Shown here piece after piece: positions 1 to 64,000 of a DNA stretch of 64,000 nucleotides. The notes beneath the pieces were generated by a model that had not been told where the DNA came from, searched no databases, and saw only the letters and a list, made by a program, of their open reading frames with translations. The first letter of the stretch is position 1, and every line of letters starts with the position of its first letter. Both the position numbers and the translations under genes were made by a program. The DNA is taken from positions 1,485,849-1,549,848 of the forward strand of contig ML213505.1 in assembly GCA_004369045.1 (NCBI GenBank). Direction: 5' to 3'. Origin of the DNA: Heliocybe sulcata. Its lineage: Eukaryota > Basidiomycota > Agaricomycetes > Gloeophyllales > Gloeophyllaceae.

Positions 1-900
1 AACGTTGTTTCTGGTAGGCTGACTTCGCGTTAGGTTTCGGCTCTGGACCGCGAAAGTCCCGATACGTTCGGTCCTTCATACACCCCGTCAATCCAGCTGG
101 TCGTACGATGTCTGTTGCGGGATGTATGTTTGCTAAGCTCGGAACGAATCAAGTGGGACGGGAGTCCGACATACCTGATACGCCACCAGAAATACGCGCA
201 TCTCTCACATTCCTATTCGTGCATGTGGGTGTTTCCGGGGAAATCACGGACCCCTGCGTGCACGCAACTTGATCTGTGCACTGCGTCAAGGAAGAACCCG
301 AGGCCACGTTGAGTCTGTTTCTCCTATCTCAAGACGGGCTTCCTTATGAATTGGCACAGAAGCCTAAAGCGTCCTCGTCGGATCTTGTAGGCTGGAAAGC
401 GTTCGAAGCTATACTTGTTCTGTGTGGCCTGTGACTTCGAGGGTGCGAGCGATGGAGACTTGTGATGAACAGGGCAGTGAATGTTGTTGAATGCTCCACA
501 GCACTTGACCGTAGAGATAGAATTAAGCCTTCTGTGCCTGCCTGATGCGGGGTAGATTGTCGACCGCCATAGAGATGTGGCTCCTGCGTGGCGTGTACCC
601 TATACGTGTTGCGGAGTCCGGGTAGTCAGTGCCACCCGGAGTGGGATTTAATGTTGGGTTAAGCGAGGGTGATTAAAAGAGGATGTTATGTAAGGATCTG
701 TGGCCGAGGGACGAATCTCCGATACTGCTGTAATTGGGTTTCACCTTCCAACAAACCCCAATTCGTGCCTTCCGCGGCCGTTTCCCGGCATAACTCTTCT
801 TGAGCTCGCCATGGCAGACTATAAAGAGCGGACTTGCTGTCTCCAAGAAACATAGCCCTTCGCACCACACCAGCCTCTCATCGCACCTCCTCGCATCACA
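1..900. other. Left-edge stretch without a recognisable gene
   Basis: Short open frames occur on both strands but none has recognisable protein character or splice-linked continuation. The last ~80 bases hold the promoter of the next gene: a TATAAAG at 820-826 and a CT-rich tract running up to its ATG at 901. Confidence 0.5.
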
Positions 901-1308
901 ATGTCCAACCCCGTCCTCGCATCCTTCGACCCCTTCGCGGTCCACCCATTCACCAGCAACAAGGGTCTCGCTCCCAAACCACCCCAGCCCACCGGCTTCC
1001 CTGCACCCATCCCCAACTCCATGCTCAACCACTCCGCGGCAGCACCCGCCTCCCCCTCCTCCTCGCCGCCCTCCTCGTCCTCCCAGACCCCCATCCACGC
1101 GCCCAGGCCGCGCCGCGCCAACAGCCCAGGGTCACCTCCCGCGCGCCCCCAGGCCCACGGCGTCTTCGTCCCCTTCCGCCCGGAGCAGTCGTCGCCAGAC
1201 CTCCCAGACATACTTCTCAAGAAGAAGCCAGCCTACGGCTTCAGCTTTGGCTCGGAGCCCTCGACGCCGCCGACGGGGAAGAGCAGGGACGGGAGGTCCA
1301 AGCATTGA
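901..1308 (+). CDS. Small Pro/Ser-rich protein of unknown function
   Basis: This is a single-exon frame of 135 residues. It starts at an ATG that follows a CT-rich tract, with a TATAAAG 75-80 bp upstream, which is a normal fungal promoter layout. The product is rich in Pro, Ser and Ala and looks disordered apart from a short charged segment in the last third (around residues 86-110, reading FVPFRPEQSSPDLPDILLKK) that looks constrained. The Pro/Ser-rich middle also gives long frames on the opposite strand, but only this one has a good start context. I do not recognise a domain and assign no function. The next gene, NTAQ1, is on the same strand 440 bp downstream. Confidence 0.6.
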   Translation: MSNPVLASFDPFAVHPFTSNKGLAPKPPQPTGFPAPIPNSMLNHSAAAPASPSSSPPSSSSQTPIHAPRPRRANSPGSPPARPQAHGVFVPFRPEQSSPDLPDILLKKKPAYGFSFGSEPSTPPTGKSRDGRSKH

Positions 1309-1749
1309 TTTCCATGTTCGCATGTGATTGTATACCCTGGCGATGACATAGTGCGTACCGACTATTGTCCATCACTTCTTCCATAGAACTAACTTGTCCT
1401 TTCAGAGCCATCACCACCGTCTCGTGCCGCCGGAGATGGGGCTTTCATGATCTTCTATGCTCCAACATGGAGTATCAGAGTTTTAGTCTCAATATGCGGG
1501 GGAGGCGGGGTTCCGAAGGAGAGAAGATAAGCCAAAATGAACTCAGTTCTACTGAGGAAGCAGTGGTCAAAATTTGTACTTGTATGCCATCTGGATTCTG
1601 ATCTTGGGACTTTCGGCTGCATGGTTTCGTCGCATACCTTACTTCATCGTCATTGCTTTCCATTCCTACCACATCCTTGCCATTTCCTTACTAGCATAAT
1701 CGTCGCATCTTTACCCTGTACCATCATATCGTTCCATCGTCGCTGTAAT
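1309..1749. other. Intergenic, 3' end of the small protein and promoter of NTAQ1
   Basis: No gene is seen. The last ~100 bases before the NTAQ1 ATG at 1750 are CT-rich, as expected for a fungal promoter. An in-frame ATG further upstream (1537) would add about 70 residues that do not resemble the family, so it was not used as the start. Confidence 0.5.
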
Positions 1750-2821
1750 ATGCATTCGCCTCCACTACCCGATCGCGTTGCCCCTATCCCACCGCAAGTG
1801 CCTCCTGATAGCGTGTATACGCGCTGCTACTGCGAAGAAAACATCTACCTTTTAGCAACAGAGTTTGAAGCGCGCAGGGATATCAAAGATAGATGGGAAG
1901 TCTGCGTCGCATTCATTTCTAACGCAGGGAAGACAGTAAGTTCGTCCCTCCGTGCGACCGCAGATAGGCCTTGCCCTAAGCCCCTGCCATCCGATAGGTA
2001 GCTCTCTGGAATCAAACCGCCCGCCCGGGACTAGTGGTATGGGACTACCACGTCATCCTCCTTCTCCGTCCCTGGCAAGCCAAGAACGAGACCGCAGATC
2101 GAAAGGGAGCTGCATCATGGGTGTACGATTTCGACACGCAGCTGCCTACGCCCTGTACCGCCCAAGGCATGGCCTCCCATGCATCCCACACGAAGAGACC
2201 CTGAACGGCACGTTTCACTGATAGAATACATCGCATGGACCTTCCCCATACACGGCCAGCTTCCTGAAGAGTATCAGAGGTAAGGAAGAGCGCGCTCCCA
2301 CATCGCCGTTGGCTCACCATCGATCTCTGGTGGCGCGACCTATCCAGTTTCTTCCGAGTCATACCAGCGCCCACGTACCTATCCAACTTCGCATCCGATC
2401 GCTCGCACATGGTACGTACGCCCTCTCATATCCCCTTCCCATCCTACCTCGCCCATGATCTCATTTCATTTCATGAAAACCAAAGATCTCATCTGCATGA
2501 TTTTAGCTCCGTGTTCAGTTAGGAGACGATCACGACGACGTCAGCATTTACAATCCGGAAGGTCGAGACCATGGAAATCCAAATACCGACATGCCCTCAT
2601 TGGTCAAGGAACGAGAGGACGCCCGATACATTTCGCCGCCGCCCGGGTATCCTGCGATATGCGGGCCACGCGCGAAGGAGAAAGGCGTCAAGACAAACTT
2701 GATGGAGGCATTCGTGCGCATGAACAATACTGGGTGTAGAACGGAGTGCAAGATAGAAGAGGTGGAGACGTATGGTCAGGTACTCGACCTGGAGGGCTTC
2801 CGGGCGTGGTGTCATGCGTAG
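1750..2821 (+). CDS. NTAQ1: Protein N-terminal glutamine amidohydrolase
   Basis: NTAQ1 deamidates an N-terminal Gln to Glu, which is then arginylated and read as a degron by the Arg/N-degron pathway. Five exons join in frame: 1750-1935, 1998-2166, 2225-2279, 2348-2411 and 2519-2821, giving 258 residues, a little longer than the ~205-residue animal enzymes. All hallmarks are visible: CYCEEN with the catalytic Cys at residue 28 (the same number as in human), VWDYHV with the catalytic His (~80), [11 protein letters not shown] with the catalytic Asp (~108), then NFASDRSHM and a PPPGYP segment near the C-terminus. The second intron (2167-2224) must use a GC donor (CAAG|GCATGG) to keep the frame and join the conserved blocks. 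Nothing is missing, so the enzyme should be active. Its neighbours, F-box and BTB genes, are also degradation-related, but a functional link is only inference. Confidence 0.93.
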
Positions 2822-3382
2822 AGCCCGGTTCCGCCCGCCGGCGACGCTCACATACAGAGAACCTCCAGGAATGACGAGGAAAGCAAACGCTGAATCGGTG
2901 CCTGACCACAGACGCATGACGACATGCAGATTCCCCGCACTTCAGACCGATGAAGAAGCGAAATCTTCCAATGCCCAGATATCTAGATCACAGCCCTGTA
3001 GATTCCCGCCGGTCCGCTAGGTAGGAAGCCAATTAGAGTAGAGCAGGGAGGCGGTATATTTCATAGAGCAAGTCTAGAGCAAGTCGAAGATGGCTTGCAG
3101 TCTAACGTGATGTCCAGTTTCTCGTGAGTACGGCCGTTCCATGAGCGGCAGAAGGCAGAGTCATGTGAAAAATGACGGTCGACGAAATCCGATAGAGACG
3201 TCTAGAAAATAGAGAAAGAAGAAACTGGTCAATTGTCTACACTGGAGCTCTTGTCAGCGAGCTACCACGGATAAATCGGAGAATACAAACGTATGGGTAT
3301 CCGGATAGGTCCACTAGCTCCTTCGTCCGCAGTACCGATTCCTTGACCACCTGTCGATAAACCTACTGAGACGCTTAACAAG
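2822..3382. other. Convergent intergenic region
   Basis: NTAQ1 and the F-box gene end towards each other here. Open frames are short and overlap NTAQ1's last exon on the other strand. No structured element was seen. If the F-box gene uses a donor at its last codons (a GTGCGT just before the stop), part of this stretch could be extra coding sequence. Confidence 0.4.
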
Positions 3383-4812
3383 CTACAGGTACGCACCTAT
3401 GTCATTCTCACTGCGGAGAGCGACGGCTGTCCTGCTCTTCGCCTCCACGGATTTGGCAGACAAAGCATGACGCGCCAGCAGGTATTCCATCTCGTTCCTG
3501 GCATCGCTGAGAAAGCCTTCAAGAATCTCCGCGGACAACGCGCGCAATGGGCTCGATGTTGAGAACATAAAGTGGCGGTACCACATGCTGATGCGCGGGA
3601 AGCCGGCGTCGGGCAGCCAGATACCCCAACGGTGTCGGTCGAAAGGAATCTCGGCTGCGAGGCGGTTAGTACAGGTGACTTCCTGCATGATAGGAGCGTA
3701 TTTGTGACTCACTTATAAACTGGCAAGTCTCTAGGGTTGGGCAAGCTCTGCCGAGTTTTGTCGACATTGTGTAATCATCACACATTGTGTAGATGCTCGC
3801 TACTGGATTTTGCCCGCAGCCAGCGGCGAGCTTCAATCTCTGCAGGCGGCTGAAGTTTGGCAGGACTTCTAGCAACACGTTGACAAAGGACTGATGTAAC
3901 ATGATTATTAGAGTGGTTTACCGTGCAGAGACACAAGGCACCCACGTCGTACGCTTCATCGGCATAAAGATCCTCGGTAGAGTTGCTGATAATGAGCGTG
4001 TCTATTCTGGCCAGATGATTTGCGACCGAGCGCAGAAGAGGCTCGGACCATGCCTCCAACTCGGTTGCGAACAACCCAACCGGAGCAGTCGAAGTACCTA
4101 ATACTTGCATAGTCGCGTCCATGTGCGCAAATTCTGTACTGTCCCATACGACGTGCACAGCTTGTAGCGGAGATGTCGAGACGAAGAGAGGCATCGCGGA
4201 GCTGCTGCAGACCAGAGCGGTTAATCGGGGGAGGGTCAGGGGCGCATATGGACATTCAACGGAGCTGTCATGAGGGCTACGGGTGAGGTACAGGTTGGTT
4301 ATACGAGGATGGCGACGGAGAAACTCGACGACATCTTCGTCAATGCTGAGATAGTGGAACGCCTCGAGCTTCGGGAACGTGCACTTCCGCAAGAGTGGCC
4401 CGTACTCGGGCAGACTACTTGCGATCCCAAGGGAAGTTACGTTTTCACAGCCGCTTATAGCCCTCTCTAAGAGGGTATAAAAGGATTTGAAACGCTTTTG
4501 CGAGGTCCTATCACCGCTCACAGTAAAAACCGCTCACGAGCAAATAGTCATCGCTTAGTCTGCAACTCACGTCGCGATAGATAATGTCTTCACGGACTGC
4601 GCGGCGAGAGGATTGCCAGCAAGCGTCTTCAGGGCTCCAATTAGGGTATCAGGAGCCTCTAGTTTGAGACGGCGGTATATGATACGAGTTGCGACGGCAT
4701 TGAAGAGCTTCGATACGAGAGCCAGAGCCAGAGAATCACCCCGACAGACTTCCGCGACTTCCTCCACCAGTTCCACAGGCAGATCTCCAAAATGCGCGCC
4801 CTCCGGTTGCAT
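3383..4812 (-). CDS. F-box protein
   Basis: Four exons on the minus strand join in frame: 4812-4571, 4516-3946, 3890-3713 and 3654-3383, giving about 420 residues. The first ~50 residues form an F-box (GDLPVELVEEVAEVC, then LALVSKLFNAVATRIIYRRL), which would bind Skp1 in an SCF ubiquitin ligase. The rest has repeated Leu-rich segments (for example LPRLTALVC, RRHPRITNLYL, LPNFSRLQRLKL) like the irregular LRR-type substrate region of mushroom F-box proteins. F-box families are greatly expanded in Agaricomycetes, so the target cannot be inferred. The second intron has two possible phase-0 donors; I chose the one giving a 55-nt intron over one giving ~31 nt. The C-terminal stop lies next to a plausible donor, so the true end is uncertain. 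Confidence 0.75.
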
Positions 4813-4992
4813 GTCACTCGAGGCTATTGTCTAGGAGTGCCAAACGAAACCGCAGAGACAGGCTCGCCGACGCAGAAGGGAACGTGACGGCTGTGGTGAA
4901 ACCTGCGTGACCTCCGGCGCCTTTGGAGTTGTCGTCCGACTGCACTTCCCCGCACCTCCACGTTCTCGAAAATACCTGTGTCTCTGCGACTT

Positions 4993-6408
4993 ATGGATTC
5001 CGTTGCTTCATCTCAAGTTCATGCTTTTGGTTCCACTAATGGACACGCCGGTCCAGAAAATGTGCCATACCATGACTCTAACGGAGAGTCTGCGGCATCC
5101 ACGTCTTTTTCCAGTCAACCTGTGAATGGGTATTCACAACAGTACGTGTCTCGTAGTTTATAACGCTCCTGGAAGATCTTTCGCTCGCGTCCATGTACGA
5201 ATGAGATGCTTACTGGATCCTTGTTTGTACCAGGAACCCCTTCCAAGCTCACGACGATGCCATTATACGGCATCTGTACCACTCCGGGTTCCAGTCTGGC
5301 GTGCGTGTTTCTGTTTATGCAAATTGGACTCTACTTTGCTTACATGCTTATTATTCGATAGAATTACGCAGATACGTTTCTGGTCAGTCCGAAGAATGGT
5401 TATCTCTTGGTTTTGTTTGATGACGCTTCTCGCAGCATGTTCTTGGGAGCGTGTACAGACTGCACGCCATCATCCTATCACGATCGCCCTACCTCGCACA
5501 TTTGATGTCGACATCACCTCAGACATCACCCCACGCTATCTATGTGCAAGTAGAACACGAGCCAGAGGTGACTCAAGAAGTAAGTTTCGCGCCTTTTGTC
5601 AACTAAAGGAATTTCTGACATGCTTCGATGCATGCTTTGTCTAGGGCTTCGCGATAGGTGCGGAATAAAGGAGCACAAATGGTCTATTGCATGCTCACAT
5701 ATGTTTCTCTAGCCCTCGGATACCTCTATTCATCAGAGTCGCTCGGCTTGATAAGACCAGAAAACGCAAGAGGCGTCCTTGCCGCCGCCTGCTTATTGGG
5801 AGGTATGGAGGAGCTGTGCGCCTATGCCTACGACGTTTGCCGACAATCCATCACGGTCGACTCTATAAACGACTGGGTGGACTTCATCGAGTCACTGCGC
5901 TCACCTTCATCATCTGGCGTGTCCACGCCCGTCGACGTGGCACCCCCTTCCACGTCGATATTCGGGTTGTACGGCCCAAGATTAAAAGACGATGTCGAGC
6001 ACTTCCTCACCGTTTCACTACCGAACATCCTCGGCGTGAGCGTAACGAGTTCTCCCTCTCAGCAGGAGAGCAACAAGACAGGCCGCGACACGCTATTGCA
6101 CATTTATTCACGCGTTCCATTCGACTTCTTCAAGCGATCCGTAGAGAACCCTCAGTTCCAGATCGGTGAGTATCTTGCACGGACGAAGAGAGCGGCCGGC
6201 TGATGACTGAATACGCGCAGGTTCCGACCAGGCCAGGTTCAAGTTCGCGAAAGATGCGATAGAAATGAGGAAGCGAGGAATTGCTCGCGGGTCAGGGGCG
6301 GAAGAAACAGTGGTTCTTGCCTTCGGGGGAAACAGCCATGGCGCCAGTGCGGTCCATGTTACCCGCAAACTGCGCAAGCGGCCGCTGTGGAAGGTCAATG
6401 CTCCCTGA
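4993..6408 (+). CDS. BTB/POZ domain protein
   Basis: Seven exons (4993-5141, 5234-5300, 5362-5382, 5436-5579, 5645-5657, 5713-6165 and 6221-6408) give 344 residues. The BTB fold is recognisable from HLYHSGFQSGNYADTFL through VYRLHAIILSRSPYLAHLM, followed by a region with an ALGYLYSSESLGLI segment of the kind that ends BTB folds; the rest is helical. BTB proteins dimerise and often act as Cul3 adaptors. This architecture (BTB plus a long unnamed C-terminal part) is common in basidiomycetes without a defined role. Two exons are very small: 21 nt encoding NYADTFL and 13 nt encoding GFAI, both required to keep the conserved block in frame. An upstream in-frame ATG at 4978 would add five residues. 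Confidence 0.85.
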
Positions 6409-6923
6409 AGACACTCCCTGAAGACACTCCGTATGTCTGCGCCGGACTGTAATCGTGCACGTCTTTCTTGTTATCCATTGTTCTGCCACGCTACAATATT
6501 GGTATATTCTCAGATATTTAGTCCACGTGGCTCGGCCCCGAGGTATAAGCGGGGGAAGCAAGGCCGACAAAATAAGGTTCTGTCTACAACATGGCGTTTA
6601 GCACCGGGAAATGCCACATTTTACCTTGACATCTTCGATGGCCTTCGCGATCATTAATGGACACTGTGGCTTGGGACGTTGTGTGGCTGCGATATCCAGC
6701 TCCTGTCTTCTGGTCTTCGAGCCGTACGCTATCGCGGCAAGGGCCTCGAATGCGGGACTCTTGTAAGCGCTCATAGATTTCTAGTACTTCTACTTCCCAG
6801 GCCCGCACGAGATAGCCCAATCACGGGAGCAAGGCTGTCTGCCGCAGAGGCCGTCGCATATCAACTTGAGGAGATGTTAGAGTTCAATACCATCCTCTAC
6901 ATGAGCCGCCTTTGCCCTCTGCT
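6409..6923. other. Intergenic between the BTB and DUF6593 genes
   Basis: Only short frames are present, with no family resemblance. An 18-bp segment (ctccctgaagacactccc type) is directly duplicated at 6401-6429, right after the BTB stop codon. Nothing else was seen. Confidence 0.45.
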
Positions 6924-7601
6924 ATGTCTGCGCCCTACAAGTTATATTTTACAGGACGCGACGACCCGAGGAACGGCTGTATCATGATTGGCGTGGACAC
7001 CAAGCCTATATTCTTTCGTTTCGATACGCCAGACTTGTTTATGGGCAATGCCCGCACATCTGTACGCTCCAAGTCTGCGTAAGCCTGGTCTATTCTTACG
7101 ACGATTTGTTCGCCAGGTCACAAAAGGCAACGGCGAGGTCGTCGCAGTCTTTGACTGGACAAGCAGGAATTACCTTGGCTCAGCCACTATCGGCCATAGA
7201 CAAGTCCCCATGGGACGCCTTATTATGACTGGGACAAGTCCGAAGTAAGGTCTTGGAGCCAGCATCCGTGATATGCTGACATATGTACATTATCCAGCGG
7301 GTCGCGCACGTTCGAATCAGGGAACGGTGGGATGTACGCCTGGAGGAGGCGCGGTAGCGATTCCAGTGCATACGATGTACGTCCAGTGCAACTCTGCCTC
7401 TGCTTGCCTACAGCCCACCATAAGTTATTAGCCCTGCCCCAAGCGAGCGCCGTCGCCATATACCGAAGATTTCAGCAGTCTACTCCAGTAGGACCATCCT
7501 ACGCCTACATGCAGTACAGGTTCGATGACGACGTCCTCTTGCTGGACTCCCTTCTTGCACTATCGCTGAATCGCTGGTTTGATATTCAAGGAGGGTTATG
7601 A
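6924..7601 (+). CDS. DUF6593 domain protein
   Basis: Four exons (6924-7061, 7117-7244, 7298-7376 and 7425-7601) give 173 residues. The layout matches the basidiomycete DUF6593 family: a short N-terminal strand region (APYKLYFTGRDDPRNGC), a central EVVAVFDWTSRNYLGSATIG segment, the typical SRTFES..GGMYAWRRR block, and a C-terminal LLLDSLLALSLNRWFD helix. The biochemical role of the family is unknown. No signal peptide is visible, so the protein is probably cytosolic. The last intron uses an AAG acceptor, chosen because it alone restores the frame and the YDLL junction. These genes occur in many copies in mushroom genomes. Confidence 0.85.
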
Positions 7602-7777
7602 TGATAATTTAGTACAAACGCTGTCTATGTTTTCATTAGTCCTTGCATTACGTATGTACGTACGGTAACATGTATCCGGGTATCCATGCGGACGGCATAG
7701 GTTTGTTACAAAGCTGGGGTAAGTGCAGAGAAATCTCTGTGAAAGATAACCAAGAATCAGATTAGCAGAACAGTCGA

Positions 7778-10700
7778 TTACGAACCGGGCGCCAGGCTGC
7801 CAAGCATCTGCTCCAATCGTTCTTCCACGGTCCAACTCGTCTCCGCCTCGGAACGATCGGGGCCGCCGCGGGATGCGAAATTGAACGACCCAGCGTCCAT
7901 GCCGAGAGACAAATTCTCGATGAGACGCCCAATCTGCGCAGGAGAACTATAGAAGACCTACGGACACTGTTGAGCCAGCGTACAGCACGATATAGAACAG
8001 ACACTTACCTTGGTCTCCGGACGATTCTGGCCAAGGGTAGCTTTCTTCTGGGAAAGATACGATGTGTTGCTACTCTTCGACGACTTCCTGCCATGCTCTT
8101 TCACATATACGTGCATTCCATCTTGACTTGAATCATGCAGAGAGTACTCTGACAGAAAGCTTGCCCGACTGGCGTACAAGGACTCGCCATCGTCATCGCG
8201 CAACCCGTTCACGATCGACCTAATAATCACGTTATCGGAATGACCATGGCATTTCCAACAATGCAACGAACCATATAGTCTCGCCGTTCGCCATCTCCAC
8301 TACTTCAATGACCGGCGGTGGCTCGCTAGTCGAAGGGCGCCCTGAAGGAATCTCGGCGGAGCCTCGAGGTTCACCGGCTTGAGCTGCTGGCGCTTTGCCT
8401 TCGCCTGCATACATCTCGTACCTACTGCCCACTTCAGCATACAACAGATGACTCGGACTCTTATCATCACTCACAGGGAGTCATACGCAGAGCTCGATTT
8501 CTCCAGTGGACCTGATCCAGGCACTTGCAGACTGTTATCGGACGCCACTGCGGATAACGACGGGGGTAACTGCGGTACAGGGGGCGAGGCATCCCCAGAG
8601 AAGCGTCGCGAAGTAGGGGACTTCAATGGCGGAGGTGTAGGTGCACGCTCATGGACCGATCGATTCGATTGAATAGATGTTGTACTGGTGGGTCGGCGCC
8701 GCTTCGAAATGCTACGGCTCAATAGACTCAGGTCGAACGTGGAGGCTCGTGTGTCTGACGGCATGATAATAGTCCGACGCACGATAGCATTTGCACCTGG
8801 ACGATCCTCAGCTCCAAGTCGCCGGCTGGACTCTGCGTCCTTGGTCTCAGCACGACTCTCCGCTCGGCTTCGAAGCGACACTTTTCTTGCTATAGTTTCA
8901 CTCGGTCTAGCCAGGAAACTATCGAGACTAGGTCTGCCATCGGACTGGGCTGGAGACTTTGTTCTGTCCCGTATGAAAGGCTTTTGGCTGCGGACACTCT
9001 GTGCATTCGACGTGCTCCTACTCAACGCAGAGCCAAGTGGACGGGAGGACGTCGAACCGGACCGCACAAGCAAGGCGCTGACATCTTCTGGGTTGAGACC
9101 CAGATTCGACGCAGCATCGAAAAGTTGCCTTAAGGCCTGCTCATCCGCTTGATCAGGGGTCGGAGGATCGGATACGGAAGAACTTGACTGCTGTGTATGA
9201 CTGGACCGTTCGATCCTCGACGTTGATGTAGAGGAATCCGTCGGAGACGCTAACGGGAAGCTGGTATTGAAAGCTGGAGCAGACTGAGCTTGACTAGGGA
9301 AGACGGGATCCTTAGGAGGCAGCGTAACAGAAGATGCAGCTGCGTGATGTGAAGCAACCGGTGTCGATCGCTCGAACTCTGGTACCATATCACCATTCCG
9401 AGGCTTACGCCACCTCGAGATTAGTCCTCTAAATCCTGGAGCTGAAGCAGGAGGACTAGTCACAGAAATCTTGGGGTTTGATGGTTCCATGGCACTCAAA
9501 GGTGGTTGCGTACTAGACAGTCCATCGATGACTTCATCACCGCGAGGAGTTGAAGTCTGGTGAGGTCTAAGATCCATAGGGAAGGGGGTAACCTCCTCCC
9601 CGTTCAATGCCGGAGGCCTATGGCGGAAGGTGCCTTTGATCTTGCGTATACGAGATCCAATCTTAGAGTTGTTCGCCATTTGAGCCTGTCCCGGGGTGAG
9701 AGAAGCATTCGGAAGGGGAATAGTATCGACGCTTGTCGATGCCATGACAAAGTGAGGGGAAGATATCTGGCTCCGATTGATGGGCTTGCGCGATTCGCGC
9801 AACTTCGAGTTGGAAGGTATCTTTCGCAAAGCTGCAGTTGCTTCCTCTGCGCGGCGTTGTACGTCCTTTGCCAGTTCCGCAGGATCCACCAGTAGAGGGC
9901 TCTTGGGAGAGACAGGCATAGCAACAGGCTGAGATTCGTCGCCTGGTGCCTCCGAGGGTATGTCGTCCATATGCAAGACAACATCATCATATACATGCAA
10001 TACAGTATCATCAACAAGTGTGACTTCTCTTTGTGGAGCCAAGGCCGGCGAAGAAGGCTCCTCGAGATAATCATCCTGCTGCGACGACAGGATGGCAGCA
10101 CCGGAGAGCCCAGAATCTCCTGCTCCAAAAAGGACGTCATCAAGATCCTTCCTGCGCCTACGAGGACTGGACGGGGATGGAAGCTCAAGTGTGGCAGGCG
10201 GCGACAGCTCCAATTCAGCCTTCGGACTTTCCAATGTCTCCAGATCGGCGGCCTTCGATTGGGGCGATTCTATACTATTAATTACGGAGTTCAGCAAAGC
10301 ACTAGCTTTGGCACTCTTGTCTGGGTTCGATGGGTGACCGGGAGAAGACGTAGAGACAGACATCTGAGGAGCAGGGCTTGTAGCCTGCTATGACTGTTAG
10401 ACTTAACGTTACTGATTACTAGAGAAGGTCACCTACCCTGTTCTCAGCAGTCGTAACAGAGTGTGTTGACGGTCTACGACGTCTTAGAGACGGAGGCCGA
10501 CTCTCTGGAGTGGTCGTTTTGTAGACGGCTGCTTTCACCAGCTTGTCCTGCATCGCAGCGAAGTCGGATTTTGTCAAACCGGCATATCGTCGTATGACAT
10601 CTTCCGGATCCCAGTCTTCATCGGCGTAGCTTCCGGCCGCAGTGGAAGTGCTACTTTCACCGACCAACTCATGCCAGACTGGCTCCTCAGGGTCAATATC

Positions 10701-13099
10701 TTTTAATAGCCCATAGACACGATCTCTCTTGCCCTCCTCATCCCACGAATGATAGCTGGAACCAGCTGATTCCAGAGACGAACGAGAAGAGTTTGCTATT
10801 GGCGAAAACACCATGCGGGTAGCTGAGAACGGGGAAGACGGAGGGCTTCTCTGAGACGAGTAAGAGTCCCCATTTGTGTATATGCCATTGACGCCGTTGG
10901 ATGCGGGAGGAGTAACAGTCCGTGCAATGCCCTGAGTAGGAGTGGGAGAACGAACCGGACGACTAGCCATCAAAACAGGAGAGCCCAATTCACCAGATAT
11001 GGACGAGGGAGGTCTGTTGTTTGAGAAGGCTGCGTTGTCAAAGCGGGACATGATACTTGGGTTGCCGCCCTCAAGTAGCGGAGAGTCGGGAAGGGCCGGG
11101 GAGCGCAGCGATCGACTGTTCGACTTCGACCTCTCCAAATCTCCGTGGATGTCCGTATTGGTGTCTGCGCCGCTCATGACACTCTCAGATCTGCTACGCC
11201 CAGATATACTGCCAGCTCGTCCATTACTCTTAGTAGAGACAGGGCTCGTCGGAGCGTTCCAGCGGATGTTCGAAGGAGTACTGGGACGAGAGGACGCTCC
11301 ATTTCGCTGATAGCCATTCGCGGCGAACGGTGAGACTGGACTGGGTCCTGACATTGCATCATCATTTGCACTATCTCCTGAAGGATCGTCCCCGTTCTTC
11401 TGCCTGTTGTCGGGTGTATATCTCCCGTTAATACTCCTAGACGTGAACAGTGAAGTTCCTCCTAAGGGCGACCCGATGCGGGGCGGGCGACTGGTCGTAG
11501 ATGCATTAGAGCCCCGTCGTACGAGCCCATTCGAGAAGTTGGATGGAATATGATATGAAGGCCGCTCGGTAAACCCAGGCTGCAACGGAGACATTGCGCG
11601 GGGCGTCGTGGAATGTGACCGGCCTTGGTCGTCTGAATCCATTGCCGGGTCGCGAGGAGTCATGGGCCTAGGCATACCAGGAACGTAGCCGGGAAGTCTC
11701 GGTGACGTGGCTCCCGACCGCGATGGGACGGGCGAAGCGTGCCGACCTTCGAAGTCGAGGGGATGGATGGACTTGTCAGAAGACACAGCTGTGGGCGTTG
11801 AGGGCTGTTCTGAAGAATATGAAGCTTTACGTGCGTGATCCGACGGCTGTGATCAAATGCATTGAACAACATGGGCGCTTATGGATGGGACATCGTGGAG
11901 CTCACCTTGCTCAGCCCAGCCCCTTTCTCCAAGGCTGCGGCAGACGCCATCGGGTTCGAACGCGGCATAACAATCTCATCCTCTGCTTCTTCCTCCATCT
12001 CACGGATAACGTCCTCCAAAGCAACGGACATGTGGACAAGTTCTGCAGGCGTGAACGCCCTAGAAGGTCGTTTCACTGAGACGCTGGACCCTTGGGAAGA
12101 AGCGGATCCATCATCCACTGTCTGGGCAGCATTTAGTCGGGCAGGACGAACGAGGGGAGTCTTGTCGCTGGGGCTTGACGTGATGGATACTGAAGTAGAG
12201 CCTCGGTTGTCCGGAGTGGTGGGCCGCAAACTGTCTGCATACACGGGGTCGTGCCCGTCTCCTTTCCACCCGGTGCTCGTATTGCCGCTCCCTGATGCCT
12301 GTGTTGGCGCTGCGGATACCGCACTGCGACCGCTGTCGACACTTCGTTGGGAGGATATGCTCCTTAGATATCCGTAATCCGATCGCAGGCGGGACGAGCC
12401 AAAGATATTGTTGCTGTACCTCTTGCTTGGACCTCGTCCAGTTGAACGCGGCGAAGATGGAGAGTACTGTAGAGAACTGGAGTTCGTGGTGGTAGTGGAA
12501 CGCATAGAGTATCGGCTCTCGCTAGCCTCGGCACCAGATTCAGTGGCGGAGTCAGCAGAGCTATTTCCATCGCGATTTGAGGACGTCCCAGATTTCAACC
12601 GCAACCTCAAGGATTCCAATAGCATGTCCTCCTGCTCTTCACTCAGCTGGTTCTCGGCTCCTTTTGCTCTCTGCTCAGCAATGCGACTGCGTAGATCCTC
12701 CAGTGACAATGGGTTCCCAGAAGCTGAACGTAGGAGCGAGAATCTCCGAGACAGGCTGACACCATGCAGTCAGTATAACAGCGCGCTGGATGCGAGACAT
12801 GATTCTCACTCGGGCAAGATGAGTGAAGTGCGGAAATCACTCTCAGGGGGTAATCCAGGTAGACTGATGCTGGCGGACTCGTCCACAGAGATCTGCGACT
12901 GGTATGATACGTCTGAGGTAGTCCGAGACCTCACAGACTCGGGGACCAGACTACGCTTGACGTCCGACTTCTTCCTATACGTGGTAACCGTGGGTGGAGA
13001 CGAGAAAGCAGTCGGAAGGGATTACGACACCGAAAGTAATTAGTGATTTATGTTCCTCTGACAAGCCCGCGTATCAGGCACTAACCGGAAACGATGCAT
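7778..13099 (-). CDS. Long Ser-rich, largely disordered protein of unknown function
   Basis: Eight exons on the minus strand join in frame: 13099-13086, 12974-12810, 12755-11906, 11804-10437, 10387-8475, 8421-8272, 8219-8009 and 7957-7778, about 1616 residues. The first exon (14 nt) and its 111-nt intron are the weakest part, so the start is uncertain. Most of the chain is Ser/Pro/Thr-rich low complexity. Short islands look conserved: LSLEDLRSRIAEQRAKG with following acidic helix near the N-terminus, EDWDPEDVIRRYAGLTKSDFAAMQDKLVKAAV in the middle, MANGETIWSIVNGLRDDD, and at the end VFYSSPAQIGRLIENLS followed by SWTVEERLEQMLGSL. No catalytic domain or membrane segment is visible. Its makeup is like a scaffold or polarity protein, but that is inference and I assign no function. 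Confidence 0.75.
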
Positions 13100-13785
13100 C
13101 CTGTTACTTCTTCCTGTTATTTCCCCGGATCGGATTCGGTGCCCTCGCGAACAGCACGTTCACGGCTGCGCGTTGTGTTGGAAAGTCACGCCAGGGTAGG
13201 AGTGCTCTGGATAAGATTCGAATGCCAGGTGCGAATGACTGGCAACGTGGGATACACGAGTTGGCGTTCCAGGACAGGGAGAAGATCAAATCCTATTATG
13301 TATAGACCGAGCCCTTGTTACTTGTTGCCGGCAATTAGTTCTGATTAGAATCTTGATTCAAGAGACGGTGGGTATACAGAGTAACGAGAGGAGATAGCTG
13401 GCAGGAAAGGTCGTACAGTGAGACGCAGCGAGACAAGCGCTGTTGGGGAACTAACACTGACAGCTCCCGTGTAGGCTCAAACAAGTTGTCACGTGTCAAA
13501 TACAGGCAAATATGGCCCTACCCTTCCTTTCGCGCTATACGTTGCTGTTGCAGATTTATCGGTTCTTCATATCCTGATTGCTCAGCTGCCCGTGTTAACC
13601 ATAAACAAGGTCACCTGTGATATTCTTGCACTATTGACACTCCCGCTAGATCGTAAAATATGACGAAATTCATCATAAATCGGCCCTGGGTGCGCTCGGG
13701 CAGCATAACGAAGAGCCCGGTGTATCCGAGACAACCCAGGGTGAGCGCCTTAACTGCTTTTTGACTTACTGATTCCGAGCAGAGC

Positions 13786-14055
13786 TTAAAGCCTGGAGGC
13801 GGCCTTTTTTCCTCCCCTGGTAAACAGACTAGCGGACTCGGGAAAGCCGGTCGCATCGTGCAAGGACACGATCTTGCATGGGACGAAAGTGACAGAGCCT
13901 TCACCGTCCATGAGTAAACTGCTGAAAATGGCCCATTCCAGGGCTTGCAGGCAAATGTGGTTTTCAGCAGTCGCATGGCGCCTTATTCTGTCCCGCAATC
14001 GGACAGCTTCAGCCCACACTTCTGACTCCGGATCTTCTGCCGCACAATGTTGCAA
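13786..14055 (-). CDS. Doubtful short frame with protein-like composition
   Basis: A minus-strand frame of ~89 residues reads like a soluble helical protein fragment (ESEVWAEAVRLRDRIRRHAT, then ICLQALEWAIFSSLLMDGEG). It remains open a few codons further upstream to a possible acceptor. An ATG-led piece about 110 bp upstream (MSAATEGFDNDLYGS) could be its first exon, but no clean junction could be found. No family is recognised. It could be a remnant of a decayed gene or simply a chance frame. Confidence 0.2.
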   Translation of the reverse strand: MQHCAAEDPESEVWAEAVRLRDRIRRHATAENHICLQALEWAIFSSLLMDGEGSVTFVPCKIVSLHDATGFPESASLFTRGGKKAASRL

Positions 14056-15362
14056 TACATGTTTGTCTAGCCCGGTACGAGCGGCCTTAATCTAATCTCT
14101 GGTCTGTCGTAATCTCCAGGCCGATCCGTACAGGTCATTGTCAAAACCTTCAGTCGCTGCACTCATGGCGCTTACATTACCAGCCAGCCCACCCTAACAA
14201 GCCCAGCGAGCTCCCGACCCTGACTTTCAGCTCTAAGGTTGGTCGGGGTACGGCCCGCCAGACGGGTCTCGAGGTGTGTCTCCTACACTGCCTGTCCGAG
14301 TTGCCTACACCGTCCCTGTGCTCACGACAATGTCCCAGAAACTCGGCACACTAGTTGTATGATGGGTCAGAAACAATCGAAATTCAGCACCAAGTCTAGG
14401 TCCAAATCAGATCAATAGCTCCACGAGAGGTACGAAGAAGTCGCTGCATCGCCGCTGCTAGCTTGACGCAAGGCATGAATCTACAAATACGGTCCCCTTT
14501 GGACTTGCCCAGCTAGGACGCTCTATTCGTATCTAGCTCTCACTCTTCCGCGATCATTTCGCCTCTAGAGCCTGATAATGGCATGTCTAGGACCTCGTAC
14601 GACTGCTCATCTCACGGCTCGAGCATCTTAGGCTTCACTGCTTCCTCGAGCCAGACCATCCTGCGACGAAAATTGATCGGACTTGCGATTGTGCTTCTCT
14701 TTGTCTCTACCGTCTCTCCTCTCATCTTGGTATAGCGCGTTTAGGGTTCTGTGGACTGGCATACTCCTTTCCAGCCTGCCTGAACCGGGGGACGTCGGCC
14801 GAAAGTCCTGAATAACCTAGAACTGCTTTCTCGGCAGTGGCAGCCTCGATTCAACCTCCGGTCCCATAGTCTCTTACCATCACGTACACTAATGAACAAT
14901 CGGCTTCGAAATTCTGCCCTCTCACCCTCGTTACGTCCAACCTCTGTCAGCAGTGCACTATTCTGACCTCGGGTGCACCTGCATGCACCGACTGTTGGCT
15001 TCTTGGGCTGGCGAACCTACTTCCACCAATGCATCCTGACAGTCTGCATTGCACGCGTATCAACTGATCCCGAAATAAACCTCGACAACGCGCAGATTCC
15101 GATTTGCCTACTCTTGTATCTGTGAAAAATACGTCATCATCGCAAACACGAGGGAGGCCTGGTCGCCCGTTGTCAGATACTACGCTGGATATTAGCTAGT
15201 CAGTCTGGACCAGGATCATATCTTCCGATACTAAAGAGGCGTCAAATGACAGAGTTCCCGACACTCACTACCCTAATCCAATTCGTTCCTCATGTCATCA
15301 TGGCTACAAATCTCCCATTGGTTACAGATGCTCTCCAGGGACTGGCACCATCCAATTAAACC

Positions 15363-15985
15363 CCGTCTATCCTGGTTCCTGTCAACGCGGCGTTTGGAAG
15401 CAATAAAGCTTGTACCGCCTAAAGTTCGCAGTCGGCGCTCCGTTATCCCATCAGTCATGGCATTATGTGAAGCTGGCACCTTTTAATTGTCTTGGCCTAG
15501 ACTGTTGCGCAGTCTGTTCGGCTAGCGATGGCAGATCATAGTCCGCGAAATATCCTCGTTGACCGATAATTGGCAGCGCCTTCCCCTTGATTGGTTCTGG
15601 TCAAAATATTTCAACGTGCGTCCTCCCCATCACCTCGCAAGTACCGCGAAGTGCTATCATATCAGTAATGCATTATGTGAACCTCATGCCTCTTACTTGT
15701 CTTGGTCTAGACATCCGTGTATCTTGTCAACCAGCCATGCAGATGCGACTCTGCGAAGCGTACCCACTGTCCGATATTTGGCAGGCCTTCCCCTGATTGG
15801 CTCTCCTCTATTGCCAGGTGCCCCGAAGTCTAGCCATGCAGCTTGAGCAACTCAGAGCTGTTCCCATTCTGATTAACCTCGGCCTATTCGCGATATTGTA
15901 CGGACCGACGTACGAAAGAAGTGTAATGCATGCCGGCCAGATATACGGCGAGCCTCACTCTTGGTTGGCTCTCCAGCCCTGTGCG
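15363..15985. repeat. Diverged tandem repeat, ~200-bp period, three units
   Basis: Two matching anchors recur at nearly constant spacing. CATTATGTGAA followed about 15-20 bp later by TTGTCTTGG(C/T)CTAGAC occurs at 15461 and again at 15671 (offset 210). TTGGCAG.GCCTTCCCC..GATTGG occurs at 15571 and 15778 (offset 207). A third, weaker copy follows (CATTCTGATTAACCTCGGCC at 15867). Units are roughly 15363-15570, 15571-15777 and 15778-15985, with many substitutions and small indels, so the array is old. A related TACCGCGAAGT segment recurs at about 15644 and 16004. No coding potential is shared between units. Confidence 0.6.
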
Positions 15986-16834
15986 CAAGTCTGGCCCTCC
16001 CTCTACCGCGAAGTACCACCACGCAGCTCCAGCGAGTCAATCTGTCTGGTCTCGTTCATGTCAGTGTGCTATGAAGGATATCACAAAGAAAATCGCCTCG
16101 GGGAATCTCGCAGTTCACGGATGCCTACACACACGAGCGCGTCCACGCGCCATGTTCTTGCTGCCTGCATCATCTAGGGTCAAGAATCCCCATCTGAGGA
16201 CGGCGCTCCCAAACGTCTCTTCAGCCATTACCAAAAGGCGTGCACGAGCATCGAATGCAGTCTCAGCACATCTTGTCCGTTAGGGGCTTCTCCCTTTTAT
16301 CAAGCTCAGTGAGGTGTCGTACGACAGTCACTTTCCCATCAGCGGCTCCTACAGAAGTGACTATGGCCTGCAAAGCAGGATCGCGGCGAAGGCCTCAATG
16401 CCTAAGCAAGGCTGTTACGTTGTTGAAAGGTGTGCTGGTTCTAAAGTCGACATGATGGTGGGCACTAGCACTAGGCTCTTCGTCAGGTGGACAGGACCCA
16501 GTCAGAAGACGCGAAAGCTGAACTTGGTAGGGAGCATTGTGAATCGGGCTTTGGCACATACGACTTACCAAAGCCATCGAACGGCCGTTCCTTCGCTCAT
16601 GCGCCAGCCTCCATCAGGCTTGTTGGTGTGTAATCATACTTGCGGTGATATACGTAACTTCACGGGCAGAAAAACAGGTCATAATTGTCACGTCCATATA
16701 ATACAAAACCGTATATGCTTCTCTTCTTTCCTAATACTCCACCACTTGTCATCCCGTGGTTTCCAGGCGGTAAGCCGCGAGGGGCGTGGATCTACAACAT
16801 CAGGCCCTTACGAATGAGCGTACCTGCAACAAAG

Positions 16835-17935
16835 TCATGGACGAGTCAGCGCTTCGAGAAAATGAAGTGAGCACAGCGCTGCGTACTGCTTCGTCCATTC
16901 CCGCGCCGTCGCGAGGAACTTTGACTTGTCGTTCTTTAATTGCTATCAAGTCAAAATCAGGACTGATGCAAAAGAGGAGGGAAGGGAGAGCAGCGGCGTA
17001 CGGCAGCGATGTCGGGCTCGAAAGGGTCGTCCGGTGAGGGGTTGTTGAGCTTCTCTTGGACTACAGAGAGAACTGCAATCATAGTAAGTACCGGAGCGAG
17101 GAAGGATGTGGCGACGGGAAAGAAGCGACAAAGGGAAAGGAGATCGTACCCGTGGACATGGTTATCGCCGGTTTCCACTGTCGAGAGAAGAGGAGTCGTT
17201 AGCGGGTCGGTCCATGACCGAGCCTGGGCATGAAGAGGGGTGCCGGAAGAATGCTTACCTCGTCACGCAGGATGGGCACGCAGATGTGGCCCTCGTCATT
17301 TATTCCGGGGTGATAGACTTTGGTCAGGAATGTTACCTAATGGTGACGGCAAGGTTGGTCAGTACGTAAGAGCGGTGATAAGGTGTCAAGTAAAGGGCAG
17401 ATTGAGAGCGTGATAGAGGACAAGGGATCAAGACGGACAAAACAGTCAAGGAGTTGATCGTGTGGCGTGTGGCGTGAGTGGGATCCGCGAGTGGGAGAAA
17501 CGTACAGTGGGTGGCTTAAACGGAAAACTTGATGGAATAACGACTTTGAAGCGGAACGTGCCATCCTTGTACGGGCTGTCGGGCTACGACACCAAAGGTG
17601 ATGCATTGATGATCGGCGAGCAGTCACGAGACAGCAGGATGCAGCAGACGGACCTCAGCCCGGATAGAGCAGTTCCATTCAAAGAGATTGTCTTCGTTCG
17701 GATCGACCGAGAGTCCCTGAAGTCGAGTAGAGATGTGTGATTAGACAGCGCATCTGTGCCAGATGTGGCACACCTTGATCGGCTGCTTGGTGATGTCTGC
17801 GAGTTCCTGCAAGCAGGTCAGCTGTTGTGATTAGTTATCTAGAGCAATGCTACCTTCTGAATACGTCTAATGATACGATATCAGTATTCGCCGAGCAGTG
17901 CAAGACACGACGAGCACACACCTGAGGGCAGTCAT
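16835..17935 (-). CDS. Ubiquitin-conjugating enzyme E2
   Basis: Nine small exons on the minus strand (17935-17922, 17866-17854, 17806-17774, 17716-17654, 17583-17506, 17336-17259, 17177-17150, 17072-17002 and 16942-16835) give 161 residues, a normal E2 length. The UBC fold is complete: RRIQKELADITKQPI (helix 1), FEWNCSIR, SPYKDGTFRFKVVIP, SFPFKPPTVTFLTKVYHP, the active-site segment GHICVPILRDEWKP with Cys at residue 86, and NNPSPDDPFEPDIA. It carries ubiquitin from E1 to E3 ligases. The usual HPN tripeptide just before the active Cys reads HPG (residues ~76-78), which is unusual. The first two exons are only 14 and 13 nt. The gene is head-to-head with Ash2, with 130 bp between start codons. 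The last ~12 residues after KQYA are not typical and could reflect a mis-set 3' end. Confidence 0.93.
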
Positions 17936-18065
17936 GGCGGTCGGGAGCGAGGCGCGTTAGTGGCGCGTTGTGGCCGGATACGGTGAAAGGAGTACTGGCA
18001 GGGTTAGGGGTACCGATCTCCCGGGTCCGCTCACCTACAGTGGCACCGCTTCTCCTGCGACTGCC
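17936..18065. promoter_or_regulatory. Short shared promoter between E2 and Ash2/Bre2
   Basis: Only 130 bp separate the two divergent ATGs (17935 on the minus strand, 18066 on the plus strand), so both promoters and 5' UTRs must fit or overlap here. No clear TATA box is visible. Confidence 0.6.
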
Positions 18066-20258
18066 ATGTTCGCCGGCTCCTCGCCCAGACTCGACGACTC
18101 CCCGCTCATCCCCCCGCCCGCCAACCCGCGCAAACGCAAACAGCCTACTCACAATGCCTCCACCCCGGACATCGCGGGGACCACCGTTGCCGAGGACGCT
18201 GGCAAACCGGACACGCATGCCGTCCTCCCCTCCCGCCACGCCCTCGCCAACCGGCCGCGCCTCACCATCTCCCGCCATCCCTTCCTGACCCCGTTTGCTG
18301 AGCTTGGCGGCGAGGTCTATCATGCGGCCGACTGCCCGGCATTCAACCACATCGGCTTCCGCTACGTCCCCGCCGGCATCTCCCCGCCGGGCTCCATCCT
18401 CCCCTGCACCACCATCGAGTCCAACCCGCCCTGCTTCCGCGTCTCCTGGGAGGACCGGTCTCAAGCTATCAAAGTCACGTCAGATGCACTAGGTCTGCTC
18501 GGAGACAAAGGCTACCGCTCCGCCCGCTGCAACGCGCCCCTCCGTGAAGGCGCCTGGTACATGGAGGTCAAGATCGCAGACAACTCCCCGGGTCACGTCC
18601 GCCTCGGCTTTGCGCGACGTGAAGCCCCCCTCAACGCGCCAGTCGGTGTCGACGGCTACTCCTACGCCGTGCGCGACCTTACTGGCGACAAAGTGCACTT
18701 GGGCCGTCCTCGCCCCTACGGACGGCCTTTCGGCGCGGGCGACGTTGTGGGCATGTACATATCCCTCCCACCGCTGCGCAAACCGGACCCAAAAGACCCC
18801 GCCGACCCTGCGCACATCCAGCGCGAGCGCATTGCCATCGAAGTCAAAGGCCAAGAATACTTCGAGTCGCTCGAATACCCCGTCTCCAAAGAGATGCAGG
18901 CGCTCATGGACGGCAAGGCATCCACCTCTTCTTCTCTTGGGGCTACTGGTGCTACGCTAGACAACGCGTCGTCGAACCCCTCAAGCGCGATCCCTACCAG
19001 CCACCCCACCTCCCCCTCCAAAAAATCCGCAACAGTAAAGAACATTCCCCACCAACCCGGCTCGAAACCCAAGCCCTCCGCCCCCTCCTCCACATCCACC
19101 ACTAAGCAACCCCCGCCTCTGCGCCCGCTCCCCACGCTCGGGCGCTCCTCGCGTATCGCGTTCTTCGTCAACGGCGAGCCGCAGGGCATCGCGTTTCAGG
19201 ACTTGCTGAGCTATCTCCCGCTGAGACCGCACAACGAGAAGGGGAAGAGGAAGAAGGACGTGCGGGAGAGGGGGCGGGACGGGGGGCCGAAGGTGCACTG
19301 GGAGAACGCGCACGACGATGGGACGACGGGATATTACCCTATGGTCTCGCTCTTCGGCCAGGCGCGCGTGCGCATCAACGCCGGGCCGGACTTTGCGTTT
19401 CCTCCGCCTAACGATGTGGACGCCCTGCTGGACGTTCATACGCGTGAGTGGGACGGGAACGGAGGAAGGGAGCAGAAGAAGTGGCGCCCCGCGTGCGAGC
19501 GGTACCCCGAGTACATGCAGGAGCAGTGGGCGCTCGACCGCGAGGAGGAGGCGCAGGCGAAGGTCGAGTGGGAGCGCAGGGACGCGGAGCCGGAGAAGAA
19601 GGCGCCTGCGCGGAAGAAAGCGAGGACTACCGCTGCTGCTGGTGACAAGGGGCCGAGTAAGAAGAAAAAGGCGAACGGAGGCGCGGAGAGGGACACCTCA
19701 TTGCTTCCCGACGCGAAAGAGCGGGAGCGCACGTCGTCCGTCTTGCCCGAGTCGAAGGACGCGTCGCAGTCCCCGCACCCGCCTACGCCTACGCACGCGG
19801 AGGACGACCGCTTCGGCCCGGGTCCGTACGCGTTCGCGCCTGCCGCGCCAACGCAGTACAGCTACCCGATGCCCTCTGCGCCGTCGTACAATATCGGGTC
19901 GAGCACCAGCCCTGGGACCGGGTTCGATGTGTTGACGGGGCCGGGTGTCAGCGGGAGTGTGAACGGGCTGACTGGACCTGGACATGGGGTGAGCCCGCTT
20001 GCACGTGGACCTGGACGCGGGTTGAGTCCGCCTGGACATGGACATGGATTGGGCCCGCCCGGACATGGGCATGCGCATACGCTCATCGGGCCTGGCAGCG
20101 CGGGCCTTGGCTACCCCTCCACTGTCATTGCCAAGCGCGAGGAGGAAGAGGAAGAGGAGGAAGGAGAGGAGGGTGGACAGGGGTGGGCGCCGATGGAGGA
20201 GGAGGAGGAGATGGGTCCGGCGAGCAGCTCGCCTGCGCATATGCATGGCGGTTACTAG
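18066..20258 (+). CDS. BRE2: COMPASS subunit Ash2/Bre2 (SPRY domain)
   Basis: A single exon of 730 residues. The frame opens further upstream, but the first in-frame ATG is at 18066 (MFAGSSPRLDD). Residues ~135-290 form the first part of an Ash2-type SPRY domain (FRVSWEDRSQAIKVTSDALGL, GYRSARCNAPLREGAWYMEVKI, HVRLGFARREAPLNAPVG, GYSYAVRDLTGDKVHLGR, FGAGDVVGMYISLPPL). After a disordered insertion it resumes at IAFFVNGEPQGIAFQDL and YYPMVSLFGQARVRINAGPDF. This split SPRY is typical of Bre2/Ash2L, which works with Set1 and Swd1/Swd3 in the nucleus to methylate histone H3 Lys4. The tail adds a basic patch, repeated Gly-Pro-Gly-His units and a Glu run. No PHD or winged-helix part is seen, as in yeast Bre2. 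Confidence 0.9.
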   Translation: MFAGSSPRLDDSPLIPPPANPRKRKQPTHNASTPDIAGTTVAEDAGKPDTHAVLPSRHALANRPRLTISRHPFLTPFAELGGEVYHAADCPAFNHIGFRYVPAGISPPGSILPCTTIESNPPCFRVSWEDRSQAIKVTSDALGLLGDKGYRSARCNAPLREGAWYMEVKIADNSPGHVRLGFARREAPLNAPVGVDGYSYAVRDLTGDKVHLGRPRPYGRPFGAGDVVGMYISLPPLRKPDPKDPADPAHIQRERIAIEVKGQEYFESLEYPVSKEMQALMDGKASTSSSLGATGATLDNASSNPSSAIPTSHPTSPSKKSATVKNIPHQPGSKPKPSAPSSTSTTKQPPPLRPLPTLGRSSRIAFFVNGEPQGIAFQDLLSYLPLRPHNEKGKRKKDVRERGRDGGPKVHWENAHDDGTTGYYPMVSLFGQARVRINAGPDFAFPPPNDVDALLDVHTREWDGNGGREQKKWRPACERYPEYMQEQWALDREEEAQAKVEWERRDAEPEKKAPARKKARTTAAAGDKGPSKKKKANGGAERDTSLLPDAKERERTSSVLPESKDASQSPHPPTPTHAEDDRFGPGPYAFAPAAPTQYSYPMPSAPSYNIGSSTSPGTGFDVLTGPGVSGSVNGLTGPGHGVSPLARGPGRGLSPPGHGHGLGPPGHGHAHTLIGPGSAGLGYPSTVIAKREEEEEEEEGEEGGQGWAPMEEEEEMGPASSSPAHMHGGY

Positions 20259-20502
20259 TACTAGGACGTGTTGCAATAAAGAACTTTACTTTGTTCTACG
20301 CTCCCCGAGCATGGTTGTAATTTATTGATGTAGCCATAGACTTAATTCTCGCATCCTTATCGCTGTGCTTAATTGAGGTGCATTACAAAAGTGATTCCAG
20401 GGGATTAGAAGTGTGCTTGGTAGTGTACAAATGCAAAGATATAAGTCACAGGGAATAATCAAGGAGCGGGTATACATGCAACGAAGGAAAAGAGATTGCT
20501 AG

Positions 20503-23500
20503 TCAGCCATTAGATGAACGAACGTGCGCTAAAGCGATGTATACATTGAAAGACAGCATTTTCATGAAGGCGATGGATTCGATCAGGACCTCCACCGCGG
20601 CGGGGGCGCTCGCACTTGATACCTGCAACAAGCAGAGATCAACAACTTCCCCCGTGAAGGCTGATAGTGGAGGGAGAACGTACGGAACAGTGATACCCAG
20701 CCCCTTCTCCTTCTCCACGCAAATATCAAACACGAGATCACCGCTCGCCTGGTCCCACCGCACCGCGCACCAGTTCCTCCTACCCATGATATACTTTTGC
20801 TTCAACGGGTTTCCCCTTGTGTCATTCTGGAATAGAGGGATCATGACTTCGTCCGTCTGCGCGTGGTGCAGCGTCCGGTGCACTTTGCTCGCGAGTGTCG
20901 AGACCATGGTGATGACACCTCCGGGTGGTCTGCCCAATTGCAATGCGTCAGCCTGAATGCTTCTCCGGAGCGGTAAGAGAGGAACACGTACGGCGTATTG
21001 ACAATCGCGCTCGTCACGACACTGATCATATACCGATGATCCACGGACGGAGGGAGCGCCTTCCCCTTCTTCCCCACGAACGTCATGAACGCACCCACGG
21101 CCGCGCAATGCACGTCCCCGGACAAGAACGACACGCGGACACACCACTGTGCCGCAAAGTCTTGCAGGCGCTGGACAAACTGGTTACGCTCTTTCTTGTG
21201 ACTCGTGGCAGTCCAGTGGTCGTTCTGCATGCATGCGTTGACTATGAAGAGGGACTGACGAGATGGTAAAGAAGGAACGTACGAGATCATCCAGCAATTC
21301 CGCATCCGCATTGAATTTGTTTACAAAGCCTGTGAGCCCCATGGACCCATTCCTGCCCAGGGCGACCAGAGGATTGAATTTCGATTCCAACATGGTCTCC
21401 ATAAAGACCATGCGAGGATAGGCAATCGGTATACCTAATATCGTCATCGTAACGAAAATCCACAACATCCAAAAACGTGCATACCAAGTTGCACGATCAG
21501 ATGTTCGACGTGAAATGGCACGTGCGACAATCTGTCGAAAACCTTCTGATACTCCAAAGGACTACACACTTGATCTTTGCGTCGCTCCGCTCTGTATGAA
21601 CAGTGAGCACAATCGACCTCCCAACGAGCTCGTCTCTTATACTCTTACCGACAGTCCAACAGTAACATACGCACATTCGGCCCCATATACGCCAGGAAGG
21701 AATGGGACGGGTACGGCACGTAAGGCCCCAGTCCCCCAATAATTAGTGATTTGCTGACGTGCTTTCCCGGCGCATCGTCAAGGCCGTCCACCTCAGCTGT
21801 TCATGTAGAAGGTCAGAGATTATATCAGATGAAAGTTCTATAGCACGTACGATTGATGAAGCACTGGAAGAGCAGGAAGAAGAAATACCCTCGAGAGCCA
21901 ATCCTGTCACCAATATACTTAGTGGCCGGGATATTTTTAGATGGGGAGGTGGCAATACCTCTTAAAGACAGGCGACAATTGAAGATCGTCAGGATCTGCA
22001 GACAGTTAGTTTCTGTCTGATATTGGACATGACGACTGCATGTACTCACAACTTCCGAACCCATCAATCTCATTATTATCCTCGCTCAGCTGAAACGTGA
22101 CCAATCGACGTCAACAAGGAAGCTCACCAAATCTGGATAGAAACGCATATCAGATTACCTTTGCATGATATGTGGCAACTGTCTAAAGATGCTACGCACC
22201 ATGATCATCTAATAATTCATACACCTTATCAGTACAGAGAAGAACCTGATTATCAGATAACTCATACCACACATGTTCATCATCGGACTACAGAGCAGAG
22301 GCGGTCAGTCTTCTAGTAAGCCCTCAAGTACATGTTGCACTCACATGGACGAATTCGCCCTAGCAAAGGCGCCGCTGCGGAAGCTCTGGCAGTAATGATT
22401 GAAATAAAACCGGTCTATCGCAAGCACAATCTCCTCGCTGAGTTGGTATCTTCTCTTCTCCTCCGGCTTCGCAAGAGTAACCCATTCCTGCAGTTCAGGT
22501 TCTCGTGTTAAACTGTTGGCACGTTCCTTCAGTCCTGCCTCTCGCAGCAGCGATCCGAGTACCTACCCGTCGCAGTACAGTTGGTCGCCGCCTCCAACGA
22601 GTGCATGGAACGGTTCTTCTTGGTGCTTCGCGAGAAGGTCCACCCACACAGGGTCATATCCGGTCTGGAAACCGGGACCGCGGAAGGTGTCAGGGTTCAC
22701 TCCCGCACTAAACCCGTTGCACTGGGCAGAGAAATGGGTACCATGTGACTAAATGCAGAAGAGGAACTTACGGAATACGCAGCCCATCTCATATTCTGCG
22801 TTAGCCCTGGAACCCAGAACACTAGGTCTTGGCCGTGATTGATACGGTATTTAACGCGCATCTCGTTCTGTGCCAGGGGAACCTGAATGAGGAACCTCCA
22901 AAACGTGAAGGTCCTTCGTAGAGTTAGCGCATTATTTCGGTATTTCCGCAAAGATATATATCAGGCATACCCTCCGTTCCCAGCATAGACCCATATATCG
23001 TGCCCGGGGACCTGTTCGACCCGGTAATTAGGCCCATGACTAACCGTGCCATTCATCTCTTCTTCGTGAGCCACAAAGACAGAGTGCGGATCAGCAGGAT
23101 GAGGGGCGAGGTCAAAGGACATTGGGTTCCGTCGATGTGTTCTGTGGAACACCGGCGGCGCGTCCGGGTCCCATTCGTATGTCAAGTTGGGATGCGGGTC
23201 ATACTCGGACCCGGCATCAGCGGCTGAGGCATATGAGTATGAATTTACGAAGCATCCTTGTCATCCCATACGCACTGACTATCAAGGCTGCGCCATGCCA
23301 TATGCCTTGTTCGTCGACGGTATCATAACGCAACAAAGGCCCGACCATAAACTGCAAGTGCGGTTCCATGCGCGCAGCCTTCAGCAGCTTCGACCTCTCT
23401 ATAGGGCTCATACCCGCTAGCTGACTAGCGACGCTGGTATACGACCTCGCACTGCTGTCTTGTCTCGGTCTTCCGAAATATTCATGGTCCTTCGGAGGTA

Positions 23501-23737
23501 CTGCAGGAGGTAGCGGCGAGGGAGGCGCAGTGGTAGCAAATCCACCGATGAAACGCTCATCCATGGGCATAATCTGCTCGACGGGCTGAAAGCGTCCATC
23601 CGGGCCTCTGAATATCTGACGGTGGGTCCCATCCTACGGACGAGCGAGTTCCCGTCAATGTGCTGACCTTCCAACAGCGTGACGCATAGACTTGCCTTCT
23701 GGGCTGAACGCCGAGCCCGCCATCCTGGCTCATCCAT
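20503..23737 (-). CDS. PhoD-like metallophosphatase, 17 exons
   Basis: Exons: 23737-23696, 23633-23276, 23223-22971, 22913-22772, 22721-22567, 22512-22345, 22287-22268, 22208-22200, 22132-22128, 22068-22050, 21995-21959, 21903-21851, 21796-21649, 21591-21485, 21434-21283, 21224-20992 and 20929-20503; they sum to 775 residues in frame. The protein matches the large fungal PhoD-like family (yeast YGR266W type): YRSFTSVASQ-type N-terminus, TFWRFLIQVPL, GGGDQLYCDG (~residue 309), the metal-binding DDHDLIDGFGSYPDDLQ (~380), GSRGYFFFLLFQCF, HLIVQLGIPIAYPRM, GFVNKFNADAELLDDL, HKKERN and FLSGDVHCAAVG (~590). PhoD enzymes are two-metal phosphodiesterases; the physiological substrate of this branch is unknown. 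The first intron needs a GC donor (AAG|GCAAGT). Four consecutive exons are only 20, 9, 5 and 19 nt and together encode the DDHD motif region. Confidence 0.92.
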
Positions 23738-24643
23738 GATTCAAAGATGCTGAGCTCTTTGCAGACACTTAGAAATTAATGACGAGTCGGAACAGGCGAG
23801 TGCAAGCCCTATAGAGTGAAGCGCTAGGACGGTATGAGAGAAAGAACTGCGTTATGTCTTCCGACGGTGCAATTACAGTTGCGCTCGGCAAACATCCGGT
23901 CACATAGGGTCACGTCCAAAGCACAGCTAATCATCAAAAACTAACCTTACTGGGCCGGCAAGGAATCGGGCTGATCGGATCTGCTACGAACGCTGTAAAT
24001 AACACGCATACAGCACCACTTCCAACCCAAATATTAATATCACCCATCGGTGACTTCAAGAATTTAAATTAGCTAGAAGGATTGAGCTCAAGTGAGGACC
24101 AGTTCTCCAACTTCATATGCTATCATTCCAGGTCGTCCGCTCGCTTCATTCTGCTGGGCGCCAGTGTACCGTCGTGCAATAGCGTCAGGCAATGATTAAT
24201 GACGGACAGAAGTCTCCTGCAAGTGTCGAGGGGAACTGCAGTCGTACCTATAAGCTTCAGATTTGATAGCAGACAAGCATCACCAATGTGACGAGCAGGA
24301 AACACAGGATGCTCGGCAAACAACTCTGGTCGATACGAATGTTGTTTCGAATGTTATTTCAACGAACGAGTTCAGTAGGTGAGCTATCTACCATCGCACG
24401 GACCTGGGCCAGAGAAGCAGAGCCCAGCGTGGAGTCAAGGACGTGGATAAGCGAGAATCAACAAATCCTCAATTCGACATTAGGAGCCATACATGAAGCT
24501 TGAGGAACTGCATGAAGATATGGTATCGATCAGTGCGAAGGTATAAGATATTATGTTGAAAGGACTCCGGAGGCATAATTATCGTCCGTCCGAGAACTAC
24601 CATTCCAACGAATGACCTCCTAGCTCCTGGCATGTGATATTGC
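23738..24643. other. Intergenic upstream of the PhoD-like gene
   Basis: The two flanking genes run on the same strand, so this holds the PhoD-like promoter and the 3' end of the loosenin-like gene. A minus-strand frame at 24123-24323 (about 66 residues, including TCRRLLSVINHCLTLLHDG) has some protein character but no partner exon could be found. AT-rich tracts occur at 23930-24070. Confidence 0.4.
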
Positions 24644-25617
24644 TTACGACGTCGCCGTGGCAGCAGCCATGACGAGACCAGCCAGGTTAACCAGAGCCAT
24701 GTTAAACTGCTCCAAATTGTCCGGATTGGACTCGGATGCGGTTGGGAGCGTGTCCGCGGCAGAAGAGGTGGTTGAGGGTGCGGCGCTGCTACTGCTGCTG
24801 GACGGCGTTGGTGTGCTGCTGGTCGAGCTGCTGGTCGATGTGGGGGTACTCGAGGTAGTAGAGGTCGACGAGGTGGTTTTAGGCTTCTTGCTCGACGTGG
24901 TAGGCGGGGGACTCCATGTAGATGTCGACGACCAGGTGGACGTCGTAGATGGCGGAGGAGGTGGGGTGGACGTGCTAGGTTTGGCTCCAGAACCGAATTC
25001 CCAAGAGCCGTAGATGGTTCCCTGGTCTTCAGAAGCGAAGAACTTGAACAATCCTTCGGAAAAGTCCAATGCGCCGTACGGACAACCCTCGCACTATACA
25101 CAAGGGGGCAAGTGTTGTGAGTCAGAGAATATGCAAAGTACGATACCACGGAGCGGAATATTGAAGAAGGGAACCGACCTCGTCTGCGACTGTAGCCTGT
25201 GTTGTCTTCCCATTTGCCGTGATGGTGATCGTCTCAAAACAGTGAGACCCGCCATCATATTGCTGAAGTCGCGTTCAGCAAGCGCCAATAGCCGACATAA
25301 TCCAACCTACAGGAATATTGACAGCAACGATCTACACACGGACGCGTCAGATCCAATTCACGTAGAAAAACGCGCTCATGACTTACGAAATCATTAGGCC
25401 CGTTGTATTGCCCGCACGCCCCTAATCCATCCTGGAAATACGTGAATCTAGCATTGTCGAACCGTTTTCCAAGCTGGTGAGTCTCCCTGCTCGCGAGGTC
25501 GTTGCGGGCGACATGGTGTCTTCGGTTGAGTTGGGCGTGGGACGAGTCGGCAGACGCAAGACCAAAGAAGGAAAGGGAGAGAGCAAAGATGGATGAGAGT
25601 GCAATACAGCGACGCAT
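24644..25617 (-). CDS. Secreted loosenin/expansin-like protein (double-psi beta-barrel), copy A
   Basis: Four exons (25617-25387, 25331-25311, 25262-25179 and 25093-24644) give 261 residues. There is a clear signal peptide (RCIALSSIFALSLSFFGLASA), a Lys-Arg before the barrel, then the DPBB domain: FTYFQDGLGACGQYNGPNDF, IVAVNIP, YDGGSHCFETITITANGKT, and CEGCPYGALDFSEGLFKFF with the conserved Cys pairs and the Asp of DFS. This single-barrel type is like basidiomycete loosenins, which loosen cellulose or chitin without hydrolysis. A ~70-residue Ser/Thr/Pro stalk and a hydrophobic C-terminus (MALVNLAGLVMAAA) suggest a GPI-anchored wall protein. A 21-nt exon encodes IVAVNIP. A TATA box lies ~65 bp upstream. 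A close paralogue lies at 45.7 kb. Confidence 0.88.
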
Positions 25618-25681
25618 GGTGTCAGGACTTGAAAGCGAGCGACGGGGAATTTATCCAAGAACTTGTATGATAGCGAGAGGA

Positions 25682-25690
25682 CTATATAAA
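25682..25690 (-). promoter_or_regulatory. TATA box of loosenin-like copy A
   Basis: On the minus strand the sequence reads TTTATATAG about 65 bp before the ATG at 25617, a strong TATA element. A second ATTATATAGG lies further upstream near 25755-25764. Strong TATA boxes fit a regulated, highly expressed secreted protein. Confidence 0.6.
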
Positions 25691-26338
25691 GAGCGACAAA
25701 GGACGTGAACGAAGAAGGTACGGGAAAGAGGACAACTGAACGCGGCCCAGCCTCCCTATATAATCCGTCCCTGACCAATTAACAAGGGGCTGACCTGCTT
25801 AGTCAGCGCCGTAATAAGCGTTGCGATGGTAAAACTAACGTCACTGCCAGCCCCAGATCGGTCGTGAAACAGGTAATAATCGTTCCGGGGCAAAACCTCC
25901 GTTAGGCGACTCGAATGCATGGTTAACTTGAGGATGGAATGGACCATCATAGCACTCTGTCGAATAATTCTCAGAACGTTGAACGTGACCGAGTGTTGCC
26001 GGCGGACACGGAAGAAATTGGGAACAAGCGGTCCCGAACCCTCGTTTATTTAAGCGACGGCTGGCCTCATCACGGTGCCACAACCCCCGGCGCGGGGATG
26101 GAGACAGTAATGACGGGCCCGGACAAAATGCTGACGCAAGAGCTCTGTGGGCGAGCCGGACACAACGGGTGAAACAGATTACCTGGAGCTTGGTAGATCC
26201 CAACGTTGCACATCTTGACAGACTGACAACCGGCGTGGCCCTGTGATGATCGGTGCATACCAACCACCTCGCGATTCACGACACATGCGAAGTCCAGTCG
26301 TTACCATTCGTCTCCAATCATACAAAGATCCTATGCGT
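25691..26338. other. Intergenic between the loosenin-like copy A promoter and the SERCA 3' end
   Basis: Both flanking genes are on the minus strand. Apart from the TATA elements near its left end, I see no gene and no structured element. Confidence 0.45.
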
Positions 26339-29864
<3,526 letters not shown>

Positions 29865-30563
29865 CGCGGCACAAGAGCGCAGACCAGCAGCAATGCTACC
29901 GCTTCCTCCCAGTAGAGCAAGTATAAGACAACGAGAAGGAACCTTCAACTCAGAGATAGCCGGAGTAACCCAAAGATTTGAGTTTTCTCGAATGCAGCAG
30001 AGCCGTGGGGAAGGCTGACGTGGCGTTCAGTAACGCACGTTTTCCTTGAATTAGGGCTGGCCCGCACAGCGTTTCCCGGCTTCATTGCAGTCGCACTGAA
30101 CAGCCCAGGTAATGATAGTAAACGTATTACACTCGTAGATGAACTCAGGTGAAATGCAACGCACGCCGCAAAGCGCAGAAGTTCGTGGCCAGAATTCAAT
30201 ATCACGCTATCGACTACCACGCGTACGGCAGTTTCCTTGCAGAGCCGACCATGCGATCTATCGCCAGGGGCGAGAAAACTGATCGTGTGCATGGGCCATA
30301 GGCATAAACAGTCAGAGTATGCTCTCGACACTGGCAGCATCTTGTCTCTGTAACAACCAAAGCTCGTCAAGAGCAGACTACATAGCAGTTCTCGCCGAAG
30401 AAGACCGTCTCCGAGACCAACCGGAGTCCGGTTACGTGACGGAGATCCCAATGCCGCCGGCTCTGAGAACCCGTCTCTGACTCCGCACTCGCCGCTGAGA
30501 CTCCTCACGCGACCATCCTTGGATTGGCGCCTCTCTCTGCCAGAGCACTGCTCTATCCTTTCC
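29865..30563. promoter_or_regulatory. Divergent promoter region, SERCA and SIP5
   Basis: The start codons at 29864 (minus) and 30564 (plus) face away from each other, so this 699-bp stretch carries both promoters. A plus-strand CT-rich tract at 30500-30560 precedes the SIP5 ATG. No clear TATA element or further gene was seen. Confidence 0.5.
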
Positions 30564-32531
30564 ATGGGCAACACTGGTTCGTCCTCTGGCCGTGGCCAGC
30601 ACGATGAGACCGTCGACTTTGGCGCCCTTGTCCCTCAGGGTGTCTACACTGGACCCAAGGATTGGAACCATGCTATCGTCGCACAGCTCATTGTCGACAG
30701 GAAGCTCGCGCCGTTCTACCGACCGCTAGAAGACTATGAGGAAGACTGGGATGACGAGACCATACTTGCCCACCGCAAGGAGCTTCCCGAAAGCGAGAGT
30801 CTGCAGGGTGAAACGCCGACGCGTGCGGAAAGTGCTGCAAGCTCTACCCATTCCAGACTCGGTCACCATAAACGCCCGAGTGCCGTGAAGGAGAACCAGC
30901 GTTTCTCAGAGGGTGCCATATACAGAGGAGCTGTGGATTGTCCAATATGTTTCTTGGTACGTGGCAGTGTAATGATAACATTCCCCGTTGCGTCATATTT
31001 CTATAGTACTACCCTCCGAACATAAACTACTCCCGGTGCTGCGAGCAGGTCATTTGCACCGAATGCTTTGTGCAGATCAAGAGAGCAGATCCTACTCCTA
31101 CACATCTTGTTTCTGAACCTGCAGCATGTCCATATTGCATGCAGGAGAACTTCGGTGTCGTGTATACGCCACCATCCTGGCGTGCAGGCATTGGCAGCGA
31201 AGGAGCGGTACGTTCCCACTTCTTGTCTGACGATAACTCGTCGCTCAGACTCTTGATATGACCACGATTGTGTTCCTTGACTGCTTCGTGGTTCTCACCA
31301 GACACCGCCTTCTTGGGCTGACCCCGCCAACGGGACATCTCAGCCGAGTTCTCCCCTTCCTCCTACAATGAAACGCAGGCGGAAGAGCTTTGGTGCAGAT
31401 AGCCCTGAAGTGGTAACAACGGGTGTGTCATTGCACATTTGGCTTTACTGTATACCAGATTCACGTGCATCTAGACCAAATCCGCCCGGATTGGGAAGCC
31501 AAGTTGGCGGCCGTGCGCGCAGCAGTTGCTCGGCGGGCCAATCGCCGGATTATTATGCGACAAGTTGGAGACCGCCTTATTCCTGTCGGCATTACCAGTG
31601 GTCGTATCCACCCTTTACCCGATGGCGAGCAAGGAGAGGCGGCGGAGGGTAGCGGAGAGGGTAGAGGCAGCAGACGCTCTCGAAGGCGGCAGCAGAACCC
31701 CGACCTGAACCAATTCCTGGGTTCGATGCCCCTTGGCGGTCAAGACTTGGAAGAGGTAATCTCGCGCAGTTTCATTGCATGCTTGTAGTATGTTGACAAG
31801 TATACTCACTACCGCGTATGTAGCTGATGGTTATGGAGGCCATGCGACTATCCTTGCTGGAACACGAGGAACAGGAGCGGAAACGAAAGGAGGAAGAAAG
31901 TCAGAAAGCACAAACGGGCGAAGGCAACTCACAAGGCCAAACTGACACTGACATCGCATCCTCGCCCGGACCTGCTGTCGAATCAGGGAGCACGCCAAGC
32001 GCACCTGCAGCTAGTTTAGCACCGTCTGCTGCTCCTTCGACTTCTGCGGAGACGGAAGATCGTGGCCGCTCCGCTTCTCCGTCTGGCACGGCGGCCCATG
32101 ATGTGTCCTCGTCCAATAAGCCGTCGCCGTCGCCGAGTTCCATCTTTCGCAAGAAAGAAGCCCCTTCACCAACATCTGCTCCCGGTCCCTCAAGCGATTC
32201 TGCCATGCTCAGCGCAGTCTTGAGTGCAGGGTCGGTGGCAAATGCCGTACTCGGGGCCAATGAGAACGAGTCCCATGATTCCGCCCAGCGCTCCCTGCCA
32301 CCCCTGCCACCCGACTCTGCATCCGATACGCCAGCCCCAAGTGAAGCAGAAGCCCCGCCAAGCATGCCGCATACCTTCTCGTTCGCCTCGTCTGTGGTGT
32401 CCGGAGAAACTCTGGGCGCCACCGAGTCCTATGATGTTCTGCCTTCTTCTCCGGATGAGGCATCGAGTGCGGCTGAGCCGCTCTTGGACTCGCCTTCCCC
32501 ACAGCCGAGCGTACAAGAAGCCAGCCACTGA
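30564..32531 (+). CDS. SIP5: Sip5-like RING-type protein
   Basis: Five exons (30564-30956, 31007-31207, 31302-31412, 31459-31755 and 31824-32531) give 569 residues. The N-terminus, MGNTGSSSG, fits N-myristoylation as in yeast Sip5, a Snf1- and Reg1/Glc7-interacting protein. A Cys-rich RING-like block follows: CPICFLYYPPNINYSRCC, then ICTECFVQIKR and ACPYCMQENFGVVY (residues ~127-185). Next are KRRRKSFGADSPEV, HVHLDQIRPDWEAKL and VGDRLIPVGITSGRIHPLP, which recur in the family, then an ELMVMEAMRLSLLEHEEQE helix and ~190 residues of Ser/Pro-rich tail. Role in glucose signalling is inferred from yeast. One donor (GTAACA after SPEV) is weak. Confidence 0.88.
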
Positions 32532-34056
32532 CATCGCCACGTGCTGATGTGCGTAGGCCCGAAGGACGGCTTGTGAAATCTCAGTGGTAGTCGTATACAT
32601 CGCGTTTCCGTGCAGCCGGAGTTAAGCTATAATGGAGTAGGGGAGAGGAGGCATCAGGTAATACAGTATGTTTGGTGGATGTGCGTTATCCCTATAATTC
32701 CGGCTGCTTCAGCCAGGCCGGTCTGGCCATCTGTTATGTTTTGTATACATAGATTGTCTCGTACATGTTTTTCGACGCCATCGACAAGGACCTCCAGCTC
32801 TGCTTTCAACTACTCATTTTTACGCCTCTTATTTCTTTACGTATACAGCATGTTTCACGATTTTCCTCGCTCTGTCGCAATATTATCTGCTCGAAGCAAA
32901 CGCGCCGTGCAGACTCCTTTGGGAAAGGTGGGGAATCGCGATTCCTGGGCAAGAGAAGCTCATGCTGAAGCGATGCTGAGCCAGAAGTCGAAGCCCAAGC
33001 TTAATAATACGGATCTAGCTCTGCTTGCAATTCAAAATCCGTGAATCGCGATTACGGAAACTCGATGCGAAGCTGTGACTGCTTGGCTCGATGCTGCTTT
33101 CGAGAGAAGACAGCCGCATGCTCGTCTGGCCAGTAAACGAGGTAGCGTCGCCCGTGCCCGAGATGGCCGTGGCTGGTGCTGGGAAGAGAGAAGGGAAAAA
33201 AGCAAGTCGCACAGCGAGCGATGCCCGGGAGCTGAACGGGCTGTCCTACGGACATCGCGCGGCCTTCCCTATGATTGGTATGTAAGGGAGAGGCATAATA
33301 AGACAGGCGAAGCAGATGCTGCTTACAGACTCACCGATAGGAGCGTGGCCTACGGTCCGGCGTTCATATGCTCAACATTAACCTGCTTGGCTCACGTACA
33401 CGGAAGCTGCGCTGTGAATACGAGGTGAGCGGCGGTGCTTCCACTTCTGCGCCACAAGCGCCCGTATACGCAGCAACTGTCTGCATATACTCAATGACCT
33501 CCTGTTCTGCGGAAGAAATAGAAGCGCGGCCCCTCCATAGCAGGAGCCAATCCCTTCCATGCGATACGCCACCTACCTACCGATACCCGTGCAAGGACCC
33601 ACGGCAGGATCTGCGGGAGAGGGTGGGACGAGATGGGACGGCTCGCTCGGGGGTAGAGACGTTCCGAGTAGGATTCCGTCGAGAGAAGCCACAGAGCTAT
33701 TGTTGAGATAGATAGAAAGTGCCAATGCAGAGAAGGGATATGTGGACACCACAACTGTTCGGCTTATAAGAATAGGATGTAAACCTACATATGATCGTGA
33801 CCGTGACGCTTGTTCTGAAAAGAAACAGAGGGGTGGCTCGAGGAGAGCAAATCGAATAGTTAATCTACACTTTGATGTGCATCGTGCTACCCACCTCTAT
33901 AGCACGAGCCGGGGCACCCCCGAGCTTCCAAGCCACAGTTCCATGAACGCGACGCTTAGAGCAGCTCACTTTCTCTTGACAGTAATGATCTGCGTGGCCA
34001 TATATGATGAGAGACTGAGGCGGCGTACGACAGTCGAAATACATATAGACCGTACG
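32532..34056. other. Intergenic, no gene recognised
   Basis: About 1.5 kb between convergent genes. Frames up to ~150 residues exist on the plus strand (32610-33044, 33742-34209) but have no recognisable domain, ATG context or splice partners. At 32944-33064 the phrases AATCGCGATT and GTGAATCGCGATTACGG form a short repeated palindromic motif. Otherwise nothing was seen. Confidence 0.4.
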
Positions 34057-34603
34057 TTACCAGTACATGATCGACAGCATAAGCACAGCAATAGATATCC
34101 ACACAGACATCTTGAATGGACACTCATTGTCACTTTCGTGGTGGCGTATCAGCCCAGACTGGGGCGTCCGAGTCATCCCCCTATCAAGAGCGACCGCAAC
34201 TCAGAATAGGGAAAGGTTCTCGGTGAGAGGACGCACCTGCGCGGCCATCTGCCGCTGCGTCGCCTGCTCCCGTGCGAGCCTCGCCGCGCGGTTGGCGTCC
34301 ACTTTACGTTTCATGTCCGGAGCCATAGCAGCGTATGTCTGTTCAGGGGTCGGCACGGTCGCTGGCGGTGGACAGCCGACAGTTGGCAACAATGACGAGG
34401 AGGACATGCAGAGACAGGAAGTCAATACGCTTCGATGCTCAGCCGGAACAGACACGACGTAGATCCGCACCCTTCATCAAGGCATAGCCCGCACCAAACA
34501 CTTTTGCATCGGAGAATATGCCCGCGTTCGTCGAGTTCAGGTTGCGTACCAGGAAACAGCCGTAAGTATTGACGAAAGGAGAGCCGCATAGACCCCAATG
34601 CAT
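34057..34603 (-). CDS. Possible small membrane protein, unassigned
   Basis: Three exons can be joined in frame on the minus strand: 34603-34456, 34361-34237 and 34158-34057, about 124 residues. The first encodes MHWGLCGSPFVNTYGCF, then GIFSDAKVFGAGYALMKGADL. The second encodes a charged helix, TPEQTYAAMAPDMKRKV followed by DANRAARLAREQATQRQ. The third ends in a hydrophobic stretch (VWISIAVLMLSIMYW) that could be a tail anchor. The middle segment strongly resembles real coding sequence. The first and third exons are less sure, and a donor at the last codon leaves the 3' end open. I do not recognise the family. Confidence 0.38.
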
Positions 34604-35164
34604 GGAACCAAATCAAAGCAAGAGCACAGTCAACGAATAACCCAACAATGGAGAATGCAGTGAATAGCGCTCACGCCCAACAGTAGTGACCGTCAACTTG
34701 ATCCACGGTAACCTGCCCGACATATCTGCGACCTGAACAGTGGATAGCAGCTGACCCAAGCGGGATGGAAGAATGAAACCAAGCAACAGTCGAGTTATAC
34801 CGGCCCAGTGGATTAGTTGACCGCCGGAAGCAAAGACGGTGTTTCAGTGGCGCCTCGGCAAAGTGTCGACTTCGCGGCAAATCAGCATCTCGACATATCT
34901 TACAAGTCATAGCATGAACATTACATTAGATCGTATGTCGAAACCTCGAAAGGATACACAGAGTATCATCTACTGCTCTGAGAAACGAAAGACGTATATA
35001 CTACAACGCGCGAGGATAGATATTCAATATTAGAGGTATCGTGCAATATGCAACACAATGGCTAGAGACTTCGTGTATGAATGATATGTGCAGGAGATGC
35101 AAGACAGTGCGATGCGAGACAAACGAGAGCAGAAAAAAAGAAGAAAATATACAGATACCACCCC
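34604..35164. other. Intergenic, downstream of the arrestin-like gene
   Basis: Holds the 3' region of the arrestin-like gene and the promoter of the possible small gene. A minus-strand ATG-led frame near 34720 (MSGRLPWIKLTVTTVGRE) has some protein character, but no acceptor lies between it and the next candidate exon. No other element was seen. Confidence 0.35.
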
Positions 35165-37421
35165 TCACGCCCTCCCAACCCCCACCGCATTCAAAATCGC
35201 TCTCTTCGCATGTCTCCCAAATCCCAGCATATCCGCACTACTCCTCCGACTCCGATTCTCAATCCTCACCAACTCCTCCTCCCATTCCCTCTCCTTCCTC
35301 TCCCTCTCCCTTTCTTGCCTCCCCCCAGCCGCAACAGCAGCTCCAGCCCCGCCTCCATCCACGCTCCTCGAATGAAACGTCTCTCTGTCCGGCAAGGCAG
35401 GTGCATAGAACGCCTCCCGACTCCCGACAACCCCCACCCCATCGACAGCCCCGTTCGCACTCGCTTCATTCCGCTCCCGGCGATCCCGCGTGCCCGCGCT
35501 CGTATGTGGCCTCCGACTCGCCTTCTTCTTCCCACCCCCCGCGCTCGACTTCGGCGGTGGCAGAGGCACCGGCGGCGGGGGAAGCTGCATCGACGAGTTA
35601 GTCGACGACAAGCTCCCCGTCTTCCACCTCTCCTTCTCCTTCCCAGGACTCGCGCCCTCCCCAGAGCTACTCGAATAACTCCTCGCCCCCGACCCCGACC
35701 CGCTCACGGTCGCGCTCGCACTCCCACTGCGCCCCATTCCAGTCGCACGCTCTTTCCCGTCCTTACTCTGGGGTATCGGCATCCCGCCCATACTCATCTC
35801 CTCCGCCTCCCTTGCCCGCTCCTCGCGATACCGGCCCGGACTCTTGCTCTTGCTCTTCGGCTTCACCTGCGCCTCGTTATACTTGCTCAGCGCGACATGC
35901 CGTTGTGCCTCATTCGTAGACACGACAAGCACTTCTGGCTGTGTCTGCAGCTCAACAGTGTCCGTCCCATACGCGCTTTGCACCGTCACGCGGACTCTAA
36001 CAAAGAATCGCACCTCCCCATAGACAGCACGCATAGTATCGCCGAGTGCCCAACGGGTGCTGCTCTTCGGTGCTGGCCATTGCAGCGTCATAGTTTTGCT
36101 GAACACGTTCAGGCCCGGCTCACGAAGCTGTGTCAGGTGCGCAGAGCTTGTGGATGCGATTTGATTAAGGTGTACGTTTGCCTTGGATTCCTTGATGCTG
36201 CCCAAGGATGGTCGATGCGGTGACGAGCCACGGCGGGGCGAATAGCGAGGCGACGAGGGAGATGAAGGCGAAGTGGGATGTGAGGGATAGAGCGCTGGGC
36301 TGGTAGGCGGGCGCAGGTTTGCCGTCTTGAGGGTAAGAGTCGACGCTGAGCCCGAGGAGCCCGAGGAAGTAGTTCCGGACGTAGACGGTGCATACGAAGG
36401 TTGTAGGAGAGGAGATGTAGAGTCCACTGTAGCCTCGGAAGCAGAAGATGTAAAGGGTGAGGTCGGAGTTAGTGATGTCGTCGAAGACGACGCTGAAGCT
36501 GTCGACGGTGTGGGCGGCCTCTGCCCCAGACCGTCGGGGCTGCCGGCTGATTTGAGCGGGCTTGCATTACTGCTCTCGCCATCACGTATCTCTATCCTGC
36601 GCTCGATTGCCAGGTCGACGCTTTTAACTGAAACACCATCTTCGACCCCCAACCAGACGCCCACGCTGACAAGGTCCTCCGGGCCAATGGCGGAGCCGGG
36701 AACATCAATAGTATAGCGGATCGGGCCTGTTTTTAACTTGGACGGAGCTGCTTGATGGCAGGCCAGGAGGGGATGTGATGGTGATGCCGAGGATGATGAT
36801 GGCGTGGGCGACGAGACGGTGGGCGTGAGAAGCGGGGGGAGGGAGAGGGCTGAGATGAGCGGGGAGGGGACGTCGTAGCGGACGAGAGGGAGCTCAAAGT
36901 ACTTGAGCTGGCGCGCGCCAATGCCGGCGATGGGGATGTGGGTGAGGACTGCAGGGGGTTAGCGCGGGATCGACGCGACGGGTGGGAGTGACGTACCTGC
37001 TTCGACCTTCCAGAAGACCTTGTAGTCTGTGAAATGGACTGTGCTGTGGCCACCGATGCGCGGCGGGAGGGTTATTCGGAAAGGCCACTCGCCGTCGCCA
37101 ATGTCCTCGTACTCTTGGTCGTCGCGCTTGCGCCAGAGTTCCTGTGAGTGGTCGACGAGGACGTGGGACGCGAGTACGGAGAGACGGCCGAGGCGGTATT
37201 CGTAGCAACGGACAGAGACGGAGAGGGACTTTGCTGGGAGGAGCTTTGCGTCCTCGTCGAGCTTTGTGCGGACGACTAGGAAAGGTGAGCAGAGGCGTGT
37301 GGGTGGCGGCGTTGCACTTACTGCCTTCTACGCGGAGGGGGGTGAGGCCGAGGTAGCCATGGTAGGGAAAGTACTTTGAGGATGAGTTTGCCTTTGGGGA
37401 GAAGAGGACGAGGTGGACCAT
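35165..37421 (-). CDS. Arrestin-like (alpha-arrestin) protein with long disordered tail
   Basis: Three exons (37421-37322, 37275-36997 and 36948-35165) give 720 residues. The N-terminal half reads as an arrestin N domain: KYFPYHGYLGLTPLRVEG, LLPAKSLSVSVRCYEYRLGR, GEWPFRITLPPRIGGHSTVHF, DYKVFWKVEAVLTHIP and LKYFELPLVRYDVP. The arrestin C part is visible as GPIRYTIDVPGSAIGPEDLVSVGV, SVDLAIERRIEI and, after a Ser/Pro-rich insertion, VFSKTMTLQWP and EVRFFVRVRVTVQSAYGTDTVELQTQPEVLV. The last ~200 residues are Ser/Pro/Arg-rich. Fungal alpha-arrestins bring Rsp5 to membrane transporters for endocytosis, but I see no PPxY motif here. A TATA-like palindrome lies ~40 bp upstream, in the promoter shared with the transporter gene. 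Confidence 0.85.
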
Positions 37422-37606
37422 GAGGGCGGAGAGGGAGTGATGGAAAGCGGCATGGGCGATATGATATAATATATCATATATTCTTATTTTCTGGCGAGAA
37501 GACGACGCCTTCTGGTGACAACACCCCAGCCGTGACTTCTTCCACCGTGACCTTCTCAGTCGCCGACACATCCGTCACATCACATTTCCTCTCACTTGCA
37601 CCCACC
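37422..37606. promoter_or_regulatory. Shared promoter with AT-rich perfect palindrome
   Basis: This 185-bp stretch separates two divergent starts (37421 minus, 37607 plus). At 37459-37479 there is a perfect 10-bp inverted repeat, ATATGATATA-a-TATATCATAT, in otherwise GC-rich surroundings. It gives a TATA-like sequence on both strands, ~40 bp from the arrestin ATG and ~130 bp from the transporter ATG. Confidence 0.6.
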
Positions 37607-39579
37607 ATGCCGTCCTCGCTCTATGTGCCCGTCCTCATAGCGGGCATGCTCATAACGGTGCGTTTACTGCTCAAATGAACTTGTCTTATCTCTGACCCAA
37701 GCCAGGGCTCGAGTAACTCGTTATGGAGCAAGTACCAGGTCCGTCTCCTGGATTGGAAATCGCCGCCTGCTAAACGCCCAGCAGGACATGCAATGCGTCG
37801 AGCACTGCGACGACTCTTCCCAGCAAGTTCTGTTCGAGCAGCCGGTCTGGCAGACGCTGCAAATGTTCCGTATGTCCTGCGAGTGCTGTATCAACTGACC
37901 GAGCCTGATTCTCCCACGCTCCGTCACATTCCGCGCAAGTCGGCGAGATGCTCTGTGTGTTCTCTTCTTTTCCTATTCCTGCCACTGCCTCGCGCTGACC
38001 CTCGTCTTCCCTTGCCTGCCTTTTGCGTCGGCAGGCTTTCTTCCCGTGTTCTATGCTTCGCTGGCGTCCAGACTCCGCAGACCCCGCATAGAGCTTCCCG
38101 GCGAGGCCGACAGCCCGTCTATCCCCGCCCAGGACGACGACAACGATGCTCCCAAGCATCCCTCCGCTCCCGTCCATCCCCTTTCGGGTTTCTCCGTCCT
38201 GCTCTTCTGGCTCCCAGCCGCTTGTGATCTCACCGGCACAACGGTCCGTCCCATTTCTCTCCCTTACCCCACGCACTCGGTCCCGAGCCGCCGTCCTTTG
38301 TTTTCTCTTTTTGCTTTGCTTCATCGTCGCTGACATACAACCTTACATCTGGATCTGCATCTCCGTCACGACCACCGGCATTTATTCCCCCTCATCTCCG
38401 CTTTCCCATCTCTTATCTCGATGTCGGTACCGAAAACCCGACCAGCTCATGAACGTAGGTCTACTATACACGCCGGTATCAATATACCAGATGACGCGCG
38501 GGGCACTCGTCCTCTTCGTCGGCGTCCTCTCCGTCATCTTCCTCAAGCGCAGGCTATTCCTGTACCAGTACGTCTGTCTTCCTTGCACTTTCGCGTCGAC
38601 ACTTCTGTTTACTCGGAACCGCAGATGGCTCTCACTCGTCACAGTGATGATCGGTATCTCCCTTGTCGGCTTGGCCGGGTCTATGGTCAAGGACGCCGTC
38701 CGCAACGAGCCTGACCTGTTGACCCGAGATGCTGGTGTGCCCCCTCCGGAGCCTATTGACAAGCCGGAGCCGACAACTGTCTTTGTCGGCGTCCTATTCG
38801 TTCTGTTCGCACAGATATTGTACGATCATCAGACGCCACCATTGTGATTGAACTAACATTAATGTCGACATCTCGCTAGCACGGCCACGCAGTTTGTCGT
38901 GGAGGAGAAGATCCTGGGCCACTACACCGTCGCGCCCCTTGTGGCCGTCGGCTACGAAGGACTCTTCGGCTTCCTGACGATCATGATTCTCCTGCCCATC
39001 ATTTCTCTCTTCCGCACTGGTTCCCCGCCACCCACCCTCCTCGCCGCCCGCGCGTTCGCCGAGTCGCCCTATGCACGGTGGTTCGATCTGAAGCAAGGCT
39101 GGCAGGAGATCGTGTCGACGCCGGCAGTGTTGTACAGCTCGGTGGCGATTGCGCTGAGCATTGCGTTCTTCAATTTCTTTGGGCTGAGCGTGACGAGGCA
39201 TGTGAGTGCTACGGTGAGGAGTCTGACGGATACGTGCAGGACGTTGTGTATTTGGGTTATCAGCCTTGGTCTTGGCTGGGAGAAGCTGGTGTGGCCGGTT
39301 AGCCTGCTTCAGGTGCTGGGTTTCGGGCTGCTGGTTTATGGAACGGTTAGTGGCTTATGACAAAGGGAATCTGCGAAGAGCAGCCGCTAATCGGGTTTCT
39401 GTCTATTGCAGTTCACGTTCAACTCGATCGTGCGTCCGCCAAAGTTCCTGCTGCCGAGGTCGTCAGATGCGGCGTTGGCCAGCACGCCGACGATCATTGT
39501 TAGTGTCGCTGGTGATGAGGCGGAAGAGAGACTCGCTCTTCTTGCTGAGAACCAGGAGAACGCTGTGACGAGAGCCTGA
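37607..39579 (+). CDS. SLC35F6-type drug/metabolite-superfamily transporter
   Basis: Nine exons (37607-37657, 37706-37738, 37785-37869, 37940-37954, 38035-38243, 38446-38567, 38625-38819, 38880-39345 and 39412-39579) give 447 residues. The order of conserved parts matches SLC35F6 and its fungal relatives: LYVPVLIAGMLITGSSNSLW with KYQDMQCVEHC, FEQPVWQTLQMFLGEMLC, FWLPAACDLTGTTLMNVGLL, SIYQMTRGALVLFVGVLSVIFLK, WLSLVTVMIGISLVGLAG, TATQFVVEEKIL, VGYEGLFGFLTIMILLPIIS, LYSSVAIALSIAFFNFFGLSVT and TLCIWVISLGLGWEKLVWPV. About ten membrane helices are present. Relatives sit in lysosome/vacuole-type membranes, and the substrate is not established. Exon 4 is a 15-nt microexon needed for the GEMLCFLPVFY block. 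Confidence 0.92.
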
Positions 39580-42500
39580 GTGGCAGGCATTCTTCACGCT
39601 ACCCTCCAGTCTCGATGGCATCTTGTACATATATCCCAATTACTGCTCGTCCACATGTTTTCTTGGTTCAATGCACTACGTCACTCCTTGTCCGTTGGCC
39701 AACCCTCTGTTTTTTCTCAATTCCTTGAGTTTCCTCCTCCCGTAACCCAATATTGTGACGGTGACACCCCACCACATGCAACCCACAGGCGCCCACCCCG
39801 ATCCTGTCAAAGCGCTCCAAAGGGAACGGAGAAGGGCTTCCAAGTTACCGGCAGTTGGAGTGCTGGGGCGTCGAACTGGGAATCGGCCGCGCGAGTTTCT
39901 TTTCTTCTAATTAAACACATTCCTTCCAAGCTTGTCCAGGTGCAGGCATCGGTTAAACAGAAAGGTGTTTAGACGCGATGCCGGGGGTTTTGCCTCCATG
40001 TGGTGGCCGGAGGCTCGGAAAGGCAGGTTTTAATTGAAGTGATTGCGTCGCTGATTGGGGCGCGGGACCGGGCAGATGTGGCGGAGATCTGTGCCGGACG
40101 CAGTGTGGCAGCCTCGGGCGTCCTTTGAGCGCTGGTGAGGAAAGCGAGATATGCACTGGAGGGTTGTTAGTTGCATCGACAAGACGGGTTCCTTCGATGC
40201 ATCGCAACTATCGTGGCCCTCATCGGTACAGTACTCAGCGGCAGAGAATCGGCAGTCAAGCATTGCATTACAGAAGCTTTACCAAGGAAAACAAGCATAC
40301 CGGAAAAGCCTAAATATACTGCATACGTTTGTCATCGAGAAGACGGCTTTTCAGTACTGCGTCGTTGGCATCACGTGTATAGGATATTTTTGACCAGGCT
40401 AGACGGTGCGTGTCAGCGAGTTTTACATGCCATGTACGCTTAGCACCAAGAAGATGGGATTTGGGAGCTGAGCCGTCGACATTCATATGAAAGAATTTTA
40501 ATGCGGAGGAGATGGTGGGTAACTCACCTGAGCTCACCAGTCCTCGGGTACAGCGGCTAGAAGCCATCCGGAACGTACGAGAGACGATAGAGGTTACTAG
40601 GATGCAGCCTCGCGCCAATACCACGCACGCAGAGCCGGGTCCGAGCCCGGTGATGGTCTCGGGCACCGGTGTAACCAAGCATGAAAGGATTCTCCAGTTC
40701 TCGGTCACACCGGTGAGAAGCTGCTAGCAAAAATACATCAAAACGCAGCCTCATTCAGGGCCTGCGATCGTCAAGAATGCCAAACCTTCAGCGGGACCGG
40801 CGATCTGCAGGAGGGGATGTGAACGACTGCTCCCGTCACCTGATCTACGGTGAGCATAATGTCGCACAGCCTCATGGGCCAGACTGTGCAGATGTATCAG
40901 CAGAAGTAGATTGACTCTGGGTTTGACAAAAGCGCCGGGAATGGCAGAGGAATAAGATGCGAATGATACGTAAGTATTGTTTCTCGGGGAGATTGGCAGG
41001 ACGACCGAGACATCGGAGCAGTAAGCAACGCAGCAAGCGGGGATTGGGGCTGGAGAAGGCGTTGTGGATGTCCTCCCCGGGAGCAGTGAACGCGCTGAGA
41101 ACAAGCGAGCGGAGGAAATACTCTAGTCGCGGAGCCGGTGAATTGGAATTCCGTGACGACAGGTGGACCCAGTAAGGAAGAAGGCCAGGAGGCTGCCCGG
41201 CACCGAGAGCCTGTGGTGATGAGACGCCTACGTGTCGGGTTGACAGATGAACAGTGTGCGATGAGAAGCTGATTGCGTTCGTCGATATCAGTTGCAGATT
41301 CAGAACGGCTAAAATAACCTGGGGCATTACTCCGTCATCTATGACACCAGGCCGAACAGTCACGCAGAAATACCTCTGTTGTGGACGGGCAACGGATGTA
41401 ATTTCAGTAATAATATATATTTGAGTGGTATGGGGCACAGTAAACCCACCAGCGCATCCAGCATAGCCGACATAATACCACGTGAGATCCGAAAGGCGAG
41501 CATGCATAGTCATGCAGATTGATATTGACTTCTCGGTGGTACGTTCGACCGTGCTATGAATATACCGTGCTTCCGTCGGAACACTTACCAGCCACAGAGA
41601 CTCTTCATTAAGCCCTCGGATCCGTCACCGCTGTACAACAGAATAATATCAGCGTTTTCGGGACACCGAGTGAACCATAAAGCCCAGAAAGAATCATCTA
41701 TCATGTTCGATTGTCGAGAAGAGACGAGGGGGTGACAAGGTCGGACTAACGGCGCACCGCAGGTGACGGCACAGGAACGTTGCGCGCATACTGGCATCGT
41801 CTCCCAGCCGGAGAGCTCTCCACCGGGGAAGCAGCTGCAGTGTCGGTTCTTTACGTCTTTCGCACATCGGGACCGGCTCCAGCATGGGCAGCAGATACAC
41901 CAGAGGAAATTATTTTGGGAGCACGGGCGGATCTTGGGTTCTCTTCGCTTACTTGTAACAGAACCAAGGGCCAGTGGATACAAAGCTCCTATCCAGAAGT
42001 AGTCTGTATGGCCAGTGCTGCTTGACAAGACCCGTGGAGGGGTATTTTGAGTCGGGTATAATTCATGCTCACCCTCGAGGCGTCAGCGGTGGTAGTCACG
42101 GGAACAACAAGAGCGTCATTCCCTGGGCATATGAGACAGTAGTGTATGCCGTCCTTGGGCTTCAATTGACTGTCGCCTTTCTCTTGGGGTCGCCCAACTC
42201 CTATAATGTCAAATAGCACCGCACCGGTGAAAAAAAGTGATCAGCGATCAGCGCGTTGACGGTAGCGGGCAAGATAGAAGACTTACACAGTCATTTAAGG
42301 ACCTCGAACGCGAGCTGAGGTCTCCCACCTGGATTCGAGCGGTGAGGATGTGCGGACGAAGCCTGTGATATCATTATTAGCCGTCGAGGACAGTACAACC
42401 TCCAAGCTGAGTCCCATTCCCACTGGGCGGAAAGAGATGCGTGTTCTGCGAAGCAAAGTTTAGCTACATCTGGCCACCCTCAGAGCATAGTTGGCTATGA

Positions 42501-43077
42501 CAGCGTCATATGATCGTCGAACATGAGGCATAACGCCTCCATAAGCACCAGCTAGGAAGTCCGATAATCGCTGGTAAGGATTTGCTATCGCAGACTTGTC
42601 GTCAGATATTCGGTAGATGGTCGCAGACATTGCAGTCGGTACTCACTGATGTGGTCACAGAACACCCAAATGAATTGCGACTAGACTGCAGAAAACACGG
42701 GCCCTGTTGAGTTTACTAGACATATCTGCGGTCCTTGGGTGGGTCCGAGAGTTTCTAGATGTCAGCACCACACCCGTCTTAAGAGCTAACAATTCGCCCT
42801 GGGAGTCATCCGGTAGCAGAGCATGGTCTCGTCGCACTCTGACTTTCGAATTCGCGGTGTCGAACCTACTACTTATGTGGCACTGGCCGGTCCGTCGTGC
42901 CCCGGGGACAGTCGTCGGCGACGCCGTGCCGGTCCAGCCGGCAACGACCGTACACGCTCTTGTCACAGTATCGCGGCTGCAGTCAATATTCCAACCATCG
43001 TTCTATCTCATCGAAACCAGTCCCTGTGACCTCCAAAACCTTCGGAACACGCATATCCTGATAGTACATATCCCAAC
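39580..43077. other. 3.5 kb with coding-like pieces but no resolvable gene
   Basis: No family could be recognised. Several minus-strand frames have good splice donors and some protein character: 42219-42077 (VGRPQEKGDSQLKPKDG..., ending at a GTGAGC donor), 41585-42028 (Cys-rich FLWCICCPCWSRSRC, then SNMIDDSFWALWFTRCPENA, ending at a GTAAGT donor) and 40872-41513. A plus-strand frame at 42707-43114 overlaps them. This may be a divergent multi-exon gene on the minus strand, or a decayed one. Confidence 0.35.
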
Positions 43078-45068
43078 ATGTCGGGCGGCCTCAATTCTTT
43101 GGCCACGATCATAAAGCGGTCAGCTTCCTATTCCTATTTCGTACCCTGCAGAGCACCGTTAATCCGCGATCGCCATCCGAAATATCTACAACAGGCTAGA
43201 GGCTGCAACCTCGCGTTTAGAGGACCTTGCCGTGCAGGGCGTGTCGGGCTCCAGGCAGGACGATATCCGAGATGAACCGCGACCATATAGTCCTTCGCAA
43301 TCCGCGGTCCCTGTCCCTGCTCCGCCTGCACCCAGTTCCGCGATGCCTGAAGAAGAACCACAAAGCATCGTTGCTTACGATGAAGTGATTGTGAATGGGA
43401 AGCTGAAGGCCTTCCTCGAATTCACGCGGTCTTTCGCTGGGGAGACAGTCGTTGAGCAGGTACGTAATTGCCGACCTTGCGACACGCGTATGGTGGAGGT
43501 CACCATTTCGTTGTGATCTTAGGCAGGACTCGTGGAGAAGATGTTTAATGACTTGAGAGCGGTCATCTTGACTGCCAGTGCGTGCAAGAAGCCCGACCAG
43601 CAAGCGTTCGGCGAGCTCCTTAAGCCTTTGCAAGCGGATATTGAGGCCATTAGCCGGCAGAAGGAGGCGAACCGCAAGGATCGGACATGGTTCAACCACT
43701 TGTCAACTGTTGCAGAGGGTGCCCCTTGTGTAGGCTGGGTCACCATTGTATGTGCCTTCCTTGCGTGATGGAACCCTTGCTCATTTGCGAGAACCCGGAC
43801 AAAGGAACCAAAACCTGGCCCCTATGTCAAAGAGATCAATGATTCGACTATGTTCTACGGAAACAGGGTCATAAAGGAGTTCAAGGAGAAGTGCGTCAAG
43901 CCGTGCGTCCCCCCTACTCTACTCACGCCGTGTTTCCAGAGACGCCAAGCATGCTGAGTGGGTCCGAGCTTATTCGGGCCTCATCGAGGAGCTCCGTAAA
44001 TACATAATGGAGTATCACACTACAGGTCTTACATGGAACCCGAAGGTATGGGTCGCTCTTTTCCATGGATTAGGGCCCGCTAACATGAGAGATAGGGTTT
44101 GTCTATAGACCAATACAAGCCCACAGGCTCCTCCTCATCTTCCGGCGCTCCTGCACCTCCGCCCCCGCCACCTCCTCCCGCTGCGCCCGCCCCTCCACCA
44201 CCACCACCAGCATCGAACGGTGCTTCATCCGGAGGCAGCATCGGTGCAGTATTTGCTGAGCTGAATCGTGGGGAGGAGGTCACGAAGGGCCTGCGCAAGG
44301 TCGACAAGAGCGAGATGACGCATAAGAACCCAGCCCTCAGAGCTAGCAGCGTCGTACCCGCCAGTGCAAGTCCTGCTACTGGTAAGGAACAAGGTTAGGC
44401 TGCGTCTGATTAGCTGCTCATTTCGGATACCAGGTAAGAAACCCTTGAAGCCTACGAAGCCCAGCTCCCTGCAAGGGAAGAAACCGTCGAAGTTCGCTTT
44501 GGAAGGCAACAAGTGGATGATTGTGGGTAATCGGCAGAGTCAAGCCGATCGAATACTCACCGCATCCTCAGGAATATCAAGAGAATGAGAGTTCCTTGAC
44601 TGTGGATAACACAGAAATCAGCCACACTGTCAACTTGTACGGATGCAAGAACACCACTGTGCAAGTCAAAGGCAAAGTCAATGCCGTTACCATGGGTAAA
44701 TATCATGTTGTGTAGGCCTTTTATCGTTGTACTGATCATCGCCCGCAGTGAACTGCACGAAGACGGCTGTCTTGGTGGAGAACGTCATCTCTTCCGTATC
44801 GGTGACAAAGTCGCCTTCCTTCGCCATCCAGATTACGGGCACGGCACCGACCATTCAATTAGACTCTACAGACTCGGGGCAGATCTATCTCTCGAAGGAC
44901 TGTCTTGGAGTGGAGATCACCACGGCCAAGTGCAGCGCCATCAATGTCAGTCTGCCGGAGGAGGGCGAGGAGGAGGGTGTCTTCAAGGAGGCGCCCATCC
45001 CAGAGATGCTGAAGACGACTGTCAAGGATGGCAAGCTCGTGACGACTGTCGTCGAGCACGTCGGTTAA
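43078..45068 (+). CDS. SRV2: Adenylyl cyclase-associated protein (CAP)
   Basis: Nine exons (43078-43118, 43195-43459, 43523-43747, 43805-43890, 43940-44045, 44096-44393, 44434-44522, 44572-44695 and 44749-45068) give 517 residues. CAP/Srv2 recycles actin monomers with cofilin and, in fungi, binds adenylyl cyclase. Seen in order: an N-terminal coiled coil with the RLE motif ([13 protein letters not shown]), the helical folded domain ([74 protein letters not shown]), a poly-Pro stretch that may bind profilin or Abp1, a [18 protein letters not shown] segment, then the C-terminal beta-sheet CARP domain from [20 protein letters not shown] to VVEHVG. The intron before EPKPGPY ends at CAAAG, chosen over a nearer AG because only it keeps the family block in frame. 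Confidence 0.95.
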
Positions 45069-45708
45069 TGGGATGGGCGCTGATGCAGGCGGTATACCCT
45101 CTGGACGTGTCAAGTACACTATTTCATGCTTTAGTCAAATGGATCATGGTATGCGGATTATGTATGGAGTTGCTATGGTTTCGGTGCACTGCTCGTCAGT
45201 ATTTTGGACAAGAGCGTTCCCCACATCAACTGAGGGCAGCGTCCTATCACATCAATACGTTGGCACGCATGCACGACGGGCAACGAACACCGACAGGGAA
45301 GTGTTTCCGGGCTGTGACCGTTCTCGCGGCCATAGTCCCCAGCACTCTCAGATCGTTCACTTGTTACTACTCGTAACAAAGTGTCTGACTATGATATATT
45401 ATCTACTTGTGCAACGAAGAGGCGGCTGCCAGCTGGCGCGATGCCGGCGGAAAGGCGGGCGCGCTTCCCAAAAGAAGCTATTCGGCTGTCCTTGACCGAC
45501 CGGTCTAGACAATCGGGGGAGTTCTCCGGCCGGCTCTCCGGTCGCTTGGCGGTTGCTTGGGTAAAAGCAGGCTCCTAAAGCTCTTGTCGACCTCTTGCAC
45601 ACCCTCCCGGCCCTCTTCTATTTTATATCCTTTGCGGCTCTTCAGCCAGCAGCCACTCGCTCGAACGACGCTCTCTACATAATTTGACGACATATAACAA
45701 TACGGACA
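45069..45708 (+). promoter_or_regulatory. Intergenic and promoter of loosenin-like copy B
   Basis: The stretch holds the 3' region of CAP and the promoter of the next gene. A TTTTATATCC element at 45621-45630 lies ~80 bp before the ATG at 45709. Upstream is a GC-rich run with repeated CCGGCTCTCCGG and CCGGTCTAGA-like pieces at 45500-45545. No gene is seen. Confidence 0.45.
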
Positions 45709-46760
45709 ATGCGGTCCTCAGCGATTTTTGGATTATCTCTTCTTTCGGTTCTCTTGCCGTTTGCGCAGGCTGAACACGGGCATGCTCGTCGCCACAACGC
45801 GGTCGCTCATCGCGCTCGCGGCGACGTCCAGGTGCACAAGCGCACGGACAATGCTCGTTTCACGTACTATGCGGTCGGAATGTGAGGGAGCATTGCTCGA
45901 ATCGACTACATGTGGCTGACGACGTGGATCTCTAGGGGTGCTTGCGGGCAGAACAACGTTCCCAGCGACTTCGTGAGTAAAATAGCCTCAATTGTAGTGT
46001 AATGCTAAACGCATATTTCCAGATCGTCGCCTTGAATAGTGCCGTGAGTCTAGGGTGCACGCGCTGTCTGGAATTAGAGACCTGATTGCCGTTTAAATAG
46101 ATGTACGGTGACGGTTACCCTGGGCCTCACTGCTTCAAGAGCATCACTATCACTGCTAATGGCAAGACGGCCCAGGCCACCATCATGGACGAAGTATGTC
46201 AACCTCAGTTCTCGTGGGGATCTCCGGACTAAGCATGTTTCAAGTGTCCTGGATGCCCGTACGGAGGCCTGGACTTCTCGCAGGGTCTCTTCGAGTACTT
46301 CGCCGACACGTCCGTCGGTGTGCTCACTGGTTCCTGGGAGTACAACGACGGCTCTGGCGGAGGAAGCCCCCCGTCCTCCAGCTCCAGCCAGTGGACTCCC
46401 CCCACTAGCACCTGGACCCCCTGGACCCCAGAGCCTACCACCTCTTGGACGCCCTCCTCCACTTGGACACCCCCCACCACCACATGGAAGCCGGAGCCCA
46501 GCAGCACCTGGTCGCCGCCGCCCTCCAGCAGCAGCACCTGGAGCTCCTCCTCCAGCTCGTCCTCCTCTTGGTCCTCTTCGTCGTCGTCCTCCAAGGCGAG
46601 CAGCTCCAGCACCTGGAGCTCCTATTCTTCCACCAGCACCAGCGCTGCTGCTACCCCCACCGTCTCTTCGACCCGCACTGATCCTGAGAACCTGAACGGT
46701 TTGAGCCAGGTTATTGTCGGCATTGGCGGTATGATCGTCGCCGGCGCTGGGGCTCAGTAA
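45709..46760 (+). CDS. Secreted loosenin/expansin-like protein (double-psi beta-barrel), copy B
   Basis: Five exons (45709-45881, 45936-45972, 46023-46043, 46101-46193 and 46245-46760) give 279 residues. A signal peptide (SAIFGLSLLSVLLPFAQA) and a short basic pro-region with Lys-Arg precede the barrel: NARFTYYAVGMGACGQNNVP, SDF, IVALNSA, MYGDGYPGPHCFKS with ITITANGKTAQ, and CPGCPYGGLDFSQGLF. The stalk is long and rich in Ser, Trp, Thr and Pro, with repeated TSTW/SSTW units, and the end is hydrophobic (VIVGIGGMIVAGAGAQ), so GPI anchoring is likely. It is a paralogue of copy A at 24.6-25.6 kb, which shares the barrel, the 21-nt exon and the anchor-like end but lacks the first intron (inside the G.GACG motif). 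Confidence 0.9.
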
Positions 46761-47382
46761 AGTGATCAGGGCCATGGCTGGAGTTGGAGATGACCTGTTG
46801 CCGCGATGCCCGCTTGAAATATACCCGCAGTTACTTCCTAAATTTATTACCCTCTCCCCCAGCACTATTCTCTTGACTTAGTTCACGCTATAGAACCAGT
46901 TTGAAGGATGCTCATCAAAATTAGGACTGGAACTATGTTATTCTTCCGCCATTCTCTTACGGGCGGCTGGTCGTAATAGATGTGCTTGGGGGAATTTAAG
47001 GTGCCAATCTTTTTGTTTATTCTGTGCTTTCTGTAGCGGAAGTGCATAATGGGATCTCGGGAATGTATGTGTCATTCGATCATTGCTATGTACCAAGGCT
47101 CGTCTCAAGTTGACGTTCGATTGAAAGTCCATGGTGGGTTATGCAAACGTAACGGGGTGCTAGATACAAGGGTACAGCGGGTAAAATGATTACAGGAATT
47201 CTTGGTATGCACAAGCAAGCAACGAATACATCAACAGCAGATCTGTCAATCCCCTGACAGCACAGATGATTAGCATATGGTCGCGACAGCAGCAAAACAA
47301 AATATCGACGCAAGAAAGGTAAGCATAGGCATCATCTGGGAGTATATCGACGTCTGTGAGACCGATTGCGGCAAGAGTGCGG
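46761..47382. other. Convergent intergenic region
   Basis: Two genes end towards each other. Open frames are short. The stretch includes several AT-rich blocks around 46800-47050. No gene or structured repeat was seen. Confidence 0.45.
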
Positions 47383-48477
47383 TCAGAAAGCTTGGATCAG
47401 CAGGACGTTCAACCCCATCTTCTTTATCCAATCCCGCGGCACCCGTTTCTCCTTGTGCCGCAGCTCGAGCATGAGGGAGCGTCTGTTCGGGTGCATGACC
47501 CGCTTCAGCGCGGCTTGGCCTTCCTCCCGCAGGTCCATGTAGTCCCTGACGTTGAGGAAGACAGTGGACTTGATGAAGGCCTTGGCAGCCCGGAGAGAGC
47601 GTGGAAGGTCGGGGAGAGTCCAGAAAGAGGAAGAGGCGGACGTAGCAGCCGAGCTAGAGTAAAGACCGAGCTCGATGATTAGTGCTTGCATCAGTATAAG
47701 TTTGTCGCAAGAATTCGGATTGGTGAAGAAGCTACAGCGAAGGATCAGCGTCATGAAATATGCCGTATACTGAGACAACACATACCGATTGATATACTTC
47801 CGAGCTTCATCGTAGGCAGCAACGAGAGAGCTATCATCACCCTTCTCAGAGATGTCATCCACAATACCCCGCTCTCCGAGTCCCACCGGTTCATTCTCTT
47901 TAGCCTTCACAGGCGCCTGCTTGGGCGCAGTAGGCTTCTTGGCCTTCTTGGTCTTCTTCTTCGTGGGCTTGACCTCATTGACAACGGGCGACAAAGGAGC
48001 AGCTGCTTCAGACTCGGAACTGGTAGGAGTGGCCGAGCCGGTCTTGCGCTTCCTGCGCCGCCTCCGCTGAGCCTGGGAGGGCGAGCCAGGCGTGCTGGGA
48101 GTCTTCGAAGCGGCCTGCCTGGGCTTGGCCTGGGCAGGGCGCACGACGCGAGCGTGGCCTTGAGAGACGATATCGGACCCGATCTCGCTGAATGAAAGGC
48201 CTGAGAGAGCGAGCGAGAGTTCCTGCTCCGAATCGCTGGCGGAGAGGGCCGGCGACTGGACGCCGCTCTCAGACGAGATGTAGGACCAGTTGGCCTCGGA
48301 GTTGGGTGACCGCGGGGTCCCCGTAGCTTGGGATGCGACCGAGCGTGCCGGGCTCCATACTATCTCGTCGGATGTCGCGTCGTCGATGACAGAAGGCGGA
48401 GCAGAGACGACGTCGAAGGAGGAGAGGGAGGCGTCAGACACGCCCGTATCGACGCGAGTGAGTCGAGGAGCAGCCAT
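47383..48477 (-). CDS. Conserved basic protein of unknown function
   Basis: Two exons (48477-47786 and 47731-47383) give 346 residues. The first half is disordered and Ser-rich, then come two strongly basic patches that look like nuclear localisation signals (QRRRRRKRK and KKKTKKAKK) and an acidic linker. The last ~130 residues look folded and helical: AAYDEARKYINRFF, CDKLILMQALIIELGLY, LPRSLRAAKAFIKSTVFLNV, DYMDLREEGQAALKRVMHP and RDWIKKMGLNVLLIQAF. I recognise no named domain. The pattern suggests a small nuclear protein with a C-terminal interaction module, which is inference. It is on the same strand as, and 590 bp from, the Fmp25-like gene. Confidence 0.75.
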   Translation of the reverse strand: MAAPRLTRVDTGVSDASLSSFDVVSAPPSVIDDATSDEIVWSPARSVASQATGTPRSPNSEANWSYISSESGVQSPALSASDSEQELSLALSGLSFSEIGSDIVSQGHARVVRPAQAKPRQAASKTPSTPGSPSQAQRRRRRKRKTGSATPTSSESEAAAPLSPVVNEVKPTKKKTKKAKKPTAPKQAPVKAKENEPVGLGERGIVDDISEKGDDSSLVAAYDEARKYINRYVLSQYTAYFMTLILRCSFFTNPNSCDKLILMQALIIELGLYSSSAATSASSSFWTLPDLPRSLRAAKAFIKSTVFLNVRDYMDLREEGQAALKRVMHPNRRSLMLELRHKEKRVPRDWIKKMGLNVLLIQAF

Positions 48478-49066
48478 GGTGTAACGATTAGTGGGCGTAG
48501 CGAAAAGAACGAATGTCCGTGTCTGCTCAATCGTGCCGTATATCAGCCCACGGCTTTACCAGAATACATGATCATCGCCACTCACAAACGTCAAAGATCA
48601 GCGAAAGCTGTATTAGATGTGTCGCAGACAGCGAGAGGTTCGACCACTTGGCAGAGTAAGACCGCTGCACCGCACAGACTGCACTTGGATCGATATGGCG
48701 AGGTGGAGGTCGACGGGACTAGCAGCCCTCGAGACCGTCGCTGACGAACCCGAGGCGGCGTCAAGATAGAGGTGGGGATATTAAGTACGAGGCAGCCTCA
48801 TGCCCCGGCAGCAAGTGAGAGAAACTGGCAAGCCCTGCCCGCAGTAAGGGCTGTCCTATTAGTACTCGGGCGGCGTCGCCAAGCCGGCTGCACTCGGCGG
48901 TAAATCCGGACTTGAAGACGTTATTTCTGGGCACCCGTGTCCTTTCAGGTATCTGCATCTACACAAGAGCGGGGATGATACTATTCATCGATGCGATAGA
49001 AAATTAAGGATACAGACTCGACCCTGGACGCGCATCAAACCTAGAAACCGACTCCCTGAAGGCGCA
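48478..49066. other. Intergenic, no gene recognised
   Basis: Tandem minus-strand genes flank this stretch. Frames are short and unconvincing. Nothing structured was seen. Confidence 0.45.
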
Positions 49067-51240
49067 TCAAGAGACCCTCCAATAGACCACACTATTCCCC
49101 CACCCCGCAACCGCCATCTGCTCGACCTCCACGCCTCTCTTCCACACCTTTCCCTCCAAATCCCTCACTTCCCGTGCCTTGGCCTTGGCCAGAATAAACC
49201 TGCTCCCGTCCGGCCTCGTCAATCGAGTCGGCGTTGCAAGGCTCGAGCGCTTGCCATTCCCCAGCTGCCAATCGTAGTTTGCGCCCCACAAGAGCAGGTC
49301 GCGCCCACTGCCGCCCGGTCCATTCTGAGTGTCAAGTGCGAGGACGATGTGGCCGGCAGGGGAGGGCGAGATAGAGATTGCGTGGGGAACAATCGGCTGC
49401 AAGTTCTGGGTCTGTTCGCTGACTATCCACAATTGCTTATATTAGAGGATGCCTGAGAGAAACATGGACTGAGCTTACATTCGATAAGTCCGCTGACGTT
49501 CTTCGCCCGCGCGGGCTCGTTCTGTGCGCTCCGGTACAGAGCATTACCGATTCCGCCCCACTGCCCGTTCCCGCAGGTCAGCACATCAACGGTCTGCATA
49601 GACGACCCGTCCGTGCGCTCAACAGTGAATACAGTCAAGTCGCCACCTTCCAGCCATTATTCAGTCTCGCCTGCACCCACGCAAACGCAAGCACTACTGA
49701 CTCACCTGCAGTAATCCCGATACACTTGCTCTGGACATCCTTGGGTACCGACCGCCATAAGATGACCTCTGTCGGCTTCGTAATCGCCTCTAGAGTCACA
49801 TCTTTGCCCAACCCAATTTGGCTAAAGAACAGCAAAATATTGAGCGATGAGCATTTAACAATGAATCAGGCTCGCCGTATTCCGGAAAGCGACTAGGATA
49901 ACAAAGCACTTACCCGTATTCATTTGCACCCCATCCCAGAACCCGCCCATTCGTTGTCTTAACAAAGCTGCTCCGCTTCCCAGCGGCGACTTGGTCTATG
50001 GCAATCCCTTTCAGGGAAGGGACCTCAAACAGCTTATCGCACCAACGTATCTGCTGGTCGTCTATGTTATGCAGACTGGGTGACTCCGCGCTGACGGATG
50101 TAGGCCTGCTGAGGGGAGTAGCTTTTGCGTACGGGTCTTGTAGGGCTTTTGGGATCAATTCGACTGAGACAGGCGAAGAATTGGAGGGAGATGGAATGTC
50201 GAAGGTGCGCAAGCCAAGCTGGCCGTGTGAGTTGGCATTCTTGGTGATAGGATGCGTGAAAACGCGACCTGAGGAAGTGAGGGCCAGGAGGTGGTCGCTG
50301 CCAGCAGAAATTGAGACGAATCTGTTCATGCACTCAATACGACATCGCCGTAGAGTAGAAGGAAAATATACGTCACCTTTCTCTCCAGGGTAAACTCTCA
50401 TTTGCGGTGATTTCAGCATAGTTGCCGCCCTCCTGTTGTGCGCCAAGTAATGACCACCAGGAAGAGCTCGTAGACGGCTGAGCCTTGCTCAGAGAGTCTT
50501 GAGCTGCAGCGTGGGACGGAAGAACGTATACGTGCCCAGATGCAGACAGAGCAAAGACTCGAGAGTCTGTCAGCTGGAGCTGTACGATGTCCTGGAGCAC
50601 CGAGCGCATACATCAGTCTGGTTAACATATAACACTCATGTAATTCCGATATTCGTACCTTTCCTTGCAGAGTCTGTTTCGGTGCCCATTCCTGTCCCTT
50701 GAGATCGGAAGGACCTGCTCCGAAGAATCCATCACCCCACTGATAGACGTTCCCCCGAGCGTCTATGCATGCGGCGTGGCCTTCGTGAAGAGCAAGGTCT
50801 CGGAGGGCGATGTTCTGCAGCCACTTGACCGGGCTTGGGAGACGGAAGGAATCCACCTTGGCGTCCTCTGGGGAAATTGTATTGGATCTTTATAGCTCAA
50901 TGAATGGTACACGTGAGATGCGACATACGACTTACTTGTTCGAGCCCCATACAAACGAATTCAATGTGCCGTCCGCACTGACGTTGGGAACCGAGATTTC
51001 TCTAAGCTTCCGGTCCTCTGCCGCAGTCGTTACTGTTGAGTCGAATACTGCGGCTGAGTCGGCGAATACAGTGTTCTGGCCGATATACACCACAGTGCCT
51101 GTGGCAAGAGCGAACGAGGTTCCAAGGAGGACCGCTTTGGATGAAGGACGTGTTGGCCGAGGAATAGCAGGAGTACTATACAGTCTGCAGGTACGAGGTA
51201 CCTTCACAGACCGCGTCGCGTTTCGATACATAGTTTGCAA
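49067..51240 (-). CDS. FMP25: Fmp25-like mitochondrial RCC1-repeat protein
   Basis: Seven exons (51240-50936, 50887-50659, 50591-50377, 50321-49914, 49821-49706, 49646-49479 and 49422-49067) give 598 residues (595 if the second Met is used). The N-terminus is basic and lacks acidic residues (MYRNATRSVKVPRTCRLYS), fitting a mitochondrial presequence, followed by a hydrophobic segment (VLLGTSFALATGTVVYIG). The rest has RCC1-type blades: FVWGSNK, ACIDARGNVYQWGDGFFG, SISAGSDHLLALTSSGRVF, VAAGKRSSFVKTTNGRVLGWGANEYGQIGLG, VLTCGNGQWGGIGNAL and DLLLWGANYDWQLGNGKRS. In yeast, Fmp25 is a mitochondrial membrane protein linked to complex III assembly, so that role is inferred. The last intron's acceptor (GGATAG) was chosen because nearer AGs break the frame. 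Confidence 0.88.
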
Positions 51241-51558
51241 GTGCGATCCTTGGACAAGCAGCGAAGCCTAGGTCGAGAATTAAGCAATTAAGGATTTCTA
51301 ATCCGGACGTCGAAGTTACTTTTCGTTGAAGGAGTAAAGAGCCCTTGTTAAGAGCCTCGTATCGTTAAGTAGGCTGAAGGCGCAGCTTCGCCAATGTCAC
51401 CGTGAACGGTGCGAAAGACGAGAACGAGACACGCTCGGATGTAAACTTGCTTAGGATCTCGATCTCGCGTGCTTGCAAAGTCCGAAATATGACGCGCCCA
51501 CGGAGGCGCGTCTTGCAGGACTAGTACTTCGTCTACTTCACTATTAGCAGTCTGCGAA
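51241..51558. promoter_or_regulatory. Divergent promoter, FMP25 and MGSG gene
   Basis: These 318 bp separate divergent start codons at 51240 and 51559. No TATA box stands out and no gene lies between. Confidence 0.5.
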
Positions 51559-52291
51559 ATGGGCTCTGGTGCATCCAAAACCGCTCGAAGGTTTCCGGTT
51601 GCGAAAGAGAAGCCAACATGGGCAGGAGCTAGGAGCCCTTCTGCCGGCGAACAACCTCAGCCGCAACCCCGCGATCGCAGTCAAAATATGAGCAAGACGC
51701 TTGCAAGCGAAACGAAGGACGAAGGTACGTCCTATACAGAAAGTTGCAATATATTCTTTATCATATTACCCCTTCCCAGAGATAACACGGGACGCAATTG
51801 ACCCTCAATTCATGGCCAACCTGAGCCGACTGGGTGCGGTCAAGGTAGACCACCACATGCAAACCATTCGAACGGTGCGTGCCGTCCTTCATACTCCATC
51901 CCGCTCCCGCTCACCAGTTCCCCAGGCAGACACCATCAACCGCGGTTTCCTTTCCAAACAGCAGTCCGAAGCTGAAGCCGCCTCCTCCCAGCGCGTCCGG
52001 AACCATCTCCTCGCACCTGCACTCAGCGACCTCCTAGACCAGCGCAAACATATCACGTCACCCCAGGAGCTGCAGTCGCTCGCTGACGAATATGGTGTCG
52101 ATGTTGACAAACTGGAACGGCTGGCGCGGTACGTGAATAGCCCGAGCGTCGACGAGAGGACCAGAAGTACAATTCTCAAAGGGGATGAACAGCACACAAC
52201 AGTCAAGGCAAGTGATCTTCTCAACTCATCTTACGCATGCTCACTTTTTCTTTAGGCCACTTGGATCGAGCCCACCACCTCCCGAACGTAG
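51559..52291 (+). CDS. Small protein with N-myristoylation-like start, unassigned
   Basis: Three exons (51559-51724, 51780-52207 and 52256-52291) give 209 residues. The start MGSGASK fits N-myristoylation, suggesting membrane attachment. The second exon carries a conserved-looking core: TRDAIDPQFMANLSRLGAV, INRGFLSKQQSEAEA, LLAPALSDLLDQRKHI and LQSLADEYGVDVDKLERLAR. The last intron is best read with a GC donor (CAAG|GCAAGT), giving the end VKATWIEPTTSRT. A GT donor four bases downstream would give a different tail, so the 3' end is less certain. The length and core recall small mitochondrial or vacuolar adaptor proteins, but I recognise no named family. The gene is divergent from FMP25. Confidence 0.65.
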
Positions 52292-52868
52292 TCGGAAAGC
52301 GGCATGCAGCATAACCCGTCATATTAGTGTCAAAGTACTCACCACTCAGTCTCATACCGCAGCATAGCCCACGTGCCCCAGTCTTGAGAGGTAAATCAAT
52401 CCCATATTGTTCCCTAATACAATATTGAACCCAATGTCCCTAGCCTACTTCGTATGCATTTACAAGCGGTCCACCAGTCGGACGGCAGATCTATAAATCA
52501 AGGAAAGACAGAACATGCACGTCACATACACACCCGGCCTTCCCGTTCATTCGTACTTGTACAATTGTCTCGACTGGAGCGAGTGGGATAGGAAACAGAA
52601 GAGCCAGGAAAGAGTGGGAGAAAAAAGAAGTTGTAGCAAGCCAGTCCGCGAGGGAAGACTCTGCTCTTTTGCGCACGACCAGGATGAGGTTGGTTGGGGT
52701 ATAGAATTGGACGAAACGAGTTCGACTGTACAGCCAACGACAAACCCAATATCAGATATTCAAGCGAGACGGATGGGGAGCCTATGCACAGGGTTATTGT
52801 CATTCTTGATAAGATCGTTCCGCGTATAAAATGTCTGTAGTCGTGACGTTCGTGGCGGCGGTCGTCAG
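52292..52868. other. Convergent intergenic region
   Basis: The MGSG gene and the Puf gene end towards each other. Only short overlapping frames are present and no element was recognised. Confidence 0.45.
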
Positions 52869-55800
52869 CTAGGCATGGTACGCGCCCATGCCCGCGGGGT
52901 TCTGTTGATACATTTGGTACATGTAAGACTGGTATAGCTGGGGAGACATAGACTGCGGCGGCATCCCGTTGTAGCCAGGTTGGGCCATGCCCAGCATATT
53001 ACCCGCCTGCGACAGGCTGGGGGATTGCGCGCCATACGGCACACTAGAGACCGGAGTGGGCGGCATGCCCGCGCCGTTGCGACGCGAGGCGTTCCTGGGG
53101 CTGCTGATGTCGGGCGAACGCATGGCGAAGGGGTTGAAGGGATCAGAAGTGGGCGAGAAGGCGGAGGAAGGCTGGGATTGACGTCCGCGACCACCGCCCT
53201 GCTGGTTATAGCCGGGGTCGATCTGCAGCTGAGGAGGGCCCGACTGCGGGTTCTGGCCTCCCATCTGCAGCGCAGCCATCATGGACGCCAACCCTTGGTC
53301 ACTGGAAGGATACCCTGACGGCAGACCAGGCATAGAGAAGTTGTTCTGCGGCGTGATCTTCTTGTTTGACGGTGGCAAGTTGTTGTACGTCGGCTGGAAG
53401 TTGGGAATGGGCAACCCTACTTCCTCGATCAACCGCCGGTAAGCCTGGGTAGCGATGACCTTCAACTCCAGTAGCACCCGCTTGGTGGCCTCGATATACT
53501 TAGGTCTGTCCGCCTGGTCTATGAACGGACTAGTGAGGACCTTATGAACGACAGCGACTCCGTTGACCTGGTCACCCAATACATCCGTGAGGACATGGTC
53601 ATTGGGCGAGCAGAAGAGAGCCTCGACAATCTGGCGAGAGGCGTTCGGCTCGGCCTTCTGATTGATGATGCGCAGCACCGTGAGGGAAGCCAACTTATGC
53701 GTGCACAAATGAGACAGGTGAGGAGTGAACCGAGGCGCCAAGAGATTGTAACGCGATGGGAAGCCAGAAGTGTCAAGCAACCAAGTAAGCAGCAATGCTC
53801 CGTTGGGGTTAGTCGCCAAAGGAATGGAGTTCAAAACGATCGCAGTTCCAATGCGGCGCTGCTGGCTCAAACTAACATGGGAACTTTCAAGGCAAGCTCG
53901 CATACTGCGAGCACCGAAGCGCCCCTGGGCGACCTCCCACAAACGGTCCACCATTCCATCGAAAATGAAGTCGTTTGCCGGAGGACCGAAGCGAAGGCAG
54001 CACCTATGATATTAGTTAGTGATACCGTTTCGCAAACAATAAGAGCGCAGCACGTACTGAACGACATAGTTGCCGAATTGATCAAGCAGCAGCGGCGGGC
54101 CATAGGGGCGCAGGTTCTGGCAGATGAGGTTGACCTCTTCCGGAGTCTGGACACATTCTATGATTTTCTGGGCCGCCCAAGTACCGTTCTTGTGGATACC
54201 AATCATCGCAAGGTGGGGAGCAATGCGCTCCAGCATGGCCATCCTGGGACTCGCGGAACATTTCTCGAACAACTTCTGCACGACCTGAAATGGAATCGAG
54301 ATAAGCAAACGTCCGGAAGGTCACTAAGGTAAATACATACAGTATTGCCCAACCAGTCAGATGCAAGGTCGACAATTTCGCCATCCAAGAAGTCTGCCGC
54401 CACCTGGTCGATCTCTTCAACGCTGATGGTGTTCGAATCCATCCTCTTGCGCAACTCCCGAAGCTTAGAGGCATCCCAGCGGCGATGCTGAGGCCTCTCG
54501 GACACGAGAGGAATGGTGGTGTAGTACATCGTCGGAGGACGGAATTCTATTCAGAATCTTAGTAGAAGATCCAGGTAGAAGATTAGTCCACTCACCAGCA
54601 AGGGCCTGGATATCAGCCTCAGCGTCAGCAGCTCCGCCGCTCAACTCTCTCATAACCATTTGCTGCTCGGTAACAGAAGGCGACCAATTGGCAGGCTTGG
54701 GTATTCCGTCATTGGCATACGTAGCATTGTGCGCTCCGGCACTGATCATGCTCAAAAGCAAATTTGACCGGTAGTTCTCCAACGAACCACTCAGCACCTG
54801 CTGATCGGCGGGGATCGTAGAAGCACCCTTCACACCACGCAGGGCGTGAATTGTAGCACCGACGCTCATGTCCCCGACGCCCTGCACATTCAAGCCCACA
54901 GATTCGTCCTGACCACTGGGGTCTTGGCCATTCTTAACGGGCACCTTGGCGAAACCGATGCGAATCGCTCCGACGTCGCTGCCCAGGACATCACGACCAT
55001 TCAGGGCCTTCCTCGCTCTGACAGCGTCATCGAGGCGCTCGAAGTTGACTAAGCAGAGTCACTATAAGTAATGACCCGTAGGAAACCCATGAGAGTTGCA
55101 CTCACTAAAGCCGCAGTTTTTGTGGGTCAACACCCGCGCCGACTCGATAGGCCCAAATGGACTGAAGACGCTGAGGATCGTCGCAGGAGTGGTGGTCGAA
55201 GGGATCGAACCGATCCAAAGAGCTCTAGTAGGTGTTGACTGCAACTGTGCGTCCATACCGGCCAAACCAGCATTGGCATTGTTGTTCTTGTTTGCCGAGG
55301 AACCGGGAGGCGTCGCGGAGGCGTTGCTGACATTAGTGCCCTTGGCAGGCGCGACAGGAGCACTGTCCGCCTTTCCAAAGCCGATGCGTACGGTCTGCCC
55401 GTTCGGCATGCCGATATTGCCGCCCAGTCGGTTAAGCACGTCTTCCTTGGCCCTGATAGCATCGCCCATGTCGACAAAATTGACGAAACCACATTCCTGG
55501 TGAAGTTTAGTACGACGACAAACCATCACATCGTGTCACATACCTTCTCGGGCAGCAACCTCAAACTCTCAATCGCACCATAAGGCGCGAAAACATGAAT
55601 AAGCTGCTCTGCAGTGACCGAGCTATCCAAATTTCCAATCCACAACGAGCGGGTGGGGGTCTGGATCTGGGTAGAGGAATTCTCCGATTTGGGTGACACC
55701 GCGCGACCTTGGTTCCCGGGAGCGAGCAGATAAGGGGAGCCACGACTTCCAGAGACATCCCCGTTCGGAAAGTGGACCGTCGGCGAGGCACCTGAGCGAG

Positions 55801-57029
55801 GGGTACCCACCTTGTCAGTCTTAAGAATACCCGCAGGGACACCGTAGAGGCTTGTGTTCTGGTTGAGAGCCTCATTGGCATAAGGAGATTGCTGTGCATC
55901 GGCGATGGTGGCACGTCGCTGGAGAGAGCGTACCGGGTCATCGAGCACGCCCACCGAAGTCGCTCGGGGTCTGGCGGACAAGCCAGAGCTGAGCAGGTGG
56001 TCGGACTGCTTGAAGCCTCTGGCGACCATCTGAGACGGGAAGTAGTCCCCGCTGGGATCCACATACGAATCCGCCCGTTGACGGGTGTAGGGCTCATATT
56101 CGTCCATGAGCTCCTCCTCCTCTTCAGCATTGGGAGTGGCCAACAGGGAACCCCCGAGAGATCCCCTCATACGATAAGGGTTTGATACAGTACTAGCGCG
56201 GTGGCGCGATGGGGCGCCAAGATTGCCAGTGATGGCCGCCTGTGCTTGATTGCGCAACTCCGAGAGAGTGGCTGCCTGAGGGCGTCCATCGTCTAATCCA
56301 AGGTAATCCAGCGTGTGCACATCGAATTCATCGGCACCAGAATCCATGGAGCCGACGGAGCGAAGCTCGTCCAGGACGGGAAAGCCACCGCCACCGCCGT
56401 TGTTCCACAGCGCCGAAGAGCCGTAGATGGATGTGCCGAACGCGTTGGAGAGACCATTGGATGGCAACGTGAGGGATCCTGACCTAAGGCGACTGTTGCG
56501 CTCGCCCAACGCAGAGGCTGGAACGGCTGAGGCGACAGATGCTGCATGTCGTAGATTAGGTCGCACCGGCGAGCCATTACCGAGAGAGTCGAGATGCTGT
56601 TCAGCGAACGACTCGGTAGAAGGCGCATTACTGCCAAGGGAGTTGGAAGCAGCAGCAAAATGCTGGGCGGCCAGGGAGACATTGGAAGGCAGGGTTCCTG
56701 CCCTCGCCCTCCTGAATCCCGATGGATAATTAGTGGGAGGCAAGGAGGAACTGTCTACAGACGAGGCCCCGAGGGAGCCGACGTCATTAGGAGGCGAACC
56801 TCCAGAAGCTAGGGCGCGCAGCGCAGGGGGTCTGTACCTCGCATTAGCACCGCCGACCGCCCCTTCTGCCTGAAGTTCCCTCGCTCTGCAGCACACCCGT
56901 AAAAACCTGATAGATCAACAGCGTCTCTGCCACGTACCTTTTAGCGAACGCAGCTGAAGGAGCAGGGGGAGGGGTCTTCCCAGAAGAAGCCCTGGGAAAG
57001 GAGCTGCTGTCCGGTGCGAGAGAGGACAT
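52869..57029 (-). CDS. RRM-Puf (Pumilio) RNA-binding protein, Jsn1/Puf2-like
   Basis: Seven exons (57029-56938, 56885-55544, 55496-55106, 55048-54596, 54546-54341, 54284-54058 and 54003-52869) give 1281 residues. After ~440 disordered residues come two RRM domains (TRSLWIGNLDSSVTAEQLIHVF..., CGFVNFVDMGDAIRAKEDVL; then TRALWIGSIPSTTTPATILSVF..., CGFINFERLDDAVRARKALN) and an atypical Pumilio region of about six repeats: DWLGNTVVQKLFEKCS, IGIHKNGTWAAQKIIECV, DQFGNYVVQCCLRFG, GRFGARSMRACLESS, TNPNGALLLTWLLDT and THKLASLTVLRIINQ. The tail is rich in Gln, Met, Pro and Tyr. This RRM plus Puf layout matches the yeast Jsn1/Puf1-Puf2 branch, which binds mRNAs for membrane and mitochondrial proteins. 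The domains look complete. The target motif cannot be read from sequence alone. Confidence 0.92.
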
Positions 57030-58105
57030 TAGGGCGTAAACGAAAATCGATTAGGTATTACGAATGTGCTGTTGCGAACGCCTGCCGTTGCCAGAGTTAG
57101 AGATGGTCGAGGGAGTGGTGGAGACGGCCCGGTGGATGCGTCCTAGAGCAGCGACCTTGTGCGGTAACTATGAGGTGGATAGGTGGGTCGTTATTAGGTG
57201 CCGTGTAACCCAGTTTTTGGAGGTAGAGAAAGAAAATTTTCCGGGCGAATATGAACAATTGTCGCCCAAACTACTAAGGTAGAGGTAGCCCCAGAAAATA
57301 GTACTACTAGAGGGAGAAGATGGTCGAGAGGAGAGACGTCTCTGCCAGGTCTACAGCATTCGGACTCCGCCCCTTATACTTTGGCGCTGGCTGCTTCGAA
57401 TTCTCAACCCCTCTTTGAACCCGCTGATTTCATACCCCCCGCTATGGCCGTGCACTTGCATTGCATTCATTCTATACTTGCACCAGCAAAGCGCTCAACT
57501 ATCCCCGAGGTTGCTCGTCCAGCTGACCTGCAGCCCGCGCGTCCTGTCTCTGGTGGGAGCGCAGACGGCCCCGGTTTGCACTCTTCTGGAGCAGCCGTAA
57601 GCAGTTTTCTGCCGAGACGACGGCAGGGCTTTCGACGTAATGATGGGCATTGAAATGGCGGAGGCCGGAGGAGAACGTTTCCATCAAGCCAGAACTGCAC
57701 AGGTCCCACCACCACGACGCTGATCACCTCGAGTCCACTATATGTACACAATCAAATTGATTTATTCGTAACAGCGTAACATACAACGACTAAATGGCAT
57801 CGACTGTACTTTCGAAAGGACCTTCTCTTCGGAATTCGCGAGGAATGAACGTACAACTAGAGGAACCTGCAGCAAGAATAATATACTACCGCTCGCAGCA
57901 AGGAGCGAGGAAACTTGCCATGTCATCGTCGCAAGAAACCGACGAGAGATACTCTGCACAAGGGAACAATAACTGATACAAATCTAGTCAGTTGGAAGAC
58001 GAAGTTCATAAGTGATTTGAACAAAGACGAGTGACGACAGAAGAATACAACGAGGAAAAGTAAGCTGACCGAGTAGGGAGGCGATGGTAAATTATACATT
58101 CTCAA
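57030..58105. other. Intergenic, no gene recognised
   Basis: About 1.1 kb between two minus-strand genes, holding the Puf promoter (CT-rich on the minus strand) and the 3' end of the Gds1/APSES gene. Frames of up to ~95 residues overlap at 57381-57750 without family character. Confidence 0.45.
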
Positions 58106-61100
58106 TTATGAAAGCGAGCCGCGCGAGGCCCTCTTGCTTGAACGAGTCCGCGACCTTGCTGCTATTGCGTTTGCAACCCGTTTGGATCTCCGGAGTGGCC
58201 GCTCCTGTCGTGGCGGAGTGCTCTCCCGCTCCTCAACAGGCTCAGATTCCTCCGACTCTGGTTCCTCTGGCTCCTGCGACGGCTCCGGAGATTGCTCTTT
58301 CTCCACAACCTTGACCTCTTCCGCGGGTGGTACATTGTCCCACTCCGGGATGGCGCACAAAGTGTGGAACATCTCCTGCTCAGTCGGGCTCAGTGGCGTC
58401 TCGACCAGCGTGTCCTCCTTCAGGAGCGGGCCAGCAGGTGGCATCATCAGATATGGGGTGTGCACCGCCATAAGATGCTCCTCCATCTTCCACTCATGCG
58501 TGGCGTCGACCTCCCAGGGACTCGAATCCCATGTGGACTCCTTAGGCGACGTTTGCAACCGAAGCTCCAAGGTGGACCGGAAGTGCGGCCCGAAGTGATT
58601 CAGCAGGCGCCGGGAAGGGTGAGATTTGTGGAAATCGTGCAGCGCCTTCGGGAAGCGTTCGTAAAGCACATCTGACAAGAAGATGTCCAGTGAGCCATCG
58701 GGCAAAGGGTGCTCGCGCACGAAATCCTGTGCGGAAGCAAGAGGCACCCAAGTACCGAGGATGACAGGCGATCCTCGGCTGATGACCATAGCATTAGGTA
58801 TTACTTTCGTAGACGGGAGTGGTGCACCGACGTGCGTTGCGATTGGTGACAGGTTAACAAAGTCGGTGTCGATTCTTCTCAGTAACAGGGATGTACCCAT
58901 TGTCATTTGGTAGACAGAGATACCTGCAAAGAGAAGTCAGAATTATCCAAACACGAATCCAGTATCACATACCTTCAACTTCGGTGGCCCATACAGAGGG
59001 ATTGCAAGGTTCACACGTGTGAACAATGACAACCTCAGGATACTCTATTCCCAATGGCTGATGCATATCCGCACTAAGAGGCGAAGTTTGAACTTCAGGA
59101 CTCTTCAGAGGCTCGGGAGAGTTGATGGTCCTAACAGACGCTGAGAGTGAGGGTGATCTCGAAGATTCATCAGCGCTGTCGTCCACATCCATCTTGTTGT
59201 CATTCTCGACTTCAAGGGCAGGTGAAACGGCTTCGGACGCTGCTTCGGGAGAAGGTGCCACGCCGGTATCATCGGGGAGGGGAGAAACTGAAGCCTTCAC
59301 AGTGGTATCTCCCGCGTTCTGAGTCTCCGGCCACTCCTCCTCGTCGAATTCCTCTGGATGTACAGAGTCCGGGCCGAGTACCTCCGCGTCCACCCAAGAC
59401 AGATCTGTCGATCGCCTCAACTCCGCATAGTGATCAAAACCGCCAGGAGAAAGAGCTGACAGAGGAGTCAAAGGAGACATGCAGTCATATGCTTCATGCT
59501 CAACGGCCGAGGTCGCAGGGGATACAGCACCTCTGCCAAAGTACTCCTCTTCCTCCTGCTTCACACGCACAACATCCTCCAGGCAGGGTGAGTTGGGATC
59601 CCATAGAGGACTCGTCTTGCTATCCCAATCCCACAAGTTCAGATCCTCGAGCTTAATGGGGGGCACGTCGTAGTCTGCGGAGCGTCCGGCATCTTCTGCA
59701 GCAGCCTCAGTGATGATCTTCACAAACCGCTCTGTATTGTCCAGGTGCTCCCAGAGATCGAGCATACCGGCGACATCCTTGGGCTCCTCCTTTACGAGAA
59801 CTCCATCGAGACTGGCGAAGCCAGGGTGAGCAGGTGGCGAACGAGGACCAGGACTGCGAGCATCACCGTCCTCATCATCATCGTCCCAATCGAAGTCATC
59901 ATCGTCATCCCATCCAGTCATGGTGCGGTGGATGTCATCCTCGTCTTCGGACTCTGGAGGCGGAGACGCGATGCTGTAAGGGATGGAAGGAGAACGCCTG
60001 TAGTCCGCCTGTTCTGCCGTATATGCGGAGCCAGCGTGGCGGAAGAGGGGTACGAAAGGCAAATTGGATGAGGTGGCGGTACCGTCGCATACCTGCATAG
60101 TCCACTGTTCCTCGTCATCCTCCTCCGAAGCATCGTCATCGTCATCTTCAGAAGATTCAGCAGACATCTCGTCGTCTTCATCGTCCTCTTCTGATTCAGA
60201 GATCCGAGACAGGTCGATGACATTCTCTGGCGACTCCGTAGGACGAGCCCCGGCAGGAGCAGGTGTTGATGCAGGTGTTGAAGTAGGTGTAGACATCGTA
60301 GTAGAGGGAGTAGCAGAGGAGGAAGCAGAAGAGGAAACAAGGCTCGGCCTGAGGCGCAGCGTCAGTTTGATCTTCGGGCGTTTTCGCTCTTCTTCATCAC
60401 TCGACTCCGAACCCGAAGCCTTCTTATCTGCGCATGAACGAAGTAACCTCTTACGTTTCTCCCCACATCGCGCAGCACGCGCGGTTCTACTTCGCTCCCG
60501 CTTCTTTCCACGTTCCTCCCTCGCCTGTAGCCCTACGCGCCCATTCTCATTGTATTCACAGACGCGGACACCTATTCTCTCGAAGGGACACGGGGCGCCA
60601 GTAGCCTTGCTCAAGTACCATACGCAAGTGCCCTTTCTGAAGTTGGTCTTCTTATTCTCTGATGCTCCGGGGGAATGGGCGCCACCGGCTCGGGAGTACA
60701 GAGCATCGGTCAAATCGTCGTCAGATGGGGTGCCGGAGAGCACTTGGCGTAGCAGGAGTGGTTCGTCTTGCTGCTTTTCGCAACGTTGCATATGTGAACG
60801 GATGTAGGTTGTGATGGCTTGGGACGCTGCGGACACGCTGTATTGCCATGAGTCAACTGAGACAAAGGTTAGGGTCACCGACTTACTTCTGGCATGTCAA
60901 TCCAAACGAGAGGGTCATTTCTGCAAGGTCCTTGATTGTCATAGCACGATTATCCTGGTAGCGGAGGATGCCCGGAGGTAGGGAAGTCAAATGTTAACAA
61001 TAGACCGAGATGACATCAGGAAACGGCACACGCACGACGGAGAAGAAGCAACGGCCAATAGCGAGCAATACTTTACTGTTAAGGTCCTCTGGATGTAGCA

Positions 61101-61359
61101 TAACATGAGACGGCGGAAAGGCTGGCATATCGGGTTTGGGTGGTTCATGTGGCATAGGTTTGGACTTTGGCCCGGCCGTCGGCGCAGGTTTGATTCTGCG
61201 CGGTGGTGGCGGCGGGTCTGGCGACTGTCGCAGACGAGCGGAAGGTCTGATGATGGAGTTGGAGCGTATTCGAGTGCCGTACTTGTGGTTGGCAGAGGAG
61301 GAGGGGTGGTTGTCAGGCGCGTCGCGTTGAGAGGAGGAAGGGGCGGTCATAGCAGCCAT
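58106..61359 (-). CDS. Gds1 winged-helix plus APSES-type DNA-binding protein
   Basis: Four exons (61359-61036, 60954-60887, 60837-58973 and 58923-58106) give 1024 residues. Residues ~90-240 match the Gds1-type winged helix: SKVLLAIGRCFFSV, DNRAMTIKDLAEMTLSFGL, VSAASQAITTYIRSHMQRC, PLLLRQVLSGTPSDDDL, NFRKGTCVWYLSKATGAPCPF and VRVCEYNENGRVG. A ~500-residue acidic and Ser-rich stretch follows, then at ~750-870 an APSES/KilA-N-type module: EGISVYQMTMGTSLLLRRID, TDFVNLSPIATHVG, LGTWVPLASAQDFV and DIFLSDVLYERFPKALHDFH. The last ~70 residues are acidic then basic (RPLRRSKRVANAIAARSRTR). It is probably a nuclear transcription regulator; targets are unknown. The Gds1 part resembles yeast Gds1, linked to growth and mitochondrial function. 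Both modules look intact. Confidence 0.88.
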
Positions 61360-62452
61360 AGTTCATAAGAGCATGTGAGAGAGAAAGGAGAAGAGCGAGG
61401 GTTCGGCCAGCGAGATGGAGGCAGAGGCAGTGGCGGAGGACAAAGGGGAGGACAACAAGGGACGGGGAAGAGGAGAGTGGGAGAAGAACGAAGATAGAAA
61501 CGAGTTTTCAAAGGCAGACGATCTGGTGCCTCGGCTTCGCGCGCGTAAAATGACGTTCCCAGCCTTCCGTTGATGCTCCTTATCTGCTGACATAAGCACC
61601 ATATCCGGCCTGCCAGCGCATCACTCCGCCAAACTGCGCTAAGCCGGGTTCGAACCGGCGACTGGCCACTGCGCAAGGGGTCTCCTCCTTTCATGGCATC
61701 CCAGGCTGCGCGTCTCCGAGTGCCCGTCGTATCCAAGCAAAGGGTCCCTCATGCATGATGGCTCGGATGGCATCATACCAGCCATCATAAAAAGAACCAC
61801 GGCCCTATTTTCAGTGAGACATGCACTCCAAAACAGAGCCTCAAGGCGCTTACAATTCCCATATCGATGTCGTTAACAGACCGCGTTCTCGAGCGGAGAA
61901 CCAGCAGATCACTTCTGCTAAAACGATTTCCCATTTGACCTGCTTCGCAGCCCGCGTCGGCGTCAGGGAAACGAGCCGTCAACGTAACACGAGCTATGCC
62001 GTACCGGTTAGGAAGTTTCCGAACGGAGGGACCTACTCAGAGCCACGTGTGTTCCACCTAATAATGCTGTACGGAGAGGAGCGCGTCAGTCAGTCTCTGG
62101 TCCTGTGGCCGGGGTAACAATGAGACTCACCTCTAGACGCGCAGCACTCCATTATTCGGCCGGAACGCAAATCTCCTCTGTTTAGACCGTCCGCCAAAGC
62201 CACGTAGTCAACCCTTCCGAGTCACAATTGCCGAGCCAGCATGCCCCCTCGTGGTCCCTAGCCAGCCTGGCGTCATCTTGGTGTGACTGCTGACCTTCAT
62301 GCACGATCGACTTTGTGATCTGACTGCCGCGGCGTCTAAGCAAGGTCCCTCGTCAAGAATATGCCTTACGCAAGGAGTACTGGATCTTGCGAAACCGGCC
62401 AGGGTTGCACCGGCGGCGTTCTTGATAACCTTGTCTGCTTTACGTCTGTTCG
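61360..62452. other. Gene-poor stretch with a tRNA T-arm-like hairpin
   Basis: The first ~150 bases are a purine-rich plus strand (CT-rich for the minus-strand Gds1/APSES gene), its promoter and 5' UTR. At 61643-61659 a perfect hairpin, read on the minus strand as GCCGG-TTCGAAC-CCGGC, looks like a tRNA T-arm but no complete tRNA can be folded around it. At 61756-61790 GATGGCTCGGATGGCATCATACCAGCCATC is a short imperfect palindrome. No gene is recognised. Confidence 0.4.
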
Positions 62453-62830
62453 GCGAAAGTCCCTCGCGGAGACGGAGACGCCCTGGTCGAACTCCAAACT
62501 GTCGAATAAACTCGGGTTTGAGGGGGCGTCTTCGGGCTATCAACGGTGCGTACCTCCTACGTATATCTTTGTCTGTCTAGCGGTAGCCCTTTCGTGGCGT
62601 AGGGTGCTGTCTACTATACTGTCGAGTAAACTCCAGTTCAGTGGAGTCCATGCAGTAATCCCACAGACTGGCGCGCACGTACCTCTTACAGTCTCGCATC
62701 TTGGGCCTTGCATCTTGTCGGCGGGAGCCCTTTGCTAGTGGAGACGGAGAAGCTGGAAAGAAGGCCCTGGCCAAGTTGTCGATGTTGAAGGTGTCTATGC
62801 AATATGTGGACGGCACGTACCTCCTGTGTC
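62453..62830. repeat. Diverged tandem repeat, ~120-140-bp period
   Basis: Two motifs recur in the same order. ACTGTCGA(A/G)TAAACTC is at 62498 and 62618, with a weaker AGTTGTCGATGTTGAAG at 62773. A (G)TACCTC(C/T)T motif preceded by GTGC or GCAC is at 62546, 62675 and 62814. A third shared piece, (A)GCCCTTT..TGG or AAGTCCCTCGCGG, precedes each. Read on the minus strand the second motif is GAG|GTACGTGC, a good splice donor, so the units might be decayed repeated exons. The copies are well diverged. Confidence 0.5.
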
Positions 62831-63384
62831 TTTTTCCTTGCTCTTCCATCTCTCGTGCGCCGTTACTCTGTAGGAATACACCCGTATCCTTTCGCTCCGC
62901 AAAGCCCGAGAACTGTGTAGCCTGCCATAGGCCCTGACATACAATCAATTCGAGCGTATTTCCTTATTTTGAGAGTCAGAGGCGGACTGGAGAAAAGCAG
63001 GCGTATATACACCAGAGTCCACGAAGAGCGCTTCGCATTCCGAGGCTACGTTGAGGTAGAGAGCGAGCAGGACGACCAGCGTAGTGAGCAAGCAGAACTG
63101 GACCCGACCCCACGTGGTGCTTAGTCCGCGGTCGCTGGACCTGACGATGGACCGCTTCATGACTTCCAATGCCAAAAGATGTGCAATCATGTAGTGCCCA
63201 GTCGACCGTTGCTTGATCATGATATTGCCCGGAGCGCAGTGAAATCGAGCAAGATGGAACATTCGCATCGCGGACAGTCTTAACGTTGCTCGACGCTGTT
63301 GTGGCGCAGAAACCCCGTGCAAACCAGTGAATAACTGATAGATGCAAGTGATAGGTGTGTTAGGATTGTGTGTATTGATTGCTT
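62831..63384. other. Intergenic, possible decayed coding fragment
   Basis: On the minus strand at about 63322-62945 a frame contains LARFHCAPGNIMIKQ, which weakly resembles the catalytic-loop region (HRDISPGNIMI) of fungal FunK1-type kinases, but the His-Arg-Asp residues are absent and no flanking kinase motifs are seen. It may be a remnant or chance. The SHQ1 3' end follows at 63385. Confidence 0.25.
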
Positions 63385-64000
63385 TTACTCTACGCTCTCG
63401 TCATCACTATCGGGCTCCCGCTGCGTCGCTCCACGTACTACTTCCTCTAGATCCTTGAGGTCCCATCCTATCATGTCCTTTTCCATACGTAGGGACTCGA
63501 CACATCTACCCAGGTCCTTCATGACCTCATCACTATTGAAAACTCACTAAGCCAGTACAGACGAGACTAAAGAAAGAATGCTCACCTTGCATAGGCCTGC
63601 ACCCAGGTACAGAAGTCATCCACCCATATCTTGCTGTAGACGTAGTAAACATCATGATGGTCCAAGATATGTTTCAGCTCAAGCAAACATCTTGTGACAG
63701 TCCTCTTGCCGGCCAAGAGGAATGAGGAGACGTCCGAGCGGCATGCTTCAACCAGCGCCCAAGATCGGTACAAAGGGAAGGCAAGCGCGCGGCGGTATGA
63801 TGCGGTGAAAGTTGATGCCAACTCGGGCGCGCTGAATCGCGTAGCACTGCGCTCCTCCTCTGATGGAGAGCATGATGGTAGATATGGAGGCGGATCAAGA
63901 GCTGAGAACGCAGGCGTAAGCGAACAGATTGTCCATGCACTCTCCGGCGTCGGATCACGCTGCGTCGTACGGGATTCATAGGCATAGCTGAATAGCAGTG
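63385..64000 (-). CDS. SHQ1: SHQ1, H/ACA snoRNP assembly factor (3' part, cut by window edge)
   Basis: Two exons are visible: one entering from the window edge at 64000 and ending at 63586, and a last exon at 63532-63385. The frame is open to the edge. The C-terminal SHQ1 domain is clear: ESAWTICSLTPAFSALDP, SYRRALAFPLYRSWALVEAC, RTVTRCLLELKHILDHHDVY and YSKIWVDDFCTWVQAYA, then DEVMKDLGRCVESL and an acidic end, DSDDESVE. SHQ1 holds dyskerin/Cbf5 before it enters H/ACA snoRNPs. The 5' part, including the CS domain, should lie just beyond the right edge. The final intron has two nearby acceptors; the second one (CAATAG) keeps the frame. Confidence 0.9.

Follow-up and report, generated by a model that had tools for sequence, protein, structure and literature searches.

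The 64,000-nucleotide stretch of Heliocybe sulcata DNA analysed here, hereafter the window, carries on its minus strand an intact gene for a fungal PhoD_2 phosphatase, a putative metal-dependent enzyme. The gene model (20583..23737) has 18 exons and 17 introns, and its coding sequence of 2187 nt runs without interruption across all 18 exons to encode 728 aa. The 714 residues from exon 2 onward match the Pfam family PF19050 (PhoD_2) with 227.2 bits (E 3.6e-67), above the family cut-off of 22 bits, and the DDHD motif lies at residues 380–383. Within the genome, which is 31.6 Mb long with a G+C content of 53% in a 264-kb sample, this is the only PhoD_2 locus among the matches listed (at least 6 for a 429-aa query and at least 2 for PF19050). 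Searches by sequence returned no PDB relative at E ≤ 1, and no orthologue in prokaryotic genomes (12 pattern matches, none confirmed) or in viral contigs. A match to DprA_WH in the same protein, at 16.6 bits, falls below its cut-off of 22.9 and was taken as chance.

The first intron (window 23634-23695, minus strand) is apparently of the GC-AG type, with the donor AAG/GCAAGT; it is required by a tentative start at 23737, which places a tentative first exon at 23737-23696 on the minus strand. Another intron, at window 22914-22970 (minus strand), ends in AAG, a minor acceptor type present in 50 of 573 predicted introns.

The exon run across the DDHD block

In the middle of the gene, the conserved DDHD block appears to be interrupted by five spliceosomal introns in close succession, with exons of 20, 9, 5 and probably 19 nt between them, an arrangement that we regard as likely when taken as a whole. 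In the direction of transcription, the features are as follows.

22345..22512, minus strand: 168-nt exon directly upstream of the run (..LTREPELQEW..ARANSS(I)), from our own model and the ab initio parse
22288..22344, minus strand: intron, 57 nt, GTGAGT..TAG, from parse enumeration
22268..22287, minus strand: microexon 1, 20 nt, (I)PMMNMC(D), from the sequence, the ab initio parse and profile masking
22209..22267, minus strand: intron, 59 nt, GTATGA..TAG, from parse enumeration
22200..22208, minus strand: microexon 2, 9 nt, ATGATCATG, (D)DH(D) of DDHD, frame-neutral, from the sequence, the ab initio parse and masking
22133..22199, minus strand: intron, 67 nt, GTGCGT..CAG, from parse enumeration
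22128..22132, minus strand: microexon 3, 5 nt, ATTTG, (D)L, from the sequence, the ab initio parse and masking
22069..22127, minus strand: intron, 59 nt, GTGAGC..ATGAG, with a probable branch point GCTGAG whose A lies 17 nt before the 3′ end
22090, minus strand: rival end of that intron, which would then be 38 nt long and end in TTTCAG
22050..22068, minus strand: probable microexon 4, 19 nt, IDGFGS(Y), from the sequence and profile masking
22050-22089, minus strand: rival microexon 4, 40 nt, adding LSEDNNE ahead of the 19-nt sequence, the choice of the splice model on its own
21996..22049, minus strand: intron, 54 nt, GTGAGT..CAG, from parse enumeration
21959..21995, minus strand: 37-nt exon downstream of the run, (Y)PDDLQLSPVFK(R), from our own model and the ab initio parse

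The original prediction, which had called the gene PhoD-like and placed exons of 20, 9, 5 and 19 nt at 22287-22268, 22208-22200, 22132-22128 and 22068-22050, agrees with the family match and with the sequence, where all four stretches are present and the 5-nt exon ATTTG is preceded by TCTATCCAG and followed by GTGAGC. Its flanking introns of 59–71 nt need correction, to 59, 67 and 59 nt between the exons and 57 and 54 nt on the outside. Joined in frame, the four microexons read ..SSIPMMNMCDDHDLIDGFGSYPDDLQLSPVF.. inside the uninterrupted coding sequence; the joined stretch, ..ANSSIPMMNMCDDHDLIDGFGSYPDDLQLSPVF.., is in frame with both neighbouring exons, and the peptide across all four is ..NMCDDHDLIDGFGSYPDD... 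If a coding microexon is defined as an internal exon of at most ~30 nt, bounded by GT-AG introns and read in a frame consistent with the family, the 20-, 9- and 5-nt exons are coding microexons. Their splice sites lie within the range of the sites on which our splice model was trained, at the 49th, 19th and 86th percentile for the acceptors and the 22nd, 81st and 34th for the donors, respectively.

The family profile provides one line of evidence for these exons. Over a 124-aa core scored against PF19050, the microexon model reaches 63.4 bits, with residues 4–102 aligned to profile positions 98–196 at equal lengths. The match thus passes through the DDHD-site block free of insertions, provided that the last exon takes its 19-nt form. 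Masking the residues of single exons lowers the score in every case, to 54.8 bits for IPMMNMC of the 20-nt exon (−8.6), 54.4 for DDH of the 9-nt exon (−9.0), 58.9 for DL of the 5-nt exon (−4.5) and 45.1 for IDGFGS of the 19-nt exon (−18.3), so each exon contributes to the match. None of nine alternative translations reaches the 63.4 bits of the predicted parse: skipping the 9-nt exon gives 50.9 bits and skipping the 5- and 19-nt exons together 29.0, extending the last exon to 40 nt (7 more residues) gives 51.7 and to 31 nt (4 more residues) 54.3, and five further parses give 50.4, 59.2, 40.6, 43.0 and 57.3.

A gene finder that uses no homology, built from coding statistics, matrices for donors, acceptors and branch points, and intron length, provides a second line. 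Its training set comprised the window and twenty 10-kb stretches of the same genome, 264 kb in all; one of these 21 sequences holds N letters, which were treated as random bases. The seeds were 46 long open frames and 10 PhoD_2 introns that are not adjacent to the tiny exons, and retraining used only introns with at least 60 nt of exon on each side, of which the last round held 348 (median length 55 nt, quartiles 51 and 60). The ab initio parse reproduces the 20-, 9- and 5-nt exons to the nucleotide and then places a 40-nt exon (22089-22050) instead of the 19-nt one. The ab initio gene spans 29864 to 20503, with upstream genes fused in and the last intron read through, and the whole run produced 5 zero-length internal exons, which are included in the count of 573 predicted introns and in the counts of exon runs given below. 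Because the seeds of the splice model included 10 other introns of the PhoD_2 gene and its training covered just 264 kb, we count its origin against the explanation that we prefer.

We then enumerated all stop-free, frame-keeping parses between the flanking anchors, with GT-AG introns of 35–400 nt. Among the 10,610 frame-valid parses, the three highest ranks all hold the 20-, 9- and 5-nt exons and differ solely in the last acceptor, scoring 19.5 nats with a last exon of 40 nt, 17.8 with 31 nt and 16.2 with 19 nt. DDHD is encoded by 42 of the 10,610 parses and CDDHDLIDGFGSYPDD by 2.

A chance control was made with 200 dinucleotide shuffles and introns of 45–150 nt, a range that leaves out the 38-nt rival intron. 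The best real score, 17.8, is reached by none of the 200 shuffles (maximum 13.2, median 2.9); DDHD occurs in any parse of only 1 shuffle, and DDHD followed by DGFG within 12 residues in none of the 200. Tiny exons as such do arise in shuffled DNA: the best parse has at least three exons of ≤20 nt in 16 of 200 shuffles. A parse with no internal exon below 25 nt also exists in 190 shuffles, and in 27 of these the gain in score from tiny exons equals or exceeds the real gain. The signal therefore resides in the total score together with the encoded motif, not in the small exons alone. Judged from the sequence, the 20-, 9- and 5-nt exons are close to certain as gene structure, and the fourth, 19-nt exon is probable.

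The fourth exon and alternative readings

Two starts upstream of 22068 are in frame with it: 22080, after a GAG acceptor, gives a 31-nt exon with DNNE added, and 22089, after a CAG acceptor, gives a 40-nt exon with LSEDNNE added and a 38-nt intron. The acceptor at 22068 is itself poor. It reads ATGAG, with G at −3 and without a pyrimidine tract, and its score ranks at the 0th percentile among the training acceptors; GAG acceptors are found in none of the 573 predicted introns and AAG acceptors in 50. The strongest competitor to the 19-nt form keeps the 20-, 9- and 5-nt exons and follows them with the 40-nt exon (22089-22050), whose LSEDNNE would be a lineage-specific insertion after DDHDL, in the peptide ..DDHDLLSEDNNEIDGFG... 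This form is both the ab initio choice and rank 1 of the enumeration, its CAG acceptor (TTTCAG) ranks at the 23rd percentile among the training sites, and the insertion is in frame and stop-free. Nevertheless, we consider it unlikely. Its 38-nt intron is the only one of ≤40 nt among the 573 predicted introns, and is present there because the model chose it; the 40-nt form also loses 11.7 bits of family score.

The geometry of the branch point is a further point against the 40-nt exon. In the 38-nt intron, the sole good branch point is GTTGAC, with its A just 17 nt from the 5′ splice site, below the 5th percentile of 19. In the 59-nt intron that precedes the 19-nt exon, the A of GCTGAG lies 42 nt from the 5′ site and 17 nt from the AG, and the training medians are 38 and 15.5 nt (288 introns with a strong branch site). 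The TTTCAG of the rival ends just upstream of this branch A. On the strength of this geometry and of the 11.7 bits, we hold the 19-nt form with good confidence, as a matter of judgement and not of computed odds.

Possible variation in the use of the exons can be read from the frame. Of the 15 combinations of the four exons that could be skipped, 5 have a length that is a multiple of three. Four of these (9; 5+19; 20+9+19; 9+5+19) would give proteins of 712–725 aa, and the fifth (20+19) meets a stop; with the other 10 combinations also truncated, 11 of 15 skips would truncate the protein. Retention of any single one of the five introns would leave a protein of 373–404 aa, a truncation in 5 of 5 cases. 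Skipping the 5-nt exon alone leads to a stop right after DDHD, and skipping the 9-nt exon keeps the frame and deletes exactly DDH, leaving 725 aa. As most splicing errors would truncate the protein, constitutive inclusion is the simplest expectation, and inclusion of all four microexons should be constitutive.

The 9-nt exon might instead be an alternative, frame-neutral cassette within the best gene structure, skipped under some condition to yield a near full-length phosphatase of 725 aa without its metal-binding motif. A microexon that acts as a switch is reported in Trichoderma Xlr2 (extract of PMC11121469), and if the same were true here, skipping would be a splice switch that shuts the enzyme off at an unchanged protein level. 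However, the splice sites of the 9-nt exon are not notably weak, with the acceptor and donor percentiles given above, and its 20-, 5- and 19-nt neighbours are singly not frame-neutral, so that loose regulation would mostly truncate the protein; we think such a cassette, and such skipping, very unlikely.

Splicing through larger exons, without microexons and with DDHD lost or replaced, is more improbable again. A frame-valid parse in which all internal exons are at least 25 nt does exist, at rank 20 with 10.5 nats, but it stands 9 nats under the best parse and lacks DDHD. Its translation scores 50.4 bits against 63.4, with a best stretch that covers profile positions 144–196 instead of 98–196, and the shuffles never provide a readable DDHD..DGFG by chance. 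The original prediction had also held that keeping the family block in frame needs the tiny exons and that such exons will usually be mis-annotated. The first point is borne out by this parse, and for this gene an annotation with microexons disallowed would be in error. A predictor with such a rule loses the catalytic motif, and a working enzyme would be recorded as damaged.

Finally, nested introns (stwintrons), reported from fungi, and recently inserted introner copies are barely credible causes of the crowding. The bases between the introns are required for the reading frame, since without the 5-nt exon a stop directly follows DDHD and without the 9-nt exon DDH is lost, which argues against a stwintron. 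The 238-nt stretch matches only itself in a search of the genome that skipped very common words, which speaks against an introner.

Recognition of the run and microexons elsewhere

Exons this small in series had been placed at the edge of what exon definition can handle. This limit is probably not relevant to the run, since the flanking introns, at 54–67 nt, are ordinary when compared with the training median of 55 nt. Introns of such ordinary short size suggest that the intron, not the exon, would be the recognised unit in Heliocybe sulcata. In the extract of PMC8378409, recognition in yeast is described as taking place across the intron, where Prp40 forms a bridge between U1 and the branch-point protein, and the intron is given as the recognised unit for short introns as well. 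The same study, in worm, proposes intron-spanning splicing for microexons that are too small for exon definition, and reports that a shorter flanking intron relieves the requirement for PRP-40.

The Heliocybe sulcata run, whose use in RNA we infer, is thus most likely recognised by intron definition. Each intron of 54–67 nt would be recognised as a unit, with a bridge from U1 at the 5′ site to the branch-point protein, and the length of the exon would then be of little consequence. Because two complexes would hardly fit around a 5-nt exon at once, the introns would probably leave one by one, each removal lengthening the exon available to the next. The run could serve as a compact natural substrate for how an intron-definition spliceosome treats a 5-nt exon and for the order of intron removal.

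Tiny exons are not unusual in wood-decay fungi, and those described here are of a kind already known. In the white-rot fungus Phlebia radiata, predicted gene models are described that contain exons of 2 nt and of a single codon; the extract of PMC6540522 mentions neither a PhoD case nor a run over a catalytic motif. In Phanerochaete chrysosporium, nearly one-third of P450 genes have microexons, the shortest of 6 bp, and these genes likewise have frequent small introns (45–55 bp) in a white-rot host; this is another gene family, and the extract of PMC1184071 does not speak of four microexons in a row. Similar in one respect is CYP621A of Fusarium, where a one-nucleotide exon common to 20 orthologues, with RNA reads in two species, lies in a conserved motif and was revealed by the requirement for a reading frame (extract of PMC12940212), as is the case here; unlike the run, it is a single microexon. 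With exons of one to three nucleotides already described (extracts of PMC12940212 and PMC6540522), our findings leave unchanged what is known of the size limits of fungal exons.

Neighbouring microexons are also known. Plant Peptidase M1 genes have adjacent microexons of 5 and 12 nt (extracts of PMC8831610 and PMC11096116), and human RPS24 has a run of 3-, 18- and 22-bp microexons that is alternatively spliced (extract of PMC12686416). As described there, these examples resemble the PhoD_2 run in that they are difficult to detect and escape annotation or read mapping, and differ from it in having two or three consecutive microexons, not four, and in being supported by RNA. Among the titles listed in literature searches, none deals with microexons in a fungal PhoD gene; where PhoD was among the terms, the best 15 of 180 papers include none with PhoD in its text. 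In the extracts surveyed, no four consecutive microexons across a catalytic motif appeared.

Within the sampled part of the genome, the PhoD_2 run is the only run of at least three exons of ≤20 nt in 50 predicted genes with 525 internal exons. Runs of two such exons number five in the same 50 genes, one of which includes a zero-length artefact. If 16 introns are placed at random in a coding sequence of 2142 nt, four consecutive exons of ≤20 nt have a 0.3% chance of arising, and 0.07 genes with four in a row would be expected by chance among 50, so that some should be present in a genome with thousands of genes. In the ab initio predictions, with the 5 zero-length exons dropped, there are 520 internal exons, of which 5 have a length of ≤5 nt, against 14.9 expected under random intron placement, and 38 a length of ≤20 nt, against 57.4 expected. 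Very small exons are thus, if anything, rarer than random in these predicted genes, and the deficit at ≤5 nt, taken from ab initio predictions, is a hint that selection acts against them. One of the sampled 10-kb stretches (L027) has many predicted exons of 6–18 nt on its plus strand, at ~2480-4380, which may mark another microexon-rich gene or a false prediction.

A second PhoD gene, which belongs to PF09423 (293.7 bits), lies ~180 kb away at C3:1327534-1329239. It is predicted to have exons of 22, 26, 16 and 3 nt in a row, together with one of 8 nt, located away from its DDHE motif. Masking costs 26.7 bits for the 22-nt exon, 10.5 for the 26-nt exon and 2.3 for the 16-nt exon, and dropping the 3-nt exon costs 2.4 bits.
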